Of a stretch of DNA of 64,000 nucleotides, positions 1 to 64,000 are shown piece after piece (position 1 is the first letter of the stretch; each line of letters begins with the position of its first letter). The DNA is taken from positions 1-64,000 of the IMG/VR virus record IMGVR_UViG_3300046787_000206; one strand, given 5' to 3'. Position numbers and translations under genes: made by a program. The notes under the pieces were generated by a model. It was not told the origin of the DNA. It saw only the letters and a list, made by a program, of their open reading frames with translations, and made no database searches. The stretch comes from a virus.

Positions 1-467
1 AAAAATTCTTCCAAATGCTTCTTTTCGAGCAAAACTGCCACCGCAGCGTTGATTCCGAGCTTAAATTCGTCAGAAAATTCGTCTCCGACTTCAACAAGCT
101 GCTCTTGGAGAATCTCATAGTCAGGTTCGGCACCTTTTAAGTCGTTAATCAGGTTAATTAGGCCATCTTCGGTGAACTTGACTTCGAAGCTAGCCCGACC
201 ATTAGCATCAACAGTCATCGTGAACGACTTAGCCACCGAATTGAAGAGGTCTTTGGCTACATCTAAGTCAAGTGAGGTCAACTTAGGCTTTTTAGCTATC
301 GGAGGATTGCTGTTTATCCAATTTTTCCACGTGTCGTGGTCCACTACGCTCTTGTTGCTCAGGTTTAGGTGCATATGAGTGCCTGAAGAAGGCTGCTTTG
401 AGCCAGGGTGGACATCTTGGCCCTTGTGAGCCGATTTGAAGGGTGGGAACTCCATGCGTTTTCTCAT
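1..467 (-). CDS. Hypothetical protein, C-terminus cut by the window edge
   Basis: An open minus-strand frame runs from an ATG at 467 to the left edge without a stop. It reads as a plausible soluble, acidic protein, with a mid part like SLDLDVAKDLFNSVAKSF followed by a helix-rich, Glu-rich tail. A second in-frame ATG lies at 455 and a third at 374. I prefer 467 because a sigma70-like promoter ends 7 bases before it, which would put the ATG at or next to the transcript start. No domain is recognised. It is the only leftward gene seen and diverges from the rightward genes starting at 567. Confidence 0.7.
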   Translation of the reverse strand, partial: MRKRMEFPPFKSAHKGQDVHPGSKQPSSGTHMHLNLSNKSVVDHDTWKNWINSNPPIAKKPKLTSLDLDVAKDLFNSVAKSFTMTVDANGRASFEVKFTEDGLINLINDLKGAEPDYEILQEQLVEVGDEFSDEFKLGINAAVAVLLEKKHLEEF

Positions 468-473
468 AAATCC

Positions 474-503
474 AGGGTACAGGGGCGTTTTACGGGTTGT
501 CAA
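474..503 (-). promoter_or_regulatory. Sigma70-like promoter for the leftward gene
   Basis: On the minus strand a perfect TTGACA (503-498) is followed after 18 bases by TACCCT (479-474). The expected start site falls at about 467, which is the ATG itself, so the transcript may be leaderless. Leaderless mRNAs are common in actinobacteria. Confidence 0.6.
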
Positions 504-523
504 GGGGCGATTAAGGGTAAAAT
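497..523 (+). promoter_or_regulatory. Possible rightward promoter overlapping the leftward one
   Basis: TTGTCA (497-502) and TAAAAT (518-523) are separated by 15 bases, shorter than ideal. The site overlaps the -35 of the leftward promoter and lies about 45 bases before the first rightward gene. Confidence 0.35.
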
Positions 524-566
524 TGGCCTCGTCGGGAAAAAATGCCTCGTCGTCGGATAGGAACTC

Positions 567-785
567 ATGGCACAGAATAACTTTGGTCCAGGTTGGGCTG
601 CACGTGCTGTTCGAGCATCTAACAAGCGTAAGGCTGCTAAGCCAGCGTTGCCTGTGAAGAACCCTATCCAGTTTCCTGAGCCTACTGAGCCAGTTGAGCA
701 CAATGAGGGCATCTGGTGCCCCCAGAAGTGTGGCCAGAAGATTACAGGCAGTATTGTCGCTCACTTGACCGAGAAGCACTCATAA
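567..785 (+). CDS. Small zinc-finger-like protein
   Basis: A 72-residue basic protein. The N-terminal half is Ala/Lys/Pro-rich and the last 23 residues hold a C-x3-C pair followed by H-x4-H (WCPQKCG ... HLTEKH), which resembles a classical Cys2His2 finger. It could bind DNA, RNA or protein. The start has AGGA five to eight bases upstream. The stop overlaps the next ATG (TAATG), so the gene is co-translated with the ADP-ribosyltransferase-like gene. Function unknown. Confidence 0.75.
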   Translation: MAQNNFGPGWAARAVRASNKRKAAKPALPVKNPIQFPEPTEPVEHNEGIWCPQKCGQKITGSIVAHLTEKHS

Positions 786-1102
786 TGGCTGACCGTAATT
801 CTAACTTTAGGGACAGTGCCCTGTATCATGGCACATCCCACCCATTTGAAATTGGCGACATCATCGAGCCTCGCCACATCGAGCCTACCAACCCTTATAA
901 CCGACCATCTGACGCTAAAGCTTGGGCAACCCCAAATGCTGATGCTGCGTTCTCTTTTGGCAGTAGACGCACAGGAAAGGCCGCCAAGGTGTTCCAGGTA
1001 GCTCCAATCGAGCCTTCTGAGCCGAAGTATTTGAATGACGACCCTAACTCAGGTCAGGTCTACAGCAAAAAGGGCTTCAAAGTAGTCAAGAGGGTCAAGT
1101 AA
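785..1102 (+). CDS. Arr-like ADP-ribosyltransferase
   Basis: A 105-residue protein resembling the rifampin ADP-ribosyltransferase (Arr) fold. It has YHGT near residues 14-17, a WATPNADAAFSFG segment near 47-59, VFQVAPIEPSEP near 69-80 and a C-terminal SKKGFKVVKRV. Arr enzymes are small single-domain proteins of about 140 residues that move ADP-ribose from NAD+ to a target, so this one is short and may lack an N-terminal strand. In a phage it more likely modifies a host protein or nucleic acid than a drug. I start at 785, not an upstream ATG, because the TAATG overlap with the preceding gene is typical here. Substrate unknown. Confidence 0.7.
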   Translation: MADRNSNFRDSALYHGTSHPFEIGDIIEPRHIEPTNPYNRPSDAKAWATPNADAAFSFGSRRTGKAAKVFQVAPIEPSEPKYLNDDPNSGQVYSKKGFKVVKRVK

Positions 1103-1422
1103 TGGGCGCAAATAACGCAGACTTTAATGGGTTGAGCTTCGAGTACGACAAAATCGGCAGTTTGCACTATCTAGAAGCCCAAAAAGGCGGAGAAGTAGTT
1201 GGCAAGCTTAACTGGGCCCACCCAAGCGGTAACGTGACAGGTATTCACGTCCCAAAGGAGCACCGCCGTCAGGGCATCGCCACTGCTCTATATAACGAGG
1301 GCAACCGCCTATCAGCTACTCGAGGCATCCCTAAGCCGAAGATTACTAATGACCGCACTAATGACGGCGAAGCTTGGTCTCGCAGTCTGGGAATTAGGCT
1401 TCCTAAAAATAAAAATCTTTAA
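1102..1422 (+). CDS. GNAT-family N-acetyltransferase
   Basis: A 106-residue protein with the acetyl-CoA-binding motif A of GNAT enzymes: strand GNVTGIHV, then EHRRQGIATALY (about residues 54-64), whose R-x-x-G-I/V-A signature binds the pyrophosphate of the cofactor. It is at the short end of the family. It starts within the stop codon of the Arr-like gene, so the two modifying enzymes are one translational unit. The likely role is modification of a host target early in infection. The acceptor cannot be told from sequence. Confidence 0.75.
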   Translation: MGANNADFNGLSFEYDKIGSLHYLEAQKGGEVVGKLNWAHPSGNVTGIHVPKEHRRQGIATALYNEGNRLSATRGIPKPKITNDRTNDGEAWSRSLGIRLPKNKNL

Positions 1423-1427
1423 CACAC

Positions 1428-1455
1428 TTGACAACATGTGGAAAGTTATTAAACT
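1428..1455 (+). promoter_or_regulatory. Probable promoter of the tRNA region
   Basis: A perfect TTGACA (1428-1433) and TAAACT (1450-1455) with a 16-base spacer lie just after the GNAT stop and about 100 bases before the first structured RNA. Confidence 0.5.
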
Positions 1456-1513
1456 TGATACCACTACAGATGCGTCTTCTCCTTTCTGTCGTTTGTAGTT
1501 GTTTGGTGAACAG

Positions 1514-1544
1514 CGGCCCCAAGTCCCCCCTTCGCTTGGGGCCG
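1514..1544 (+). terminator. GC-rich hairpin before the RNA genes
   Basis: CGGCCCCAAG (1514-1523) pairs perfectly with CTTGGGGCCG (1535-1544) around an 11-base C-rich loop. There is no T tract after it. It could be a terminator for the GNAT operon or a processing hairpin at the 5' end of the RNA transcript. Confidence 0.45.
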
Positions 1545-1554
1545 TATCACCTAA

Positions 1555-1634
1555 GGGCCTGAAATGGTGTCGATTGCTTCTCAAAGCCGCTAGTCGGAGG
1601 AAGTAAGACCACAGTTCGATTCTGTGCAGGTCCA
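1555..1634 (+). ncRNA. tmRNA-like RNA without a tag domain (about 80 nt)
   Basis: GGGCCTG (1555-1561) pairs with CAGGTCC (1627-1633), followed by A at 1634. CACAG/CTGTG with loop TTCGATT (1610-1626) is a standard T arm. There is no normal D or anticodon arm: no 5-bp stem with a 7-base loop fits. Instead the 5' part GAAATGGTGTCGATT resembles the stemless D-loop of tmRNA (GGGGCTGAA.GGTTTCGAC in actinobacteria), and AAGAC before the T arm resembles the tmRNA GGAC. TTGCTTCT (1574-1581) pairs with GGAAGTAA (1599-1606) like tmRNA helix P2, capped by a CCG/CGG hairpin. Pseudoknots and a tag reading frame are missing. The 3' end is ACGA, not CCA. Confidence 0.55.
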
Positions 1635-1635
1635 C

Positions 1636-1702
1636 GATGGGAGAGGCAAGACAGAGGGCTCTGAATACAGGGCGTGGCTGTCCAACTCTCTCCTCATCAC
1701 CA
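1636..1702 (+). ncRNA. Rod-like structured RNA, unassigned
   Basis: GATGGGAGAGG (1636-1646) pairs with the segment 1687-1698 over 11 bp with one bulged T (1694). Inside, GACAG (1650-1654) pairs with CTGTC (1678-1682). The segment ends in ACCA (1699-1702) and starts two bases after the tmRNA-like RNA. No tRNA arms can be fitted. It may be a separate small RNA, a processing element or a decayed tRNA. Confidence 0.3.
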
Positions 1703-1704
1703 AA

Positions 1705-1776
1705 TGCCCGCTGGCGCAATGGCAGCGCAAGAAGCTGTTAACTTCGAGGTTCCTGGTTCGAGTCCAGGGCGGGCAG
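1705..1776 (+). tRNA. tRNA-Asn (GTT)
   Basis: The acceptor TGCCCGC/GCGGGCA is perfect, the D stem is GCGC/GCGC, and the anticodon loop CTGTTAA carries GTT. The T arm is CCTGG/CCAGG with loop TTCGAGT. The discriminator is G at 1776 and CCA is not encoded. The outermost anticodon pair (A-G) is mismatched. Confidence 0.9.
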
Positions 1777-1777
1777 C

Positions 1778-1848
1778 TATAGAAGTCCCCTTCTTCTATA
1801 CGGCTCGGTACTCATGCCGTCAAATGAGTATCCGTACCAGATGCGAGT
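1778..1848 (+). other. Inter-tRNA hairpins
   Basis: TATAGAAG (1778-1785) pairs with CTTCTATA (1793-1800). TACTCAT (1809-1815) pairs with ATGAGTA (1824-1830). They may be RNase cleavage sites for maturing the flanking RNAs. No gene is seen. Confidence 0.4.
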
Positions 1849-1855
1849 TCTGGAA

Positions 1856-1935
1856 GAGTCGATGGTGTAACGGCAGCACATCTCCCACTGACGAGTGGAC
1901 AAAGAGAAGGTACGGGTTCAAATCCCACAGACTCA
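1856..1935 (+). tRNA. Degenerate tRNA-like sequence, possibly Val (GAC)
   Basis: The D arm GTGT/GCAC with loop AACGGCA is good and the T loop is TTCAAAT, but the T stem has only three pairs (GGG/CCC). The acceptor has five pairs (GAGTC/GACTC) followed by two mismatches. CTGACGA fits an anticodon loop with GAC, yet its stem has two inner mismatches. A competing CCAC/GTGG stem would give a 6-base loop. It may be a decaying or strongly atypical tRNA. Confidence 0.35.
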
Positions 1936-2090
1936 CTCAAAGGAATGCTCTGAACAAGTGTTCCTGCGATGTATCACTACTGAAACCTATCCCTGTGGAA
2001 GCATCATACGAAGGCGTTCAGGCTGATGGAGATTGCTCTGCGACCCCACTAGGTAGTGACAGCTGGCAGGCTTACCCGTGGCCAGCACAT
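1936..2090 (+). other. Non-coding spacer in the tRNA region
   Basis: No T-loop signature or coding signal is seen. A perfect 6-bp hairpin GCTGGC (2062-2067)/GCCAGC (2081-2086) sits just before tRNA-Thr and could guide 5' maturation. Confidence 0.4.
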
Positions 2091-2166
2091 GCCTCCTTAG
2101 CTCATCTGGTAGAGTGCCTCACTTGTAATGAGGATGTGGCGGGTTCAAGTCCTGCAGGAGGCTCCA
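2091..2166 (+). tRNA. tRNA-Thr (TGT)
   Basis: The acceptor GCCTCCT/AGGAGGC is perfect and the D stem is GCTC/GAGT. The anticodon arm is CCTCA/TGAGG with loop CTTGTAA carrying TGT. The T arm is GCGGG/CCTGC. The discriminator is T and CCA is encoded at 2164-2166. Confidence 0.92.
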
Positions 2167-2267
2167 GTCTGTCAATGGATAGCGTGACTGAACGTGTACT
2201 ACGGACCATTGGCCCTGAAGATGAGCAGGTTAGGGTAGCACCCTTACACAAAACAGCCTCATCACAT
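2167..2267 (+). other. Non-coding spacer in the tRNA region
   Basis: It contains CAATGG/CCATTG, GATGAG/CTCATC and AGGGT/ACCCT inverted repeats, which suggest a folded RNA. No tRNA or protein gene can be supported. Confidence 0.4.
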
Positions 2268-2342
2268 GTCGGAGTAGAGAAGTTCGGTTATCTCGCCAGC
2301 CTCATAAGCTGGAGCTCGCAGGTTCAAATCCTGCCTCCGCCT
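2268..2342 (+). tRNA. tRNA-Met (CAT)
   Basis: The D stem is GAGA/TCTC, the anticodon arm CCAGC/GCTGG with loop CTCATAA (CAT at 2303-2305), and the T arm GCAGG/CCTGC with loop TTCAAAT. The acceptor GTCGGAG/CTCCGCC has one mismatch (T2-C71). It lacks the G-C run of an initiator anticodon stem, so elongator Met is more likely. A CAT anticodon modified to read Ile AUA cannot be excluded. Confidence 0.85.
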
Positions 2343-2583
2343 CGACTTACCCCTGCGGTTCGTAACTGTTCAGCACCTCGCAAGAGACTAAGTGGTAAGC
2401 AATGCCTGTAGGGCTGACTCTGGGATGAGTATGTCCAGGAGCGATTACAGGTAAAACTAGCTCCTCTTCATCTTTCGGGATTGATTAGGTTTAGTAGTAA
2501 CAACAGGTTAGACCTCGCTTCTGCAGAAGTAAGCTGACCTCCCGACAGTCGGGCGTGTGTAGACAACGATAGGTTCGCTCCAA
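2343..2583 (+). other. Non-coding spacer in the tRNA region (241 nt)
   Basis: No coding signal or T-loop consensus is present. AGGAGC (2437-2442) pairs with GCTCCT (2460-2465), and a short CCCGA/TCGGG hairpin lies near 2542-2554. The function is unknown. The spacer is far longer than the usual gap between phage tRNAs. Confidence 0.4.
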
Positions 2584-2669
2584 GGAAGCACGCCGAAGTA
2601 GGAGAGTCGGGGCGGTCTGTAAAACCGTTGGGTGCACCTGAGTGGGTTCAAATCCCTCTGCTTCCACCA
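2584..2669 (+). tRNA. tRNA-Tyr (GTA)
   Basis: A class II tRNA with a long variable arm. The acceptor GGAAGCA/TGCTTCC is perfect and the D stem is CCG/CGG. The anticodon arm GCGGT/ACCGT has loop CTGTAAA (GTA at 2619-2621). The T loop is TTCAAAT. CCA is encoded. Confidence 0.93.
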
Positions 2670-2822
2670 ACAGCGGAACCCTTCGCACATCTAACCAGTG
2701 TGCCTACAGTTCTGCTGGGCCCACATCTGTTCGTACGGAGTGGTGCTCCCTTGGTCCTGCAGGACCTTGTCGGGGTGTGGGTTAGCCAGAGTAGCCGAGC
2801 ATTTGCCACGGGCTCTGGGTAT
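2670..2822 (+). other. Non-coding spacer in the tRNA region
   Basis: It holds GCACA (2685-2689)/TGTGC (2699-2703) and the perfect palindrome GGTCCTGCAGGACC (2753-2766). GGGTA at 2817-2821 also complements the acceptor 3' half (TACCC) of the following tRNA-Trp. Confidence 0.4.
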
Positions 2823-2896
2823 GTCGGTAAAGTGTTACGGTAGCACGGCGGTCTCCAACACCGCAAGCCCAGGTTCGACTCCTGGTACCCTCGCCA
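2823..2896 (+). tRNA. tRNA-Trp (CCA)
   Basis: The D stem is GTGT/GCAC, the anticodon arm GCGGT/ACCGC with loop CTCCAAC (CCA at 2855-2857), and the T arm CCAGG/CCTGG with loop TTCGACT. The discriminator is G and CCA is encoded. The acceptor GTCGGTA/TACCCTC has mismatches at pairs 2 and 3. GGGTA just upstream offers a competing partner for the 3' strand. Confidence 0.85.
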
Positions 2897-2897
2897 A

Positions 2898-2972
2898 TCC
2901 CCATTCGTCTAATTGGCAAGACGCTAGTTTCTGGTGCTGGTTATCGAGGTTCGAGTCCTTGGTGGGGAGCCA
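2898..2972 (+). tRNA. tRNA-Gln (CTG)
   Basis: The acceptor is TCCCCAT/GTGGGGA, the D stem GTCT/AGAC, the anticodon arm CTAGT/GCTGG with loop TTCTGGT (CTG at 2931-2933), and the T arm CGAGG/CCTTG. The discriminator is G and CCA is encoded. It starts two bases after tRNA-Trp. Confidence 0.9.
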
Positions 2973-2975
2973 ACA

Positions 2976-3055
2976 CCCCAGAACCGTCCCTGTAATGCTT
3001 CAAAAGTATCAACTGAATGATACTTTTGAAGTATCGGTCAAACGGCTGGGGTTTT
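2976..3055 (+). terminator. Nested terminator closing the tRNA region
   Basis: CCCCAG (2976-2981) pairs with CTGGGG (3046-3051), CCGT with ACGG just inside, and TTTT follows at 3052-3055. The loop holds a second, perfect 14-bp hairpin (2998-3011 with 3018-3031) with a 6-base loop. Confidence 0.65.
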
Positions 3056-3063
3056 GCACCAGT

Positions 3064-3091
3064 ACGATTGTTTAAGACGATAAACAATCGT
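3064..3091 (+). promoter_or_regulatory. Perfect 11-bp inverted repeat in the leader of the next gene
   Basis: ACGATTGTTTA (3064-3074) pairs with TAAACAATCGT (3081-3091) around AGACGA. It lies just before the ribosome binding site AAGGAG of the gene at 3113. It could be an operator or an mRNA 5' stabilising hairpin. Confidence 0.45.
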
Positions 3092-3112
3092 AAGGACAAT
3101 AAGGAGTAATAC

Positions 3113-3487
3113 ATGTCGAAGAAAAAAGATAAGAGAATCGCCCATGCCGAAATGGTATGGGAGCGTGAGCAACTGCAGGCTGCCCTGGCAGTAGAGAAGA
3201 TTGACAAGTCCCTCTTTGTTATTGAAGAGTATAAAGACGAGCTAACTGACGAGCAGATTGAGAACATCCGCCTTCAGGTTCAGAATCAGCGTACAGAGAT
3301 TGAGAAGTTCCTGATGGCCGCTAGGGACAAGTTCGCAGCAAAACTGAATGAGTACAACCTTGAGGCTGTAATTGCCGACAGGCACGGCCTGGACCTCTCT
3401 AAGGCCCGTTCTATGACCCTTGACGAGGTTGTGGAGTCACGCATGGCCAGCGGCAACTTCGTTAAAGTGGATATTGAGGACCTATAA
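3113..3487 (+). CDS. Hypothetical coiled-coil protein
   Basis: A 124-residue protein that starts with a Lys-rich stretch (MSKKKDKR) and continues as charged heptad-like helix from about 10 to 100. It has no membrane segment and no recognised motif. AAGGAG lies nine bases before the ATG. Its stop overlaps the start of the zinc-ribbon gene (TAATG). It is the first protein gene after the tRNA terminator. Function unknown. Confidence 0.8.
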   Translation: MSKKKDKRIAHAEMVWEREQLQAALAVEKIDKSLFVIEEYKDELTDEQIENIRLQVQNQRTEIEKFLMAARDKFAAKLNEYNLEAVIADRHGLDLSKARSMTLDEVVESRMASGNFVKVDIEDL

Positions 3488-3660
3488 TGCCTACCTATGA
3501 ATTTACCTGCCTAGAGTGTGATGACACTATCGAGCAATTCTTTCCTATTACCCAGAAGGACCACACCCTACTTTGTGAGAAGTGTGGAAATAAAAGAAAT
3601 AAAGTTTTGGGCGTAGGAGCCGTGAATTTCAAGGGGAATGGCTGGGGACACCAAGCCTAA
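3487..3660 (+). CDS. FmdB-type zinc-ribbon protein
   Basis: A 57-residue protein beginning MPTYEFTCLECD, with a second pair CEKCG near residues 31-35, and ending FKGNGWG. This is the layout of the FmdB zinc-ribbon family: an N-terminal PxYxFxC, two CxxC pairs and a C-terminal phenylalanine-glycine stretch. The family is widespread in bacteria and phages and its role is poorly known. The gene starts inside the stop codon of the previous gene and is followed by a strong terminator. Confidence 0.85.
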   Translation: MPTYEFTCLECDDTIEQFFPITQKDHTLLCEKCGNKRNKVLGVGAVNFKGNGWGHQA

Positions 3661-3678
3661 TCCTTGTTAACAAGTTGA

Positions 3679-3710
3679 GACCCTAGTACTTATGTGCTAG
3701 GGTCTTTTCT
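3679..3710 (+). terminator. Rho-independent terminator
   Basis: An 11-bp stem GACCCTAGTAC/GTGCTAGGGTC with loop TTAT is followed by TTTTCT. Confidence 0.9.
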
Positions 3711-3786
3711 ACAACTGAATATCGTGCGAAAAAGCTCGTACAAGAAACGACCCCAGTACTAACGTAAGGAAAGGTAAGGTCGCCTA

Positions 3787-4353
3787 ATGAAAAAGCTCAT
3801 TGCAATTGGTGCGTTTGCACTAGTAATGACAACCTGTAGCTCACCAGCTATCGGAGACCCAGGAACTAGTGCAGTAGTTCACCAGCAGGTAGAAAGGCCT
3901 GCAAATCTATTGAAACAAGCAGCCGAAGCCAGGGTAAACCTAATTCGTACTGCAGCATTAACAAGTAACACCAAAAAAGTAAACACAGTAATTAGCCAAC
4001 TCAAGGGCCGAGTTCACAAGACTCGGTATGTGTTCAGTGGCGCTACTCCATCAGGATGGGACTGTTCAGGTCTTGTCATGTGGGCGTATGAACAGCTTGG
4101 CGTTAACCTTGAGCACCGTGCGTCTAAACAGCAATCTGCTGGAACAAAGGTGAAGTCTCCTAAAGCTGGAGACATTGTGGTATTCACCTATAACGGAAGC
4201 AAATCCGCTTATCACACTGGAATCTATCTAGGTCCAGACACTATGATTCACGCTGGTGGTGGAAAGGGAGATAGCACGTCTATCGTCTCTATCAGCAAGT
4301 TTGCGGGCAAGTATAGTAAAGTAAGCTATAACCGCATCATCCAAACAATCTAA
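3787..4353 (+). CDS. NlpC/P60 peptidoglycan endopeptidase with N-terminal export signal
   Basis: A 188-residue protein. Residues 1-16 form a basic-hydrophobic signal and C17 (MTTC) is a weak lipobox, so it may be a secreted or lipid-anchored enzyme. The NlpC/P60 domain follows from about 75 to 188, with catalytic Cys93 in WDCSGLV, His143 in YHTGIYLG and His155 as probable third residue. Such enzymes cut the D-gamma-glutamyl to diamino-acid bond of wall peptides. It is the first gene after a terminator and probably belongs to the lysis block with the M23 enzyme at 8067. A secreted lytic enzyme would not need a holin. Confidence 0.85.
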   Translation: MKKLIAIGAFALVMTTCSSPAIGDPGTSAVVHQQVERPANLLKQAAEARVNLIRTAALTSNTKKVNTVISQLKGRVHKTRYVFSGATPSGWDCSGLVMWAYEQLGVNLEHRASKQQSAGTKVKSPKAGDIVVFTYNGSKSAYHTGIYLGPDTMIHAGGGKGDSTSIVSISKFAGKYSKVSYNRIIQTI

Positions 4354-4361
4354 GGAACATA

Positions 4362-4817
4362 TTGGGAAAACCATTTAGTCAAAAACTCTATGACAAAAAT
4401 GACGATGCAAAGTTTCAAGTAATTGACTGGCTCAATTCTGGTGACTGGGACTCAGGGGTAAACCCTGACCAGTACGGAATTGATGTTCTGGGCACCTACG
4501 AAGATACCGAAGCAATGTTTGAAGTAGAAGTAAAGCACAACTGGAAGGGACCTAGATTCCCGTACAATGAGGTACATTGGCCAGCACGCAAACTGAAGTT
4601 CGCAAAGCTAGAAGGCAACGTCTTCTTTGTTATGTTGAATCATGAGCGCAGTCATGCACTAGTAGCTAAGGCTACTGATGTTCTGGCCTCTGACATTGTA
4701 GTTAAGGCAACGAAGTACACTGCTTCTGAGGAGTTCATAGAAGTCCCTAAGAGCAAGTGTCGCTTCTTCTCCTTTACTCCAGTTGAAGGTGGGCTCACAC
4801 CAAAAGACATACTCTGA
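4362..4817 (+). CDS. PD-(D/E)XK nuclease-like protein
   Basis: A 151-residue protein starting at a TTG with AGGA seven bases upstream. After an N-terminal helix, GIDV (about residues 39-42) and EVEVK (about 55-59) match the spacing and hydrophobic strands of a PD-(D/E)XK active site, so it may be a small nuclease or resolvase-like enzyme. The identification rests only on this motif. It sits between two terminators with the NlpC/P60 gene, as a two-gene unit. Confidence 0.55.
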   Translation: MGKPFSQKLYDKNDDAKFQVIDWLNSGDWDSGVNPDQYGIDVLGTYEDTEAMFEVEVKHNWKGPRFPYNEVHWPARKLKFAKLEGNVFFVMLNHERSHALVAKATDVLASDIVVKATKYTASEEFIEVPKSKCRFFSFTPVEGGLTPKDIL

Positions 4818-4835
4818 TATATTAATTAAGTAAAT

Positions 4836-4875
4836 ACTCCCCCACGCAGCTTAGGCGGTGGGGGAGTTGTCTTTT
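4836..4875 (+). terminator. Rho-independent terminator
   Basis: A 10-bp stem ACTCCCCCAC (4836-4845)/GTGGGGGAGT (4858-4867) is followed by TGTCTTTTT. Confidence 0.88.
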
Positions 4876-4891
4876 TGTCATACTAGAAGCT

Positions 4892-5077
4892 ATGAGTAAT
4901 CCACTAAGTGCAGCGCAGATGGCTTCAGAAGCCAAGAGCACGGGCACAGTCAACGCCCAAGGGCAAACAAAAGCTATCGGCTCTAAGGAGTACGAGCTTG
5001 GCGTAGACAGGCCTGTAGGAGAAGAGAGCTACCTTCCTACTGAAGGCATTAAGCCAGGAAGCACTACGGGCTACTAA
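4892..5077 (+). CDS. Hypothetical small protein
   Basis: A 61-residue polar protein, rich in Ala, Ser, Thr and Gly, without cysteine or a membrane segment. It is unrecognised. The stop overlaps the next ATG (TAATG), so it is translationally coupled. The ribosome binding site is weak. It could be a minor virion protein, but nothing in the sequence shows this. Confidence 0.65.
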   Translation: MSNPLSAAQMASEAKSTGTVNAQGQTKAIGSKEYELGVDRPVGEESYLPTEGIKPGSTTGY

Positions 5078-5385
5078 TGATTAACCGTAACGTATCCTCT
5101 ACCCAGGCTAACGGCATGATGGGTGGACCTCGAGGTAAGAAGGGCACTTACCTAATGGGAAATCTAGCAGAAACTAGCGGAACAACATATGGTGGTCAGG
5201 GCCTTGGATGGTACTGGCAGGGATACCCGTCTGTAATTGGCGGAATGACCGAATACGACCCATCAGCACTCATGCCAGGCTCCAATATGGAGGCTGTCCG
5301 ACAGAGCGAAGTATCTACTAGCAAAGTTGGCGGAGGAGCTGCCCAGGCAGAAGTACCCGACTACGGTGGCACTGCCGCTTATTAA
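5077..5385 (+). CDS. Hypothetical Gly-rich protein
   Basis: A 102-residue protein rich in Gly, Tyr and Trp (for example GGQGLGWYWQGYP), with an Ala/Gly-rich tail. No motif is recognised. It starts within the stop codon of the preceding gene and is followed by about 50 non-coding bases. The composition suggests an extended structural protein. This is inference. Confidence 0.65.
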   Translation: MINRNVSSTQANGMMGGPRGKKGTYLMGNLAETSGTTYGGQGLGWYWQGYPSVIGGMTEYDPSALMPGSNMEAVRQSEVSTSKVGGGAAQAEVPDYGGTAAY

Positions 5386-5438
5386 ACCGTTTTAATTCGT
5401 TACAAAATATGGGGAACTCAACTTAGATTGAGGATGTA

Positions 5439-5708
5439 ATGAGACTTTTTGGAAATGTAATTATGCGCATTGTTGCGACGTTTGTCGCATCTGCGCTAGG
5501 CGTCATCGGGGCTGGCGCTATTGGTGGCGTGCCTATCTGGGCCGCTGCAATGATGGGCGGAATCTTGGCCGTAGCCAAGGTAGTAGAACTACTAGCCCTG
5601 GCATTCCTTGAAGACGGCAAGCTTACACTTGCCGAAATCAACGCTGCTTTCCGTCAGACTATTGCGCTGAAGAACGTGACCGAAGAAGAGGAGAAGCTGA
5701 AAAAATAA
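5439..5708 (+). CDS. Holin-like membrane protein (paralogue A)
   Basis: An 89-residue protein with two hydrophobic segments (about residues 8-30 and 32-55), then DGKLTLAEINAAF (about 58-70) and a charged tail. Small proteins with N-terminal membrane segments and an EF-hand-like DGKLT.EEI tail are common holin candidates in actinophages. It overlaps the secreted Pro-rich protein gene by one base and resembles the protein at 8552. GAGG lies upstream of the ATG. Confidence 0.75.
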   Translation: MRLFGNVIMRIVATFVASALGVIGAGAIGGVPIWAAAMMGGILAVAKVVELLALAFLEDGKLTLAEINAAFRQTIALKNVTEEEEKLKK

Positions 5709-7861
5709 TGAGAACCCTGCGCTTATTCGCAGCACTATTCGTAGCATTCGGTTCCTTATTTTTCGCCACTCCCGCACACGCCACAACTCTTGAAGAGTCC
5801 CAGGCAGCACTAGCTGCTGGACAGCAAGAGGTAATTGACGCTACTCAAGCCAAGTTTGACACTGCTGCGCTTGTAGCGTCCGCCAGTCAAGATGTCACGG
5901 ATGCCCAGGCTGCCTACGACACAGCTCACGCTGCAAAGCTTGCAAGTGCAGTAATAACGCCTGCCGTTACTACTTCTGTGGCTCAAGAGCAGGTTATTAA
6001 CGGAACCTTTGACACCGCAAATAACTGGTCAAACATTGGCATGGGGTCGCCTTCTACAGTTCTTAACTCCAACATTGCCCGTGTCTACAACGGAGTGCTC
6101 GTAGGCTCTTACATCTACAACTTTATGTCCCAAACTGGGGCCTTTCCATCCCCAGTTAGGCAAGTTACATTCTCGTATGACATGTCTAACAACAACAATA
6201 ACGATGGAAACCGCCCACAGGCAGATGGCTACCGTGTAGAGTTTCGTACCTATAACGCTGCGGGTCAGCGCCTAAACTACTACAACACTGGCGACCGTGC
6301 AGACATCTTTGGCTGGACGCACTTTACCGCTACCTACACCCTGCCAGATGATGCTGTACGTTGGGACATCGGATTCCGTCTGGTGGACAACGGGTACTGG
6401 AATGGTAACTTCGCTGGAAGCCTAGACAACGTCAGCTTGATTGCTGGGGTAACTACCACTATTCCCGCTGTAACTACTTACGGTGAGACAGAGACTGCCG
6501 CAGATGTTGCGGCTCAAACTGCGCTCACTGTGGCACAGCTTGCTTATAGCTCTGCTGTGGCAGCCGATAATACTGCTCAGGCACGCCTAGACGCCGCTGT
6601 AGCAGCCCTTCCAGGACTAGAGGCGGCAGTTGTTGCGCTGACCCCTGTTCCAGCCCCAGAGCCTACCACAGAGCCTACTCCTACCCCGACTCCTGAGCAG
6701 CCTTGGTGGGCTCAGGAAAATGGTGAGGGAGAAACGGTAACTATCACAGCGCCTGCTGGATGGCAGTTCTACTCCGTGCGGGCATGGTACGGCTCCCCGA
6801 CCGATGCAACTTGTGGTGCAGACGTGTCTTCCGCTCTCGGTGCGCTAATGATTGGTCAAAGCACAGTAACGGTTGCTTTGGATAACGGTACGTTTGGAGA
6901 CCCTTGCGGGGGCGTAGTAAAAGTTACTCGTCTGACTTGGTCAATAGTCTTGAGCCAGCCAGTAGTGCCAGTTGAACCAACGCCAGAACCAACCCCGCAA
7001 CCAACAGTTGAGCCAAGTCCAGCCCCAACAGTGGACCCACAACCCCCAGTGGTGGTAGAACCAACACCAACACCAGAGCCAAGTCCCGAGCCTTCACCAA
7101 TCCCGACCACAGAACCCACCCCAGAACCAACACCAACACCAAGCCCAGCACCTGCACCGTCTCCTTCTCCAGAACCTACTCCTGAGCCTACACCAACACC
7201 TAGCCCTACGCCAGAGCCTACAATAGACCCAGCTCCTACACCGACACCTGAACCGACACCAACTGAAGAGCCAACTCCAACTCCTACCCCTGAGGAGACT
7301 GTTGAACCAACCCCTGAGCCTACCCTTCCACCTGAGGAAGAGCCAGCACCTGCACCTGCGCCGAGCGAGGAACCTGTTGTCGAGCCAAAGCCGAATGAGC
7401 CTGAACCGACACCAGAGCCAAAGCCGAGCCATCCCACCGAAGAATCCTCCGTTGCCCTAATCGAAGACCTCTCTTCGGTTGCTCCTGAGAAGCTTTCGGA
7501 TGCTCAGGTGGAGCAGCTTGTAGAAGCAGCTCTCGTAGTGTTTGAGACTGCTGCACAGGGCTCTCCTGAGTACGAGCAGGCACTAGAGGCATTGGCTGTA
7601 GCTGCTCAGGCAGACGACGAAGAGCTGCCAGCAGAACTAGCCGCTATCCCACTACTGGGTGATGTTGCTGGAGCGGCTCTGGAGTTCTTCAACGACCTAG
7701 GTAACCTAGGTGCTGACATGTCTCCTAAGGAGCGTGCCAAGGCCGAGAAAACTATCGTGGGTGCCGTCATCGTCGGTCAGGTAGCATCTATGGCTACTGC
7801 AGCCGCTGGGGCAGCCGCAGCCTCTGCATCATCCTCCTCCTCAACTAGAAAGATAAAGTAA
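5708..7861 (+). CDS. Secreted multidomain protein with Pro-rich region
   Basis: A 717-residue protein. Residues 1-25 are a clear signal peptide ending ATPAHA. Alanine-rich helices follow (about 28-80). Next comes a beta-sandwich region like carbohydrate-binding modules (about 95-245, with an NGTFDT start and a SLDNVSL end), a second helical stretch and a short Trp-containing domain (about 335-415). Then there are about 160 residues of P-T-P-E-P repeats (416-577), and an acidic, Ala-rich C-terminus with a hydrophobic segment (about 690-708) and a basic end. The layout is that of a wall-spanning bacterial surface protein. It lies inside the lysis block between two holin-like paralogues. Confidence 0.8.
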   Translation: MRTLRLFAALFVAFGSLFFATPAHATTLEESQAALAAGQQEVIDATQAKFDTAALVASASQDVTDAQAAYDTAHAAKLASAVITPAVTTSVAQEQVINGTFDTANNWSNIGMGSPSTVLNSNIARVYNGVLVGSYIYNFMSQTGAFPSPVRQVTFSYDMSNNNNNDGNRPQADGYRVEFRTYNAAGQRLNYYNTGDRADIFGWTHFTATYTLPDDAVRWDIGFRLVDNGYWNGNFAGSLDNVSLIAGVTTTIPAVTTYGETETAADVAAQTALTVAQLAYSSAVAADNTAQARLDAAVAALPGLEAAVVALTPVPAPEPTTEPTPTPTPEQPWWAQENGEGETVTITAPAGWQFYSVRAWYGSPTDATCGADVSSALGALMIGQSTVTVALDNGTFGDPCGGVVKVTRLTWSIVLSQPVVPVEPTPEPTPQPTVEPSPAPTVDPQPPVVVEPTPTPEPSPEPSPIPTTEPTPEPTPTPSPAPAPSPSPEPTPEPTPTPSPTPEPTIDPAPTPTPEPTPTEEPTPTPTPEETVEPTPEPTLPPEEEPAPAPAPSEEPVVEPKPNEPEPTPEPKPSHPTEESSVALIEDLSSVAPEKLSDAQVEQLVEAALVVFETAAQGSPEYEQALEALAVAAQADDEELPAELAAIPLLGDVAGAALEFFNDLGNLGADMSPKERAKAEKTIVGAVIVGQVASMATAAAGAAAASASSSSSTRKIK

Positions 7862-8049
7862 TGAAGAAACTATGGAAAGGCGTCGTCACTGTCGTCCGTG
7901 ACATCATCGACCAGGCTTGGACCCTCCTTGGAATGGTCGTGGCTTGGTTGGTTTTAGAGGGTTCAGCACGAGATGTTGTTGGTAACCTTATTGTCATAAC
8001 GCTATTTATTTGGGTCATCACATACCGACTACGCAACCCTAAAGAATAA
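7861..8049 (+). CDS. Small membrane protein
   Basis: A 62-residue protein with two hydrophobic segments (about residues 19-33 and 40-56) and a basic N-terminus (MKKLWKG) and C-terminus (YRLRNPKE). The size and topology suit a holin or antiholin. It starts inside the stop of the secreted protein gene (TAATG) and is followed by the M23 peptidase gene. The position supports a lysis role, which is inferred. Confidence 0.7.
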   Translation: MKKLWKGVVTVVRDIIDQAWTLLGMVVAWLVLEGSARDVVGNLIVITLFIWVITYRLRNPKE

Positions 8050-8066
8050 CTAGACTAAGGATTATC

Positions 8067-8549
8067 ATGGCTTTTACTCCATGGAAACTACCATTCCCTG
8101 AAAAAAAGGTAACAGAACACTACGGTGAGATGAGTGACTTCCGTAAGAAAAACAAAATGCAGCCTCACTCGGGTACTGACTGGGCACAGCCTGGTGGGAC
8201 CAAGATTCCAGCCGTAGGTAACGGCCGAATCAAGTTTGTCGGAGAATCTAAGATTCTCGGTAATGTAATCGTCCAGTCTATTGCCGATAAAGAAGGCAAC
8301 ATCTGGTACATCGGTTACTGCCACCTGCAGAAGGTTCCAACTCTCAAGGTTGGCGACCCAATCAAGGTTGGCGAGACTATCGGTCTTGTCGGAACCACTG
8401 GCTCTGCATCTAGCGGAAACCACCTTCACGCCACCGCTAGCCGCAAGGTTAAGGGCGTATTTGGTGTCACCACTGACAAGGTTGACCTTGTCAAGCTAAC
8501 TAACAAGAACTCAACCCCTGTAGCTCCTGCTGCTGGAAAGGTGGCTTAA
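8067..8549 (+). CDS. M23-family peptidase (endolysin)
   Basis: A 160-residue single-domain M23 peptidase with zinc ligands in HSGTD (His34, Asp38) and HLH (119-121) and an additional His86 in YCHLQ. M23 enzymes cut peptide cross-links in peptidoglycan. There is no signal peptide, so it would need a holin. It has an AAGGA ribosome binding site and is flanked by membrane protein genes on both sides, the usual lysis cassette. A virion role cannot be excluded, since the tape measure carries a second M23 domain. Confidence 0.88.
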   Translation: MAFTPWKLPFPEKKVTEHYGEMSDFRKKNKMQPHSGTDWAQPGGTKIPAVGNGRIKFVGESKILGNVIVQSIADKEGNIWYIGYCHLQKVPTLKVGDPIKVGETIGLVGTTGSASSGNHLHATASRKVKGVFGVTTDKVDLVKLTNKNSTPVAPAAGKVA

Positions 8550-8551
8550 TA

Positions 8552-8944
8552 ATGAAGCCTCTAGTAAAACAGATTATCGCTCGTGCGATTGGTCTCCTGT
8601 TCGCAACCTTCTTCGCTGGTACTGGTGTTGGTGCAATTGCTACCAACGGTGACTGGGTACTAGGTTCACTTATCGGTGTTGGTTCAGCATTCGCTGTTGT
8701 ACTAACTACTATCGGTGTAACCCTTGCTTGGTCAGGTACTCTTGACGCACAGGACATCGCTAATGCGTTTCGAGCCGCTGTGGCTAAAGCCGCAGAAGGA
8801 AACGAAAACCTCGAAGCAGCCTTGAAGGTTGAAGAGGACGGGGACTTCACTTTCGAAGACGTCAACTGGGATTCAGATGACGAACTAGACGGTGAAGACG
8901 ACGACGACGACGCCCTAGTAACACCAGGCGAAGACGCCAAGTAA
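8552..8944 (+). CDS. Holin-like membrane protein (paralogue B)
   Basis: A 130-residue protein with two hydrophobic segments (about residues 10-30 and 35-60), then SGTLDAQDIANAFRAAVAKA, then a very acidic tail with runs of Asp and Glu. The middle part aligns with DGKLTLAEINAAFRQTIA of the protein at 5439, so the two are paralogues with different tails. Position after the M23 gene suggests a holin. The acidic tail is absent from paralogue A and may be regulatory. Confidence 0.75.
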   Translation: MKPLVKQIIARAIGLLFATFFAGTGVGAIATNGDWVLGSLIGVGSAFAVVLTTIGVTLAWSGTLDAQDIANAFRAAVAKAAEGNENLEAALKVEEDGDFTFEDVNWDSDDELDGEDDDDDALVTPGEDAK

Positions 8945-9126
8945 TGATTCCACGTAAGGTCGCAGTACCGAACAACCGTCAATCGGTTGCTTCGGTCACT
9001 GCGCCTTATCGAGGTGCTGCGTATGACAAAGCACCTAGCAATAAGCCATCGGTCCTAAGTTGGGCACAGGCAGGTCGCCAGAACTCGGAAGGGTTCGGTG
9101 GAGGCCGTCTTATTGGAGGAAAATAA
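8944..9126 (+). CDS. Hypothetical small basic protein
   Basis: A 60-residue basic protein (MIPRKVAVPNNRQ ... GGGRLIGGK), without cysteine or membrane segments and unrecognised. Its ATG overlaps the stop of the holin-like gene. A strong terminator follows within 50 bases, so it ends the lysis operon. It is low-complexity at both ends. Confidence 0.65.
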   Translation: MIPRKVAVPNNRQSVASVTAPYRGAAYDKAPSNKPSVLSWAQAGRQNSEGFGGGRLIGGK

Positions 9127-9170
9127 GAACTACAGTTACTGCCCATAAAAGGAGTGTGCCTGTATCTCCG

Positions 9171-9210
9171 AAGACCCGCAGCTTTCGAGCTAGCGGGTCT
9201 TTGGAGTTTT
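9171..9210 (+). terminator. Rho-independent terminator with TTCG tetraloop
   Basis: AAGACCCGC (9171-9179) pairs with GCGGGTCTT (9193-9201). Inside, AGCT/AGCT closes a TTCG loop. TTTTT lies at 9207-9211. Confidence 0.88.
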
Positions 9211-9345
9211 TGGCCAACCAGTGTAGGAAAGTCATGAATAAAGTGCAGAGTAATGCTGCGGAACCAAAAATCAACGTAAGCATACTATGACTATACACGA
9301 ACAATAGCGGACAATTAGAAGAGTTTATTTTCTCTAGGAGTCTTT

Positions 9346-9696
9346 GTGGACCAAACCCTCGCAGCCATCCTTGGCACTAGTACGCTAATCGTTGCTATCA
9401 CTGGGGCACTACTGGGCCTTCGAAGCATAATCCTTCCTGTATGGAAGCGCTTCAAGTTGTTCATGGACAAGTGGGACATGTTCATGACGGACTGGGAGGG
9501 GGAGCCTTCACGCAAGGGGCGTGGACGAGTTCCTGGAGTTATGGAGCGCTTAAATAAACTAGATGGTGAGCTCAGCCATAATGGAGGTTCCTCCATAAAA
9601 GACGCTGTAAAGCGGATTGAGACCAAACTAGTCGAGATTGATGAGAGACTAGAAGAAGGCACACGTCGCTTCGAACAGATTGAGAAGAGCAAATAA
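9346..9696 (+). CDS. Membrane-anchored coiled-coil protein, DUF2746-like
   Basis: A 116-residue protein starting at GTG with TAGGAG ten bases upstream. One N-terminal membrane segment (about residues 5-30) is followed by a basic stretch and a C-terminal coiled coil. The phrase NGGSSIKDAVKRIE resembles the N-G-G-x-S-I-K/R-D-A signature of the DUF2746 proteins found next to lysis genes in mycobacteriophages. The role there is unknown, and a holin accessory is often assumed. The next gene overlaps by one base. Confidence 0.7.
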   Translation: MDQTLAAILGTSTLIVAITGALLGLRSIILPVWKRFKLFMDKWDMFMTDWEGEPSRKGRGRVPGVMERLNKLDGELSHNGGSSIKDAVKRIETKLVEIDERLEEGTRRFEQIEKSK

Positions 9697-10226
9697 TGGA
9701 CGGTAGACCATACATCATTCCTTCTAAGGGAATCGATGCCCCAAGTCTTTCAAAGACTAACTATGGCGAGAAGCTGGGCGGCAAGATTAAGAAGGGCATG
9801 ACTGTCCTAGCCAAGGCGCACGCTGGAGACGTCAAGGAACGTAAAGCCAAAGCTGTTGCTCACGCCAAGAGCGTGGAGTTTTTGGCTAGTGCAGACGCAC
9901 GTGGGCAGATGGAGCGTAGCGGTAAAGCAGCGCCTCAGTACAAATCTTCTAAGATTAACCAGCCTCACCTAGATGCTAAAGCTGGCCTTGATAAAGCTAA
10001 GTCAAATGCTAGTAGCTTTCCTTCATCACCTATGGTGAACCGACCTAGTGGTGGCTCACCAGTCATCTCTTCTTATGGAAAGAACTCCCGAGGTCGCCGT
10101 GTAGTAGCTCCACAGGGAGCTCCAGGGGCCGCAACTGCTAAGCGAGTTCCTAAGCGAGCGACAGGTACGTTTGCTCCACGACCAGGCCACGGAGGCCAAA
10201 GCGGAGCCCAATTCCGTTCTTTGTAA
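9696..10226 (+). CDS. Hypothetical basic protein
   Basis: A 176-residue protein, strongly basic, with an Ala/Lys-rich helical part (about residues 30-110) and a Gly/Pro/Arg-rich, probably disordered C-terminus. No motif is recognised. Coupled to the previous gene by a TAATG overlap. The composition suggests nucleic-acid or scaffold binding inside the capsid, but nothing proves it. Confidence 0.65.
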   Translation: MDGRPYIIPSKGIDAPSLSKTNYGEKLGGKIKKGMTVLAKAHAGDVKERKAKAVAHAKSVEFLASADARGQMERSGKAAPQYKSSKINQPHLDAKAGLDKAKSNASSFPSSPMVNRPSGGSPVISSYGKNSRGRRVVAPQGAPGAATAKRVPKRATGTFAPRPGHGGQSGAQFRSL

Positions 10227-10239
10227 TTAGCCTTACAAA

Positions 10240-10268
10240 TTGACGAAAATACGTCAAGCTCGTATTAG
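10240..10268 (+). promoter_or_regulatory. Strong promoter with an inverted repeat over the -35
   Basis: TTGACG (10240-10245) and TATTAG (10263-10268) are separated by 17 bases. TTGACG-AAAATA-CGTCAA (10240-10257) is a perfect inverted repeat on the -35, which could be an operator. AAGGAG and the gene at 10286 follow. Confidence 0.6.
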
Positions 10269-10285
10269 AACTTAAGGAGTTAATC

Positions 10286-10555
10286 ATGGCCACATGCGCA
10301 AACTGCACTAACACAGCGCTATACACATACCAGGTAACCGAGGACTTCGGCATTGACTACTGTCAGTACCACCTACCTACTTTCCTGTCTAAGCTAAAGT
10401 ACACAGGGGCTTTGAAGCCTAAGGCTGTAGAACCTGTGGTTGAGGTCAAGGCTCCGAAGAAGAAGTCTTCAACACCAGTTGTTGAAGAGCCAGTTGTTGA
10501 AGAAGCCCCAGTTGTTGAGGTTGCTCCAGCAGAAGAGGCTCCAGTAGGCGAATAA
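10286..10555 (+). CDS. Small zinc-binding protein with acidic tail
   Basis: An 89-residue protein. CANC (residues 4-7) and C-x2-H (CQYH, about 26-29) form a likely zinc site. The C-terminal half repeats V-V-E-E-P/A and is acidic and probably disordered. It follows a good promoter and AAGGAG. The stop overlaps the next start by one base. It starts the head-gene operon. Function unknown. Confidence 0.7.
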   Translation: MATCANCTNTALYTYQVTEDFGIDYCQYHLPTFLSKLKYTGALKPKAVEPVVEVKAPKKKSSTPVVEEPVVEEAPVVEVAPAEEAPVGE

Positions 10556-10797
10556 TGCCTATTGTACGCAAGTTTGCCGTACAGGGACACGCAGTTCCTC
10601 ACGGCTACCAACGACCACTCGGACCATTCCCAGCAGAGATTTTAAGACAATCTCCTGTTGTATATGAGAACTCCGAACACACCGACTCCTTACACGAAGC
10701 ACTAGACGATGTACGCATGTTTCGATGCAGAGATTGTCGAGATGTACTGTACGAGGATGAGCTCGACCTTCACGTATGTGAGGACGAGGAAGAATAG
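10555..10797 (+). CDS. Small zinc-finger-like protein
   Basis: An 80-residue protein. The C-terminus FRCRDCRDVL...LHVC contains C-x2-C and H-x-C, which together could bind one zinc ion. The end is acidic (EDEEE). The start lies in the stop codon of the preceding gene. Its place between an acidic zinc protein and the PASTA protein gives no functional clue. Confidence 0.7.
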   Translation: MPIVRKFAVQGHAVPHGYQRPLGPFPAEILRQSPVVYENSEHTDSLHEALDDVRMFRCRDCRDVLYEDELDLHVCEDEEE

Positions 10798-10802
10798 ATT
10801 TC

Positions 10803-10814
10803 CCCGTGCACGGG
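10803..10814. promoter_or_regulatory. 12-bp perfect palindrome upstream of the PASTA gene
   Basis: CCCGTGCACGGG lies 34 bases before the ATG at 10848, flanked by T and A runs. It could be an operator or an mRNA leader hairpin. Confidence 0.3.
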
Positions 10815-10847
10815 AAAGTTACAAATCACTCTAGAGAAAGATAAATC

Positions 10848-11288
10848 ATGGCAGTAAATGAAAACGGAAACCTCGTCGATGACGCAGGTAACGTAGCTGT
10901 TGACTTCGTGTGGGGAAACTTCCCACTACAGCCAAACGACGTACGTGTTGAGAACGGTGGAGCAGTCCTAGACTTCGCACTTGACAACCACGTAATCGCA
11001 GAAGCTGGATGGAACGGCTACCCACTGTACACCCCAAACACTGACGGCGAGTTTGTGTCGGGAGTTGCTTACGCAACCGTACCTAACCTAGTTGGCAAGA
11101 CTGAGGCTCGTGCAACCGCACTCCTAGTTGACGCTGGCCTAGTTATCGGAACCGTAACTACCACCGCTACTGGCGCAACCGCTGACAACAACGGCAAGGT
11201 TAAGACCCAGTCTATTGCCGCTGGTGCTGACAGCATCGCCCTAGGCACCGCAGTTAACGCAGTTCTATACGCTTACGTAGCTCCGTAA
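10848..11288 (+). CDS. PASTA-domain structural protein
   Basis: A 146-residue protein. An N-terminal domain (about residues 1-70, with VDFVWGNFPLQPND) resembles small structural proteins of actinophages. A PASTA domain follows (about 75-144: TVPNLVGKTEARATALL ... GLVIGTV). PASTA domains are known from Ser/Thr kinases and penicillin-binding proteins, where they bind peptidoglycan. In a phage such a domain could decorate the capsid and bind the cell surface. It lies just upstream of the packaging genes, which favours a virion role. Confidence 0.75.
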   Translation: MAVNENGNLVDDAGNVAVDFVWGNFPLQPNDVRVENGGAVLDFALDNHVIAEAGWNGYPLYTPNTDGEFVSGVAYATVPNLVGKTEARATALLVDAGLVIGTVTTTATGATADNNGKVKTQSIAAGADSIALGTAVNAVLYAYVAP

Positions 11289-11294
11289 TAACTA

Positions 11295-12023
11295 ATGGCT
11301 ATTCCAGCTGGGCCGTCTAACTCCTCAAGTAGATACATGTCGAAAGAGGAGTTAGCGGCGCAGACTGGGGGCATCCTCTCCAACAACCCAGGCCTTAGCT
11401 ACGACCGTAGAACTAGTCAGGGGCGTGCAGCAGGACGTGTGTTTAACGATGTGCTCAGTGAACTAGATATTAAGACTGGCCTCCAAGGTGCAGGCGATTT
11501 TTACTATGGGGAGCAAAAAGGCTACGGAGTACAGGAAGAGCTAGAAAACGATAGCAACCTTCCAACCTTTGTAGAGTATGACATCCCTACATCTTCCACT
11601 AACTACAGCCGTCCACGTACAGTAGCCGCTGGGTATGACCCAAGCCGTGAGACCTTGACTGTAGTCTTTCGTGATGGAACAGTGTACAACTACTATCAGA
11701 TTACTAAAGAAGAATGGCTAGCGTTCTATGCCTCATTCTCCAAAGGTAAGCACTGGCTAAACTCTAAAAACTCTAAGCAGTCTTACGATGGCGTGTTCCT
11801 CGACCGACCACGTGGTGATGCAGACGTCGCTAACTTAGACCCACGAATTCTAGAAGCTATCTATAGAGTAGCTAGAACAACACAGATTCTTCAGACCAAG
11901 GTTACTCACACAAAGCTTCAAGCCCGCCCGATTACCGCTAAGGTCGGTAAGACCTACGCAGGGCAGAACCCGTCAAGAGGCGGAACCAACCCCTTCAAAC
12001 AACGCAAACCACGCAGTAAATAG
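11295..12023 (+). CDS. KTSC-domain protein
   Basis: A 242-residue protein. Residues about 99-156 match the KTSC domain (sheet YDPSRETLTVVFRDGTVYNY, then a helix ending KGKHWLN). KTSC is a small domain of unknown function found in phage proteins and beside lysyl-tRNA synthetases. The N- and C-terminal parts are polar, and the C-terminus is basic (PFKQRKPRSK). The position upstream of the terminase suggests a head or packaging accessory role. Confidence 0.75.
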   Translation: MAIPAGPSNSSSRYMSKEELAAQTGGILSNNPGLSYDRRTSQGRAAGRVFNDVLSELDIKTGLQGAGDFYYGEQKGYGVQEELENDSNLPTFVEYDIPTSSTNYSRPRTVAAGYDPSRETLTVVFRDGTVYNYYQITKEEWLAFYASFSKGKHWLNSKNSKQSYDGVFLDRPRGDADVANLDPRILEAIYRVARTTQILQTKVTHTKLQARPITAKVGKTYAGQNPSRGGTNPFKQRKPRSK

Positions 12024-12029
12024 GAACAC

Positions 12030-12350
12030 ATGCCCAAGGTACACAACATCGGAAAAAAACACTTCGTACAATACTTCAGACTTCCAGCTGACTGGAAGGG
12101 CAAGTTTATGGTCCGTGGAGAGACGCAAGAAATTGAAGAACCCTTTCGCACTTCTAATCCACTTATGCTGAGACTTCCGTTTTATAGGGTATTAGTCTTG
12201 GGTAAGTGGACTGGCTACCAGCCAGATGAGGAAACCGCACTCAGCAGTGCGATGCAAGGACGGGTACTAAAAGATGAAGATTTTCAAGAAGGCTGGACAG
12301 CCCCAGCGTACAAAACTCCAAACGAGGATATCTGGGATTGGGACGTCTGA
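12030..12350 (+). CDS. Hypothetical protein upstream of terminase
   Basis: A 106-residue protein with a mixed alpha/beta composition, several Trp and Phe residues and an acidic C-terminus (NEDIWDWDV). No motif is recognised. It follows the KTSC gene by six bases, and the next gene overlaps its 3' end. It is placed where small terminases or terminase accessories are often found, but it shows no helix-turn-helix pattern. Confidence 0.65.
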   Translation: MPKVHNIGKKHFVQYFRLPADWKGKFMVRGETQEIEEPFRTSNPLMLRLPFYRVLVLGKWTGYQPDEETALSSAMQGRVLKDEDFQEGWTAPAYKTPNEDIWDWDV

Positions 12351-12510
12351 GCTCGTAATTTGGGCCGAGAACTCCCTCTCTGAGATTGGCCGCAACGTTG
12401 CAGGCCTTGGAGAAAAAACCTTTGAACGATACGCAGAGGCTGAGATAGCTGCTGAAGCACTGCTCGCTATCTGCCAGGAGCTAAAGAAACGGTCATCAGA
12501 TGTTCTCTGA
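12274..12510 (+). CDS. Hypothetical small protein, possible terminase accessory
   Basis: A frame of up to 78 residues ending inside the large terminase start. The C-terminal half is a well-formed helix (ERYAEAEIAAEALLAICQELKKR). The ATG at 12274 overlaps the preceding gene by 77 bases. The coding signal is clear only from about 12350, and no ATG, GTG or TTG with a good ribosome binding site is seen there, so the start is uncertain. The position directly before terL suggests a small-terminase-like helper. This is weak inference. Confidence 0.5.
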   Translation: MKIFKKAGQPQRTKLQTRISGIGTSELVIWAENSLSEIGRNVAGLGEKTFERYAEAEIAAEALLAICQELKKRSSDVL

Positions 12511-14101
12511 GAATGAAGAATACGAAGAAGACGATAAGTTCGAGGAGATTACTCCCGAATACTTCCAAGAAGAGCATGAGTCTCCTCTACCTGAAGACGA
12601 CACGGATGACGTTGACGAGCTTACTCAGGAATTTGTAAATAGGCTTATAGATAAGCTGTTTACTTTCATGGAAGTTCTGGTAGGCCACAAACTTCACCCA
12701 TACCAAAAGCCGTTGTCTAGGCGCATCATGGAGTCTGTAATCATTGGTGACGGCCAGGAAGTCACAGCTCTTGCGGCTCGTCAGTCAGGTAAGTCAGAGG
12801 TCATTGCTAATACAGTAGCCACGTTGATGATTATGCTTCCTATTCTGGCAAAGATGTACCCAGAGCTACTAGGAAAGTTTAAGAACGGCCTATGGGTAGG
12901 TTTGTTTGCCCCTACAGAAGGCCAGGCAGAAACCCTGTTCTCTCGTACCGTTACTCGTCTCACTTCTGAGGCAGCTCAAGCTATTCTCCAGGACCCTGAG
13001 ATTGACGACGTTGCCGCCAAGATTGCTGGAGTTACCAAGACAGTAAAGCTCAAGCGCCTTGGCTCTACTATGACCATGATGACGGCCAACCCTCGTGCAA
13101 AGATTGAGTCTAAGTCTTTCCACCTTGTAGTTATCGATGAGTGCCAGGAAGCTGATGACTTTATTGTTAACAAGTCAATCGCTCCGATGATGGCGTACTA
13201 TGCGGGAACCATGGTTAAGACTGGTACCCCTACAACTTCTAAGAACAACTTCTATAAGTCTATTCAACTTAACAAGCGCATCCAGACGGGTAGAGGAAAG
13301 CGTCAGAACCACTTCCAGTGGGACTGGCGTGAGGTCGCAAAGATTAACCCAGACTATGCAACTCACATTAAGAAAGAGATGCTTCGTATCGGAGAGGACT
13401 CTGATGAGTTTCAGATGTCGTACAACTGCAAATGGCTTCTTGAACGAGGTATGTTTATTACGTCTGGCCTCATGGATGAGCTTGGTGATACTAGTCAAGA
13501 GCTTGTCAAAGTCTGGCACAAAACTCCAGTTGTTGTCGGAGTCGACCCTGCTCGAAAGATGGACTCCACAGTTGTCACGGTGGTATGGGTTGACTGGGAC
13601 CGTCCTGATGAGTTCGGCTATTTCGACCACCGTATCCTCAACTGGCTGGAACTACAGGGCGACGACTGGGAAGAGCAGTACTTCCAGATAGTCAACTTCC
13701 TGTCTAACTATGACGTACTGGCTGTCGGAGTAGACGGTAACGGTGTCGGTGACGCAGTAGCTCAGCGACTCAAGATTCTTCTCCCTCGTGCAGAAGTAGT
13801 GGCTGTGACCTCGTCTCCTACAGAGCAGTCTAAGCGCTTCAAGCATTTGCAGGCACTCATTCAGCGCCGTTCACTATCCTTCCCGTCACACGCTAAGACC
13901 CGTCGTCTTCGTGTATGGAAGCGGTTCTATCAGCAGATGACTGACGCTGAGATTCAGTACAAGGGACCGAACTTTATGGTCGCTGCCCCTGACGAGGCTT
14001 ACGCTCACGATGACTTCGTTGACTCGCTGTCAATTGCCTGCTCTCTAACGCAGGAGCTGGTAATGCCGTCGGTAGAAGTTTCTTCGAATGTTTTCTTTTA
14101 G
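12500..14101 (+). CDS. terL: Terminase large subunit
   Basis: A 533-residue protein. After an acidic N-terminus, the ATPase domain has Walker A ARQSGKS (about residues 93-99) and Walker B LVVIDE (209-214). The C-terminal RNase H-like nuclease has Asp residues in GVDPARKMDST (about 349), GVDGNGVGD (about 412) and HDDFVDS near the end. It pumps DNA into the procapsid and cuts concatemers. The length is normal. The start overlaps the previous gene by 11 bases. Confidence 0.97.
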   Translation: MFSENEEYEEDDKFEEITPEYFQEEHESPLPEDDTDDVDELTQEFVNRLIDKLFTFMEVLVGHKLHPYQKPLSRRIMESVIIGDGQEVTALAARQSGKSEVIANTVATLMIMLPILAKMYPELLGKFKNGLWVGLFAPTEGQAETLFSRTVTRLTSEAAQAILQDPEIDDVAAKIAGVTKTVKLKRLGSTMTMMTANPRAKIESKSFHLVVIDECQEADDFIVNKSIAPMMAYYAGTMVKTGTPTTSKNNFYKSIQLNKRIQTGRGKRQNHFQWDWREVAKINPDYATHIKKEMLRIGEDSDEFQMSYNCKWLLERGMFITSGLMDELGDTSQELVKVWHKTPVVVGVDPARKMDSTVVTVVWVDWDRPDEFGYFDHRILNWLELQGDDWEEQYFQIVNFLSNYDVLAVGVDGNGVGDAVAQRLKILLPRAEVVAVTSSPTEQSKRFKHLQALIQRRSLSFPSHAKTRRLRVWKRFYQQMTDAEIQYKGPNFMVAAPDEAYAHDDFVDSLSIACSLTQELVMPSVEVSSNVFF

Positions 14102-14182
14102 CCTGACATACCCCCTGTAAATACCTCACACTAATTAGTGGAAATAGTCGACTTTTCCATCTCTAATTTTAAGGAGTCCCCC

Positions 14183-14578
14183 ATGGGTCTAGCCCCAGCA
14201 CCTCAGTTCCCTGAGAAGGCACCACAGGCTTACGAGCGCAAGATGGCATCAAACGTTGAGCGCCGTGGTCCACTACGTTTCGAAGAGGGTGTCGCTACTG
14301 ACACTGACGTTCCAAACGACTTCCAGGTTGGCGTACAGAACGGCTTTGCAGCCGCTGCTGGTCGCCCAAACCGCAACGCTCCAGTATGGCAGAAGCCTGC
14401 TGCTGAGACCCTATCTGAGCGTGCTCACGTAGGTTCAGCTTCATGGATTGAAGCACCAACATTCCTTGGTGAGTTCTCACACGGCTCGTTCTCACAGAAC
14501 GCAGAGCAGACTGTTGAGACCAAGGTTGTTTCGGGTGGACGCACTCAGCGTCTAAACCCAACAGTCGTAAACGACTAA
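14183..14578 (+). CDS. Hypothetical protein between terminase and portal
   Basis: A 131-residue Ala/Gln/Arg-rich protein (MGLAPAPQFPEKAP...). I choose the ATG at 14183 because TAAGGAG lies eight bases upstream. A GTG start at 14138 would run through the leader. The strong site and codon pattern (like the capsid gene) suggest high expression, so it may be a virion protein. It is followed by a hairpin. Function not recognised. Confidence 0.72.
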   Translation: MGLAPAPQFPEKAPQAYERKMASNVERRGPLRFEEGVATDTDVPNDFQVGVQNGFAAAAGRPNRNAPVWQKPAAETLSERAHVGSASWIEAPTFLGEFSHGSFSQNAEQTVETKVVSGGRTQRLNPTVVND

Positions 14579-14592
14579 TTAACTGTTTAGCA

Positions 14593-14630
14593 ACCCAACC
14601 TCACTCTTACTTTATAGAGTGGGGTTGGGT
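14593..14630 (+). terminator. Terminator-like hairpin
   Basis: A 15-bp stem with one G-T pair joins 14593-14607 and 14616-14630 around an 8-base loop. There is no T tract, so it may only attenuate or stabilise the upstream message. Confidence 0.55.
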
Positions 14631-14651
14631 GTTAACAGTAGAGGAGTTCTG

Positions 14652-14954
14652 ATGGCAGACACGCCAGTTAACGAAAAGCTATACGCAATGGTTGTTGCGC
14701 AAGCTAAGGCTAAGTACACAACTTACCCATCCCCAGGTGCCTCGCACTGGGTTCACCGCCGCTATCTAGAGCTAGGCGGTCGTTTTGAAGACACCTCTGA
14801 GATTTCTCGCAAAGAGAAGCTTGTTAAGCGCATGATGGAAAACCGTATGCTAGAAAAGCGTGGACACGGTGACCACAGTGCTAAGAACGACGAAAAAAAG
14901 CACAAAGAGCGTACAGGTTACGACAAGGACAAGAAGAAGCACGGGGATAAGTAA
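14652..14954 (+). CDS. Hypothetical small protein upstream of portal
   Basis: A 100-residue protein. The N-terminal half (KLYAMVVAQAKAKYTTYPSP then WVHRRYLELGGRF) looks like a conserved alpha-helical fold of phage and giant-virus small proteins. The C-terminus is a Lys/His/Asp-rich tail. The ATG at 14652 has GAGGAG nine bases upstream. The stop overlaps the portal start (TAATG). It may be packaged or help portal assembly. Confidence 0.7.
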   Translation: MADTPVNEKLYAMVVAQAKAKYTTYPSPGASHWVHRRYLELGGRFEDTSEISRKEKLVKRMMENRMLEKRGHGDHSAKNDEKKHKERTGYDKDKKKHGDK

Positions 14955-16675
14955 TGTCTTTTATGGACTTCTCCCCGCCGTCATACCGTGCGGCGTCATC
15001 TGACTTAACTATCTCCATCTCTCCACTAGGTCTTGTAGAGCTAGCTGATGAAGAGTTTGAGGTCCACGGTCCTCGTCTAAACCGCTACTCCCTAAACTGG
15101 GCCATGTATCTTGGCCACCACTGGGGATACCGCCGTGAGCAGGGCGAAATGCAAATCTCGGTTAACTACTACCGTGCATTCCTTGACTACATGGCTCGCT
15201 TTACTTTTGGTAATGGAGTCCACTTCCGTTCTCCTAAGGCCACTGAGGCTATCGTTCCTGCACGTCTAGAGCGTGTTTGGGAGATTGACAACGACAAGAA
15301 GAAGATTCTTCTTGAGATGGCACAGACTGGTGGAATCACTGGTGACGTATTCGTAAAGATTGCGTACGAAGAAGCATGGACTGACTCTATCGGCCGCTTC
15401 CACCCAGGCCGTGTTCGCATCCTTCCTTTGAACTCAGCATTTGCCTTCCCTGAGTTCCACCCACACGACCGTACTCGTCTTCTTAGATTCAAGCAGAAGT
15501 ACCGTTTCTGGGGAACCTCTCTTGAAGGTACCCGTCAGGTGTTTACTTACACCGAAATTCTTACCGATGACATCATCGAAGAGTACATCAACGACGAGCT
15601 GATTGACTCACGTCCAAACCCACTAGGCTTGATTCCTGTCGTTCACATCCCTAACATCCCTGTAGCGGGCTCTCCATGGGGATTGTCTGATGCACACGAT
15701 ATTATTTCTATTAACCGTGCATACAACGAAATCGCTACTGACGTTGCAGACATCATTAACTACCACGCTTCTCCTGTTACCGTTATTGTCGGTGCTAAGG
15801 CAGCGAACCTCGAGAAGGGCGCTAAGAAGGTCTGGGGAGGTCTACCTAAGGATTCACAGGTATTCAACCTAGAAGGCGGCTCAGCGGGCCTTGCAGGGGC
15901 TATGCAGTACCTGCAAATGCTTAAGATGTCGATGCACGAGCTCATGAACATCCCTGAGACTGCACTTGGCCAGGCCCAGCCTATTTCTAACACTTCTGGT
16001 GTTGCTCTTTCTATTCAGTTCCAGCCTCTAATGAACCGTTGGACTCAAAAGATTGCTCAGTACGGTGCGGGCCTAGAGAAGATTAACGAGCTTGTCTTGC
16101 TTAACCTTGCTGTTAAAGAGCCAGAGACTTTCGCATACGACCCTGAGAAGGACGGTCCACTGGATGAGGGCAACCTAACCCAGCTAGACCCTAACGACCC
16201 TCTGACATTCGTTACCTTTGCTCACTTCCCACAGCCACTTCCACTAGACAAGATTGTTCTTTTGAACGAGCTTCAGCAGAAGATGACTATGGGTCTTGAA
16301 TCTAAGGAAGGCGCTCTACGTGCTCTTGGTGAAGAGTTCCCAGAAGAGAAGCTCGCAGAGATTCGCCAGGAACTTATCGAAGATGCTGAGTCAGAAGGTT
16401 CGTTGAACCTAGTACGAGTGCAGATTCAAAAGCAGATTATGGACATGACTGGCTTTATGGCTGGTCCTGACGGAACTGCAACTCCTATCGACCCAATGAT
16501 GATGGGTGATGGAGACGTTCTAGGAGATGGTCAACTAGGTGCTGAAGGCACAGACCCTGACGCTGCGACAGTAGCTCAGGAAAACCTTCAGGCCGAGGAC
16601 TCAATCCGACAGACTTTGGTTGACGGCGCTTACGGGACTCAAACCCCGTCTAGGCGTGCAGTTGATAAAGAATAA
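14954..16675 (+). CDS. Portal protein
   Basis: A 573-residue protein with the features of an SPP1/HK97-type portal: an N-terminal RLNRYSLNWAMYLGHHWGYRRE region, a central TGGITGDVFVKIAYEE crown strand, a long helical segment with MLKMSMHELMNIPETALGQAQP (about residues 325-346), and a disordered C-terminus. It forms the dodecameric DNA gate at one capsid vertex. The position between terL and the scaffold and capsid genes agrees. A one-base overlap with the previous gene indicates coupling. Confidence 0.92.
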   Translation: MSFMDFSPPSYRAASSDLTISISPLGLVELADEEFEVHGPRLNRYSLNWAMYLGHHWGYRREQGEMQISVNYYRAFLDYMARFTFGNGVHFRSPKATEAIVPARLERVWEIDNDKKKILLEMAQTGGITGDVFVKIAYEEAWTDSIGRFHPGRVRILPLNSAFAFPEFHPHDRTRLLRFKQKYRFWGTSLEGTRQVFTYTEILTDDIIEEYINDELIDSRPNPLGLIPVVHIPNIPVAGSPWGLSDAHDIISINRAYNEIATDVADIINYHASPVTVIVGAKAANLEKGAKKVWGGLPKDSQVFNLEGGSAGLAGAMQYLQMLKMSMHELMNIPETALGQAQPISNTSGVALSIQFQPLMNRWTQKIAQYGAGLEKINELVLLNLAVKEPETFAYDPEKDGPLDEGNLTQLDPNDPLTFVTFAHFPQPLPLDKIVLLNELQQKMTMGLESKEGALRALGEEFPEEKLAEIRQELIEDAESEGSLNLVRVQIQKQIMDMTGFMAGPDGTATPIDPMMMGDGDVLGDGQLGAEGTDPDAATVAQENLQAEDSIRQTLVDGAYGTQTPSRRAVDKE

Positions 16676-16694
16676 CTAACTATTAGTTAGTTTT
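16674..16694 (+). terminator. Short hairpin after portal
   Basis: AACTAACT (16674-16681) pairs with AGTTAGTT (16685-16692) around ATT, and TT follows. It is weak. The 125-base gap to the scaffold gene holds no gene. Confidence 0.4.
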
Positions 16695-16799
16695 AGCGAG
16701 ACAAGTAATCCGTTATACGGTGAACTTATTTCGTAACAAGTGATAGGTCATGTGGCACTAATTCGGAAAACGACCAAGAGAATGAAAAGAGAATAGGTT

Positions 16800-17588
16800 A
16801 TGCCTAACAAGGAAAACAACGAAGAGGTCACCCTAGAGGTAGCCGAAACCGCAGCCCCTTCGATGGACGCATTCAATGCAGCCGCTGAGGACGCAAGCAC
16901 CAATACTGGAAAGTACACTGCTGAGGACATTGCTAAGGCACGTCAGCAGGAGAAATCAAAGGTATACAAGACTGTAGAGAACCTACAGGAGGAGCTCGCA
17001 ATTCTTCGTCAGAAGGAAGCGGAGCGTGAAGCAAAGGAATCAGAACGCAAGGCAGCTCGTGTTGCCCGTGAAGCTGAAGCCGCCGCAGAGCGCAAGAAGC
17101 AGGAAGAAGCCGAACTTGAGGTTCGTGACCTTCTTTCTAAGAAAGAGCAGGAGTGGCAGTCCCAGCTTGAGGCCGAGCGTCTTGAGCGTGAAAAGGCTTT
17201 CGCCCTACTACAGCGTGAACGTGACTTCCAGGAGCTATCGGCTTATCGCCAGCAGCGACTAGAGGCAGTACGTAACGATATTGTTCCAGAACTTATTGAC
17301 CTGGTTTCTGGTAACGACAAGGACGAGATTGAGAAGAGCATCGAAGACCTCAAGACTCGTTCATCAAAAATCTTCGATTCTGTTGCGCAGGTTGCACAGC
17401 AGAGCCGTAAGGAAATGGTGGGAACCCGTGTAACGGTTCCTTCCTCTGGACCCCTCGACAACGATTCGGCCTCGAACCCATATTCTCCTAACGACATTGC
17501 AAACATGTCTATGGAGGATTATGCAAAGCAACGCTCAAAGCTTTTGGGCAACACTAACCGTGGTGGACAGGGATTGTTCGGTAACTAA
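16800..17588 (+). CDS. Capsid scaffolding protein
   Basis: A 262-residue, acidic, helix-forming protein with a long Glu/Lys/Arg-rich coiled coil (about residues 50-190) and a flexible C-terminus ending NRGGQGLFGN. Composition, size and place between portal and major capsid match phage scaffolds, which guide procapsid assembly and then leave or are cleaved. No protease gene is visible nearby, so release without cleavage is likely (inference). Confidence 0.85.
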   Translation: MPNKENNEEVTLEVAETAAPSMDAFNAAAEDASTNTGKYTAEDIAKARQQEKSKVYKTVENLQEELAILRQKEAEREAKESERKAARVAREAEAAAERKKQEEAELEVRDLLSKKEQEWQSQLEAERLEREKAFALLQRERDFQELSAYRQQRLEAVRNDIVPELIDLVSGNDKDEIEKSIEDLKTRSSKIFDSVAQVAQQSRKEMVGTRVTVPSSGPLDNDSASNPYSPNDIANMSMEDYAKQRSKLLGNTNRGGQGLFGN

Positions 17589-17624
17589 CCTACCTAACCT
17601 AACGCTCTTGAAAGGAGCAACCTA

Positions 17625-18749
17625 ATGGCGTCAGCTATTACAGGTTCGGGCCAGCTTGCTGGAGCCCCTACCGCATACTCAGGCAGCAACTCACAGCTGT
17701 CACAGGCAATTCAGACTATCTGGTCAAAGGAAATCCTATTCCAGGCAATGCCAATCCTTCGCTTCGAGCAGTTCGCTGTTAAGAAGACTGAACTTGGTGT
17801 AGCTCCTGGTCTACGTGTTAACTTCCTACGTTACAAGAACTTCGCAGTGGACGCTACTCCACTAACCGAAGGTGTACGTATGACCACCAACGCACTTACT
17901 GCTGAGCAGATTGCAATCACCGTTGCTGAGCACGGTTATGCTGTTGCTGTTTCGGAGCTTCTATTGAACGCTTCGTTCGACGACATCATGGCTTCAGCTT
18001 CACGCCTTCTAGGTCGCCACATGGCACAGTACCTAGACATCCAGGCACGTGACACTCTATCAGCTGCTACCTCAGCTACCTTCGGTTACAACCGTTCAGG
18101 TATCTCAGGCGGCGCTTTCACCAACTACGACGAGGGTGTTGTCGGTACCTCGATTGCTGACCTAGACGGTAACCACAAGCTTACCACTGGTGCAATCAAG
18201 GACTCAGCACTGGTTCTTGCTTCAAAGAACATCCCTCGCATTGGTGAGACCTACGTTCAGTTCATCCACCCTAAGCAGTCACGTGACCTTCGCTCGAACC
18301 CAGAGTTCATCGAAGTAACCAAGTACGCTGCTCCAGGTAACTTCATGCTAGGTGAAATCGGTCGTCTATACGACGTCGTCTTCATCGAGACCACTCAGGT
18401 CAAGAAGTTGGCTGCTAACGGCACCTACACCACCTCTTCTCTAGTTGGCGCTCCATCGTCACAGACCTCAGTTCCAGTGCTTCCAAACACTGGTCGTGGT
18501 CAGGGTGGAAACCCAGAGAACACCTCAGAAGCTACTGGTTACCTAACCTCGGCTACTGGCAACACTGCTGATGTCTACGAGTCAATCATGATTGGTGACA
18601 ACGCATTCGGACACGCTATCTCGCTTCCAGTTGAGCTTCGTGACGGTGGTGTTCTTGACTTTGGTCGTGAGCACGCACTTGCATGGTACTCAATCTGGGG
18701 TCTAGGTATCATCACCGACCAGGCTATCAACAAGGTTTACACCAACTAA
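17625..18749 (+). CDS. Major capsid protein
   Basis: A 374-residue protein of HK97 fold by position and layout, resembling the N4-gp56-type capsid family (LSQAIQTIWSKEILFQAMPILRF at the start and YAVAVSELLLNASFDD near residues 105-120). The codon use is strongly biased toward a few codons, as expected for the most abundant virion protein. GAAAGGAG lies upstream. A GC-rich hairpin follows. Confidence 0.93.
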   Translation: MASAITGSGQLAGAPTAYSGSNSQLSQAIQTIWSKEILFQAMPILRFEQFAVKKTELGVAPGLRVNFLRYKNFAVDATPLTEGVRMTTNALTAEQIAITVAEHGYAVAVSELLLNASFDDIMASASRLLGRHMAQYLDIQARDTLSAATSATFGYNRSGISGGAFTNYDEGVVGTSIADLDGNHKLTTGAIKDSALVLASKNIPRIGETYVQFIHPKQSRDLRSNPEFIEVTKYAAPGNFMLGEIGRLYDVVFIETTQVKKLAANGTYTTSSLVGAPSSQTSVPVLPNTGRGQGGNPENTSEATGYLTSATGNTADVYESIMIGDNAFGHAISLPVELRDGGVLDFGREHALAWYSIWGLGIITDQAINKVYTN

Positions 18750-18767
18750 TAGCCAAAACCTCGTGAA

Positions 18768-18793
18768 GGGGGCGGGGCTTCGGCCCCGTCCCC
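18768..18793 (+). terminator. GC-rich hairpin with TTCG loop after the capsid gene
   Basis: GGGGGCGGGGC (18768-18778) pairs with GCCCCGTCCCC (18783-18793) around TTCG. There is no T tract. It may lower read-through or protect the capsid mRNA 3' end. Confidence 0.65.
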
Positions 18794-18831
18794 AACACAA
18801 ACAAACAACCTAATACAAGGAAGAAAATATC

Positions 18832-19212
18832 GTGGCAACTAAACCAACTAGTCCTCAGGACATGACAGGCCGTGCAGCAGAGCTTGCGGCAAAGCAGAAC
18901 GCAGAAGAGCTAGCAAAGCGCAAGGATGAGATTTCAATCTCACGTGCAGCTGAGAAAGAGCTCCTAGAGACAGCAGTCTTCGACCCTAAGAACCCAGAGA
19001 AGCCAATCTTGATTGACGAGATTGAAGAGCTGGGCGTATCGGTCAAAAACGACAAGGTAGTAATCCGTACTATTGCTGACATCGAAGATATGACTTACGG
19101 CGTCATCAATGGCACCCCACAGTCATACACTTTCAAGTCAGGTCAGAAGTACTCGGTTCCTCGTGACCTTGCAGCGTACCTAGAAAACCTAGGTTACATC
19201 TGGCGACAGTAA
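18832..19212 (+). CDS. Hypothetical head protein
   Basis: A 126-residue protein starting at GTG with AAGGAAG upstream. The N-terminal half is a charged helix. The C-terminal half (VKNDKVVIRTIADIEDMTYG ... SVPRDLAAYLENLGYIW) looks like a small beta domain with a conserved ending seen in phage head-associated proteins. It lies between two strong hairpins after the capsid gene. A head-tail connector or capsid accessory role is inferred from position. Confidence 0.68.
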   Translation: MATKPTSPQDMTGRAAELAAKQNAEELAKRKDEISISRAAEKELLETAVFDPKNPEKPILIDEIEELGVSVKNDKVVIRTIADIEDMTYGVINGTPQSYTFKSGQKYSVPRDLAAYLENLGYIWRQ

Positions 19213-19226
19213 TCGCCCCATAAGCT

Positions 19227-19273
19227 GTCCGTCCTGCTGGCACCCGCCCTCCTCCCAGCAGGACGGACTTTTT
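19227..19273 (+). terminator. Strong rho-independent terminator
   Basis: A perfect 14-bp stem (19227-19240 with 19255-19268) is followed by TTTTT. It ends the head operon. Confidence 0.93.
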
Positions 19274-19336
19274 GCGTTTGGGCTGTATTTACACGCAGTA
19301 TAAGAGAACATAAATAAGTAAGATTACGGAGGATTT

Positions 19337-20395
19337 GTGGCTACACTAGCTAACCTTGTTGATAAGGTCCGACTTGAGCTCGGAGACCTTGGCAAGTCGT
19401 TCGTCGTTCAGTTCGTAGCTGATGGCAGCACAAACCGATTCAACATCCACTACTCTCCATTAGACGCTGCTGGCGTATTTGTTTGGAAAAACGGCATCGA
19501 TATCTCTACTACAGTTTCAGTAGAAGAGTCTACTGGAGTAGTTGTTTTTGACACCGTACCTGTAGAGGGCGACGAGATTACCGTAAGCGGTAACTACTTC
19601 CGTTACTTCACAGCAGCAGAGCTACAGAGCATCGTTCAGACAGCTTTTGACCAGCACGCTTCGGGTCACACTACTTCCCTGGGAGCGCAGCTAACCCTAG
19701 CTAACCTTCCAGTTATTGAAGACTACGCAGTCGTTATTCACGCAACAGTCCACGCACTATACACCCTAGCTACCGACGCCTCGTTTGACATCGACATCGC
19801 TGCTCCAGACGGAGTAAGCATTCCTCGTTCAGAACGTTACCGTCAGCTAATGGACATGGTTGCAGCCCGCCAAACCCAGTACAAGGAGCTTTGTGTACAG
19901 CTCGGTATTGGTATGTACAAGATTGACGTATTCAACCTACGTCGTATCTCTAAGGCTACTGGCCGCTACGTTCCTGAGTACAAGCCTCAAGAAGTAGACG
20001 ACCGCAGCTACCCACAGCGCACGCACAAGCCTGCACCTACTTATGGAGACAAGGAAAGTCCTTGGCCTACTGAAGCTGGCGACCTAATCGCTTACCAGGG
20101 ACGTTCTTGGACAACGTCGATTGATTTTGCAGGAGACTATACTGGCATGGCTTTCATTGCCAATCTCCTGACTCAGCGTGGCAGTGTACATGTTATCCAA
20201 AATATTAATTTAGTCGTTGACGACAATGGGGATGGAACGTACACTGCCACCCTATCTTTGACCAGAGACCAGACCTTGCGTTTGGCTGGTCGAGTTTACT
20301 GGTCTCTATCTACAGTAAATACTGAAACCGAAGAGAAGATTGAAATCTTAGGTGGAAGCTTCTTCACCCAGCGTGTTAGTGAGGCTATCCTCTAA
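19337..20395 (+). CDS. Probable head-tail connector or neck protein
   Basis: A 352-residue protein starting at GTG with GGAGG upstream. The N-terminal part (LANLVDKVRLELGDLGKSF...) is typical of phage head-tail adaptor proteins, and the middle holds helices, one with a VHALYTLATDASF stretch. A beta-rich C-terminus follows (about residues 265-350, GDYTGMAFIANLL). It is the last head-side gene before the adhesin island. The stop overlaps the next start. Confidence 0.65.
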   Translation: MATLANLVDKVRLELGDLGKSFVVQFVADGSTNRFNIHYSPLDAAGVFVWKNGIDISTTVSVEESTGVVVFDTVPVEGDEITVSGNYFRYFTAAELQSIVQTAFDQHASGHTTSLGAQLTLANLPVIEDYAVVIHATVHALYTLATDASFDIDIAAPDGVSIPRSERYRQLMDMVAARQTQYKELCVQLGIGMYKIDVFNLRRISKATGRYVPEYKPQEVDDRSYPQRTHKPAPTYGDKESPWPTEAGDLIAYQGRSWTTSIDFAGDYTGMAFIANLLTQRGSVHVIQNINLVVDDNGDGTYTATLSLTRDQTLRLAGRVYWSLSTVNTETEEKIEILGGSFFTQRVSEAIL

Positions 20396-20751
20396 TGCCT
20401 ATCAATCCAAATTCACCTATTCTTCCAGAGATGGACATTGCTCTGCTTTCTGGAACGGGACAGTTTGTCCCAAACAGCCCTGGATACCCAGAAGTAGATA
20501 TTACTCTCCTTCCTGGAGTTCCTGGGCAGCGCATGGACTACACGCTACTGCCTACATTGGTAGCGTTCACATACACCCAGTCAGCAGCAGCATCCACATG
20601 GAACATCACACATAACCTACACTTCAAACCTAACGTAACTGTTTTTGACAGTTCGGGCGGCATGGTTGAAGGAAACATCGTTCATCTAACAGATAACTCC
20701 CTAACAATCAGTTTCTCTGCGCAAATCAGTGGAACCGCCACCCTATCATGA
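20395..20751 (+). CDS. Tail-fibre or virion protein with ITHN-type C-terminal domain
   Basis: A 118-residue protein. The N-terminus has repeats of the form E-M/V-D-I-x-L-L. The C-terminus STWNITHNLHFKPNVTVFDS ... VEGNIVH is a small beta domain common at the ends of phage fibre and collar proteins. A related domain ends the protein at 21191. The two are separated by the endonuclease VII gene, which overlaps this one by four bases (ATGA). Confidence 0.7.
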   Translation: MPINPNSPILPEMDIALLSGTGQFVPNSPGYPEVDITLLPGVPGQRMDYTLLPTLVAFTYTQSAAASTWNITHNLHFKPNVTVFDSSGGMVEGNIVHLTDNSLTISFSAQISGTATLS

Positions 20752-21191
20752 CAGTCAAAAATGGATTGTGGAAAAAAACTGGGGTAAAAGTCTGCCCAGT
20801 CTGCTCTACAGAAAAATCTGTGGAAGAGTTCAAGTTGAACACTTCAGGAGTGCCTGGATGGTGCAAACCTTGTACTACGGAAAAAATGCGGGGCTATCAA
20901 GCAGCACGTCGTTCTGAGAATAAAGAGCGACTAGCTGACTGGAATCGTAAAACTAGATACAACTTAACACCAGAAGAATACACATACATGGTCATAGAGC
21001 AAGGCGGCAAGTGCGCCATCTGTAAGGACGTCTCAGATGGACTTTGCGTTGACCACGACCACAACACAGGTGAGGTTCGAGGACTTCTTTGCCGTAAATG
21101 CAATACGGGAATAGGAATGCTACAAGACAACCTGGAAAATCTTAAAAATGCAGTGGCTTACCTAGCCCAAACACAAGAAAGTAGAAACTGA
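20748..21191 (+). CDS. Endonuclease VII family nuclease
   Basis: A 147-residue protein. There are two N-terminal Cys pairs (C16/C19 and C39/C42). The T4 endonuclease VII-like His-Me finger follows, with C89/C92, the catalytic VDHDH (102-106), and C115/C118 with NTG. T4 endonuclease VII resolves branched DNA. Free-standing homologues scattered among phage structural genes often behave like homing endonucleases. Its ATG overlaps the stop of the fibre gene (ATGA), and its own stop overlaps the next start. Confidence 0.88.
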   Translation: MTVKNGLWKKTGVKVCPVCSTEKSVEEFKLNTSGVPGWCKPCTTEKMRGYQAARRSENKERLADWNRKTRYNLTPEEYTYMVIEQGGKCAICKDVSDGLCVDHDHNTGEVRGLLCRKCNTGIGMLQDNLENLKNAVAYLAQTQESRN

Positions 21192-22471
21192 TGTCACGTA
21201 GTTTCCTCACAAGCCTCAATCTAAACAAGAATGAGCTTCTAAATGCACGCATCCAAAACCTAGCCACTCCTCCTAGCAGCCCTGCAATTGGTCAGGTTTA
21301 CTACGACACCACTCTTGGCGCTCTTCGCCAGTTCAATGGAACTGTATGGAAGACCTACACCAAGGCTGGCGACATCGTCAATGACGATATCGCAGCAGGT
21401 GCCGCAATTGCTTTGTCAAAGCTTGCTACTGACCCACTAGCTCGTGCTAACCACACTGGGACTCAGCCAGCTTCTACTATCTCTGACTTTGACACTCAGG
21501 TCCGTACCAGTGCCCTAAACCAGATGACTGCACCTACTGCAGACGTCTCGTTGAACAGCCACAAGATTACTAACCTAGCAACTCCTACTACGGGCACTGA
21601 CGCTGCTAACAAGCAGTACGTTGATGACGCTGTAGCAGGGTTGACCTGGAAAGATGCAGTAAATCTTCTAGCGGGCAGCAACGTTGCCCTTTCTGGCTCT
21701 ACTGGAACTCTAGTTATTGATGGGCACTCAGCCCTAACTCAGGCTCATGGGGAAGGCTACCGCCTACTCTTGATTGGCCAAAACACTGTTTCTGAAAATG
21801 GTATCTACGTATACGCAGACAACGGCTCTACTTATACCCTGAGCCGTCCTGCTGACGCAGACACTCCTGCAGAGCTAGTCGGAACCTCTGTATTCGTTAT
21901 GGAAGGCGCTACATACGGCACCTCGTCATGGGTACAGTCAAACCACTACATCACCTCTTTTGCTAACCAGAGCTGGGTACAGTTCAACGGTGCTTCACAG
22001 ATTACCGCAGGTACTGGTCTAAGTAAGAACGGCAACACACTAGATGTAAACGGAACTGCTAACCGTATTACCGTTGGTGTCGACTCTGTAGACATTGCAT
22101 CTACTTACGTAGGTCAGACATCAATCACCACTCTCGGAACTATCACTGCTGGTACCTGGAATGGTACTGACGTTGCAGTTGCAGACGGTGGTACTGGAGC
22201 TTCTACCGCAGCTGGTGCAAAGGCTAACCTAGGCTTCACTACTAAGTTTGCAGGAAACAACCCTCTACTAACTCAGGTTAGCGGTTCGGTTTCTTGGGAA
22301 ATCACCCACACCTGCAACAGCGAAGACGTTGTAGTCCAGCTCCGTGAGCGTGCTACTGGTAACACTGTAGAGGTAGACGTGTCTATCGTTGACTCTGACA
22401 CAGTGGTTCTTGCTTGGGTATCTTCAGGAAACGTTCTTGCTGACACCTACCGTGTAGTTGTTGTAGGTTAA
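21191..22471 (+). CDS. Tail fibre protein
   Basis: A 426-residue protein. The N-terminus (SFLTSLNLNKNELLNARIQNLATPP) and the motif LNSHKITNLATPTTGTDAA are hallmarks of phage tail-fibre shafts. A beta domain (about residues 160-270) and a GTWNGTDVAVADGGTGAST repeat follow. The C-terminal domain (VSWEITHTCNSEDVVVQL) is related to the end of the protein at 20395. It is probably part of the host-recognition apparatus at the tail or collar. Confidence 0.85.
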   Translation: MSRSFLTSLNLNKNELLNARIQNLATPPSSPAIGQVYYDTTLGALRQFNGTVWKTYTKAGDIVNDDIAAGAAIALSKLATDPLARANHTGTQPASTISDFDTQVRTSALNQMTAPTADVSLNSHKITNLATPTTGTDAANKQYVDDAVAGLTWKDAVNLLAGSNVALSGSTGTLVIDGHSALTQAHGEGYRLLLIGQNTVSENGIYVYADNGSTYTLSRPADADTPAELVGTSVFVMEGATYGTSSWVQSNHYITSFANQSWVQFNGASQITAGTGLSKNGNTLDVNGTANRITVGVDSVDIASTYVGQTSITTLGTITAGTWNGTDVAVADGGTGASTAAGAKANLGFTTKFAGNNPLLTQVSGSVSWEITHTCNSEDVVVQLRERATGNTVEVDVSIVDSDTVVLAWVSSGNVLADTYRVVVVG

Positions 22472-22494
22472 TAACCTAACCCTAAGGATTAAGT

Positions 22495-22986
22495 TTGTCT
22501 AGGAAATTCCTCTCCCCAATCAACCTGACGCATGGCGCTACCCTGCCTGCGTCGGGAAACATTGGTGACCTGTTTTACAAGTCTGACGAACTTAAAATCT
22601 ATGTCTATGACGGCATCTCTTGGGTAATTGCCCAAGGAGCCTCTTCTGGCGGAGGAGGTGGCGTAACTGTTTCAGCTACGGTACCTGCCTCTCCAGCCGA
22701 AGGAGACTACTGGTTTGACTCAACTACCACCAAGAGCTACATCTTCTACGACAGCTACTGGATTGAAGTCGGTTACTCAAGCAGCGGCTTTATGGTCTCT
22801 GCTACGGCTCCGACATCACCTTCTGTAGGAGATACCTGGTTTAACAGTACTAGTGGACAGTTCTTTATCTATTATGACTCTTATTGGGTGGAGCTCGGTG
22901 CGGGTCCTCAGGGCCCTCAAGGTCCAGCAGGTCCAGCAGGTGCTGCTGGCGTCGTCACTAACTACATTCACCCGTTCTTTTTCTAG
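22495..22986 (+). CDS. Fibre protein with repeat units and collagen-like segment
   Basis: A 163-residue protein starting at TTG with AAGGA upstream. It has two copies of a unit of about 45 residues built on SATxPxSPxxGDxWF, each ending in YYDSYW or FYDSYW followed by I/VE. A collagen-like run of G-P-Q and G-P-A triplets (about residues 138-152) follows, then a short aromatic end. The N-terminus (SRKFLSPINLTHGA) resembles that of the preceding fibre and probably docks to the same partner. Confidence 0.8.
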   Translation: MSRKFLSPINLTHGATLPASGNIGDLFYKSDELKIYVYDGISWVIAQGASSGGGGGVTVSATVPASPAEGDYWFDSTTTKSYIFYDSYWIEVGYSSSGFMVSATAPTSPSVGDTWFNSTSGQFFIYYDSYWVELGAGPQGPQGPAGPAGAAGVVTNYIHPFFF

Positions 22987-22995
22987 GAGACAGAC

Positions 22996-23322
22996 ATGGC
23001 AACCACATACAAAGTTTTCGGTCAGGCTAACCCTTCGGCTACTACTGCGACGACTCTTTACACCGTCCCTGCCGCTACTCAGGCAATTGTCAATAACTTG
23101 ACTATCTGTAACCAGGGTGCCGCTGGCACTTTCCGTGTCGCTGTTCGTCCCGCTGGAGCCACTTTGGCTGCGCAGCACTACCTAGCGTACGACACCCCTA
23201 TTGCTGCTAATGACAGCATCACTCCTGGATTCACAATTTCTATGGGGGCTACTGACGTCCTTACTGTTTACGTATCTACTGCAAACATGAGCATCACCGC
23301 TTCTGGGGTAGAGCTGACCTAA
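22996..23322 (+). CDS. Small fibre-associated beta protein
   Basis: A 108-residue protein rich in Ala, Thr and Val, predicted all-beta (TTLYTVPAATQAIVNNLTICNQ ... TVYVSTANMSITASGVELT). It resembles small domains attached to phage fibres and the protein at 24479. AGGAG lies ten bases upstream of the start. Coupled to the glycine-rich adhesin that follows. Confidence 0.7.
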   Translation: MATTYKVFGQANPSATTATTLYTVPAATQAIVNNLTICNQGAAGTFRVAVRPAGATLAAQHYLAYDTPIAANDSITPGFTISMGATDVLTVYVSTANMSITASGVELT

Positions 23323-24167
23323 TGAAATACTCGTCGTCTATTCAGCGCTCCAGTATAAAGACCTTTGTCAGGTCGGTGAACTCACGGGGTGCTTTTGTGC
23401 CTGTTCCACCTGTAGTTACTGGTGGGACACTGACCTCAGACTCAACCTATTACTACCGCACTTTTACTGGTAACGGGAACCTAGTGGTCTCTAACTCCAA
23501 TTTAACGGCAGATGTACTCATTGTTGCTGGTGGTGGCGGAAGTGGTAACGGTAACGGAAGCGGTTACGAGGCTGGTGCTGGTGGTGCTGGTGGAGTTATC
23601 CAACTCACATCACAAAGCATCTCTACGGGAACATTTGCAATTGCTATCGGTGCTGGAGGTGGCGGCGCTGTACAGGGCACAAATACTACTGCGCTATCTT
23701 TGTCTGCCGTTGGTGGAGGTTATGGCGCTAGCGGAAACACCACAGGTGGTGCTGGTGGTTCTGGTGGTGGTGGCGCTCACCCTTCTACTGCTGGTGGTGC
23801 TGGAACAGCTGGACAAGGTTATGCGGGCGCAACTCCATCAAAGACATCATCAGGTGGTGGTGGTGGTGGAGCCGCAGAGCCAGGAAATACCGATGGCCCA
23901 GGCTCAGGTGGAGACGGAATTCTCTGGCTAGACGGCAACTATTATGGCGGCGGTGGTGCTGGAAACCAGGCTGCAGATGGAATTCAAGGAACACCTGGAC
24001 TGGGTGGTGGTGGCTCCTGCTCAACTAGCCTAAATGCTGCTGCAACAGCGGGAACGGCAAATACTGGTGGCGGTGGCGGTGGCCCACTAAACCAAAACGG
24101 TGGCGCTGTTGCTGGTGGTTCTGGAATTGTTATTGTTCGTTATCTAAAGACAGCGGTGGCAGCATAA
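23322..24167 (+). CDS. Glycine-rich adhesin 1
   Basis: A 281-residue protein. After a basic N-terminus and a TLTSDSTYYYRTFTGNG strand pair, residues about 65-275 are glycine-rich (GAGGAGG, SGGGGAHP, GGGGGG) and end in SGIVIVRYLKTAV. This matches the glycine-rich domain of phage adhesins, in which many parallel polyglycine-II helices form a sandwich with variable loops for receptor binding. It carries the first copy of a 50-bp exact repeat. Confidence 0.85.
   Translation: MKYSSSIQRSSIKTFVRSVNSRGAFVPVPPVVTGGTLTSDSTYYYRTFTGNGNLVVSNSNLTADVLIVAGGGGSGNGNGSGYEAGAGGAGGVIQLTSQSISTGTFAIAIGAGGGGAVQGTNTTALSLSAVGGGYGASGNTTGGAGGSGGGGAHPSTAGGAGTAGQGYAGATPSKTSSGGGGGGAAEPGNTDGPGSGGDGILWLDGNYYGGGGAGNQAADGIQGTPGLGGGGSCSTSLNAAATAGTANTGGGGGGPLNQNGGAVAGGSGIVIVRYLKTAVAA
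23427..23476 (+). repeat. 50-bp exact direct repeat, copy 1
   Basis: It begins ACACTGACCTCAG and ends TAACGG, and is identical to 27111-27160. It encodes the strand pair before the glycine-rich domain in adhesins 1 and 3. Confidence 0.95.
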
Positions 24168-24475
24168 TGGCAGCGATTGATTTTCCTAACTCCCCAACAG
24201 TGGGTCAGGCACTCACCGTAGGTGGTAAAACTTGGGTATGGGACGGGGTCACCTGGAACGCCAAGACAACACTAACTCGTGCTGTGTCTGATACCGCACC
24301 TACTTCTCCTGTGACTGGTGACGAGTGGTTCAACTCTGCTACTGGTCGTTTGTACACTTACTACGACTCTTATTGGGTTGAAATTGGCGCTAGTGTTGCT
24401 GGTGCTACTGGTCCAGCAGGTGCAACCCCAACCGCTGGAAAAATCATTGCTATGTCGATTGTCTTTGGAGGATAA
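24167..24475 (+). CDS. Small fibre protein (FPNSP family)
   Basis: A 102-residue protein. The N-terminal module IDFPNSPTVGQ ... GKTWVWDGVTW is followed by one TAPTSPVTGDEWFN ... YYDSYWVEIG unit and a short collagen-like GATGPAGAT. The same modules recur at 26691, 27929 and 29407 (FPNSP) and at 22495 and 27929 (YYDSYW). It probably forms the base of a trimeric fibre or chaperones the adhesin. Confidence 0.75.
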   Translation: MAAIDFPNSPTVGQALTVGGKTWVWDGVTWNAKTTLTRAVSDTAPTSPVTGDEWFNSATGRLYTYYDSYWVEIGASVAGATGPAGATPTAGKIIAMSIVFGG

Positions 24476-24478
24476 TAA

Positions 24479-24838
24479 ATGACTGCACCTAACATCGTAA
24501 ACGTAACAGCTATTACTGGAAAAACTTCAGTTCTTCTGCCTACTACAACTGCGACGGACATTGTGGCAAATGCCAGCTCGTCTTCTACTTTGGTAAAGAT
24601 TAACTCTCTTGTTGTCGCAAATGTTAACGGCACCTCAGCAGCTACTATCACAGCGTCTATTTATCGCTCGTCTACTGAGTACAAAGTCGCCCACGTAATT
24701 TCAGTACCTGCTGGTGCAACATTAATTGTTCTAGATAAGGCTTCTCAGATTTATCTAGAAGAAGGTGACTCTCTTCGTTTGACCGCATCAGCAAACTCGT
24801 ACCTAAGTGCGGTTTGCTCGTATGAAATAATCGCCTAA
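24479..24838 (+). CDS. Small fibre-associated beta protein
   Basis: A 119-residue protein, all-beta in pattern (TSVLLPTTTATDIVANASSS ... VSVPAGATLIVLDKAS), ending SYLSAVCSYEIIA. It resembles the protein at 22996 in length and strand order. GGAGG lies ten bases upstream. It lies directly before glycine-rich adhesin 2 and overlaps it by one base, suggesting an adhesin and partner pair as with the genes at 22996 and 23322. Confidence 0.7.
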   Translation: MTAPNIVNVTAITGKTSVLLPTTTATDIVANASSSSTLVKINSLVVANVNGTSAATITASIYRSSTEYKVAHVISVPAGATLIVLDKASQIYLEEGDSLRLTASANSYLSAVCSYEIIA

Positions 24839-25836
24839 TGACTAAGAGTCACGCAGGTATAGGAAACTACATAGGTGCCCTTGGTTCCTATGCTACTGGT
24901 GGAAACTTTACACTTAGGTCCGCCCAACAGTTAGCGACTTCGGGTAGCTGGGGAAACATTCAGATTACTGGTGTGCAGTACCTGGTCATTGCTGGTGGTG
25001 GCGGTGGAGGTGCCTTTGGTCAAGGTGGTGGAGGCGGTGCTGGAGGTTACCGTTCATCAGTTACTGGTGAAGCTTCGGGAGGCGGAGCTTCTGCGGAGAG
25101 CACGATTACGCTACTATCTGGCCAGCAGTACACGGTTACCGTTGGTGCTGGAGGTGCTGGGGGTAGCACGGATGGGTCAGTAGGAACTACTGGGAGCTCA
25201 TCTGTACTGGCAACTATAACCTCCCTCGGTGGTGGTGGTGGTGGCTCTGGAGCAAATACTGGCCTAACTGGTGGTTCTGGTGGTGGTGGTGGTGGTGCCA
25301 ACGGTGGTGCAGGAACATCGGGTCAAGGTTACCGAGGCGGTAATCAGACTGGCGCTGGCGGAAGTAACTACCCTTACACCTGGCGTACTGCTGGCGGTGG
25401 CGGTTCTGGTGGCCAAGGTGCTGACGGAAGCTACGACTCTGGTGGCCGTACAGGTGGTGCGGGAACTACTTCAAGTATTACTAGCTCCTCAGTAACTCGT
25501 GCTGGTGGTGGAGGTGGTTCTGGTAGCCCTAACTCTACTGGTGCAGGTCAAGCAGGTGGCGGTGACGGAGCTAAGGTAGGTGAGCCGTTTGCTTGCTGTA
25601 ACTCTAACGCTACTGCAGGAACTGCAAACACTGGCGGCGGTGGCGGCGGTGGTGGTAACTACAACTATGACCGAACAGCTAACCTAGTAGGCCAAGCAGG
25701 TGGTTCAGGAGTCGTAGTACTTAGGTACTCAACTTCATTTCCAGCAGCGGCTGCTACAACTGGCTCCCCAACGTACACCGTATCTGGTGGTTACAGAATC
25801 TACCAGTGGAACGCCTCTGGCTCTATAACTTGGTAA
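24838..25836 (+). CDS. Glycine-rich adhesin 2
   Basis: A 332-residue protein. A short N-terminal part is followed by a glycine-rich region (about residues 45-295) with runs such as GGGGGGA and GGAGTSGQGYRGG, closing with GSGVVVLRYS. A C-terminal beta module (about 305-332, YTVSGGYRIYQWNASGSITW) is also present at the end of adhesin 5. It is probably a receptor-binding protein of the polyglycine-II type. Confidence 0.85.
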   Translation: MTKSHAGIGNYIGALGSYATGGNFTLRSAQQLATSGSWGNIQITGVQYLVIAGGGGGGAFGQGGGGGAGGYRSSVTGEASGGGASAESTITLLSGQQYTVTVGAGGAGGSTDGSVGTTGSSSVLATITSLGGGGGGSGANTGLTGGSGGGGGGANGGAGTSGQGYRGGNQTGAGGSNYPYTWRTAGGGGSGGQGADGSYDSGGRTGGAGTTSSITSSSVTRAGGGGGSGSPNSTGAGQAGGGDGAKVGEPFACCNSNATAGTANTGGGGGGGGNYNYDRTANLVGQAGGSGVVVLRYSTSFPAAAATTGSPTYTVSGGYRIYQWNASGSITW

Positions 25837-25866
25837 CAAAAATTATTTAGAAAGTATTGGTGCAAG

Positions 25867-26649
25867 ATGCCGAATGGTGGAATTATAGGCCCAGCTAATG
25901 CCATCAGTGGCGGTGTAGCAAGAGGAATTTGGAGACTAGAGGAAGAGTACTCTGCTATTAAGGCAGCTACTTGGCCAATGCCGTTCTCTATAATCACCTC
26001 AGGATTGATTTTAAACTTAGATGCGGGGAATACGGCCTCGTATCCAGGTTCAGGAACTACCTGGACTGACCTAAGCGGGAATGGGTACCACGGAACCCTA
26101 GTTAATGGGCCCACGTACAGCTCCTCGGGGAGCGGCAGCATTGTTTTTGATGGGATTGACGACTACGTTTCTGGAACCCTGCCTTCGACCGCTGTAACCA
26201 ACATCACTCTTCAGGGCTGGGTAAACGTACAGCCTGGTCGTAAAGGTCCGTTCTTTCGTTTCGGCAGCAATAACGGAGGCTATTCTATCGGTCAGGGCTC
26301 GTCCTACTACACTCAAACAGGGCAAGAGATTGTAATACTGTTCTCGGCTATACGATGGATAAGCACAGGCGTTAACTGGGATACTGGTTGGCAAATGGTT
26401 ACTCTGGTGTTGGATTCGTCAGGTATCCCTAGCGCCTATAAAAATGGTACTTTAATAGGTAGTTACTCAGGGGCAACCTCTAGTGCGCCATCGGGGTCTT
26501 ACGAGCTCGCTAGAGTAATTGGTGATGAGCCAGGAGGCGGTGGACCTTGGACAGGTAACGCATCAACCTTTTGGGCGTATAACCGAGCGTTATCTTCTAC
26601 GGAAATTACTCAAAACTTCAACACAACTCGTGGCCGCTTCGGTATCTAA
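25867..26649 (+). CDS. LamG/concanavalin-like lectin protein
   Basis: A 260-residue protein. Residues about 45-255 form a LamG-type jelly roll: LILNLDAGNTASYPGSG, WTDLSGNGYHGTL, FDGIDDYV, then WQMVTLVLDSSG and AYNRALSSTEITQNFN. This is a typical carbohydrate-binding domain of phage and bacterial surface proteins, and here it likely binds host glycans. The ribosome binding site is weak. About 40 non-coding bases separate it from adhesin 3. Confidence 0.85.
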   Translation: MPNGGIIGPANAISGGVARGIWRLEEEYSAIKAATWPMPFSIITSGLILNLDAGNTASYPGSGTTWTDLSGNGYHGTLVNGPTYSSSGSGSIVFDGIDDYVSGTLPSTAVTNITLQGWVNVQPGRKGPFFRFGSNNGGYSIGQGSSYYTQTGQEIVILFSAIRWISTGVNWDTGWQMVTLVLDSSGIPSAYKNGTLIGSYSGATSSAPSGSYELARVIGDEPGGGGPWTGNASTFWAYNRALSSTEITQNFNTTRGRFGI

Positions 26650-26690
26650 GTAGCCCAATAAAACTTTTAGTAAGAAGGTAAAATCGACTT

Positions 26691-27929
26691 ATGGCTATTG
26701 ACTTTCCTAACTCCCCAACAGCAGGGGATACTTATACCGTAAATGGTAAGACTTGGTCTTACACGGGCTCCCGTTGGGAGAATGTAGTCACGTCTTTAAC
26801 AAAGGCCGTAAGAAATGTCAGCGCAGACACTGCGCTAGCCTCTGGCGATAAAAACCAAATCGTTAGATTTACAGGCTCTTCTGCTCAGACTCTTACAGTA
26901 AACAATGTTTTGTCTGCAGGAGACTCCACTAGTGTATTTCAGGATGGCACGGGAGCAGTAAATCTTACTGCTGGCTCTGGCGTGACTCTGATGAGCCCAG
27001 CTACGTTTGCTACCAGAAAACAATACTCTAAAGTAGACATTAACTGCGTAGCGTCGGGCCAATACCGACTTTCAGGAGACCTGGTCACTGGTGCTACCGT
27101 AACTGGCGGAACACTGACCTCAGACTCAACCTATTACTACCGCACTTTTACTGGTAACGGCACGCTTCTAGTTGAAAATGCTGGATTGGCTGTAGACATT
27201 CTTGTCATCGCTGGCGGAGGCTCTGGTGGTGCTGGAACTGGTGGTGGTGGTGGTGCTGGTGGTCTAATTAACATCTCAGGTTACCCACTTACCGCATCTT
27301 CATACACAGTAACTATTGGTGCTGGTGGCACAAATGACTCGGTAGACATCGGAACCTCTGGAGTTAACACCACCGTTAGTAACGGGGCCAGAACCCTTAC
27401 TGCTCTAGGTGGCGGTTACGGTGGTTCCTCTGAAACTGGGTCACCTGGACCAACTTTCAACGCTGCAAGTGGTGGCTCAGGCGGTGGTGCCCAAGGATAC
27501 TACGCTGGAAACACTACTCCAGGCTCGGCAACACAGCCGTCTACAACTAATGACGGCGTAGCAACTTACGCTACTACAGGTTTTGGTAACGCTGGAGGCT
27601 CTCCAAACACAATTCCACAAGGCCACTCTGGTGGTGGTGGTGGTGCTGGTGCCGCAGGTGCTAACGGAACTACGGGTGCTGGTGGTGCGGGTCTACAGCT
27701 AAGCATCTCAGGAACTGCTCAATGGTATGCAGCTGGAGGTTCTGGTGGCGCAAACGGAACAACTTCAACAAATGGCATAGGTGGTTACCACGTATCTCCT
27801 AGCGGCACCGCAGGTGCCACTAACACAGGCTCAGGTGGCGGTGGTGGATACGGTCACGCTGACGGATTTGGTGGCGCTGGTGGTTCTGGAATCGTTATTG
27901 TTCGCTACCTCAGAACGGCGGTTGTATAA
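26691..27929 (+). CDS. Glycine-rich adhesin 3
   Basis: A 412-residue protein. It has an N-terminal FPNSP module (residues 1-35), a beta domain (about 45-130, SSAQTLTVNNVL ... YRLSGDLV) that is also found in the protein at 27929, and the strand pair encoded by the 50-bp repeat. A glycine-rich domain follows (about 165-405), ending SGIVIVRYLRTAV. It is thus a fusion of modules that are separate genes elsewhere in the island. Confidence 0.85.
   Translation: MAIDFPNSPTAGDTYTVNGKTWSYTGSRWENVVTSLTKAVRNVSADTALASGDKNQIVRFTGSSAQTLTVNNVLSAGDSTSVFQDGTGAVNLTAGSGVTLMSPATFATRKQYSKVDINCVASGQYRLSGDLVTGATVTGGTLTSDSTYYYRTFTGNGTLLVENAGLAVDILVIAGGGSGGAGTGGGGGAGGLINISGYPLTASSYTVTIGAGGTNDSVDIGTSGVNTTVSNGARTLTALGGGYGGSSETGSPGPTFNAASGGSGGGAQGYYAGNTTPGSATQPSTTNDGVATYATTGFGNAGGSPNTIPQGHSGGGGGAGAAGANGTTGAGGAGLQLSISGTAQWYAAGGSGGANGTTSTNGIGGYHVSPSGTAGATNTGSGGGGGYGHADGFGGAGGSGIVIVRYLRTAVV
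27111..27160 (+). repeat. 50-bp exact direct repeat, copy 2
   Basis: It is identical to 23427-23476, in the same orientation and the same reading frame of a homologous adhesin. Confidence 0.95.
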
Positions 27930-28528
27930 TGGCTATTGATTTTCCTAACTCCCCAACGCTAAACCAAACGCACTCAGTATCTGGTCGCACATGGACTTGG
28001 AACGGCACTACCTGGGATACTCAAACAGCCGCTGCTGGTAAATACCTTGTATCTGATACGGCCCCATCTAGCCCTACTACTGGAGATTCGTGGTTTGACT
28101 CCGTTTCAGGTAAGTTCTTCATCTACTACGACAGTTACTGGGTAGAGTTCGGCACCTCTTCAGGGCCTACTGGAGCTGCGGGCACTAACGGTACCAATGG
28201 AACTAACGGTACCAATGGTGTTGATGGAGGCTTTAACTCAGCACAGACTATAGACAGCAAGTCTGCTGCTTATACCCTTGTATCTGGTGACGCTGGCAAA
28301 CTGATTACCAACTCGGCTGCGGTCACCATTACTGTGCAGGGACTGTCTGTAGGTCAGCAGGTTGACTTCTTGCAGACTAACGCCTCGCAGTTTACGTTTA
28401 CCGCAGGTGCGGGTATGACTTTGGTGTCTAAAGGCTCAAAGCTAAAGACCTCCGCCCAATACTCCCCTGCAACTATTAAGTGCATCGCTACTAACTCATA
28501 CGTTCTTATCGGAGACTTGGCTGCGTAA
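27929..28528 (+). CDS. Fibre protein with FPNSP, YYDSYW and collagen-like modules
   Basis: A 199-residue protein. The FPNSP module (1-30) is followed by one TAPSSPTTGDSWFD ... YYDSYWVEF unit, a collagen-like G-T-N triplet run (about residues 83-97) and a C-terminal beta domain (about 105-198, SAAYTLVSGDAGKLITNSAA) related to the middle of adhesin 3. Similar beta domains occur in tail fibres of marine phages. Overlaps with both neighbours by one base show tight coupling. Confidence 0.8.
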   Translation: MAIDFPNSPTLNQTHSVSGRTWTWNGTTWDTQTAAAGKYLVSDTAPSSPTTGDSWFDSVSGKFFIYYDSYWVEFGTSSGPTGAAGTNGTNGTNGTNGVDGGFNSAQTIDSKSAAYTLVSGDAGKLITNSAAVTITVQGLSVGQQVDFLQTNASQFTFTAGAGMTLVSKGSKLKTSAQYSPATIKCIATNSYVLIGDLAA

Positions 28529-28989
28529 TGGCTTGGTCTGCAGGATTAGTAGGTGCCGCAGGGGCTAGTTTAACCAACCTTGTAGTATTTGACGCTACAA
28601 CGGGCCCTAATAGCTCCGTCACTGGTGGCTGGCACTATGAGCACTGGGATGGTGGAACCCAGGTTTCTATTGGAACAAGCTCCACTGCGGTGTACACCTA
28701 CGCACCATACTGGTCTAACGGTGCTGCGGTTGCCAATAACAACATTGACACTACTGGCGCTGTCTCAGTCACAGTAGAAGTTGAAGGTAACGCAGCTTCG
28801 TATGGATACGCTGGTGTGAGCTTCCCTGGTGGAGGAATCACGGTCGTTGCTGACGGAAGCATAAACAGCCGTCCTAGGACAACCTTAACGGGGGCGGTAA
28901 CTAACGGTGGTGTTGGAAAGCTTAACTTCTGGGCCGCTAACACCTATAACTACTGCTACCTCTACAAGGTAGTAATTAACTATGTTTAA
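28528..28989 (+). CDS. Fibre-associated beta protein
   Basis: A 153-residue protein of all-beta pattern (VTGGWHYEHWDGGTQVSIG ... CYLYKVVINYV), without cysteine pairs or repeats. It has no recognised family. The one-base overlap with the preceding fibre gene and a short gap after it put it in the same adhesin unit. It could be a carbohydrate-binding domain. This is only inferred from its composition and place. Confidence 0.65.
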   Translation: MAWSAGLVGAAGASLTNLVVFDATTGPNSSVTGGWHYEHWDGGTQVSIGTSSTAVYTYAPYWSNGAAVANNNIDTTGAVSVTVEVEGNAASYGYAGVSFPGGGITVVADGSINSRPRTTLTGAVTNGGVGKLNFWAANTYNYCYLYKVVINYV

Positions 28990-29035
28990 ACTCAATAACT
29001 TCTGTAAAATGAAGACAATCTAAGGAGAAACAACT

Positions 29036-29386
29036 ATGGCTCACTGGGCTGAACTTGATGAAAATAACGTCGTCCTACGGGTACTAGTAGGAGACAACAA
29101 CGACCCTAATGGTGACGAAGGTTACCAGTGGTTGGTTGACAACCTTGGTGGAACCTGGGTTAAGACCTCGTACAACGCTACTATCCGTAAGAACTACGCA
29201 GGTATCGGCTACGTCTTTGATGAAGAGCGTGATGCGTTTCTTCCTCCTAAGCCATACGATTCATGGATTCTAGACGAAGAGACTGCTCGCTGGTACGCCC
29301 CTGTAGAACGCCCTGCCGATGACGGCTTCTACGAATGGGATGAAGAGACCCTTAGCTGGGTAGCTTTTGAGGCCCCTGCGGTATAG
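29036..29386 (+). CDS. Conserved fibre-region protein with Trp-rich repeats
   Basis: A 116-residue acidic protein beginning MAHWAELDENNVVLRVLVG. A middle part, GYQWLVDNLGGTWVKTSYN ... RKNYAGIGYVFDEERDAF, is followed by two W-Y-based units (YDSWILDEETARWYAPV and YEWDEETLSWVAF). This is a protein type seen near fibre genes of aquatic myoviruses. It has a good AAGGAG site. It probably contributes to virion structure. Its biochemical role is unknown. Confidence 0.72.
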   Translation: MAHWAELDENNVVLRVLVGDNNDPNGDEGYQWLVDNLGGTWVKTSYNATIRKNYAGIGYVFDEERDAFLPPKPYDSWILDEETARWYAPVERPADDGFYEWDEETLSWVAFEAPAV

Positions 29387-29406
29387 TCGCAGGGTAAACT
29401 TGTTAC

Positions 29407-29730
29407 ATGCCCGCTATTGACTTTCCTAATGACCCTACCGCAGGGCAGGCCTTTACCTCTAACGGTAAGACTTGGATTTGGAGCGGAAGCATTTGGGCAC
29501 TCCGTACCACTACCGCTCAGCTAACTGCGTATGACATTGCCGTTAACAACGGTTTTGTGGGCACCGAAGCTCAGTGGCTAACTTCTCTTAGAGGGGCTAC
29601 GGGAGCTACGGGCGCTGCTGGGCCTCAGGGCCCTGCAGGAAACCTGTACGGTAATCTTGACGGTGGAGCGTCTAACAGCACTTACGGCGGGCTTACAGCC
29701 ATCTCTGGCGGAAACTGGAACGGTGTCTAA
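29407..29730 (+). CDS. FPNDP-module protein with collagen-like segment
   Basis: A 107-residue protein. Residues 1-32 are the FPN module (AIDFPNDPTAGQAFTSNGKTW). AYDIAVNNGFVGTEAQWLTSLRG, a well-known short phage fibre motif that precedes collagen-like triplets, follows at about 42-64, then GATGATGAAGPQGPAG. The end is Gly/Asn-rich. The stop overlaps the next start. Confidence 0.78.
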   Translation: MPAIDFPNDPTAGQAFTSNGKTWIWSGSIWALRTTTAQLTAYDIAVNNGFVGTEAQWLTSLRGATGATGAAGPQGPAGNLYGNLDGGASNSTYGGLTAISGGNWNGV

Positions 29731-30302
29731 TGGCAGTTCAAATACAATGGCGTCGTGATACAGCAGCTAACTGGACTGCTAACAACCCTACTCTTGCTCA
29801 GGGTGAACCTGCTTACGAGACCGACACAAACAAATTCAAGATTGGTAACGGCTCAACCGCTTGGAACTCTCTTGCTTACGGCGGCCTTTCAGGCGTAATG
29901 AACAGCCCAATCATTACAGGTGCGGGACAAGAAACTATCGCAATTCGCCCCGTATCATTTGCTGGTTCAAATGTCGACTTGTCATATGGGGCGGTCCACT
30001 ACTTCATATCAAATGCCACGGCTAATGGCGCTATAAACATTCGTTATAGCTCCACCGTTTCTCTAAACTCTTTTATGGCAGTCAATACCTCTGTGTCTAT
30101 CATCCTGGACATCACTAACGGTTCAACTGCTTACTACCCGACTAGCTTCACTATCGACGGTACTTCTGTAACCCCTAAGTGGAACGGTGGCACAGCCCCT
30201 ACTAGTGGAAACGCTTCTTCTATTGACCGCTACGCAATCACTATCGTGAAGACAGCCTCAGCAACTTATACCGTATACGCAACTCAAGTTAAATTCGCCT
30301 AG
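29730..30302 (+). CDS. Tail fibre protein with head-binding-like N-terminus
   Basis: A 190-residue protein. The N-terminus IQWRRDTAANWTANNPTLAQ, then GEPAYETDTNKFKIGNGSTAW, is a repeat known from many phage fibres and tropism determinants. The rest (about residues 60-190) is a beta domain. It probably anchors or caps a fibre that carries adhesin 4. The gene is coupled to its upstream neighbour by a one-base overlap. Confidence 0.82.
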   Translation: MAVQIQWRRDTAANWTANNPTLAQGEPAYETDTNKFKIGNGSTAWNSLAYGGLSGVMNSPIITGAGQETIAIRPVSFAGSNVDLSYGAVHYFISNATANGAINIRYSSTVSLNSFMAVNTSVSIILDITNGSTAYYPTSFTIDGTSVTPKWNGGTAPTSGNASSIDRYAITIVKTASATYTVYATQVKFA

Positions 30303-30311
30303 GAGTAACAC

Positions 30312-31670
30312 ATGCCATTTTTGGGTGTCGCTGGTCTTGGCGGACTTTTTGCGTTTCTGAAAGCTGAATCAAAGCCAACTGATGTATTTGGTGGGGTTCT
30401 TTCTGAAGACTCAACTTATTTTTATCGTACCTTTCGTGGCAGCGGCTCTTTTACAGTAACTGGAGGAACTCTGGCTGCTGATGTGCTTGTTATCGCAGGC
30501 GGTGGTGGCGGTCAGGGTGGCGGCGGCGGCGCTGGAGGCCTTCAAGGATTCCTTTCTCAAAAGTTAACTCCGACTTCGTACACAGTTACTGTTGGTTCTG
30601 GTGGCGCTAATAACGCATCAGGAACTAATTCTCAGTTTGGTAGTTTGACCGCATCTGTAGGTGGCGGCTATGGCGGTTCATGGCAGCAAGCATCGGGTGG
30701 TTCTGGCGGTTCTGGTGGAGGTGGTGCTGGTACACAAAACTCTAGCAATGCTACTGGTGGCGCTGGAACTGCTGGCCAAGGAAACGTAGGTGGTGGCGGT
30801 TGGACTGGAGGCGCTTCTCCGCTTGGTGGTGGCGGTGGTGGTGGTGCGGGCAGTGCAGGAACAACTGCTACTAGCACAACTGGTCAACCAGGCGGAAACG
30901 GTGTAGCCACGTACTCTTCTTGGCATACTGCTACTGGTACAGGGGTATCGGGATACATCGCTGGTGGCGGTGGCGGTGGCGGTTCAGCCGCAGGTTCTGC
31001 GGGCGGCTCTGGCGGTGGCGGTACAGGTAACTATGGCTCTCCTACTGCAGGTGCAAGTAATACAGGCTCAGGCGGTGGAGGTTCCTATACTGTTAGTGGA
31101 GGTGCTGGAGGTTCTGGTATTGTCATTGTGCGCTATGAAAAAACAGCTGTGCAAGCGTCTACTAGTGCTTATGAGCTTATTGGAACTATTTCTCTAACCT
31201 CTGCACAAACGTCAGTAACTTTTTCTGGAATTCCTGGTAGCTATAAGCACCTGCAGGTAAGGATGCTAACTAGAAGTGATTTTGGTAGCACAAGCGACGC
31301 TCTGAATATACAAGTAAATGGAGATACAACTGCTTCATATAGCCGCCACTGGCTTGAAGGTAACGGCTCTAGTGTTGGCGGATTTGTTGACACCTCTGCC
31401 ACTAAAGCCTGGCTGGGCCGAACTGTTGCGGATGGAAATACAGCAAATGTTTACACTCCCTGGATTGTCGACATTTTGGACTACGCACAAACAAATAAAA
31501 ATACCACGATACGCAGCTTTAGTGGCAATGTGGTAGGCACAATTAACTATGTGACATTTGCATCGGGGCTTTGGTATAAAACACCTGCGGTTACATCGTT
31601 GACATTCTTAAACAATACTGGTGGATATAAATCTGGTTCACGCTTTTCACTTTATGGGATACGAGGTTAG
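30312..31670 (+). CDS. Glycine-rich adhesin 4 with C-terminal SLYGI beta domain
   Basis: A 452-residue protein. The strand pair (LSEDSTYFYRTFRGSG) and glycine-rich domain (about residues 55-275, ending SGIVIVRYEKTAV) are followed by a beta domain (about 287-452). The beta domain starts YELIGTISLTSAQTSVTFSG and ends SRFSLYGIRG. The same beta domain is a stand-alone protein in the next gene and N-terminal in adhesin 5. AGGAG lies upstream. Confidence 0.85.
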   Translation: MPFLGVAGLGGLFAFLKAESKPTDVFGGVLSEDSTYFYRTFRGSGSFTVTGGTLAADVLVIAGGGGGQGGGGGAGGLQGFLSQKLTPTSYTVTVGSGGANNASGTNSQFGSLTASVGGGYGGSWQQASGGSGGSGGGGAGTQNSSNATGGAGTAGQGNVGGGGWTGGASPLGGGGGGGAGSAGTTATSTTGQPGGNGVATYSSWHTATGTGVSGYIAGGGGGGGSAAGSAGGSGGGGTGNYGSPTAGASNTGSGGGGSYTVSGGAGGSGIVIVRYEKTAVQASTSAYELIGTISLTSAQTSVTFSGIPGSYKHLQVRMLTRSDFGSTSDALNIQVNGDTTASYSRHWLEGNGSSVGGFVDTSATKAWLGRTVADGNTANVYTPWIVDILDYAQTNKNTTIRSFSGNVVGTINYVTFASGLWYKTPAVTSLTFLNNTGGYKSGSRFSLYGIRG

Positions 31671-31673
31671 TCC

Positions 31674-32171
31674 ATGGCAGACGCATTAGTACAGTTGGCT
31701 ACTATCACCCTTACATCTGCGCAGTCTTCGGTGGTGTTTTCTAACATACCTACAAATGGATTTAAGGATTTACACCTTGTCTGTAAGCTGGGAGTATCTA
31801 GCGCCAACGGTGGTGGATTTATTTTTAATAATGACACTACTAGTGGAAACTACTCTTGGGTTCAAATGCTTGGTAGTGGCTCGTCTACCTTATCTAACTC
31901 AGGTGCTCTAGCTAACAATAGTATGGCTATTTCACCAAACTACAACTTACCTACATCTTTAAGTTTAAATTTTACAATGGACATTATGGATTACTCTGCG
32001 ACTGATAGACATAAGACTATGATTTGGCGAGCAGACGACGCAGCTCAAAATACCCTAGCGATTGTTGGGCGCTGGGCAAGCACGAATGCCATTACTAAAA
32101 TTGACTTGTCAGCTAACGTCACTACCTGGCTTGCTGGAAGCACCTTCTCTTTGTACGGAGTAGTAGCGTGA
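31674..32171 (+). CDS. Stand-alone SLYGI beta-domain protein
   Basis: A 165-residue protein consisting only of the beta domain seen at the C-terminus of adhesin 4: LATITLTSAQSSVVFSNIP near the start, MDIMDYSATDRHKTM in the middle (compare VDILDYAQTNKNTTI in adhesin 4), and STFSLYGVVA at the end. The next gene overlaps its stop by four bases with a GTG start. It may act as an accessory or alternative receptor-binding tip. Confidence 0.8.
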   Translation: MADALVQLATITLTSAQSSVVFSNIPTNGFKDLHLVCKLGVSSANGGGFIFNNDTTSGNYSWVQMLGSGSSTLSNSGALANNSMAISPNYNLPTSLSLNFTMDIMDYSATDRHKTMIWRADDAAQNTLAIVGRWASTNAITKIDLSANVTTWLAGSTFSLYGVVA

Positions 32172-33565
32172 GTTATACCTTAATTTCTACACAGACTGTC
32201 GGAGCTGGTGGAGCTGCAAGCATTGATTTTACAAGCATTCCTCAGACTTACACTGATTTGATTGTTGTCTTTTCTCTACGAGGAACAGTGTCTGCGGGAG
32301 TTAGCAACGTAAAGCTTACATTTAATGGTTCAACAACAGGCTATTCTGGTAGAACACTTATGGGCTTTGGCTCTGGAGCAGGTTACTCTGAAACAAACGT
32401 TGACCAGTATTCAACTCCGTGGCCTTTTATCAATCTTTATGCCAATGTCGGCAGCACATCTACAGCCAGCACCTTTTCAAATGGTTCACTATTAGTGCCT
32501 AATTATACGGGAAGCGCTAATAAGTCTGTAAGCATCGATTGGGTAAATGAGACTAATGCGACTGCAGCTTGGTCTGGTATTAACGCAGGGCTCTGGTCTA
32601 ACACCTCAGCAATTACCTCACTCAGTCTCGGTGCCTACTCTGGAAACTTTGTGCAATACTCAACCGCATCACTTTACGGTATAAACCGTATTCCTACAGC
32701 TACTCTAGGAACTACTCCTACAGTTGACTACCTGGTAGTCGCTGGTGGAGGTACTGGCGGAGGCTATGTAGGTGGTGGCGGTGGAGCTGGCGGTCTTCTA
32801 ACTGGTTCGGCTTTTTCCGTTGCTTCAGGCTCACCTATTACCATCACCGTAGGTGCGGGTGGTGCAGGTGGCGCTGGCTCGGTCAGCAATGGTAGCAGCT
32901 CTACCTTCAGCTCAGTAACTGCCGTTGGTGGTGGACGTGGTGGTCAGGGTGGTGGCGGTGGCCAAGGTCCCGCAACCTCTGGTGGTTCAGGCGGTGGTGG
33001 TGGTTCGTCTACAGCTTCACCATCGACGCTGGTTGGTGGTGCTGGAACTTCTGGTCAAGGATTTGCTGGCGGTAATTCTGGAGGCATGGGTGGCTCGTAT
33101 CCATCTGGTGGTGGTGGTGGAGCTGCTGCAGTAGGAGTATCTCCAGCATCGACTAGTACAGGCGGTGGAAACGGTGGGGCGGGTGCAGTTAGCACTCTTA
33201 CTGGTACTACTATGTACTACGCAGGTGGTGGCGGTGGAGCTAACTCTAACGCTAGCGTTTACTTGCCTGGAACTGGTGGTCTTGGTGGTGGAGGAAATGG
33301 TGCACTGCATAGCAACGCCGATGGTTCGGTGGTTACTCCTGCTACAGCTGGACTAGCAAACACTGGCGGTGGCGGCGGTGGCGGAGGCTCTGCGGTCGGT
33401 AGTGGTAGCTCAAATACTTCTCTAAGTGGTGGTTCTGGTGTGGTTATTATCCGCTACCCAGATACTTACAACCCACCTTCAGCTACTACAGGTTCCCCAT
33501 CTGTCAAGTACATCAATGGTTACAGGGTGTATACCTGGACCGCATCTGGTTCAATTACTTTCTAG
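32168..33565 (+). CDS. Glycine-rich adhesin 5 with N-terminal SLYGI beta domain
   Basis: A 465-residue protein starting at GTG. Residues about 1-175 are the SLYGI beta domain (YTLISTQTVGAGGAASIDF ... ASLYGINR). About 185-430 is glycine-rich, ending GSGVVIIRYPD. About 435-465 is the YINGYRVYTWTASGSITF module shared with adhesin 2. The domain order is the reverse of adhesin 4. Confidence 0.85.
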   Translation: MSYTLISTQTVGAGGAASIDFTSIPQTYTDLIVVFSLRGTVSAGVSNVKLTFNGSTTGYSGRTLMGFGSGAGYSETNVDQYSTPWPFINLYANVGSTSTASTFSNGSLLVPNYTGSANKSVSIDWVNETNATAAWSGINAGLWSNTSAITSLSLGAYSGNFVQYSTASLYGINRIPTATLGTTPTVDYLVVAGGGTGGGYVGGGGGAGGLLTGSAFSVASGSPITITVGAGGAGGAGSVSNGSSSTFSSVTAVGGGRGGQGGGGGQGPATSGGSGGGGGSSTASPSTLVGGAGTSGQGFAGGNSGGMGGSYPSGGGGGAAAVGVSPASTSTGGGNGGAGAVSTLTGTTMYYAGGGGGANSNASVYLPGTGGLGGGGNGALHSNADGSVVTPATAGLANTGGGGGGGGSAVGSGSSNTSLSGGSGVVIIRYPDTYNPPSATTGSPSVKYINGYRVYTWTASGSITF

Positions 33566-33575
33566 GAGATAAATA

Positions 33576-33809
33576 ATGACTGAAATTCTAACTAAGGCCG
33601 TATGGAATGGCGACACTGGCGAGACTGAGATTGTCCCGCTTAGTGCAGAAGAGCTAGCTCAGCGTGAGCTGGACATCGCTGCTGCAGCTACTGCAGAAGA
33701 AGAGCGTTTAGCGGCTATTGCTGCTGAAGAGCTCGCTAAGGCTGATGCTATTGCTGAGCTAAAGGCTCTAGGCCTAAGCGACGCTGCTATCGCAGCCCTT
33801 ACTAAATAG
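33576..33809 (+). CDS. Small Ala/Glu-rich helical protein
   Basis: A 77-residue protein. A short N-terminal strand (MTEILTKAVWNGDTGETEIV) is followed by an Ala/Glu-rich helix (about residues 24-70) ending LGLSDAAIAALTK. Similar small proteins end fibre operons in aquatic phages and may be fibre chaperones or virion proteins. It has AGGAG and is followed by a strong terminator, closing the adhesin operon. Confidence 0.72.
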   Translation: MTEILTKAVWNGDTGETEIVPLSAEELAQRELDIAAAATAEEERLAAIAAEELAKADAIAELKALGLSDAAIAALTK

Positions 33810-33855
33810 GCTTACCTGGCTGCAGGTAGGAACACAAAACCCCGACAAGGTTAAG

Positions 33856-33887
33856 GTAATGGCCCCGTTTAATTATGGGGCCATTAC
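33856..33887 (+). terminator. Terminator after the adhesin operon
   Basis: An 11-bp stem GTAATGGCCCC/GGGGCCATTAC has a 10-base AT loop. Only short T runs follow. Confidence 0.7.
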
Positions 33888-33946
33888 TCATTTAGCCCGC
33901 AATCTACCCTGCGATAAGGGAAAATAGAACTCTACGGAGGTTTCTC

Positions 33947-35278
33947 TTGCCAGGTTCAGTAAAAATTAGTGGTGCTCAGCGCACTGTCGCTGCCCCTTAC
34001 GTAAAAGTAAATGGTACTTGGCGTACTGCAAGCATTGCTTACACTAAGGTAGCTGGAACTTGGCGTCAGTGGTATGCCGCTAGCATTACTGATGACTTTA
34101 ACCGTGCAGATGCAGCTTCCCTTGGGACCGTAAGTAACGGAGTTACCTCCTGGACAAATACTAGAGGCACATGGGCAATCGTATCCAATGCTGCTGTTGG
34201 TTCTGGAACTACTCCGCTAGCCTCTGTAACTAACCCGCTGCAGTCTTCTAACTACGAGCTAAAGCTAGACCTACCGTCTGGCTCAGGCTCAGGCCTTGCC
34301 TTCTGGGTGACAGACGCAGACAACTGGTACGGCGTAGTAAGCGGAGCTACAAGCACAACTACTTACTCTTGCCCTAATGGCGGAACACTATCAGGCACTA
34401 CCTGTAGTGGTACCAGTACCTATGCGGCTAGCTCTTCTACTACCACTGTCTCAGACCCTATGTACTACAGCTGTCCATCAGGCGGCTCACTAAGCGGCAC
34501 TACTTGTTACACCACCAGTACTTATGGCGCTCAGATTAACTGTTCTGGCCCGTACTACTACAACCCTGGCGGCTCTAGTACCTACAACGCAGGCCCAGCA
34601 ACCTACAGCGGCGATACCTTTGCTAAGTCTAGCGGCGGCAATTGCGCTAACTGCAGTTCAGGCCAAAACTGTTACAGCGGAGGCTGCTACAACCGTGGGT
34701 ACTACTGGTGTCCTGGTGGCGGTGTCGCTATTAACATGGACTGCTACATAACTACCACCACTCCTGCAGGGTGCAGTTCTGGTAGCCAAGGCACCCCTTG
34801 TGGTAGCGGTTGCTACAGCTACAGCTACAGCTGCCCATCTGGCGGAACTCTAAGCGGCAGCACCTGTACTGCTAACGGCTCGTACTCAGCACAGGCTAAT
34901 TATCCAACTCACCAAGAGACCACTTACTCTTGCAACTCTGGGGACACTCTTAACGGGACTACCTGTACTCACCCATTCTCGTACTCAGCCACTGGCACCA
35001 CCGTTTACGATTACTTCTACAAGGTAGTTCGCATGGCTGCTGGAACCCTGTCTACTTTGGTTCAGTACACAACTCCATCAAGAGTTGCTAGTCTTAAAGT
35101 ATCCACCTCTAATAGCTCTATTACAGCAGTTGCCTACACGGGAGCAGCTCAGACAGGTACTGTTATAACAAATAGTTATACAGCTACGTCTCCTGCTCTT
35201 ACAGCGGTTGCTGGAATTGTTGGAGTAGGAGCTGGGTACCAATCAAGCAACACCGTGGATAACTTCAACCTTAAGTAG
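33947..35278 (+). CDS. Fibre protein with Cys-rich repeats inserted in a beta-sandwich domain
   Basis: A 443-residue protein starting at TTG with GGAGG nine bases upstream. An N-terminal module has two copies of PYVKVNGTWR / AYTKVAGTWR. A jelly-roll domain begins at about residue 48 (DDFNRADAASLGTVSNG ... FWVTDADNWYGVV) and ends at the C-terminus (GYQSSNTVDNFNLK). Between its two halves (about 136-348) lies a Ser/Thr/Gly/Tyr-rich insert with 18 cysteines, including four copies of YSCPxGGxLxGxTC. No close family is recognised. The even number of cysteines suggests disulphides in the mature, extracellular virion. Confidence 0.8.
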   Translation: MPGSVKISGAQRTVAAPYVKVNGTWRTASIAYTKVAGTWRQWYAASITDDFNRADAASLGTVSNGVTSWTNTRGTWAIVSNAAVGSGTTPLASVTNPLQSSNYELKLDLPSGSGSGLAFWVTDADNWYGVVSGATSTTTYSCPNGGTLSGTTCSGTSTYAASSSTTTVSDPMYYSCPSGGSLSGTTCYTTSTYGAQINCSGPYYYNPGGSSTYNAGPATYSGDTFAKSSGGNCANCSSGQNCYSGGCYNRGYYWCPGGGVAINMDCYITTTTPAGCSSGSQGTPCGSGCYSYSYSCPSGGTLSGSTCTANGSYSAQANYPTHQETTYSCNSGDTLNGTTCTHPFSYSATGTTVYDYFYKVVRMAAGTLSTLVQYTTPSRVASLKVSTSNSSITAVAYTGAAQTGTVITNSYTATSPALTAVAGIVGVGAGYQSSNTVDNFNLK

Positions 35279-35284
35279 GACTAC

Positions 35285-35443
35285 ATGGAACCTGTAAAAA
35301 TCGAAGACCCAAAAGAACGATACGAAATCTGCAAGTCTTGCCCTGAATTCTTTAAGCCAACCAGACAGTGCCGTGAGTGCATGTGCTTCATGTCGGTAAA
35401 GACTAAAGTACACGAGGCTACTTGCCCACTAGGAAAATGGTAA
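35285..35443 (+). CDS. Small four-cysteine zinc-binding protein (DUF6171-like)
   Basis: A 52-residue protein with CKSCPEFF, CRECMCFMSVKT and CPLGKW, the layout of the DUF6171 zinc-binding proteins found in many T4-like and cyanobacterial phages. Cys16, Cys19, Cys29 and Cys32 are the likely ligands, with further Cys at 34 and 47. It lies six bases after the Cys-rich fibre gene. The function of the family is unknown. Confidence 0.8.
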   Translation: MEPVKIEDPKERYEICKSCPEFFKPTRQCRECMCFMSVKTKVHEATCPLGKW

Positions 35444-35448
35444 CCAAT

Positions 35449-35748
35449 ATGGACTACACACTAATCCGCACTGCACACGGCCCAGCTGTTCTAGGAGATG
35501 GAGAGGTTCTCTTCCTCAACCAGTTCCAGCAGCTAGTTGACTATATTGATGCTGACCCTAACTTCCTGGAGAATGCCAAGAAGTTTGTTTCAGATGAGAT
35601 TCGTCAGCTAGGTAACGACATCGCTGATAGTTTCTACAAGCCAGTGCTTGGAGGAGACCTTACTCAGCTATTGCACATGTATTTGAACTCGGTACAGCTT
35701 ATCGCTCAGCTAGAGCACAACTTTATCCCGAGTCTGCAGCACCGCTAG
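35449..35748 (+). CDS. Hypothetical protein
   Basis: A 99-residue protein (MDYTLIRTAHGP ...), mostly helical (VLFLNQFQQLVDYIDADPNFLENAKKF). I use the ATG at 35449 after the upstream stop. An alternative start at 35422 would overlap the zinc protein gene. There is no motif. Position before a probable head-completion gene suggests a structural or assembly role. Confidence 0.7.
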   Translation: MDYTLIRTAHGPAVLGDGEVLFLNQFQQLVDYIDADPNFLENAKKFVSDEIRQLGNDIADSFYKPVLGGDLTQLLHMYLNSVQLIAQLEHNFIPSLQHR

Positions 35749-35760
35749 AAAGGTTCCCAC

Positions 35761-36336
35761 ATGCGTGGAGGTAACGAAGGAAGCGATAGAAGTAGTCGCT
35801 TCGGCATGGACTACGAAGCTAAGTCTATCTACGAAGGTATGGCCGAAGAGCTTGGTGGTACCGTAGGCGTAGATGTTGACTGGTTCCGTTGGCAAGAATA
35901 CTGGCTAGACGATAATTATGTTGATGTCGTAGATGACATCTATGATGTATCTAGCTCAGAGCCTGGCAAGGGCCGCCGATGGATGCTTCCATTTAAGATG
36001 CCTGCAATCATGGCGCAGTTTATTCGTGGTAGTAACATCATGAACGAACGTGGTTTCTACGTAGCTGACACCCTGCGCCTAGTACTAAACGTAGGCGACG
36101 TACAGCGCCTAGTTCCTGGTTTGATTACCGATTCAAACACGCACATTAAAGATAGAATAATCTACCGTGGTGAAGTCTTTACTCCTACACGAGTTCTACC
36201 TCGTGGAGCTTTTGGTTACAAGTTTGCTGTCGTAACTATCGACTGCAACCAGGTAAACCCTGAGGAACTAGTGAACGACCCACAATTCACTAAGTACGCA
36301 TCGTTCCCTAAGACAGAGCGCAGAAATGCCGTTTAA
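35761..36336 (+). CDS. Probable head completion or neck protein
   Basis: A 191-residue protein. Its acidic N-terminus and two-domain layout with a beta-rich end (IIYRGEVFTPTRVLPRGAF ... FAVVTIDCNQVNPEEL) resemble phage head-tail joining proteins. It is followed, after the small basic genes, by tail completion proteins. AAAGG lies upstream of the ATG. The next small gene starts 11 bases before its stop in another frame. The role is inferred mainly from place. Confidence 0.6.
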   Translation: MRGGNEGSDRSSRFGMDYEAKSIYEGMAEELGGTVGVDVDWFRWQEYWLDDNYVDVVDDIYDVSSSEPGKGRRWMLPFKMPAIMAQFIRGSNIMNERGFYVADTLRLVLNVGDVQRLVPGLITDSNTHIKDRIIYRGEVFTPTRVLPRGAFGYKFAVVTIDCNQVNPEELVNDPQFTKYASFPKTERRNAV

Positions 36337-36451
36337 GTCCCTAGCTCAGATGCGTCTGATGTACTCTAAAAATCCTAAGATGGCCAAAGAGTGGGCATCT
36401 AAGACCCCCAATATTAAATCTCTACCAGAAAAGGCAAGTAAGAATGGCTGA
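36326..36451 (+). CDS. Small conserved protein (PFKS...MAKEWASKTP type)
   Basis: A 41-residue protein, MPFKSLAQMRLMYSKNPKMA then KEWASKTPNIKSLPEKA. Very small proteins with the pattern P-F-K-S-x-A-Q-x-x-x-M-...-A-K-x-W-A are common in many tailed phages and have no known function. It overlaps both neighbours (11 and 8 bases). It opens a cluster of Lys-rich small genes. Confidence 0.75.
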   Translation: MPFKSLAQMRLMYSKNPKMAKEWASKTPNIKSLPEKASKNG

Positions 36452-36746
36452 AAAGAAAAAGGAAACCTCTAAGAAGGACCCTCGTCTAGCCCGTGCTGGA
36501 GTTACTGGATACAACAAGCCTAAGCGTACGCCTGGGGCCGCAAAGTCACACGTAGTTGTGGCTAAGGAAGGTGACCAGATTAAGACTATCCGCTTTGGTC
36601 AGCAGGGCGTATCAGGCTCTCCTGAGAAGAAGGGCGAGTCTGAGGCATATCGCAAGCGCCGTGAATCATTCAAGGCTCGTCACGCCAAGAACATCGCTAA
36701 GGGAAAGATGTCAGCTGCTTACTGGGCTGACAAGGTTAAGTGGTAA
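36444..36746 (+). CDS. Lys-rich conserved small protein (IRFGQQGV type)
   Basis: A 100-residue basic protein. The C-terminal part IKTIRFGQQGVSGSP ... YRKRRESFKARHAKNI ... MSAAYWADKVKW is a conserved segment shared by small proteins of phages and large DNA viruses of algae. Function unknown. A nucleic-acid-binding or packaged protein is plausible from its charge. Its stop overlaps the next start by one base. Confidence 0.78.
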   Translation: MAEKKKETSKKDPRLARAGVTGYNKPKRTPGAAKSHVVVAKEGDQIKTIRFGQQGVSGSPEKKGESEAYRKRRESFKARHAKNIAKGKMSAAYWADKVKW

Positions 36747-36940
36747 TGGCTGAGAAGAAAAAGGCTACTAAGTCTAAGGTCAACGAGGCAGGCAACTACA
36801 CTAAGCCTGGTCTTCGTAAGACTATTTTTAACCAAATCAAAGCTGGCTCTAAAGGTGGCGACCCAGGTGAATGGTCTGCCCGTAAGGCCCAGCTTCTCGC
36901 TGCTGAGTATAAGAAGCGTGGCGGAGGATACAAGGACTAA
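36746..36940 (+). CDS. Lys-rich small protein (WSARKAQLL type)
   Basis: A 64-residue basic protein with KPGLRKTIFNQIKAGSKGG, then WSARKAQLLAAEYKKRGGGY, a conserved motif of small proteins in phages and nucleocytoplasmic large DNA viruses (I believe DUF5872-like, from memory). I start at the ATG at 36746, which overlaps the previous stop (TAATG), not at 36740. Function unknown. Confidence 0.75.
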   Translation: MAEKKKATKSKVNEAGNYTKPGLRKTIFNQIKAGSKGGDPGEWSARKAQLLAAEYKKRGGGYKD

Positions 36941-37185
36941 TGGCTAAAGCAAAGTCCCAACAGTCTTTAGATAAGTGGACAGACGAGAAGTGGAAGACCT
37001 CCGACGGTAAGCCGTCTAATGGTAAGAAGCGGTATCTTCCTGAAAAGGCCTGGGAGAACTTGAGCCCTGCTGAGAAGAAGGCTACGAATGCCGCTAAAGC
37101 TAAGGGCAATAAGAAGGGTGAGCAGTTTGTAGCTCAACCTAAGAAGATTGCCAAGAAGACTGCCGCCTATAGAAAGGCAAAGTAA
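36940..37185 (+). CDS. Lys-rich small protein (YLPEKAW type)
   Basis: An 81-residue basic protein. SQQSLDKWTDEKWKTSDGK, then RYLPEKAWENLSPAEKKAT, resembles another conserved small family seen together with the preceding types in large DNA viruses and phages. About one quarter of residues are Lys. It is coupled to both neighbours by TAATG overlaps. Confidence 0.75.
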   Translation: MAKAKSQQSLDKWTDEKWKTSDGKPSNGKKRYLPEKAWENLSPAEKKATNAAKAKGNKKGEQFVAQPKKIAKKTAAYRKAK

Positions 37186-37478
37186 TGACAGTACCTGTAG
37201 GAACCCGCAAGAAGTTCGGGCCATACAAAGGCTCCGCTCAGAATGGTGGGCGTGAAATCTACGTCTGGAAGACCAAGACCAAAGATGGCTGGAAGACCGA
37301 GTCAAGCAACAAGGCTCGTGTAGACCACGAAGAAAATACTGGCCGTAAGCTGCCTAAGAATGTTGATGTTGACCACAAGGACAACAACAAGAAGAACGAC
37401 TCTAAGGGTAACCTTAGAGCCATGTCACACGGCAAGAATGTTGCTAAGGAAAACAAGCGTAGAGCAGGTAAAAAGTAA
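37185..37478 (+). CDS. HNH endonuclease-like protein
   Basis: A 97-residue basic protein. The C-terminal half VDHEENTGRKLPKNVDVDHK, with DNNKKNDSKGNLRAM and HGKNV, matches the HNH fold: DH as first catalytic His, N in GNL, and a final HGKN. It may be a packaging-associated nicking HNH enzyme or a homing enzyme. It is embedded among Lys-rich small genes and overlaps both neighbours. Confidence 0.75.
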   Translation: MTVPVGTRKKFGPYKGSAQNGGREIYVWKTKTKDGWKTESSNKARVDHEENTGRKLPKNVDVDHKDNNKKNDSKGNLRAMSHGKNVAKENKRRAGKK

Positions 37479-37609
37479 TGGCTGAGAAGAAGAAACCAAC
37501 AGTACCTAAGCTGCCTGAGCTACCTAAGCTCAAGAATCCAGCTATGGCCCGTGACCAAAGACTGTCTGTCCGTAAAGCTAACTCTCAAGGAAAGAAGAAA
37601 AGCAAATGA
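37478..37609 (+). CDS. Very small Lys/Pro-rich protein
   Basis: A 43-residue protein, MAEKKKPTVPKLPELPKLKN followed by a basic tail ending KKKSK. The repeated P-K/E-L units are low-complexity. It starts in the stop of the HNH gene and its stop overlaps the next ATG (ATGA). The tight coupling on both sides supports real translation. Function unknown. Confidence 0.6.
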   Translation: MAEKKKPTVPKLPELPKLKNPAMARDQRLSVRKANSQGKKKSK

Positions 37610-37650
37610 ACGAATGTAAGTGCGAAAACTGTAAGTGCGGTAAGAACTAA
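37606..37650 (+). CDS. 14-residue Cys-rich micro-gene
   Basis: MNECKCENCKCGKN is a 14-residue frame whose ATG overlaps the stop of the preceding gene (ATGA) and whose stop overlaps the next ATG (TAATG). Four cysteines in the pattern C-x-C-x2-C-x-C are enough to bind one metal ion, as in metallothionein segments. The next protein ends with a similar CSCGKCASC. It could instead be only a coupling bridge. Confidence 0.45.
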   Translation: MNECKCENCKCGKN

Positions 37651-37964
37651 TGGCGGGTAAGCCCGCCTTCCTCAAGGGCAAGTACACTGAGGAAAAGGAC
37701 AAGAAGAAGGATGCCCAGATGACCAAGGGCCTAACCCCAGCTGAGAAGCGTAAGTTTGAGGCTGAGGACAAGAAGCACGGCGACAAGAAGAAGCCTAAGA
37801 CCATGGCTGAAGACAAGAAGATTGACGCCAAGATTATCAAGGGCATCAAGAAGCACTCAGCTCACGAGAAGGCTGAAGGCAAGGCTGGCGAGAAGCGTGA
37901 GAAGGCTGCGTGTTCATGCGGCAAGTGCGCATCATGTAAGGGCAAGAAAGCAGGAAAGAAGTAA
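37650..37964 (+). CDS. Lys-rich protein with Cys-rich tail
   Basis: A 104-residue protein, highly charged. Lys makes up roughly a third, mixed with Glu and Asp (KRKFEAEDKKHGDKKKPK). It ends AACSCGKCASCKGKKAGKK, a C-x-C-x2-C-x2-C metal-binding-like tail. The tail echoes the preceding micro-gene. It may condense DNA or RNA inside the virion. No family is recognised. Confidence 0.7.
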   Translation: MAGKPAFLKGKYTEEKDKKKDAQMTKGLTPAEKRKFEAEDKKHGDKKKPKTMAEDKKIDAKIIKGIKKHSAHEKAEGKAGEKREKAACSCGKCASCKGKKAGKK

Positions 37965-38134
37965 TGGGTACTCCAATTTATGACAAGATGGTAGCCGAGC
38001 GTTCAGCTAAGAAAGCTGCGGCTTCGAAGCCTGCTCCTAAGGCAAAGCCTGTTACTAAGAAAGCCGCTGCTGCTGCGAAGCCTGCCCCTAAGGCAAAGCC
38101 TTTAAAGGCAAAGAAGTCTCCAGGTAGTTATTAA
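37964..38134 (+). CDS. Histone H1-like Lys/Ala/Pro-rich small protein
   Basis: A 56-residue protein. After a short start (MGTPIYDKMVAERSA) it is made of KPAPKAKP units, two perfect copies separated by VTKKAAAAA, closely resembling the tail of linker histone H1 or bacterial H1-like proteins. Such tails bind and condense DNA. It ends the Lys-rich cluster and is followed by a terminator. Too repetitive for homology calls. Confidence 0.65.
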   Translation: MGTPIYDKMVAERSAKKAAASKPAPKAKPVTKKAAAAAKPAPKAKPLKAKKSPGSY

Positions 38135-38153
38135 CTCAACACAAACAAAGTTT

Positions 38154-38181
38154 AGCCCTGCTTTTTGCAGGGCTTTTCTTT
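38154..38181 (+). terminator. Rho-independent terminator
   Basis: An 8-bp stem AGCCCTGC/GCAGGGCT with loop TTTTT is followed by TTTCTTT. Confidence 0.9.
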
Positions 38182-38258
38182 ATCCTTAGAGGTGTAGTAA
38201 CCGTGCGGAAACTACCTAGCTTTTGCTAGACCCTGCGCCTGTAAAAAGGATTTTGCTG

Positions 38259-38468
38259 ATGCCTCCTGCAAACTTTAAGCCCTGGTGGGAACAAGTTGCA
38301 AATTTTGAGAATGGACAAGACCAAGAAGAGTTTCTTCGTGGTGTCTACCAAGGTTTGACTACTAGTCGCCCTGCCCAGCGCCAGTCCTATCTTATGGGTC
38401 TAGTCGCAGGCTACAAAAACAGGAAGTTCGCACAGCCAGAATCTTTTACAGGTAAGCCTAAGCAGTGA
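38259..38468 (+). CDS. Hypothetical small protein
   Basis: A 69-residue protein (MPPANFKPWWEQVANFENGQ ...), with helical pattern and no motif. I use the ATG at 38259 with AAGGA nine bases upstream, not a TTG at 38223. The next gene starts with GTG overlapping its stop. It begins the tail operon. Function unknown. Confidence 0.68.
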   Translation: MPPANFKPWWEQVANFENGQDQEEFLRGVYQGLTTSRPAQRQSYLMGLVAGYKNRKFAQPESFTGKPKQ

Positions 38469-38776
38469 AGCACTTCACCAACTCAGTAATCAAAGCAGCC
38501 CACACTGCGGCATCTCAGATGACCGCAGATATTCGTGCGTCTGCTTTGGCGAAGGGCTGGCACCCTGATGTCGTAGACAACATGCAGGTCAAGTACCACG
38601 AGGGTACTTTTAAAGTAGACATTCACCCAGACTACAAGGACCGTGCCTTCACTCACGAGTACGGCAATGAGTCTACCCGTCCTACCGCCGTTCTCCGTAA
38701 CCACGAAGGTCAGACTCACAAGTCTGAGCAGGTATTCGCTAAGAGCCTAAAGTCACACCTTGGAGGTAAGCTATGA
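38465..38776 (+). CDS. Tail completion-like protein (HK97 gp10-like)
   Basis: A 103-residue protein starting at GTG. The pattern GWHPDVVDNMQVKYHEGTFKV ... AFTHEYGNESTRPTAVLRNH, with a basic N-terminus, fits the HK97-gp10-like tail completion family, in which EYG and P-x-x-x-L are conserved. It precedes the tail terminator-like gene, which overlaps by four bases. This is the usual gene order at the head-tail joint. Confidence 0.65.
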   Translation: MKHFTNSVIKAAHTAASQMTADIRASALAKGWHPDVVDNMQVKYHEGTFKVDIHPDYKDRAFTHEYGNESTRPTAVLRNHEGQTHKSEQVFAKSLKSHLGGKL

Positions 38777-39420
38777 CCTTTATTCTTTCAGAGGACAAGG
38801 CTCTTCGACAGAAGCTACAGACTATTACTGTAACTGACCAGAAGGCCGATGCAGAAGACACTCCACGACAGGTGGGCGTATGGTTTGGCCAGCCTGACCA
38901 AGAGCTACGCCCTCAGTCATACCCTTACATCACTATTGACCTAGTAAATGTGCAGCGTGACCCAGTTCGTGAAATGCGCTCAGACTTCATGGCACCTACT
39001 TACCTACAGCCAGAGAATCTTGCGCCTAACCAAAAGTTCATTGCTTCTGAGCTCGTGCCAGTGAGCTTGACCTATCAAGTAACTACCTACGCACGTAACC
39101 CTCGCCATGACCGACAGATTATCAGTCAGCTTCTTGGTCGAGTTCTACCTATTAGATTTGGCACCCTTGACGTGGATGACAACACCATCCGACGTTTGGA
39201 TGTCGTAAATATCTCTAAAAGAGATATGACTGAGCAGGCAAAACGCTTGTTCATGAATGCAATTACAGTGCAGGTTTCAAGTGAAATCACACTGGGAACA
39301 CTACAGAACATCTATCAGGTTCTAGAAGTACACATCGACAATCCTACCGACGTACGTGCTGGTGGCCACCCTGGCGACCCGTACTTCGAAGGTCTTGGTC
39401 CGACTATTATCACGGAATAA
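38773..39420 (+). CDS. Tail terminator-like protein
   Basis: A 215-residue protein starting at an ATG that overlaps the previous stop (ATGA). It has beta strands such as YPYITIDLVNVQRD and VPVSLTYQVTTYARN and a helix DRQIISQLLGRVLP, as in proteins that cap the tail tube before joining to the head. The place directly before the sheath gene supports this. It may instead be a neck protein. Confidence 0.65.
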   Translation: MTFILSEDKALRQKLQTITVTDQKADAEDTPRQVGVWFGQPDQELRPQSYPYITIDLVNVQRDPVREMRSDFMAPTYLQPENLAPNQKFIASELVPVSLTYQVTTYARNPRHDRQIISQLLGRVLPIRFGTLDVDDNTIRRLDVVNISKRDMTEQAKRLFMNAITVQVSSEITLGTLQNIYQVLEVHIDNPTDVRAGGHPGDPYFEGLGPTIITE

Positions 39421-39462
39421 TTCGTAACCCTTAGAAATAATCAACCTAGTTAGGAGATACCA

Positions 39463-40971
39463 ATGACGTATGAACGTCCTGGCGTTTACATTAATGAGCG
39501 CCTACTTCCTGCTCCAATCGCTTCAGCTGGCTCAGCAAATGCTGCTGGTGCGGTTATCGGAGCTTTCGGTCAGGGCCCTGAGGCTGTAACCCGTGTCACT
39601 TCGTGGTACGACTTCGTAAAGAAGTTCGGTGGCTACAACGCTATCTACCCTGCAACTTTCGGTATCGGCATGTTCTTCCAGAATGGCGGAAGTGAACTTT
39701 ACGTTCGCCGCATTCTTGCTGACGACGCTGTAGCTGCAAGCGCATCAATTCCAAAGGCTGTTGGCTCAGGTACCGTAGGTACCGTTACTTCCAAGGACCG
39801 TGGAACTGATGGTAACAACCTACGCATTCAGCTAACCGCTGCTTCTCGTGCAGGTTACTACAACCTAGTTGTTTACAAGGAAACCGTTGCTGGAACTGGT
39901 TCAAACGTTGCTAACGACGTTGTACTAGAGCAGTTCAACAACCTAGTAGTAGACAACGTACTTTCGTCAGACTACGCTGCCACTGTGGTTAACCAGAGCT
40001 CTCTGTACATCACTTTGACCATCACTGACTCAGTAAACGCACCTGCAACCTCAGTTGTACCTCTTACTGGTGGAAGCAACTCGACTAGCTCAACTGCTCC
40101 AACAGCTGTTGACTACACTGCTGCTTTGGCTGACTTCGAGACCCTTAACCGCCCTCTAGTAATCTTCTCTCCAGAAGTTGTTTACTACTTGGGTGAGGCT
40201 GACGGTCAGGACGTCCAGAACGCAATGATTGAGTGGGCTGCACTTAACAACAGCTTCGCTGTAGTAGACACTGCTGCAGACCTAACTGTTGCTGCTGCTC
40301 TTTCATACGCAGCAGGACTAACCAAGTCTAGCCACGGTGCTGCTTACTACCCACAGGTCTACATCTCAGACCCAGTAGGTCGTAGCTCATCTGCTCTACG
40401 TAAGGTTGGTGTTGCTGGTGCAGTTGCTGGTCTTTACCTACAGACCGACAAGACAGTTGGTCCATTCAAGGCTCCAGCTGGTGTTTACGCAAGCATCCGT
40501 GGTGCCGTAGCTCTAGAGCGTTCTTTGTCAGCTACTGACCTAGACGACCTAAACAGCGCAGCTGCTCCATTGAACGCAATCCGTAACCTTCCAGGTGCTG
40601 GCGTTGTTTCTATGGGTGCTCGCACACTTCTTCAAGATGGAACCGCAAACCGCTACGTCAACATGCGTCGTTCTTTGAACTACATCAAGAAGGAAGTAAA
40701 CGACATCTCTACCTTTGCATTGTTTGAGAACAATGACGAGCGTCTATGGGGTCGTCTACGTGCAGTAATCGGCAACTTCCTAAACGACTACCGCAACCAG
40801 GGCGGTCTCCGTGGAGACACTCCTGCGCTTGCTTACTACGTGAAGATTGACGCTGAGAACAACACCGTTGACTCAATCGCTAATGGTGAAGTACACATCG
40901 AAATCGGTGTAGCTCTACAGTACCCTGCTGAGTTCATCGTAATTACCCTCAGTCAGAAGACTGCAGTTTAA
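39463..40971 (+). CDS. Tail sheath protein
   Basis: A 502-residue protein. The N-terminus TYERPGVYINE is the sheath hallmark (PGVYxxE). The C-terminal domain (about residues 370-500) has NAIRNLPGAGVVSMGART, RYVNMRRSLNYIKKEV and WGRLRAVIGNFLNDYRNQGG, which belong to the conserved sheath core. It surrounds the tube and contracts on infection. AGGAG lies upstream. Strong codon bias like the capsid gene indicates high expression. Confidence 0.97.
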   Translation: MTYERPGVYINERLLPAPIASAGSANAAGAVIGAFGQGPEAVTRVTSWYDFVKKFGGYNAIYPATFGIGMFFQNGGSELYVRRILADDAVAASASIPKAVGSGTVGTVTSKDRGTDGNNLRIQLTAASRAGYYNLVVYKETVAGTGSNVANDVVLEQFNNLVVDNVLSSDYAATVVNQSSLYITLTITDSVNAPATSVVPLTGGSNSTSSTAPTAVDYTAALADFETLNRPLVIFSPEVVYYLGEADGQDVQNAMIEWAALNNSFAVVDTAADLTVAAALSYAAGLTKSSHGAAYYPQVYISDPVGRSSSALRKVGVAGAVAGLYLQTDKTVGPFKAPAGVYASIRGAVALERSLSATDLDDLNSAAAPLNAIRNLPGAGVVSMGARTLLQDGTANRYVNMRRSLNYIKKEVNDISTFALFENNDERLWGRLRAVIGNFLNDYRNQGGLRGDTPALAYYVKIDAENNTVDSIANGEVHIEIGVALQYPAEFIVITLSQKTAV

Positions 40972-40990
40972 CCCGAAGGAGCTATAGACA

Positions 40991-41611
40991 ATGGCAACTA
41001 TTATCAATAACCGCTCAACTCTTGAGACTGACCCGATTAGAAACTTCCGATTCCTCGTGACTTTCAAGCCAATCGGTGGCGGTAGCTGGCTAGCAAATGC
41101 GCCTAAGAACGTAACTGTTGGCTTTACCTCAGTCTCAGGTCTGTCAGTAACCACTGACTCAATCCCTTACCGTGAAGGTGGCTATAACACCACTGTCCAC
41201 CAGATTCCTGGACAGACCACCTTTGCTCCAATCACCCTTCAGCGTGGTGTAGTACTAGGTACTTCACAGCACTGGGACTGGATGCGTAAATTGTTCGCAA
41301 CCGTACAGGGCGGTACCAACCGCACTGCTGGTGAGAACTTCCGCTCTGACATTGAGATTAAGGTGCTATCACACCCAATCCCAGGTTCAGCAGGTAGCGA
41401 AAACTCAACTATTGCTGGAGCATCTGCTGGAGATGACCACGTTGCAATGCGTTTCTACGTATACAACGCATGGCCAACCTCAGTAGCGTACTCTGACCTT
41501 AACGCAGGTGACAACGCTATTTTCGTAGAGCAGCTAACTCTAGTTCACGAAGGTTTCGACGTTAACTGGGCTACTGACCTAACTAAGGCAAACGAAGCAA
41601 AAGAATTCTAA
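40991..41611 (+). CDS. Tail tube protein
   Basis: A 206-residue protein with the features of the T4 gp19-type tube: IRNFRFLVTF at the start, TVGFTSVSGLSVTTDSIPYR, REGGYNTTVHQIPGQTTF, ITLQRGVV and WDWMRKLF. It polymerises into the inner tube through which DNA passes. It follows the sheath gene by 19 bases with AAGGAG. Codon bias is strong. Confidence 0.96.
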   Translation: MATIINNRSTLETDPIRNFRFLVTFKPIGGGSWLANAPKNVTVGFTSVSGLSVTTDSIPYREGGYNTTVHQIPGQTTFAPITLQRGVVLGTSQHWDWMRKLFATVQGGTNRTAGENFRSDIEIKVLSHPIPGSAGSENSTIAGASAGDDHVAMRFYVYNAWPTSVAYSDLNAGDNAIFVEQLTLVHEGFDVNWATDLTKANEAKEF

Positions 41612-41635
41612 GACAGAATCTAAAAGGAAAATAAT

Positions 41636-42451
41636 ATGGCTACTACAACAACGATTAAAGCTGCAACTAACCCAGGTCTTGCAAACGACCTAATTAAAAA
41701 GGCTACTGCAGAAAAACAACAAACCGTACAACCTGCTGAGATTACCCCTCCTTCGGACACATTGGTGCTCCTCCCTGCTGGCTATGTAACAGACAGCGGG
41801 GAGGTCATCAATACCGCAGAGGTACGTGAGCTCACTGGACGAGATGAAGAAGCAATTGCAAAGAACCCTGCCACTGGTAAGGCTCTAGCAACCATCCTCT
41901 CTCGTGCAGTGGTTTCCGTAGGTCACCTAAAAGCAACCGATGAAATCCTTGACCGCCTACTTGCAGGAGACCGAGACGCACTGCTTCTTGGAATCTACAA
42001 GGCAACTTTTGGCAAGACTGCCAAGATTCTGTCTTACTGCATGGGATGTCAGGACGACAAAACTGTAGAAATCGACATTGACCAGGACATCACTACCAAG
42101 GCCCTAGTCAACCCTCTTACTGACCGCCACTTCGTTGTGAGCGGAAAGCACGAGTATGAAGTAAGCCTCCCAGATGGACGTATCCAGCGAGAGATTACTA
42201 CTAACACAGACAAGACTGTGGCAGAGCTAACGACTTTGCTACTAGAGCGAACCATTACTTCAATTGATGGTTCACCTGTTTACAGCAAGACCCAGGTGCA
42301 GAATATCGGCATCATGGACCGTCGTTTGATTGGCGAAGAACTAGCCAATCGTGCTGTAGGCCCACAGTTAGAAAATCTAGAGGTCTCTTGCCCAGACTGC
42401 GATGGAAAGGTAGAAGTTCCGATTAATTTCGGCACTTTGTTTCGATTCTAA
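41636..42451 (+). CDS. Baseplate or tail assembly protein with zinc-finger-like cysteines
   Basis: A 271-residue protein. C-x2-C pairs in CMGCQDD (about residues 136-142) and CPDCDG (about 252-257) suggest one zinc site, as in T4 gp26-like baseplate hub assembly proteins. The middle has RELTGRDEEAIAKNP, typical of that family. It precedes a 43-residue gene and the tape measure gene, the position of tail assembly chaperones. It could be either. Confidence 0.68.
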   Translation: MATTTTIKAATNPGLANDLIKKATAEKQQTVQPAEITPPSDTLVLLPAGYVTDSGEVINTAEVRELTGRDEEAIAKNPATGKALATILSRAVVSVGHLKATDEILDRLLAGDRDALLLGIYKATFGKTAKILSYCMGCQDDKTVEIDIDQDITTKALVNPLTDRHFVVSGKHEYEVSLPDGRIQREITTNTDKTVAELTTLLLERTITSIDGSPVYSKTQVQNIGIMDRRLIGEELANRAVGPQLENLEVSCPDCDGKVEVPINFGTLFRF

Positions 42452-42473
42452 CGTAGCGGGGTATCATCACCTC

Positions 42474-42605
42474 ATGACCCAGTGGTCAGCCATAGCTAAG
42501 TACTTTACTGGCTGGTCACTAGATGAAATTAAAGAGCTCAGCCCGAGAGAAAGATTTAACTGGTTAGAGATAATCAGAGAGTCTAAAGGAATAGTAAGGA
42601 AGTGA
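42474..42605 (+). CDS. Small tail assembly chaperone-like protein
   Basis: A 43-residue protein with YFTGWSLDEIKELSPRERFN followed by WLEIIRESK. The F-x-G-W-x-x-x-E-I-x-x-L-x-x-x-x-R-x-x-W pattern recalls the downstream product of phage tail assembly chaperone pairs. Here it is a separate gene after a 22-base gap, so no frameshift is needed. It ends one base before the tape measure ATG. Confidence 0.65.
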   Translation: MTQWSAIAKYFTGWSLDEIKELSPRERFNWLEIIRESKGIVRK

Positions 42606-42606
42606 C

Positions 42607-45162
42607 ATGGATTTTGACCCAACCCTAAAGGGCGTATCCAAGGACCTCGAAAAGATTGTTTCTCTCCTCGGCAAATGGAGCGACATCAACAAGCGTGTTG
42701 CCGAAAGCACTAAGAAGGTTGTTCAAAGTGCTAACGGTGACGGCAAGATTGGTGTAGGAACTAACCGCATGATGGATGGCGCTATGGCGTCGTTCAGCGG
42801 TCTTGGCGACCAGTACAAACCTACCCGCAACTTGTTGCAGGCAGCAATGCCTTCAGCAAGTGCGGGGAAGGTCGCCATGGTCACTTCTGCTATTGGAAAT
42901 GCTCCGCAAATCCTTGGTGGAATGAACCAAATGATGCCTGACGTAGGCGAGACGTTTAACCGTATGCGTACGTCGTACAGCGCTCAGGTAGCTGGAGGAT
43001 TTGCCAGCCGAAAGATGTTTGAGTCTGCTACATTTAGCGCAATTGGGCAGAACAACCAGACTGGCCTTAACTCTGATGTACAGACTGGCCAGTACCTTGT
43101 AGGTAGAGGAATGAGCATTGGCTCTTCCACATTCAACCAGACACTTAAAACTGTCGGTGGAGTCTCGCAGTTCATGGGCATGTCTAACCAGGCTGCGGGA
43201 GCTGCCGTTGAAGGCCTGAGCTCAGGAGCTGGTTCTGCTGGTCTCCTTAAGAACTTTGGAATCTATACTGGAAATCCAGCTACTGGAGAATCTCTAAGTC
43301 CTAATCAGATTATCCAGCAAATTAAAGGCCGCTTGACTCAAGGTCGAGGAAAGTACACTACTGCAGACGTCCAGGACTCTCTACGTAAGGGTTCTCTTGG
43401 AGTAACCCTCCAGAACAGTGGACTTACTCCTGACCAGCAGTCAATGGTTGTTGCTGGACTTATGGGTGACGCAACAGACTCTACTACTGGCTCGATTGAC
43501 TTCGACAGCCAGGAATCAATGAGTGCTGCGTCTAAGAAACTTGGCGGTAACCCAGACCAGCCATTCATGAAGATTTTTGGTTCTCAGAACAAGGCCATGG
43601 GCAAGGCTGAGGACGCCTACGCAGCTGGCGCAGACGTAGCCGCTGCGAGCCTCACAGCCCTTAACGAGGCTGCTGGAACACTTGCACAGACATTCGGTGG
43701 CCTTACTGCAGCTATGGCCGTATTCGGCGGCGCACAGGTAGGTCAGGGAGCCATGAGCTTGCTCGGCGGAGCTGGTAATGTTGGCGCTACTGGCCTAATG
43801 AGCAAATATGGCGGAAAGCTCGGTGGCGCTGCTGGCGGAGCGGGTGGAATTGGCGGTATGCTCGGAAAGGCTGGCGGAGTTCTGAAGGGGGCTGGAGCAG
43901 TCGGTGGAGCTATTGGTGTTGGAGTAAATGCCATGAGCGCTTACGACAGTGCTAAGCAGGGCGCTGATGGTTGGAGTGTCGCAGGAAGTGCTCTAAGCGG
44001 AGCTGCTAGCGGTGCTTTAATGGGCGCAACTATCGGAAGTATCATCCCTGGTGTTGGAACCGCTGCTGGTGCCATTGCTGGAGGAATTATTGGCGCTGGA
44101 GCTAGCCTAATTGGCTCTTCTATGGGTGGTGCAGAACACGATGCTGCTGCGGGCACTGGAGCTGGTGGTGGACGTGCGAGCCTTATGGGCGGCGGATACA
44201 CAGGTGTTGGTGGTGGCGATAGCCAGGTAAACGGAACTAGCACCAAGCCGTTCCGCCTAGCTGTACCAGTTCGTAAGAACACTACCCCTACAGCTACCTT
44301 CGGACAAAAGGAGTATCAGGGCCAGACTCTATGGCCTAACGGCCACAACGGTGTTGACTACCCAGTAGGAGAAGGCACCCCAATCTACGCCTCGGCTGAT
44401 GGAGAGGTCTCCTTTGCTGGAGGAGGCCAGGGAGCTCAACTGGGTTTCCACATTATGATTAAGCACCCTAACAGCCCTGGCGGAAACATGCACACCGTGT
44501 ATGCTCACTTGAGCTCCGTCCAGGTTACCCAGGGACAGCAAGTTATGGCTGGCAGCCTAATCGGTCTTTCTGGAAAATCGGGTACCAAGATTACTGGTGC
44601 CCACTTGCACTTTGGTTTGTGTAGAAACGGAAACACCGCAAACTCACTTGACCCAGCCCCTTACATGGGTGGCGCAGTTCCCGCCAACACTCAAGAGGAT
44701 ACAGGACCAGCAGCAGCGGATTCTAACGCAGCAGCAGCTTCTGGAAGCGCTGGCAGCGGTACTGGAGCTATGTCTACCTCTCGTGACAGCCTTCCTGCCG
44801 CAAACGTTATCGGAAGCTCAGTGACATCTGGTGTATCAGGCATCTCTGGCAGCGCAACAACAATTGCAGGATTGATTGGTAGTAGCGGAGGCTCTACTGC
44901 TGGCGGAAGCATGTACGACGTTCCTGACGGAGCTGGTGCTGGTGGCGACAGCATGGCTGCTGGCGTTGCTGAAAGCTACGCTGGCTCTGGGGTTAGCTTG
45001 TCTTCCATGTCTGGTCGCAAATCATCTGGAGGTGGCGGTAACAACGTCACTATTAATCTGACCATTGGGCAGGCCTCTGAGGCAGAGGCCAGAAGGTTTG
45101 CAAAGCTAGTCAAGGGAATGCTTGAAAGCGAAGAACAACTTATGAGAGTAGGACGTGCGTAA
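42607..45162 (+). CDS. Tape measure protein with M23 peptidase domain
   Basis: An 851-residue protein. The N-terminal helical part (1-380) is followed by a Gly/Ala-rich hydrophobic stretch (about 380-520, likely membrane-active). An M23 domain (about 555-690) has HNGVD near 580 and HLHF near 665, and a Gly/Ser-rich linker leads to a C-terminal beta strand and helix (VTINLTIGQASEAEARRFAKLV). It sets tail length and probably cuts peptidoglycan during DNA entry. AAGGAAG lies upstream. Confidence 0.9.
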   Translation: MDFDPTLKGVSKDLEKIVSLLGKWSDINKRVAESTKKVVQSANGDGKIGVGTNRMMDGAMASFSGLGDQYKPTRNLLQAAMPSASAGKVAMVTSAIGNAPQILGGMNQMMPDVGETFNRMRTSYSAQVAGGFASRKMFESATFSAIGQNNQTGLNSDVQTGQYLVGRGMSIGSSTFNQTLKTVGGVSQFMGMSNQAAGAAVEGLSSGAGSAGLLKNFGIYTGNPATGESLSPNQIIQQIKGRLTQGRGKYTTADVQDSLRKGSLGVTLQNSGLTPDQQSMVVAGLMGDATDSTTGSIDFDSQESMSAASKKLGGNPDQPFMKIFGSQNKAMGKAEDAYAAGADVAAASLTALNEAAGTLAQTFGGLTAAMAVFGGAQVGQGAMSLLGGAGNVGATGLMSKYGGKLGGAAGGAGGIGGMLGKAGGVLKGAGAVGGAIGVGVNAMSAYDSAKQGADGWSVAGSALSGAASGALMGATIGSIIPGVGTAAGAIAGGIIGAGASLIGSSMGGAEHDAAAGTGAGGGRASLMGGGYTGVGGGDSQVNGTSTKPFRLAVPVRKNTTPTATFGQKEYQGQTLWPNGHNGVDYPVGEGTPIYASADGEVSFAGGGQGAQLGFHIMIKHPNSPGGNMHTVYAHLSSVQVTQGQQVMAGSLIGLSGKSGTKITGAHLHFGLCRNGNTANSLDPAPYMGGAVPANTQEDTGPAAADSNAAAASGSAGSGTGAMSTSRDSLPAANVIGSSVTSGVSGISGSATTIAGLIGSSGGSTAGGSMYDVPDGAGAGGDSMAAGVAESYAGSGVSLSSMSGRKSSGGGGNNVTINLTIGQASEAEARRFAKLVKGMLESEEQLMRVGRA

Positions 45163-46514
45163 TGGCCGATAGTCTACAAGACAATCTACGAAAGCTTAAA
45201 GCTGCGGGTGCTAAGAACGACTTGGTAGCAGCGTCTACTGACGCACGAGTTAAGCAAGCACAGTACTACCAGGTTCAGCCGCAGATTAATCAGCTCAACA
45301 TACAATTGCAGCAGTATCAGGATAGTAAGGTTGCTTCTGACAACACTGTACAGAACTACAATGCGCAAATTGCAGTGGCAGCCACTCCAGAAGAGAAGGC
45401 AGCACTAATCTCGGCGCAGGCCCCATACATACAGGCTTCAGGAGTATGGAAAGAAGCTATCGATGTGCTAAACAAGTACATCGGAGAAGTAAAGGCCAGC
45501 AATCGACCTCTCAAAAAAGAGACTCTGGCTAAGTTCGATAAATACATGGCTTCTGCTCCGCTTAAGACCATCATTAGAAATGATGTACCACAGATTAAGT
45601 ACAATGTGGGCAGCGTTAGAGAAGCCTACTTTAGTGGTAAAGAAGAGTTTATGGACGAACTCTCACCGCAGCCTGGAAACACCCCTGTCCAAGTCCGAAA
45701 TGCTGTGAACTTGTGGGCTGGAGGTAAGGCAAACAAGGGTATGATTCAAACCTGGACGCCTCCTTCTACTAACATCGGAATGAACGGGTCAGAGACCCCA
45801 GACATGATTGGTAAGCAGACCGCTCTGCGAGAGCCTCACGGGTTCCAGTTCCAGTACAATCCAACTAACATTTCTATGAGCTATCTAGGAAGTCCCTCGG
45901 TAGATATTACTTACCTAGCAAGCGGTAAAGACAAGTTTAACTTCATGGGAACTGGAGCGACTCAGAGCACCATTGGTTTCCAGATTTTGTTGAACCGAGT
46001 GTATGACATGAAGTACTACACCCCTGGCGGAAAGCTTCTTCCAAGCGCAAAGAACATATACTCTCCTCGTCAGCCAGATGAGGCTGAGCAAAAAGAGATT
46101 TATAACAAGGGCACCATGTACGACCTCGAGTTCTTGCTGCGCACACTTCTCGGAATAACTATGCCTAGCTACATGCGTGGCGGGGAGACTGCTGATATGG
46201 GCTTCGTGGCCGCTGTCCCAGTAGAGCTGCACTTGGGGCAGAGCCTTCGTTATTTGGTTTGGATTGGTGGCCTGACAGTAAATCACGTACTATTCAACGA
46301 GCGCATGGTTCCGCTATTCAGTACAGTCGATATTAGCTGTAACCGTATGCCTGACTTTGCTGCACTTAAAAGCGATAGTAACCCTGTGGCAAAGCTTGAT
46401 GCTAATGGAATGGCTGATGCCATGCAAAGAAACAAAGACGCTGCAGCTGACTTCCTTAAGGGACGAAATGGCAAGAGTACGTTTGTTAGCGCTAGTGACG
46501 CTACTGATAGCTAA
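45162..46514 (+). CDS. Baseplate/tail protein with CIS-tube-like domain
   Basis: A 450-residue protein. Residues about 1-150 are a Gln-rich coiled coil. The core (about 225-415: GFQFQYNPTNISMSYLGSPS ... VELHLGQSLRYLVWIGGL ... MVPLFSTVDISCNRMPDF) resembles the tail-hub adaptor or CIS-tube domain that links tape measure and hub. The one-base overlap with the tape measure gene supports a linked assembly role. Confidence 0.72.
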   Translation: MADSLQDNLRKLKAAGAKNDLVAASTDARVKQAQYYQVQPQINQLNIQLQQYQDSKVASDNTVQNYNAQIAVAATPEEKAALISAQAPYIQASGVWKEAIDVLNKYIGEVKASNRPLKKETLAKFDKYMASAPLKTIIRNDVPQIKYNVGSVREAYFSGKEEFMDELSPQPGNTPVQVRNAVNLWAGGKANKGMIQTWTPPSTNIGMNGSETPDMIGKQTALREPHGFQFQYNPTNISMSYLGSPSVDITYLASGKDKFNFMGTGATQSTIGFQILLNRVYDMKYYTPGGKLLPSAKNIYSPRQPDEAEQKEIYNKGTMYDLEFLLRTLLGITMPSYMRGGETADMGFVAAVPVELHLGQSLRYLVWIGGLTVNHVLFNERMVPLFSTVDISCNRMPDFAALKSDSNPVAKLDANGMADAMQRNKDAAADFLKGRNGKSTFVSASDATDS

Positions 46515-46528
46515 GGAAGGTAACTAAC

Positions 46529-46804
46529 TTGATTTATACCGATAGCCGATACGCTAGTGGATTAATTTTTAAAGCGTACGACTCTAGAAAAGAGCAGTAT
46601 TCTGCGACTGTTCTCAGGCAGTTTCCTATTCAATCATCAGGGTTTTACCACTATACATGGACAGAACGAGACCGAATTGATGAGGTTGCACAGGAGTTTC
46701 TTGGCTCTGCATCATTCTGGTGGGTAATTATGGATTTCAATCCTGAGGTAATCGACCCATTTGATATTCCATTGGGAACAGTAATAAGGATTCCTAGTGT
46801 ATAG
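46529..46804 (+). CDS. gp53/LysM-like baseplate protein
   Basis: A 91-residue protein starting at TTG with AAGG upstream. The part GSASFWWVIMDFNPEVIDPF, then DIPLGTVIRIP, matches the short domain shared by T4 gp53-like wedges and tail protein X, in which W-x-I-x-x-x-N and G-x-x-I-x-I/V-P are conserved. It may bind peptidoglycan or connect wedge and hub. The next gene starts eight bases before its stop. Confidence 0.8.
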   Translation: MIYTDSRYASGLIFKAYDSRKEQYSATVLRQFPIQSSGFYHYTWTERDRIDEVAQEFLGSASFWWVIMDFNPEVIDPFDIPLGTVIRIPSV

Positions 46805-48089
46805 CACCTCTTTTAAAAACTATAAGAGTACTGATTTTGAGATTGTGTTTCCTACGTTACCTGGATTTGACACAAAACCAGTTCAGGTAGACCTTCATCA
46901 GGGTGCGTATAAGCACGACATCATGCTAGTTCAGTTTCCTCAGGTAAGTGCTTTTTGGTTCAAGAGCCTTAATACTGGCGTACCAGTAATCTTTAGATGG
47001 TCTCAGGGAATACTTAAGAGGTCTTGGCAAGGATATGTGCATTCTGTATCTAAGAGTGTTGCTGGTCAACGTGATGCTCCATTTGAGCTAATGCTTATCG
47101 GTGCATCGATGCCTTTGAAAAACAGAGTTCAGAGAACCTTTAGAAATAAGACCATCCCGGAAGTGGCTGCTTTGATTGCTAGGGAGTTTAACTTGGCGTT
47201 TAGCATAGACGCTCATCCTAGACGCTTCTCTTACTTGGCTATCTCAGGGGAATCCTACTGGGAATGGCTATGTAAGTACGCACAGCAAATTGGCTACCAC
47301 GTATATGTGGACAACGCCACTCTGTTCTTTAAAAAAATAGATAACATACTTGATGAACGGTCTAAAGACGTAGCCATTATGAGTATGGCTTCTCCAGCTT
47401 TACCTATCAATAACCATCTTGTGGATAGAACTCTGTACAACTTTAAGGTTACTAACGGTGACTATATTGAAGGTACCGATGAAACTAGGGCCAATAAAGT
47501 AGTGTCGGGAGTAAACCCAATTACTAGCGCTCAGGTAACGTCTGTATACAGCCCTCGAGCTGTTGGAAAAGCTGTTAGGACCCAGCCTAAGGCCGTAATC
47601 TTTGATGACTATAAAACTGACTTAGTCTCTAACGATACCTCAGCCACAAAGGCAAATGCAGAAGGCTCGGCTTTGATGGCTAAAATGAACCTGCCAGCTA
47701 AGGTATTGGGTCAAGGAGACCCACGACTATCCCCATACTCTCTTGTGCAAATCACTGGTACTGGCGAACAAACCGATGGGTTCTGGGTCGTTAAAAACGT
47801 TAAGCACACTTTTGGTCGTGGAAGAAGCTACGACGTTGAGATTGACGTACTCAGTGATGGATTTGGCCCTAATGCCGTCAGCTCGTTTAGAGCTGGAAAC
47901 GCAACTAAAATTGGGATAATTGATGTAGACGCCATACTAGCTTCAGATGTGCCAACAACTAACGTAAGTAGAGTTGCTGCCACTATAAAGAACAAGCTTC
48001 CAATAATCATGGAGCAAGCAGTATCTTTTGAAGACAACCCAGTTATGTGGCAAGCAACATACGTGAGTCGGGAAGGATGCTGTAACTAA
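46797..48089 (+). CDS. Baseplate hub protein (gpD/gp27-like)
   Basis: A 430-residue protein starting at GTG. It is of the late-control gpD type: an N-terminal barrel, then TIPEVAALIAREFNLAFSID, SYLAISGESYWEWLCKYAQQ and GYHVYVDNATLFF, and a C-terminal YSLVQITGTGEQTDGFWVV ... VKHTFGRGRSYDVEIDV. Trimers of such proteins link the tube to the spike. The gp25-like gene follows with a one-base overlap. Confidence 0.85.
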   Translation: MYSTSFKNYKSTDFEIVFPTLPGFDTKPVQVDLHQGAYKHDIMLVQFPQVSAFWFKSLNTGVPVIFRWSQGILKRSWQGYVHSVSKSVAGQRDAPFELMLIGASMPLKNRVQRTFRNKTIPEVAALIAREFNLAFSIDAHPRRFSYLAISGESYWEWLCKYAQQIGYHVYVDNATLFFKKIDNILDERSKDVAIMSMASPALPINNHLVDRTLYNFKVTNGDYIEGTDETRANKVVSGVNPITSAQVTSVYSPRAVGKAVRTQPKAVIFDDYKTDLVSNDTSATKANAEGSALMAKMNLPAKVLGQGDPRLSPYSLVQITGTGEQTDGFWVVKNVKHTFGRGRSYDVEIDVLSDGFGPNAVSSFRAGNATKIGIIDVDAILASDVPTTNVSRVAATIKNKLPIIMEQAVSFEDNPVMWQATYVSREGCCN

Positions 48090-48505
48090 TGGCTATAACG
48101 TCGAAACTAGAGTCAGCAGTGTCACTGCCGTTTGCCCTAGACGCATACGGAAATGTAAAAAAGACCTATGACCAATCCAAGATTTGGGCAGATAGAGTAC
48201 ACACAGTTATAGGTACTCTTAAAAAGGAAAGAGTCATGATTCCTGGATTTGGCACAGACATGCCAGGAAGCCTGTTTGAGACTCAGACCGTTACTGAAGA
48301 CATCATTAAACGAGAAGTTTTTAGTGCATTTGTTAACCATCTTGAGCAGCTAACTTTAGACAGTGTCGAAGTAGTCTTTGATGAGTACAACGACGCTATC
48401 ACAGCGGAAATAACTTACAGCCTTCCTAACCAGGAAAAGCTTATGACCACAATCGGTGTGGCAACAATTTCAGGAAACAAACTTATCGGTGAGGAACAAA
48501 TATGA
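48089..48505 (+). CDS. gp25-like baseplate wedge protein
   Basis: A 138-residue protein with the gp25/GpW-type pattern: LPFALDAYGNVKKTYD, RVMIPGFGTDMPGSLFE and VEVVFDEYNDAITAEITYSL. The central G-F-G-x-D/N-x-x-x-x-L-F-E segment is the family signature. It forms the wedge core on which the sheath starts. It overlaps the gpJ-like gene by four bases. Confidence 0.93.
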   Translation: MAITSKLESAVSLPFALDAYGNVKKTYDQSKIWADRVHTVIGTLKKERVMIPGFGTDMPGSLFETQTVTEDIIKREVFSAFVNHLEQLTLDSVEVVFDEYNDAITAEITYSLPNQEKLMTTIGVATISGNKLIGEEQI

Positions 48506-50355
48506 CCGCTGGAGTAAACCCAACACCACTATCCGTCGACTACACCAGTCGTGATTACTACGCCCTTCGTAATGACTTGATTACTCGTATGAAGAGCAGA
48601 CTCAGCGACTGGACTGGGGATGACCCAGCCGACTTTGGTCTAGCTATCATTGAGAGCTTTGCTTACATGGGTGACCTAATCAACTACTACATCGACCGTG
48701 TAGCAAACGAATCATTGATTGGAACAGCTACTCAGCGTCAGAGCATCATCAATATTGCTAAGACCTATGGATACTCTCCTTCAGGCTATCGTGCTGCGTA
48801 CATAGGCGTAGAGTTTAGCAATAGCGGAACTGTTGCTTACCTGGTACCTAAGGGAACTCAGCTTACTGCCAACGTTGCGTACAACGACTCTGTAGTTCAG
48901 GTACTCTTTACTACGTTGAGTGATGCAACAGTTCTTCCTGGGGACATCACTGAGGTTCAAGCTATCCAAGCAGAAGACATTTCTACTCGTGTTGAAAATT
49001 ATGACGCCAACCTAAGTGGTGAAAGACTAGGTGCTTCTGACGGTCAGCCAGACCAACAGTTTACTCTAAGTGAAAACAGGGTGGTGGATGACTCTGTAGA
49101 GGTCTGGGTTAAGAATGGAAACGTCTACGAAAAGTGGACCTCTGTTACCCACCTGACTGACTATGGACCAAAGGATTCTGTTTACCACCTTACTACTGAC
49201 TCTAACAACTATGTTTGTGTTAACTTTGGTGACGGTATCTCTGGAGCCATCCCTCCTAAGGATTCGGTTATCCGTGCTGTTTACAACAAGGGTGGCGGAG
49301 TAGTCGGTAACATTCCAGAGCGTTCGGTTCTAGACATCCACCAGCTATTCGACGTAGATGTCAACTTAGAGTATGAAATCCGTACTTACGTCACCGCAGC
49401 GGCTTCTTCCAAAGGTGCGGGAGGTACGGACCCTGAGGACAACGACAGCATCCGTAAGAATGCTCCACGTCTTCTAACCGCCCTTAATCGTGCAGTGTCT
49501 CTAAAGGACTTCGGCACTTTGGCTCTGGCAGTATCTAACGTAGGTAAGGCCAGCTCAGATGCTGCTATCTGGAACTCAGTTACCGTGTACATTGCTCCTC
49601 AGCAAACCTCTACTAGCTCGGATTTGTATCCAGGATACAACGGTACTCCTAACGTTATTGGGAACCTAACCCCATCATTCCTAGCTATGCAAGAGGCAGT
49701 AAAAAGCTATCTGAGTGACAAAGTTCAGATTGGGGCATCAGTAACTGTAAGCCCACCTACTTACGTACCAGTGGCTACGACTATTGAGTACACAAAGAAG
49801 CCTGGATACACTGCTGAAAAAGTAGAGGCTAACATTCGTTACGCTATTGCTAATACCTTCTCTTACAACGACATCGAGTTTGGTCAGGTAATCAGTGCTG
49901 AAGAAGTCGAGTCTCGTCTTCGTTACACTGATGGAGTAGCGACTCTTCGCCTTAAGTACTTGTACCGACTTGCTAGCGGAGTTATGAGCCGCTCAGTTCT
50001 AGTTGGAGCTAAGAATGAAATCTTTTCATTCAGCGACGGTGACGTAACTATTGATGAGCTATCGTCTGACTCTCTACTAGCAGCTACTACGGGACTTGTA
50101 AGCAGTACTGGTGCATTGAACCCTGCGTTCGTGCCTACTTTCTACAACTACAACATTACGTCTACCACAGCGACAATTACTTTGACACCTACTAGCGCAA
50201 CTGCTGGCCAGATTATCACAGTAAATGGAACTGTGGCTACTTCTGGTAGCGCAGTCACCATCAATACTCCTACAGGACTAACAGTAGTTACTGTGACAGT
50301 CCTTGCAGCTGATGGAATTACTAACACTACCTACGTAGTCAACATCACTCGATAG
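48502..50355 (+). CDS. gpJ/gp6-like baseplate wedge protein with cadherin-like C-terminus
   Basis: A 617-residue protein. DYTSRDYYALRNDLITRM and DDPADFGLAIIESFAYMGDLINYYIDR at the start and RKNAPRLLTALNRAVSLKDF in the middle are characteristic of baseplate J-like wedge proteins. Residues about 540-617 form a cadherin-like beta sandwich (YNYNITSTTATITLTPTSATAG ... ITNTTYVVNITR), an addition found in bacterial surface proteins, which may contact the cell wall. Confidence 0.93.
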   Translation: MTAGVNPTPLSVDYTSRDYYALRNDLITRMKSRLSDWTGDDPADFGLAIIESFAYMGDLINYYIDRVANESLIGTATQRQSIINIAKTYGYSPSGYRAAYIGVEFSNSGTVAYLVPKGTQLTANVAYNDSVVQVLFTTLSDATVLPGDITEVQAIQAEDISTRVENYDANLSGERLGASDGQPDQQFTLSENRVVDDSVEVWVKNGNVYEKWTSVTHLTDYGPKDSVYHLTTDSNNYVCVNFGDGISGAIPPKDSVIRAVYNKGGGVVGNIPERSVLDIHQLFDVDVNLEYEIRTYVTAAASSKGAGGTDPEDNDSIRKNAPRLLTALNRAVSLKDFGTLALAVSNVGKASSDAAIWNSVTVYIAPQQTSTSSDLYPGYNGTPNVIGNLTPSFLAMQEAVKSYLSDKVQIGASVTVSPPTYVPVATTIEYTKKPGYTAEKVEANIRYAIANTFSYNDIEFGQVISAEEVESRLRYTDGVATLRLKYLYRLASGVMSRSVLVGAKNEIFSFSDGDVTIDELSSDSLLAATTGLVSSTGALNPAFVPTFYNYNITSTTATITLTPTSATAGQIITVNGTVATSGSAVTINTPTGLTVVTVTVLAADGITNTTYVVNITR

Positions 50356-50360
50356 GAATC

Positions 50361-51197
50361 ATGAGCCACTCAAGAGAACACGGTAGGTTCTACGGGACCT
50401 ACCGTGGAATCGTATTTGACAACAGGGACCCGTCTAACCTGGGTCGCCTGCGAGTCACTATACCTCAGCTCCTTGGCTCTACTCCGACTGAGTGGGCCTG
50501 GCCTAAAGAAACCTCTTATCTAAAACCTGAAAAGCCACCCGTAGGTCAGGGTGTGTGGATTGCGTTTGAAGGTGGAGACCCACTATTCCCTGTATGGATT
50601 GGTACGTTCGGAAAGAACAACCAAGATAACAAGCCGCTGTATCTAAAACCACTTGATAACTCAGAAGACATTTCAGATGTAACTGACCTTCTCGCACTTA
50701 ACAACAGCGATAGAGAAGTAGACGTTACTCAAACACTGCTGAACATTGCTAGAAACCGTTACTACGGGTCGTTTTACAGCACAGCCTCACAGACAGCTGT
50801 GCTGGCAAACTCAGCGTATGCGGTGCCACTTAACGTAGTAGATGCAGCAAATGGAATAAGTCTTGTAAACGGAAACACTGTTCGGATAGAGCACAATGGC
50901 GTATACAACATGGCTTTCTCCATCCAGTTTGCTGCAAGCAATAGCTCAGAACACACAGTGAACATTTGGCTTAGACACCAGGGCGTAGACGTCCCATTCT
51001 CAGCATCTAGAATCTTGTTTAAGGGCCATACGATTGCTGCTTGGAACTTCTTCCTAACCAACGATACTGAGCCACAGGATTGGCAGCTCATGTGGTCTTG
51101 TGGAACCGCAGATGCGGTGTCAATCTCTACTATCGCCGCATCAGGACCTGTGCCAGAAATTCCTGGAGTCATCATGACGGTCAACAAAGTCAGGTAG
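50361..51197 (+). CDS. Baseplate spike/gp5-like OB-fold protein with TNF/C1q-like domain
   Basis: A 278-residue protein. The N-terminal OB-fold (about residues 8-95: RFYGTYRGIVFDNRDPSNLGR, RVTIPQLLG, VGQGVWIAFEGGDPLFPVWIG) is that of gp5/gpV spike proteins. The C-terminal half (about 135-278) has a TNF/C1q-like jelly-roll pattern (VLANSAYAVPL ... NTVRIEHNGVYNMAFSIQFA). A receptor-binding-like domain on the spike protein is unusual. Confidence 0.82.
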   Translation: MSHSREHGRFYGTYRGIVFDNRDPSNLGRLRVTIPQLLGSTPTEWAWPKETSYLKPEKPPVGQGVWIAFEGGDPLFPVWIGTFGKNNQDNKPLYLKPLDNSEDISDVTDLLALNNSDREVDVTQTLLNIARNRYYGSFYSTASQTAVLANSAYAVPLNVVDAANGISLVNGNTVRIEHNGVYNMAFSIQFAASNSSEHTVNIWLRHQGVDVPFSASRILFKGHTIAAWNFFLTNDTEPQDWQLMWSCGTADAVSISTIAASGPVPEIPGVIMTVNKVR

Positions 51198-51257
51198 TTG
51201 AGCCAGTAACTGGAGGGCAAACCAGAGAAAATAGAAGTTGAAACTTAAGGAGCCGAG

Positions 51258-52055
51258 ATGGCAGCTAGATACCCAAGCGCAGCAATGCAGTTTGACTATC
51301 GTCAAAATGTCACAGACCTAATTCAGGCGCAAGATGTTAACGTCCTTTATGACGAGGCGATAGCTGTAGGTACCGTACTTGGCCTTACCCCTAACGTAAG
51401 CGACACCTGGGGCAGCGGCTCATTTGTCTCTACAACTACTTCTTGGACTACTGTAAAGGCTCGTCTACAGAACATCGAATACGGAGTATTCACCGCATTT
51501 AACAGCCGTGTAAAGACTGACGGTGGAAGCACCATTACTCCAGGAGCAGTGGGAACCAAGGGCCTAGTAATCAAGGCACAATCTGGACAGACCGCTAACC
51601 TGTTCGAGTCTCAGGCCTCAGGCTCAACTACAGCTGTAACAGCAATCAATAGCTCGGGTGTTTTGTACCACAATGGAGCTGTAGTAGCTACTTTGAGCAA
51701 CGCAGAAACTTTGAGCAACAAGACTCTTTCTAGCTCGGTTATTAGCGGCTCTACTAATACCTTCTCAAACATTCCAGTAGCAGCAGTAATCACCTCTGGA
51801 ACCACAAACATTCAGCAGTATGTAGATGCCAAGGCCAACATCTTCTGGCAGACTTCAGCACCTACCAGCCCTAAGGATGGCGACATCTGGGTTGACAGTG
51901 ACTCGACTCCTAGCGCATTCGATGCTACCTCGTTCCTAACCGCAACAAGTCCATCAGTCACTACTGGCTTTGGTTACCGACGAATTACAGCATCTACCTC
52001 AGCACCACTTTCATCTGACGGAGCAGACGGCGACGTCTGGCTTCAGTATATCTAG
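51258..52055 (+). CDS. Baseplate-associated fibre protein
   Basis: A 265-residue protein. The N-terminus (PSAAMQFDYRQNVTDLIQAQ) is helical and probably docks to the baseplate. The middle has AETLSNKTLSSS, a common fibre motif, and the C-terminus has SAPTSPKDGDIWVDS and SAPLSSDGADGDVWLQYI, two units of the same type as in the adhesin island. AAGGAG lies upstream. Confidence 0.78.
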   Translation: MAARYPSAAMQFDYRQNVTDLIQAQDVNVLYDEAIAVGTVLGLTPNVSDTWGSGSFVSTTTSWTTVKARLQNIEYGVFTAFNSRVKTDGGSTITPGAVGTKGLVIKAQSGQTANLFESQASGSTTAVTAINSSGVLYHNGAVVATLSNAETLSNKTLSSSVISGSTNTFSNIPVAAVITSGTTNIQQYVDAKANIFWQTSAPTSPKDGDIWVDSDSTPSAFDATSFLTATSPSVTTGFGYRRITASTSAPLSSDGADGDVWLQYI

Positions 52056-52064
52056 GAGATATAA

Positions 52065-52382
52065 ATGGCAAAATACGCATACGTATGGAACTCAGCAACA
52101 TCTTCGTGGGAGTCTCTGGCTACTCAGCTTCCTAAGGTACCTGTTGCCACCAAGTCTGGCTCAGAAAGTGTAGCTATTACAGCTAACCCAACGACCAGCA
52201 CCATCTCCTTGGGAAGCGGCACGTTCACTATTGCCCCACTAATCTTTACTCAGCTGACTTCAACAGCTGGAGTGACTATTTCAGTTACTGCAAAAACCAC
52301 AACAAGTTTCACTGTTTCAATTGCTGGCCAGACCAGCGGCACAGCTACTTTTGACTGGTTCGCAGTACAGCAGACTGCATAG
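52065..52382 (+). CDS. Small fibre protein
   Basis: A 105-residue protein. YAYVWNSATSSWESLATQLP is followed by an all-beta domain rich in Thr and Ser, ending TFDWFAVQQTA. It resembles small fibre tips or adaptors. It follows the preceding fibre gene by nine bases with AGGAG. Its partner is probably that fibre. Confidence 0.7.
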   Translation: MAKYAYVWNSATSSWESLATQLPKVPVATKSGSESVAITANPTTSTISLGSGTFTIAPLIFTQLTSTAGVTISVTAKTTTSFTVSIAGQTSGTATFDWFAVQQTA

Positions 52383-52394
52383 GAGTAACTTCTC

Positions 52395-54398
52395 TTGACT
52401 AGGTATAGTAATGCCAATTATCAGGAAGCTTACTATGGAGATAATTCTTCAAAGCTAACTAACTCCGTAGAGCCACTTTACTCAGTAGCTACCAGCTACT
52501 CTTCTGTTAGCTTGTCTTGGTCTTCTCCTAAGGGAGCTAATACAGAGTTTATTGCTTTGAGACTAGTTCGAAATCAAGACGCATACCCAGAGACCGAGGA
52601 AGACGGTGCAATCATCTGGAGCTGGAGAGGCGAAGTAAGTCTCGACACTTCATTTGAAGACGGTGTTCAGTACAATGAGATTCCGCTATCAGCTGGCCGT
52701 TACGTGTACTACACCATGTGGCTACAGAAGATGGATAGCTCTTGGGCTGAGGCTGGAACATCATTTACTCTTTTGCCAAAAGCTCACGGAACCGCAGGCG
52801 CTCCAGGAGAGCAGCTACTAACTACGCACGACAAATTCATGGACCTTCTTCCTCGTATGTACACTTCAGCGAGCCAGAGCCCACTAGATGAGGTAGATAC
52901 TGAATCTACTCTTTACAAGTTCTTGTCTGCCATGTCGTTTACGATGGATGAGCACCTTACCTTCATCGACCTGCTACTACCAGACGCATCTGGTCGCTAT
53001 TCAAACCCAGGACTTCTAGTAGCTCAAGCAGACCAGTTCGGCATTACTCAGAGCACCTCACAGGTGTCTAAGAGTGAGAAGCGAATGGTTCGTGAAGCCC
53101 TTTACACTTACAGCCGAAAAGGCACTCTAAAGTCGCTAAGTACTTTAGTAGAGAGTGTTACTGGATTTGCTCCAACAATTACGTTGAGCCCAAACCTTAT
53201 TCTGACTAATCAGGACAGCACGTTCCACGGAAGCACTGGTTCTTGGCTGGCTGTGGGTGACTGCGTCATTTCTCACACAAATACCGTGTACCCACCGACT
53301 ACTGAATCTCTTGCTATCGACATGAACTACACAGGCAAAGTAGTAGTAGCTACAGCTGGTGCAAAGATTGTAAATGGAGAGTTCTCTCCTACCCACTACG
53401 GTGTACCTGTACAGCCTGAGACTGAGTACTCATTCACTGGTTACGTGCAGAAAAGCACTACTTCTGGAAATGTCACGCTAGCCATTAAGTGGCACGATTT
53501 TAATGGAGCAGTCATCAGCACGTCTGCTGGCACCGCAAGTTCAGCAACCACTTCGTGGTCAAAAAAGACGGTTACAGCAACCTCTCCTGTAGGAGCTGTT
53601 TATGCCAGTATCTCGATTACGTTTGCTGCTGCTGGAACTTACTACCTAGACATGCTACAGCTTGCTGTGTCCTCTGTCCTTGAGTTTAATGAAGCTCGTG
53701 GAGTTCGAATTTTCTTGAACCCTAAGAAGTCTAACTACCTAGAAAACCCGTCGTTCTTCCCTACAGTTGACACCGATGATACCGACTGGATGCTCAACGG
53801 AGTTGCTCCTGTATCAGGCAATTTTGTAACTCCTACGACGCTCACTGGAATCTACGATGGCTCTCACATGCTTGAGTTTACCATCCCTAACTCACTTACT
53901 TCTCATAGTGAGCCAGGGATGCAGCCAGCTTTTTACACGTTCTCTATTTATGCGAAGGCGTCTGGACCTCGACCATTCGCAGTCACTTTGTCTGCACTAG
54001 ATGCTACTACTGCAGCGGTTCTAGCCACTAAGACTGAAACAGTGACTGTGACCACATCATGGGAACGGTACCAAGTTACCCTCGATGCTTCTTCAGTTCC
54101 TGCTGGATTTAAGATGTCGGTAGAGTTCAACAATACTTGGAGTTCGTCTGCAACGATTAACGTAGATGCTGCTCAGCTAGAGCAGTCTTACTCCGCAACA
54201 GACTACTTCGACGGAAACATCGCTACTGCTGGAGCTGTGTGGGAAGGTCTTGAGGACGACTCTCCCTCTCACCTTTACCCAGGAAAGACTGTAAAGATTC
54301 CTCGTCTGGTACGAGAGGTCTACAACAGCCTCCCAATTAATACTCCATATTCAATTGAATTGTACGGTTCAGAACCTGCGATTGGATTTACGAAGTAA
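52395..54398 (+). CDS. gpI-like tail protein with carbohydrate-binding modules
   Basis: A 667-residue protein starting at TTG. An N-terminal fibronectin-like domain (about residues 25-130) is followed by a P2 gpI-like domain (about 145-265: FMDLLPRMYTSASQSP, LYKFLSAMSFTMDEHLTFID, VREALYTYSRKGTLKSLSTLV). Two CBM-like beta sandwiches (about 280-430 and 450-610) and a short C-terminal part complete it. gpI proteins join the wedge to fibres. The added sandwiches probably bind surface sugars. Confidence 0.82.
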   Translation: MTRYSNANYQEAYYGDNSSKLTNSVEPLYSVATSYSSVSLSWSSPKGANTEFIALRLVRNQDAYPETEEDGAIIWSWRGEVSLDTSFEDGVQYNEIPLSAGRYVYYTMWLQKMDSSWAEAGTSFTLLPKAHGTAGAPGEQLLTTHDKFMDLLPRMYTSASQSPLDEVDTESTLYKFLSAMSFTMDEHLTFIDLLLPDASGRYSNPGLLVAQADQFGITQSTSQVSKSEKRMVREALYTYSRKGTLKSLSTLVESVTGFAPTITLSPNLILTNQDSTFHGSTGSWLAVGDCVISHTNTVYPPTTESLAIDMNYTGKVVVATAGAKIVNGEFSPTHYGVPVQPETEYSFTGYVQKSTTSGNVTLAIKWHDFNGAVISTSAGTASSATTSWSKKTVTATSPVGAVYASISITFAAAGTYYLDMLQLAVSSVLEFNEARGVRIFLNPKKSNYLENPSFFPTVDTDDTDWMLNGVAPVSGNFVTPTTLTGIYDGSHMLEFTIPNSLTSHSEPGMQPAFYTFSIYAKASGPRPFAVTLSALDATTAAVLATKTETVTVTTSWERYQVTLDASSVPAGFKMSVEFNNTWSSSATINVDAAQLEQSYSATDYFDGNIATAGAVWEGLEDDSPSHLYPGKTVKIPRLVREVYNSLPINTPYSIELYGSEPAIGFTK

Positions 54399-54407
54399 AC
54401 TGTCCCT

Positions 54408-54677
54408 ATGGACACATTAATCGACATCATTATTTCGGGAATCGCTGTCAGCTTCATTGTTGAGTACCTAATCATGGTAACTGGCGGCCTATTCAATGCT
54501 CGAATCGTACGAGCAATTCTAACCCTACCCTTAAGCGCAATTGCCTGTTGGTATCTGGATATCTTCGGATTTGAGCTAATTGTTGCTGCGCCCGCTTCCG
54601 CTTTCCTATCTCTTGCTGCTACACTTCTTGTGAATCGACCTACAGAAGTTACGCAGGTCGTTTCACGACGACGATAG
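54408..54677 (+). CDS. Small membrane protein
   Basis: An 89-residue protein with three hydrophobic segments (about residues 3-25, 33-50 and 55-74) and a basic C-terminus (VVSRRR). It has no ribosome binding site of note. It sits between the last tail gene and the replication genes. It may be a third holin-like protein or an exclusion protein. No family is recognised. Confidence 0.68.
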   Translation: MDTLIDIIISGIAVSFIVEYLIMVTGGLFNARIVRAILTLPLSAIACWYLDIFGFELIVAAPASAFLSLAATLLVNRPTEVTQVVSRRR

Positions 54678-54684
54678 AGGGCAA

Positions 54685-55704
54685 ATGCAAGTTCCAGAAG
54701 AGGTGTTAGACAAAGGTCTGACACCTAGGCAGTATTTCCTGCTCGCTCACCTATACCGCAACGTTGACCGTTGGGGTGAAGTTCACCTAACTTCAGAAGA
54801 GCTAGAGCAGTTGACTAACACTAGTCGCACGACCGTTTGGCGTGACATGACTGTTCTGGAAGACCTTGGTTTGGTAGACACTTATCGCACTAAACGAAAC
54901 TACGGCAAGCTACACAAGAACGTGTATAAGCTAATCTCACCATGTTTCCAGCCAGAAACATTGCCCGAAGAACCATGTTTCACACCAGAAACATCGGAGC
55001 CTGAGGGTAAATCTCTATGTTTCCCGCCAGAAACATCAACAGCTGACCAAGGTAGTCATAAGCTATTAACTACTACTACAGTTAAAGAATTAAATACTTC
55101 GTATTTAATTTACACCGACGCCCCTGGCGTCGTTGTCAAAAAGAAATCTAGGAGGGAGAATAAACCTATGAACAAATGGCAAGACGATGATGACATCGGC
55201 GGATTCGGACTACTGGAGGGTGAAGTTCCTGCAGCACAGCGCCAGAAGCCTGTGAGCAAGAGGGACCCTAGGACTCGTGTAAACCGTCCACAGCATGAAT
55301 GGACTGCACAGGATGTAGCCTCAGAGTTTGCTGCACGGATGTACGACAAGGTCCGTGGAGTACCGAACCTGGTGAACGTTGGAAAGTTGGCAATCATCAT
55401 TGCCAGCTATCGCAAAAAGTATGGGCTAACTCCGTTGCTGGAACTGGACGTCTTGGACATGATGATGTCTGACGACCGCCGTATCGGAAGCATCAAGAAG
55501 CAGCCAACGGACGCTTACAAGATGTTTTTGAAGATGCTCGCAACCCACAACCAGAAGGCCGTTCAGAATCTCGGGCTAGAGAATCTTGACTCACCGACCG
55601 TAGACGAGTATGTTTATGCTTCAGACGGAAAACGTTTCGATAACTCGATGTTTGGTCGCAAGGCCATGAAGAGTTACGAAGAACAACTAGGGACAAACGC
55701 ATGA
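54685..55704 (+). CDS. Replication initiator-like DNA-binding protein
   Basis: A 339-residue protein. The N-terminal winged-helix part (about residues 10-75: LTPRQYFLLAHLYRN ... HLTSEELEQLTNTSRTTVWRDMTVLEDLGLVDTYR) resembles RepA/phage initiators. The linker (about 85-118) repeats CFxPET three times. These repeats are encoded by three copies of a 20-bp inverted repeat. A C-terminal helical domain follows (about 205-335). An in-frame ATG at 55168 follows GGAGGG and could start a 178-residue second product. It overlaps the AAA+ loader gene, as in the lambda O-P pair. GAGGG precedes the first ATG. Confidence 0.8.
   Translation: MQVPEEVLDKGLTPRQYFLLAHLYRNVDRWGEVHLTSEELEQLTNTSRTTVWRDMTVLEDLGLVDTYRTKRNYGKLHKNVYKLISPCFQPETLPEEPCFTPETSEPEGKSLCFPPETSTADQGSHKLLTTTTVKELNTSYLIYTDAPGVVVKKKSRRENKPMNKWQDDDDIGGFGLLEGEVPAAQRQKPVSKRDPRTRVNRPQHEWTAQDVASEFAARMYDKVRGVPNLVNVGKLAIIIASYRKKYGLTPLLELDVLDMMMSDDRRIGSIKKQPTDAYKMFLKMLATHNQKAVQNLGLENLDSPTVDEYVYASDGKRFDNSMFGRKAMKSYEEQLGTNA
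54942..55036. repeat. Three iterons ATGTTTC-N6-GAAACAT inside the initiator gene
   Basis: The copies lie at 54942-54961, 54975-54994 and 55017-55036. Each is a perfect 7-bp inverted repeat with a 6-base centre. Start-to-start spacings are 33 and 42 bases. They are likely initiator binding sites and part of the replication origin. Confidence 0.75.
55088..55110. promoter_or_regulatory. AT-rich inverted repeat beside the iterons
   Basis: AATTAAATAC (55088-55097) pairs with GTATTTAATT (55101-55110) around TTC, in an AT-rich stretch about 50 bases after the last iteron. It could be the DNA unwinding element of the origin. Confidence 0.55.
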
Positions 55705-56426
55705 CTTACAAACTAGAAGGGCTGACGCCAATCAAGCGTCACTGGCTATCAGCCAACTCCAACATCCCTCACCGCTTCCTGGGCCTAGAGCCTAGCGACA
55801 TCGCAGAGGACGTTGGCTCGTTCCCACCAGAGATTAACTACTGGCTAGACACAGTGCTGTCTGGCAAGGTAATTAAGAACCAGGGCGGGCTGGGCACCAC
55901 AGGCGTAGGTCTGCTCTTCGCAGGACAACCAGGCCTAGGCAAGACAACCCACGCTGTAACGACGCTCATGGAGCTCGTACGCCGTCTGCCAGACAACGCC
56001 AAGGAGATGGCAAACATCTTCAAGTACAGCCTTGAGGACCTCAGCCTAAACGCTCGACCAATCTACTACTTGACTTACCCAGAGTTCCTGAGTCTTAAGA
56101 AGTCTCAATTCGACGCTGACGAGGATACCAAGCGCAAGCTGTTCCTTCAGGTCGAAGGTCTCCATGGGCGTGCCACAGAGGACCGAATGAATGTCCGTGT
56201 GTTGGTTCTAGACGACCTAGGAAAAGAGCACACATCAGACTTTAATGACGCTTCATTTGACGAGGTGCTGCGAGCACGATACGATAAAGGCTTACCGACA
56301 ATTATCACGACTAACAAGAATCGTGATTCATGGGCAGGGCAATACGGTAAGGCTATGGGGAGTTTCGTATACGAAGCGTTCCAAAGTGTGTCTATTATTG
56401 GAGAGGATTTGAGGACGGGCAAATGA
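55701..56426 (+). CDS. AAA+ helicase loader (DnaC-like)
   Basis: A 241-residue ATPase. Walker A is GQPGLGKTT (75-83), Walker B VLVLDDLG (167-174), and a sensor-like strand TIITTNKN lies near 204-211. This fits DnaC/DnaI-type loaders that place the replicative helicase on DNA. It overlaps the initiator gene by four bases (ATGA), and the next gene overlaps by four. The DnaB-type helicase is encoded two genes later. Confidence 0.9.
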   Translation: MTYKLEGLTPIKRHWLSANSNIPHRFLGLEPSDIAEDVGSFPPEINYWLDTVLSGKVIKNQGGLGTTGVGLLFAGQPGLGKTTHAVTTLMELVRRLPDNAKEMANIFKYSLEDLSLNARPIYYLTYPEFLSLKKSQFDADEDTKRKLFLQVEGLHGRATEDRMNVRVLVLDDLGKEHTSDFNDASFDEVLRARYDKGLPTIITTNKNRDSWAGQYGKAMGSFVYEAFQSVSIIGEDLRTGK

Positions 56427-56731
56427 AAGGTTTAGACATGGATATTAAGTGGCGTACAGTGCAATTCTTTATGTCATTGGAAGGCATCTCAGAAGTTGAG
56501 GTAGACGCAGACAACCCACAGAAGGTTCGCTGCTCCTGCACTCAGTTCAACAACTCAGGTCGCTGCAAGCACAGCAAGTTCATCAAGAAGCAGATGGATG
56601 AGAATGATGGTCACTACAACATTCAAATTCCAGCTAACGTTACTGACGAAGAGGCAATCGCAGCAATCGGTAGCCCAGAGGCATTCCGCAGTTTCATCTT
56701 GAAGTACGCCAAGGTAGAAGTAATTGATTAA
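56423..56731 (+). CDS. SWIM-like zinc-finger protein
   Basis: A 102-residue protein. VRCSCTQFNNSGRCKHSKFI (about residues 35-54) has the C-x-C ... C-x-H order of the SWIM zinc finger, a DNA or protein binding motif. The rest is short and helical. It overlaps the loader by four bases and the next gene starts eight bases before its stop, so it is part of the replisome operon. A partner role with the loader or helicase is inferred. Confidence 0.75.
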   Translation: MKGLDMDIKWRTVQFFMSLEGISEVEVDADNPQKVRCSCTQFNNSGRCKHSKFIKKQMDENDGHYNIQIPANVTDEEAIAAIGSPEAFRSFILKYAKVEVID

Positions 56732-57140
56732 TGGAGACATCTCTAACGAGACCCCTCCACGCATCATTGTAGTAATTGACGTTGTAGTTCAGGCAGAGGT
56801 CGAAGAGACAAAGAAGCTTCTTCGCTCTGTGTCTGAACGCAAAGTCTCAAAACTTAAGAACGCACAGCTATCTCATCTGTGGAACCTATCTTTCAAGTAT
56901 GGGCTTTCGGTGGAACTGGCTGCTTTCCAGAGCGAACTTTGGACGCAGACCCACCTAGATAACTTGATGGATAAGTTAGACCGTCGAGGGGGAAATCCCT
57001 TCAACTACGCAGAGCTGTACAATGACATCGAAGATTTCATTGGAGAATTGCCTTATAGGACAAACCTAAAAGGCGTGGTAGATTTACGAGAACGGGTAGC
57101 ACGTTACGGTTCCTGGGGAATCGAACTAGACAACCTATAA
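56724..57140 (+). CDS. Hypothetical replication-region protein
   Basis: A 138-residue protein starting at TTG (56724), since the ATG at 56731 is in a short frame. AAGGTAGAAG lies upstream. It has a hydrophobic strand near the N-terminus (PRIIVVIDVVVQAEV), then charged helices (SVSERKVSKLKNAQLSHLWN). No motif is recognised. Its position directly before the helicase gene suggests a replication accessory. Confidence 0.65.
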   Translation: MINGDISNETPPRIIVVIDVVVQAEVEETKKLLRSVSERKVSKLKNAQLSHLWNLSFKYGLSVELAAFQSELWTQTHLDNLMDKLDRRGGNPFNYAELYNDIEDFIGELPYRTNLKGVVDLRERVARYGSWGIELDNL

Positions 57141-57155
57141 AGATTAGAGGGCATC

Positions 57156-58439
57156 ATGGCAGCGGACAACGAGTACCGTTTAGTCAGTAAGGTCATTAGC
57201 GACCGCAACATCATTCCTGTGCTTGAGCGAGGAATTAAGGACGACTGGATTGTAGACGACGACTTGCGTCGTATCTGGAAGTTCGTTCGTGAGCACTACG
57301 TAAACTACCGTGAAGTTCCTACGGCAGTTACTGTTAGCGACCACTTCCCTAACTTTAAAGTCCTTAAGGTCGAAGACACAATCGACTACCTTATCGACAC
57401 TATGGTTGCCTTCCGCCGTAACCTACTCACTCGTAATGGTGTACAAGATGTTGTACAAATCATGGCGAAGAACGACCACGAGGCAGCCCTGCTCGAACTG
57501 AGCAAGATTGTCACCGTAGTCAATGACCAAGGTGTCATCGGCACTACCCACCTAGATGTTACCCAGGACCCAGATAAGTTCTGGGAGGACTACACCAGCA
57601 TCCAGAATCACAAGCTTCTGGGGGTACCTACAGGTTTCAAGAACATCGATGAGGCAACAGCTGGTCTGCAAGGCGGACAGCTAATCACAGTGATTGCTCC
57701 ACCTAAGACTGGTAAGTCGCAGATTAGCCTCCGCATTGCTGCCAACTGTCACGAAGCAGGAATGGTGCCAATGTTCCAGTCCTTCGAAATGAATAACCAC
57801 GAACAGTCTCAGCGCTATCTATCCATGACTGCGCACATTTCTAGCAACAACTTGCGTCGTGGAAAACTAGACAAAGAAGAAGAGCGCCGTCTAAAGGACC
57901 GCATCGAAGACCTGAAGGAAGAACAGCCTTTCCACTTCGTGGACGCAGTCAACGGTCTGACTATTGACTCTCTAATGGCTAAGGCAGAGCAGCTAAAGCC
58001 AGACGTACTATTCGTTGATGGTGTGTACCTTATGTTGGACCAGGTTACTGGTGAGGCCAACACCCCGCAGGCTCTGACTAACATTACTCGTGGCTTGAAG
58101 CGTGTCGCACAGCGCCTGAACATCCCTGTAATTATTTCTACCCAGACTCTCCTATGGAAGATGAAGGGCGGAAAGGTTTCTGCTGACTCAATCGGTTACT
58201 CATCATCATTCTTCCAGGACTCAGACGTAATCCTAGGGCTAGAGCCAGTAGAAGAAGACCCTAGTGTTCGTCTGCTTAAGGTAGTTCAGGCACGTAACTG
58301 CGGTCCAGCAGAGGCTCCATTGACTTGGAACTGGGACACTGGTTGCTTCCACGATGAGCCAGACCCAATCACTGGCGCTGGAACTTGTACTTTCTGCAGC
58401 CCTGCCACTGCTTCATTCCCGAATGCGCCACGTCTATGA
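57156..58439 (+). CDS. Replicative DNA helicase (DnaB-like)
   Basis: A 427-residue protein. An N-terminal helical domain (1-150) is followed by a RecA-like core with GVPTGFKNIDEATAGLQGGQ (about 156-175), Walker A APPKTGKS (181-188), Walker B DVLFVDGVYLM (283-293), QTLLWK and the C-terminal VVQARNCG. It has the DnaB layout and unwinds DNA at the fork. The C-terminus adds CTFC and a short tail. GAGGG precedes the ATG. Confidence 0.93.
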   Translation: MAADNEYRLVSKVISDRNIIPVLERGIKDDWIVDDDLRRIWKFVREHYVNYREVPTAVTVSDHFPNFKVLKVEDTIDYLIDTMVAFRRNLLTRNGVQDVVQIMAKNDHEAALLELSKIVTVVNDQGVIGTTHLDVTQDPDKFWEDYTSIQNHKLLGVPTGFKNIDEATAGLQGGQLITVIAPPKTGKSQISLRIAANCHEAGMVPMFQSFEMNNHEQSQRYLSMTAHISSNNLRRGKLDKEEERRLKDRIEDLKEEQPFHFVDAVNGLTIDSLMAKAEQLKPDVLFVDGVYLMLDQVTGEANTPQALTNITRGLKRVAQRLNIPVIISTQTLLWKMKGGKVSADSIGYSSSFFQDSDVILGLEPVEEDPSVRLLKVVQARNCGPAEAPLTWNWDTGCFHDEPDPITGAGTCTFCSPATASFPNAPRL

Positions 58440-59425
58440 TGATTGATGTCCTAGAGGTCATTGAAGCACTTGGCCTAGATTACTCGGAACACGGTCACGA
58501 GGCTAACGCCCTATGCCCACAGCACTTGCAGCGAACAGGTAAGTCTGACAACTCACCGTCTTGGTGGATTAACCTCGACACGGGACAGCACATCTGTTTC
58601 TCTTGTGGGTACAAGGGCAACATTCTACAACTAGTCTGTGACATTAATGAGTTCTACCTAAAGAACTGGGGAGACACCTACTCCTACGACTACGCTACTG
58701 CGGAGACCTGGCTAGGCAATGTATCCCAGATTCCTATGGAGCAGCTAGAGGAGATGCTGTCAAAGCTTCCTTCTTACGTAGGGGCTGTGCCGAAGCCACT
58801 AGATATGTCGGAGTCACGCCTTGCTGTTTTTGTGGAGCCACCTCAGTCTGCTCTTGACGCAAGAAACCTGACCCCAGAAGCTTCGGCAGAGTACAGCCTT
58901 TTGTGGGACGCCCCTAAGTCCACATGGATTCTTCCGCTTCGTGAGCCTCACTTCAACCGACTAATGGGATGGCAGGAGAAGGGGACTGTGCACCGCACTT
59001 TCTTTAATCGCCCACCAGGACTCCAGAAGTCAAAAACCCTATTTGGAATCGAGAACCAAAATGAGCATCTGGCTATTGTTGTTGAATCTCCTCTTGATTG
59101 TGTTCGTATTGCTTCCGCTGGTATTCATGGCGCTGTGGCTACTTGCGGCGCATCTCCTTCTGAGGAGCAAATCAAGCTCCTCCGATACTCGCAGAAGATT
59201 GTAGTAGCGTTCGACAACCCAGCAATCGATAAAGCAGGAGAAAAAGCCTGTAAAGCAATGCTAGACTGGGGACGTAAATACGGTCTTAATCTCTTCTACT
59301 TCAACTATGGTAGTAGTAGTAAAAAAGACCCAGGAGACATGACTGATGAAGAGATTCTCTGGGGTATTGAGAATGCCAAACCATCAGTACTTGGAGAACT
59401 AGCCTATGTTCAAGGGAACGCTTAA
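58436..59425 (+). CDS. DNA primase (CHC2 zinc finger and TOPRIM)
   Basis: A 329-residue protein (ATG at 58436 or 58439, overlapping the helicase stop). The zinc ribbon has C27, H30, C54 and C57 (CPQH ... CFSC). The TOPRIM domain has Glu217 in VVESPLD and Asp260/Asp265 in VAFDNPAID. It is shorter than bacterial DnaG and lacks its C-terminal helicase-binding domain. It makes RNA primers at the fork. It overlaps the SNF2 helicase gene by 20 bases. Confidence 0.88.
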   Translation: MMIDVLEVIEALGLDYSEHGHEANALCPQHLQRTGKSDNSPSWWINLDTGQHICFSCGYKGNILQLVCDINEFYLKNWGDTYSYDYATAETWLGNVSQIPMEQLEEMLSKLPSYVGAVPKPLDMSESRLAVFVEPPQSALDARNLTPEASAEYSLLWDAPKSTWILPLREPHFNRLMGWQEKGTVHRTFFNRPPGLQKSKTLFGIENQNEHLAIVVESPLDCVRIASAGIHGAVATCGASPSEEQIKLLRYSQKIVVAFDNPAIDKAGEKACKAMLDWGRKYGLNLFYFNYGSSSKKDPGDMTDEEILWGIENAKPSVLGELAYVQGNA

Positions 59426-60974
59426 GCCTTATCAGGTCGAAGCCGTCGAAAAGATGGTGGAGAAAAAGAGCATTCTCGTAGCATACGAGATGGGTCTAGG
59501 TAAGACTCCTATGACAATCGCTGCCGTAGAGGCTTTGCGAGATGCGGGCCAGACTAACGGAACCACGCTAGTGCTTTGTCTTGCCAGCCTTAAGTACCAA
59601 TGGCAAAAAGAAATCCTGAAGTTCAGCGACTCTACTGTAGAGGTCATCGACGGCACCAAAGCTCAGCGAGCTAAGCAATACGATGAGTGGGATACTTTCG
59701 ATTATGTAGTTATGAACTACGAGCAGGTTGTCAACGACTGGGAGATTATCAAGGCCAAGCATCCTGTCGCCATCATCTGTGACGAGGCTACAGCTATTAA
59801 GGGGTTCAAGGCTAAGCGAGCAAAGAAGGTAAAGGAGCTCGCTAAAAGTATTCCCATTAGGTTTGCTCTAACAGGAACCCCAATCGAGAACGGTAAGCCT
59901 GAAGAGGTGTTCTCCATCATGCAGTTTGTTAATCCTAAAGTACTTGGCCGCTTTGACTTGTTCGATAAGGCGTTCATCGTTCGCAATCACTTCGGTGGAG
60001 TACAGCGATACAGGAACATCCCCACCTTACACAAAGCTCTGATGGATTACACGGTCCGTAAGTCTCAGAAAGATGAGGATGTAAAGCCCTATCTACCAGA
60101 CGCTGTTTATCGTGAGCCGCTCATCATCAGCTTGGATTCGAAGTCCCAGCGTCTATACAACCAGATTGCTCTAGACCTTCAAGAGCTTCTATCAGAAGCC
60201 AGCGAAGCATTTGGAAGTAACTTCAATCTTGCTGCACACTACGGTCAGACCTATGACCCAGGCGACCCAGCCAACCAGATGCGTGGAGAAATTATGTCTC
60301 GCATCTCCGCATTGCGTATGTTGTGCTCAGGTCCAAACCTGTTGAAAATTAGTCACGACCTATTTGAGGGTCACACAGGTAAAGGCAGTGCGTACATACA
60401 CTCTCTAGGAGAGCTAGTGGAGGACGTCACTAAGAACCCTAAACGAGACGCTTTAATCTCGTATCTATCTGACCATTTAGGCATCGACGAATCCTACAAA
60501 GCTGTAGTATTTTCTTCCTACTTAACATCGGTCTACGACATTGTTTCCGAGCTCGCTGCCAAAGGCATCGAAGCGGTTGCATATACAGGAGAAATGAATG
60601 CTAAACAAAAAGAAGAAGCCAAAGTCAAATTTCAGACTACAGCTGCTTGTAGGGTACTTGTTAGTAGTGATGCTGGTGGATACGGTGTGGACCTTCCTCA
60701 AGCAAACTTGCTTGTCAATTATGACCAGCCTTGGTCTTCTGGCCTCGCTGTCCAGCGAAACGGACGAATCAACCGTACGTCGTCCACGTGGGAAACAATA
60801 ACCGTACAAGACATCCTTGTAAAAAATTCCATTGAACAGCGTCAGTATGATATGCTCAAGCAAAAGGGCAACGTTGCAGGAGCAATTCTCGACGGCGCTA
60901 ACATTAATGAAAAAGGTGGAGTAGACTTAACAGTCGGAAGTCTAATGAACTTCCTCACCAATAAACTAATCTAG
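59406..60974 (+). CDS. SNF2-family DNA helicase/translocase
   Basis: A 522-residue protein. Motif I is EMGLGKT (28-34), motif II CDEAT (125-129), and motif III LTGTPIEN (155-162). The second lobe has VLVSSDAGGYGVDLP, VNYDQPWSSGLAVQRNGRINR and a final VKNSIEQRQYDMLKQK. SNF2 proteins of phages use ATP to move on duplex DNA and may help recombination or replication restart. No nuclease domain is attached. The ATG lies 20 bases inside the primase gene. Confidence 0.93.
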   Translation: MFKGTLKPYQVEAVEKMVEKKSILVAYEMGLGKTPMTIAAVEALRDAGQTNGTTLVLCLASLKYQWQKEILKFSDSTVEVIDGTKAQRAKQYDEWDTFDYVVMNYEQVVNDWEIIKAKHPVAIICDEATAIKGFKAKRAKKVKELAKSIPIRFALTGTPIENGKPEEVFSIMQFVNPKVLGRFDLFDKAFIVRNHFGGVQRYRNIPTLHKALMDYTVRKSQKDEDVKPYLPDAVYREPLIISLDSKSQRLYNQIALDLQELLSEASEAFGSNFNLAAHYGQTYDPGDPANQMRGEIMSRISALRMLCSGPNLLKISHDLFEGHTGKGSAYIHSLGELVEDVTKNPKRDALISYLSDHLGIDESYKAVVFSSYLTSVYDIVSELAAKGIEAVAYTGEMNAKQKEEAKVKFQTTAACRVLVSSDAGGYGVDLPQANLLVNYDQPWSSGLAVQRNGRINRTSSTWETITVQDILVKNSIEQRQYDMLKQKGNVAGAILDGANINEKGGVDLTVGSLMNFLTNKLI

Positions 60975-60981
60975 GAGAGCA

Positions 60982-61110
60982 ATGGCTAAGGGAAAGGGCG
61001 GAGCACCAGCTCCTGCCAGCAAAAGCAACGACCGCCAAAATGGCAAGGCTTCTAAGAAGCACCCAAAAACTTTTGACGCTACCAAGCGTCGTCTAGTGAG
61101 CGTGAAATAA
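60982..61110 (+). CDS. Very small basic protein
   Basis: A 42-residue protein (MAKGKGGAPAPASKSNDRQN ...), Lys-rich and low-complexity at the start, with TAGGAG five bases upstream. The stop overlaps the next ATG (TAATG). Similar to the small basic proteins of the 36-38 kb cluster in composition. Function unknown. Confidence 0.65.
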   Translation: MAKGKGGAPAPASKSNDRQNGKASKKHPKTFDATKRRLVSVK

Positions 61111-61550
61111 TGGCAAACCGCATTGACGAAGAAATTAACGTAGCAGACCCTAACGACCCTGCAAGCCAGATTCGTGAGTATGTAAAGCTAAAGGCAACAG
61201 AGTCAGTTCTAAAGGCTCGTGCAGAAGAACTTCGTGTCACCATCTTTGCACGCATGGAAGAGGCTGGCTACGAAGATGACAAAGGCAACATTCAGCTAGA
61301 CCTAGACCAGCCAGTAGATGGTGTGGTTCGTCTTGAGAAGCAGCGCCGTGCTACCCGAAAGCTCAACGAGCCTAAGGCAGAAGAGATTCTTACAGCACTA
61401 GGTATTTACGATGAAGTATTCGTAATGAAGCCAGTGCTTGACGAAGACGCTCTAATGGCCGCATACTTTGAAAACAAGATTACTGAAGAGCAACTTGACG
61501 AGATGTTCCCAACCAATGTAGTCTGGGCACTACGAGTTCTTAAGAAGTAA
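61110..61550 (+). CDS. Hypothetical replication-region protein
   Basis: A 146-residue acidic helical protein (IREYVKLKATESVLKARAEEL, then RVTIFARMEEAGYED). A middle part, VVRLEKQRRATRKLNEPKAE, is followed by an acidic end with WALRVLKK. It is like small phage proteins of the Gam-like or DNA-metabolism accessory kind, but no family is certain. Coupled to the preceding gene by one base. Confidence 0.68.
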   Translation: MANRIDEEINVADPNDPASQIREYVKLKATESVLKARAEELRVTIFARMEEAGYEDDKGNIQLDLDQPVDGVVRLEKQRRATRKLNEPKAEEILTALGIYDEVFVMKPVLDEDALMAAYFENKITEEQLDEMFPTNVVWALRVLKK

Positions 61551-61552
61551 TC

Positions 61553-62038
61553 ATGGCAGGTATGCGAAGCGAAGACGAAATCCTCAAAGCCTTTGAGGGT
61601 CTAGACCGTGTACCTGGCTCGAAGCAACCACGTCGTCCGTCTACCGAAGAGGCAGACAAGCGCCGTGCAAAAGCCATGGGTGAGTCTAACGGATGGGATG
61701 CAAATCCAATCATCAAGACTCTCCGTGGGGTAGAGACCGAAGTGTTTACAATTGCCGCTCTTGCAGCTGCTCTTGAAAAGCAAGTCGTAACTATCCGACT
61801 CTGGGAAAAAAAGGGATATATCCCAATTGCTCCCTACCGTTTGCGTTCTAAGAGTCTTAATGGTAAAAAAGTAAATGGTAATCGTGTTTACACACGAGAG
61901 CTAATTGAAATTACCGTTGAAGAGTTCAACAGGCGTGGACTTTTAGGTTCTGCTCGTGTAGAGTGGAATCAGCTGGAGGACCTAACAGAAGTTCTAGTAA
62001 CTCGCTGGAAGGAAGCCCTGCAACCCCGAGAGCAGTAA
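61553..62038 (+). CDS. MerR-like helix-turn-helix protein
   Basis: A 161-residue protein. Residues about 65-110 form a winged-helix of MerR/excisionase type (FTIAALAAALEKQVVTIRLWEKKGYIPIAPYR), with a long loop and YTRELIEITVEEFNRRGLL after it. It binds DNA, perhaps the direct repeats just downstream, and could control the gene at 62092. It may also act in replication. It lies two bases after the preceding stop. Confidence 0.82.
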   Translation: MAGMRSEDEILKAFEGLDRVPGSKQPRRPSTEEADKRRAKAMGESNGWDANPIIKTLRGVETEVFTIAALAAALEKQVVTIRLWEKKGYIPIAPYRLRSKSLNGKKVNGNRVYTRELIEITVEEFNRRGLLGSARVEWNQLEDLTEVLVTRWKEALQPREQ

Positions 62039-62040
62039 TG

Positions 62041-62078
62041 CCTCATTACCGATAGAGAGCCGTAGGCCTCATTACCGA
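62041..62078. repeat. Two direct repeats CCTCATTACCGA
   Basis: Copies lie at 62041-62052 and 62067-62078, 26 bases apart (about two and a half turns), in the 53-base gap before the ssDNA-binding protein gene. They may be binding sites of a regulator. Confidence 0.55.
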
Positions 62079-62091
62079 AAGAAGATACACC

Positions 62092-62754
62092 ATGGCAATT
62101 AACCGCCCATCAGTCGACGCAGACAACTACATGGTAGAAGACAGCGAAGACATCGCACCAAAGCACGGAACCACCGTTCAGGCTGGTTGGGGTGCAGCAG
62201 CTGCAGCCCTAAAGCCAAAGGAGAAGTCAACCGACTACCCTAACGACTTCCGCATCAGCGAGCAGGCTCAGCTTGTCCGCTTCCTAGAGGCAGAGCCATT
62301 TGCTGTCTACGAACTGCACTGGATTGACGCTATCAAGGAAGGCAAGCGTTCGTTTGTCTGCCTAGGTGACGAGTGCCCACTTTGCACCGTTGCTGGTGAC
62401 AAGCCACGTGCTAAGTTCGCTTTCAACGTTCTAGTCGCTAGCGACGAGAACCCTTCAGTACAGATTCTCACTGCGCCACCTTCATTCGCACGCCAGCTAC
62501 AGGCAGCGAACGAGGACCCACGCCGTGGTCCATTGACCAAGTACTACTGGTCAATTTCTCGCCAGGGTTCAGGCCCACAGACACAGTACACTTTGGACCG
62601 TGTCCGTGCCACTGACTTGGCGGAGGACTGGGAGCTTGACGCTGAGGAGCTAGACGCTGCATCAGAAGGTGCAGCACTTTACGACACCAGTGCCGTCTAC
62701 GTTAGCCCATTCGAAGACGTACTAAAGGTTGCTCGTACTCTAGTTTCTGCATAG
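62092..62754 (+). CDS. Probable single-stranded DNA-binding protein
   Basis: A 220-residue protein. An OB-fold-like region (about residues 50-190) contains CLGDECPLC (about 84-92), a zinc-type loop as in T4 gp32-like and actinophage SSB proteins, and FAFNVLVASDENP. The C-terminus is acidic before a last basic-hydrophobic stretch. Codon use is strongly biased, indicating high expression. It sits between the helix-turn-helix gene and the DNA polymerase gene. Confidence 0.78.
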   Translation: MAINRPSVDADNYMVEDSEDIAPKHGTTVQAGWGAAAAALKPKEKSTDYPNDFRISEQAQLVRFLEAEPFAVYELHWIDAIKEGKRSFVCLGDECPLCTVAGDKPRAKFAFNVLVASDENPSVQILTAPPSFARQLQAANEDPRRGPLTKYYWSISRQGSGPQTQYTLDRVRATDLAEDWELDAEELDAASEGAALYDTSAVYVSPFEDVLKVARTLVSA

Positions 62755-62766
62755 TCACCACCCACC

Positions 62767-62816
62767 GTATAGGGAGCCAGAGTTTTTCCCCCCTAGTTTT
62801 CTCTGGCTCCCTATAC
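62767..62816 (+). terminator. Long hairpin between SSB and polymerase genes
   Basis: A perfect 16-bp stem (62767-62782 with 62801-62816, GTATAGGG ... CCCTATAC) has an 18-base loop. The T runs are in the loop, not after the stem, so termination may be partial. Confidence 0.6.
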
Positions 62817-62835
62817 CCATCTCTTAGGGCATAAA

Positions 62836-64000
62836 TTGAATATCATCACCACCAAACAGCAGCTGGACGAATTTGTCGCTGCATACTCTAAAGTAGACGC
62901 CTTTGCATGGGACGTCGAAACTATTGGCGAAGACCGCCTTTACCCAGTCATTAACGATGTCTGCTGGATTTCTTTTGCGACCGAAGGACGTGTAGACGTC
63001 ATTCCTATGGGCCACCCTAATGGAGACTTTGAGTCCTGGGATAAGCCACTGCTACTAGAGGGCCAGCGCCGTCTAGCAGCGGGCAAAGAACTTACTGACG
63101 CACACTACTCAAAAGCTGAGAGCAAGTGGACCGCTAAGTTCGGTCCTGCACCAGAGCAACTACTTCCTGGAGATGTCTTTGCTGCAATCAAACCAATTAT
63201 GTTTGGCCCTGCACTAAAGATTGCGCACAACGCTAAGTTTGACCTTAAGTCTGTAGCTAAGTACTACAAGGGACAGGTTCCTGCTAAGCCACACTTTGAC
63301 ACTCTTATGGCTGCCTTCATCATCAACAACCAGAACAAGCACGCACTAGGACTAGCCGCCTGTGTGAAGCGTGAGTTGGGAATTGACGTAGAAAAGGGCG
63401 TGGGAGAGAACGTTGCCCTGCACTCTTTCGGAGATGTAGCGAAGTACTCAGGCATCGATGCTGAGGTCACCTGGGAGCTCTACAAGGCCTTAGCGCCAAA
63501 GATTACTGGTAGCCTCACTAAGGTCTGGAAACTCGAAACTGACGTACTTGCAGCCCTCTGCGACATGGAATTGACGGGTGCCTACATTGACCAGGACGCT
63601 CTAGAAATTCTGGCTGAGGAAATCTCTGCGGGTAAAGAAGCAGCGGAAGCTAAGGCATACAAGATTGCTGGAAAAGCTTTTGCTATTAACTCAGTACCAG
63701 CTAAGCAGAAGCTTTTGTTTGGTGTAGAAGACGGTGCGGTCAAGGCTCGTCTAAAGCCAAACCCTAAGTTCAAAAACGTACTCACCCCAAAGGGACTAGA
63801 TGTTTACCGTGCAGGAGAAGACCTCACCGAAGCTCACTTCTCTTGCTCTGCAGACGCTCTAGAGTACTACCGTGGTAAGGATGAGCTAGTAGACGCTCTA
63901 CTAGAGTATGCGGACTTGAACAAGCTGATGACTACCTATGTAACTCCATACACTGGTGGAACCGTGACTCGCACCACGAACGGAAAAATCACACAGACTG
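62836..64000 (+). CDS. Family A DNA polymerase (PolI-like), cut by right edge
   Basis: Starts at TTG (62836) with AGGG upstream and is open to the right edge (388 residues seen). The 3'-5' exonuclease domain is present: WDVET (about residue 25-29, DxE motif), AHNAKFDLK (about 135-143) and KYSGIDAEVTWELY (about 205-217, YxxxD-type). The N-terminal part of the polymerase domain begins (ALCDMELTGAYID). No 5'-3' exonuclease domain precedes it. This fits phage replicative Pol I enzymes. Catalytic palm motifs lie outside the window. Confidence 0.93.
   Translation, partial: MNIITTKQQLDEFVAAYSKVDAFAWDVETIGEDRLYPVINDVCWISFATEGRVDVIPMGHPNGDFESWDKPLLLEGQRRLAAGKELTDAHYSKAESKWTAKFGPAPEQLLPGDVFAAIKPIMFGPALKIAHNAKFDLKSVAKYYKGQVPAKPHFDTLMAAFIINNQNKHALGLAACVKRELGIDVEKGVGENVALHSFGDVAKYSGIDAEVTWELYKALAPKITGSLTKVWKLETDVLAALCDMELTGAYIDQDALEILAEEISAGKEAAEAKAYKIAGKAFAINSVPAKQKLLFGVEDGAVKARLKPNPKFKNVLTPKGLDVYRAGEDLTEAHFSCSADALEYYRGKDELVDALLEYADLNKLMTTYVTPYTGGTVTRTTNGKITQT

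Follow-up and report, generated by a model that had tools for sequence, protein, structure and literature searches.

A phage RNA family read as tmRNA cut to its TLD, a candidate decoy of host trans-translation

A short RNA element in a viral genome is best read as a tmRNA (the bacterial RNA that frees stalled ribosomes) that consists of the tRNA-like domain (TLD) alone, of the kind described for mycobacteriophage DS6A, as judged from the published description of the DS6A RNA. The element lies at positions 1555-1634 of the DNA analyzed, a 64-kb portion of a 94,962-bp virus record called the window below, and belongs to a family that is real and conserved, and both common and diverse among phages. 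TLD-only tmRNA is a known kind of molecule; what appears to be new is its breadth. Hitherto treated as a curiosity, it is now represented in viral contigs by about 100 distinct versions in at least three genomic settings, which suggests that phages commonly interfere with trans-translation or rewire it. We put at roughly 0.6 the probability that the element is a phage tmRNA cut to its TLD that acts, charged with alanine, as a decoy, a dominant-negative inhibitor or a re-router of host trans-translation.

The initial annotation, made from the letters of the window, described a 7-bp acceptor, a T arm, a stemless D-loop, AAGAC and a P2-like helix, and all of these were found at exactly 1555-1634 (Table 1). 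It also estimated about 50 bases between acceptor and T arm. The count is 48 nt, almost all of it D-loop, P2 and a capping hairpin, which closes P2 and occupies the place of the mRNA-like domain. The acceptor with G3·U70, the stemless D-loop and the T arm of a TLD are thus present, and the 48-nt interval holds no tag reading frame with a resume codon; the locus has the makeup of a phage gene for a tmRNA TLD that has lost its message domain. In no member of the family (65-85 nt) is there space for a tag or for pseudoknots PK1-PK4. As a stop triplet precedes GAC in only 47 of the 101 members, the end of a frame is not conserved. A hidden mini-tag ending in the TAA of GTAAGAC was ruled out by the same count of TAA or TAG, and by members with cores of 33-38 nt, which consist of the D-loop, a single hairpin and little else. 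A permuted or split tmRNA was also ruled out, the order acceptor-D-P2-T-acceptor being the standard one. A separate observation concerns Ruegeria phage RpAliso (L133, ~1450-1700), which has what appears to be a permuted two-piece tmRNA gene that is unannotated in its record.

Table 1 Features of the element and its surroundings in the window. Columns 1-80 of the family alignment correspond to window positions 1555-1634.
Feature	Position	Strand	Remarks
Sigma-70-like promoter TTGACA-16-TAAACT	1428..1455	+	Putative start of the element/tRNA-array transcript
Strong leader hairpin, 12-bp core 1513-1524/1534-1545	1505..1551	+	Just upstream of the element
TLD-only tmRNA-like RNA, entire element	1555..1634	+	Scored at 103.8 bits by covariance model R1, which was built from 21 sequences including this one; 101 distinct members
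Acceptor stem 5' strand GGGCCTG (G3 of G3·U70)	1555..1561	+	100% paired in family
Stemless tmRNA-type D-loop AAATGGTGTCGA	1562..1573	+	GG..TCGAY motif in 95/101 distinct members
P2-like helix 5' strand, partner 1600-1606	1574..1580	+	95.9% paired; double-sided changes in 7/7 pairs
A-rich bulge	1581-1586	+	Mapped through the family alignment
Capping hairpin CCG-CTAGT-CGG	1587..1597	+	94.1% paired; closing pair GC, AU, CG, UA
P2-like helix 3' strand, partner 1574-1580	1600..1606	+	Covariation
AAGAC	1605-1609 (GAC 1607-1609)	+	Directly precedes T arm
T arm CACAG-TTCGATT-CTGTG	1610..1626	+	99.8% paired; double changes in 5/5 pairs
Acceptor stem 3' strand CAGGTCC (U70 at 1631), 7 bp with 1555-1561	1627..1633	+	
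Discriminator A73	1634	+	CGA comes next, so CCA is not encoded in the window
tRNA array Asn, Thr, Met, Tyr, Trp, Gln	1705..2972	+	Downstream of the element

Pattern, BLAST and covariance-model searches of IMG/VR contigs and cultured phages, the look into related phage genomes that the initial annotation had proposed, gave 127 loci, which represent 101 distinct sequences 65-85 nt in length, and the nearest cultured kin of the window phage carry the element. A pattern confined to the 5' part (TGAAATGGTGTCGATT...GAC) matched 19 IMG/VR stretches, and all 19 proved to contain a complete TLD of ~80 nt. The set was expanded by looser patterns, by BLAST matches and by covariance model R1, built from 21 sequences. 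With this model family members scored 42-105 bits, full-length tmRNAs at most 27 bits, and matches coincident with tRNAs, together with other sequence on the same loci, at most 26 bits; loose-pattern matches within this last range, that of ordinary tRNAs, were left out of the family. A divergent relative of ~89 nt in Microbacterium phages (Dismasvirus, Armstrongvirus) scored 28-32 bits (L132 1439-1527, L171 338-427, L172 339-427). It keeps G3·U70, has a longer capped arm and adjoins tRNA-Asn/Gln or tRNA-Gln.

The fold depends on comparative evidence, because the minimum-energy fold of the window sequence taken alone (-27.2 kcal/mol) is not the TLD, the structure of which comes to -22.7 kcal/mol. 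In a MAFFT alignment of 21 relatives that predated any model (A1), 99.3% of cells were paired and the covariation score was 0.461 versus 0.111 in shuffles, none of 500 of which reached the observed value. In an alignment of 100 distinct relatives fitted to the model (A2), 98.0% of cells were paired, double-changed cells numbered 600 versus 175 when shuffled, and the covariation score was 0.693 versus 0.153 (at most 0.10 with the partners slid). Double-sided changes occurred in 18 of 22 pairs of A2, and all four helices covary. The two alignments agree, and the structure of the element is far above chance expectation. Compensatory changes in relatives, whose absence the initial annotation would have counted against itself, are therefore present. 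The 7-bp acceptor with G3·U70 and the T arm occur in all members, the stemless D-loop of tmRNA type and the P2-like helix in nearly all, and RGAC stands ahead of the T arm in 100 of the 101.

These features and the model matches mark the family as a tmRNA derivative. The Rfam tmRNA model RF00023 scored above its cut-off in 37 of 50 records holding relatives, three of them with a full-length tmRNA as well, and at no fewer than 14 of 20 loci. Nearly all of these matches are ~70-85 nt long yet span model positions 1-374 with the message domain deleted. Like standard bacterial tmRNA, the family has an acceptor with G3·U70, a stemless D-loop, P2 and (A/G)GAC with the T arm; unlike it, the family is devoid of the mRNA-like domain in its entirety, with its resume codon, tag and pseudoknots, which takes up ~290 model positions. 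The clade to which the window belongs has diverged too far to be detected by Rfam and ARAGORN: neither program (Rfam at gathering cut-off and at E<=10) called a tRNA or a tmRNA on 1555-1634, and the tRNA side in particular, RF00005 and ARAGORN, was silent. These were the checks named in the initial annotation, and they gave no normal tRNA fit. Its remark that no anticodon arm can be fitted holds for nearly the whole family, given that a 5-bp/7-nt arm with U33 fits just 1 of 101 distinct members. A tRNA, normal or odd, was ruled out by ARAGORN, Rfam and the anticodon-arm test.

DS6A is reported to have a TLD-only tmRNA, and a similar molecule, whether chargeable or not, reportedly inhibits the endogenous tmRNA of E. 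coli strongly (Mao 2009, cited in PMC4131195 and PMC11915505), perhaps through SmpB titration (Mao 2009, cited in PMC4131195). DS6A is the sole TLD-only phage named in the literature covered, whereas the present family comprises 101 distinct sequences from several phage groups. Of the 97,179 sequences in a 2025 tmRNA database, 9 are classed as 'standard, no CDS' (PMC11915505). The tmRNAs of jakobid mitochondria and Mallomonadaceae plastids resemble the family in that the TLD is retained and the tag is gone (PMC11915505; PMC3985003), those of jakobids being also without pseudoknots (Jacob 2004, as cited; PMC11915505; PMC3985003). These tmRNAs are, however, organellar, some of them two-piece, and non-viral, whereas the family is viral. 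The mycobacteriophage Bxz1 group and Streptomyces phage Annadreamy likewise have phage-borne tmRNAs, and that of Annadreamy adjoins tRNAs, but these keep the message domain and tag peptide, and the family model gave those tested no more than 27 bits. Covariation, the invariant G3·U70, the RF00023 matches and the DS6A precedent together support the suggestion in the initial annotation that the RNA is a reduced form of tmRNA, or a decoy that mimics tRNA, with neither tag nor pseudoknots.

In tmRNA the G·U at 3:70 shows full conservation, and for alanyl-tRNA synthetase (AlaRS) it serves as a potent identity determinant (PMC3985003). Pair 3:70 was G·U in 73 of 73 distinct sequences from searches that left position 70 free (patterns without a constraint there, plus BLAST matches), although these are kin sequences and do not amount to 73 independent trials. 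The neighboring pairs 4:69 and 5:68 each show five pair types in the whole set. Since G·U to G-C is a single transition and was never found, alanylation can be argued to matter. Only 24 of the 101 members encode ACCA; hence CCA would be added post-transcriptionally.

The course of events that we favor is as follows. The element would be transcribed from its own promoter together with the tRNA array, trimmed in the manner of a tRNA and, once CCA had been added, alanylated by the host AlaRS. The charged RNA would bind SmpB and rival host tmRNA for it, for EF-Tu and for stalled ribosomes. As it has no resume codon, it could not support tagging and would act as a dominant negative, such that host trans-translation would be inhibited or re-routed during infection, presumably to the benefit of the phage. 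The decoy reading is preferred because the DS6A-like molecule reportedly inhibits tmRNA (Mao 2009, cited in PMC4131195). The same study is reported to have seen inhibition with or without charging, and mere SmpB titration would thus make charging dispensable. The unbroken G3·U70 therefore suggests either a role beyond that of a passive sponge or plain inheritance. If the charged form is used, as the invariant pair suggests, the competition probably reaches EF-Tu delivery and the ribosomal A site. Given the conserved alanine identity pair, it is puzzling why a decoy should need to be chargeable. The question can be put directly to cultured carriers (BRock, LuckySocke, GiJojo, Alone3, pSt2308 and phiPsal1).

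The family is apparently restricted to phages in the sequence collections covered. Scans of 84,980 genomes of bacteria and archaea with two exact patterns, run without a positive control, gave no matches; the second pattern, once slightly relaxed, matched 58 viral contigs. The cultured carriers are Streptomyces phages BRock, LuckySocke, GiJojo, Alone3, pSt2308 and Riptide and Pontimonas phage phiPsal1; in these the element is unannotated or, in GiJojo, overlaps a 'hypothetical protein'. The closest cultured kin of the window phage are the BRock group (60-62% identity in the major capsid protein, 50-52% in the terminase). In that group, as in the window, the element lies in a tRNA array on the terminase side away from the capsid gene, and it thus appears to be conserved along this lineage. 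Neither the window's record nor 50 other records yielded an SmpB gene. In three records the TLD-only RNA is accompanied by a full-length tmRNA: Riptide (W04, PV654398; full-length tmRNA at 94,862-95,130), G014 (88065-88440) and G041 (55016-55391). G014 and G041 appear to be close relatives, and the TLD-only copy of Riptide has a degenerate D-loop.

A full-length tmRNA in these phages fits poorly with a simple shutdown of trans-translation, and such coexistence is among the points in favor of tag-free rescue. Here the alanyl-TLD with SmpB would enter a stalled ribosome and take the nascent peptide, and the ribosome would be recycled untagged; proteins from broken phage mRNAs would be spared, and the RNA would be a helper rather than an inhibitor. 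The strict G3·U70 implies that the charged form is important, and evolution retains mitochondrial and plastid tmRNAs without coding sequence (PMC11915505, PMC3985003). However, a similar molecule is reported to inhibit tmRNA when expressed (PMC4131195). We consider tag-free rescue unlikely, though it is the chief rival of the decoy reading. We know of no step by which a peptide would be released from a TLD in the absence of a resume and a stop codon. A slightly wider proposal is that several phage groups keep an alanine-charged mini-tmRNA under strong selection either for tag-free rescue or for active poisoning of trans-translation. This would be, to our knowledge, a mode of rescue new to bacteria, and we entertain it only tentatively.

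Still less probable is that the RNA works without SmpB as a decoy or alanine carrier that sequesters AlaRS or EF-Tu, feeds an enzyme dependent on Ala-tRNA, or absorbs an anti-phage toxin that targets tRNA. The AlaRS identity element and the T arm, both invariant, and the many copies within phage tRNA arrays would suit such roles, but none of them needs the conserved tmRNA-specific D-loop (GG..TCGAY) or P2.

The genomic setting bears on expression. Promoters of the form TTGA(C/A)A-16-TAnAnT lie upstream of seven relatives from the window's clade (L002, L003, L004, L013, L016, L017, L018). Among 98 loci, 11 have a promoter as good as that of the window (1.6 in shuffles) and 17 have a near -10 box (1.8 in shuffles). 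These promoter-like sequences indicate that the element is probably transcribed from conserved promoters, and we take it to be an RNA gene in its own right. Hairpins comparable to the leader hairpin of the window, but of differing sequence, lie 3-11 nt upstream of the element in the same seven relatives and in L072; the leader hairpins sit downstream of the shared promoter. The tRNA array of the window (six tRNAs by ARAGORN, five of these by Rfam) is probably co-transcribed with the element, judging by its placement. Between the element and tRNA-Asn, at 1635-1698, there is a very stable hairpin (-32 kcal/mol, z -4.4) followed by ACCA, of which no counterpart was obvious downstream of the relatives inspected. 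A tRNA-like sequence at 1856-1935 (22.7 bits, below the cut-off) has an oversized anticodon arm, with a TCTC/GAGA stem around CCACT-GACG-AGTGG.

Across the family, 33 of 101 distinct members have a same-strand tRNA within 500 bp. In one clade (L052, L053, L069, L105, phiPsal1) the element separates the gene for the head maturation protease from that for the major capsid protein. The frequency in tRNA arrays and this head-gene position would accord with punctuation of a polycistronic phage transcript, the tRNA-like fold directing RNase P and tRNA 3' nucleases to it. Ordinary tRNAs would do as well, however, and G3·U70 and the tmRNA D-loop would be left unexplained. Moreover, in another clade (L041, L042, L054, L060, L086 and others) the element is opposite in orientation to the neighboring genes, with a -10 box of TATAAT or TATACT 6-7 nt ahead of its first G, which argues that it is a stand-alone RNA gene there. 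Punctuation is thus very improbable. Phages integrating into ssrA carry 3' ssrA fragments at attP, and some mycobacteriophages match the queries at the 3' end only, but it is scarcely credible that the element is what remains of a host tmRNA gene, either as a relic (an option in the initial annotation) or as an attachment-site fragment: both acceptor halves are present and covary in 101 members (which ruled out an attP/ssrA fragment), and conservation of structure and promoters is widespread, with compensatory changes.

Two other RNAs lie near relatives of the element, a ROOL RNA (L085 1831-2432) ~40 nt away and a Pistol ribozyme (L059 3130-3201) ~320 nt away. Elsewhere in the window, at ~23322-33565, there is a run of several glycine-rich, tail- or adhesin-like proteins that look like paralogues.
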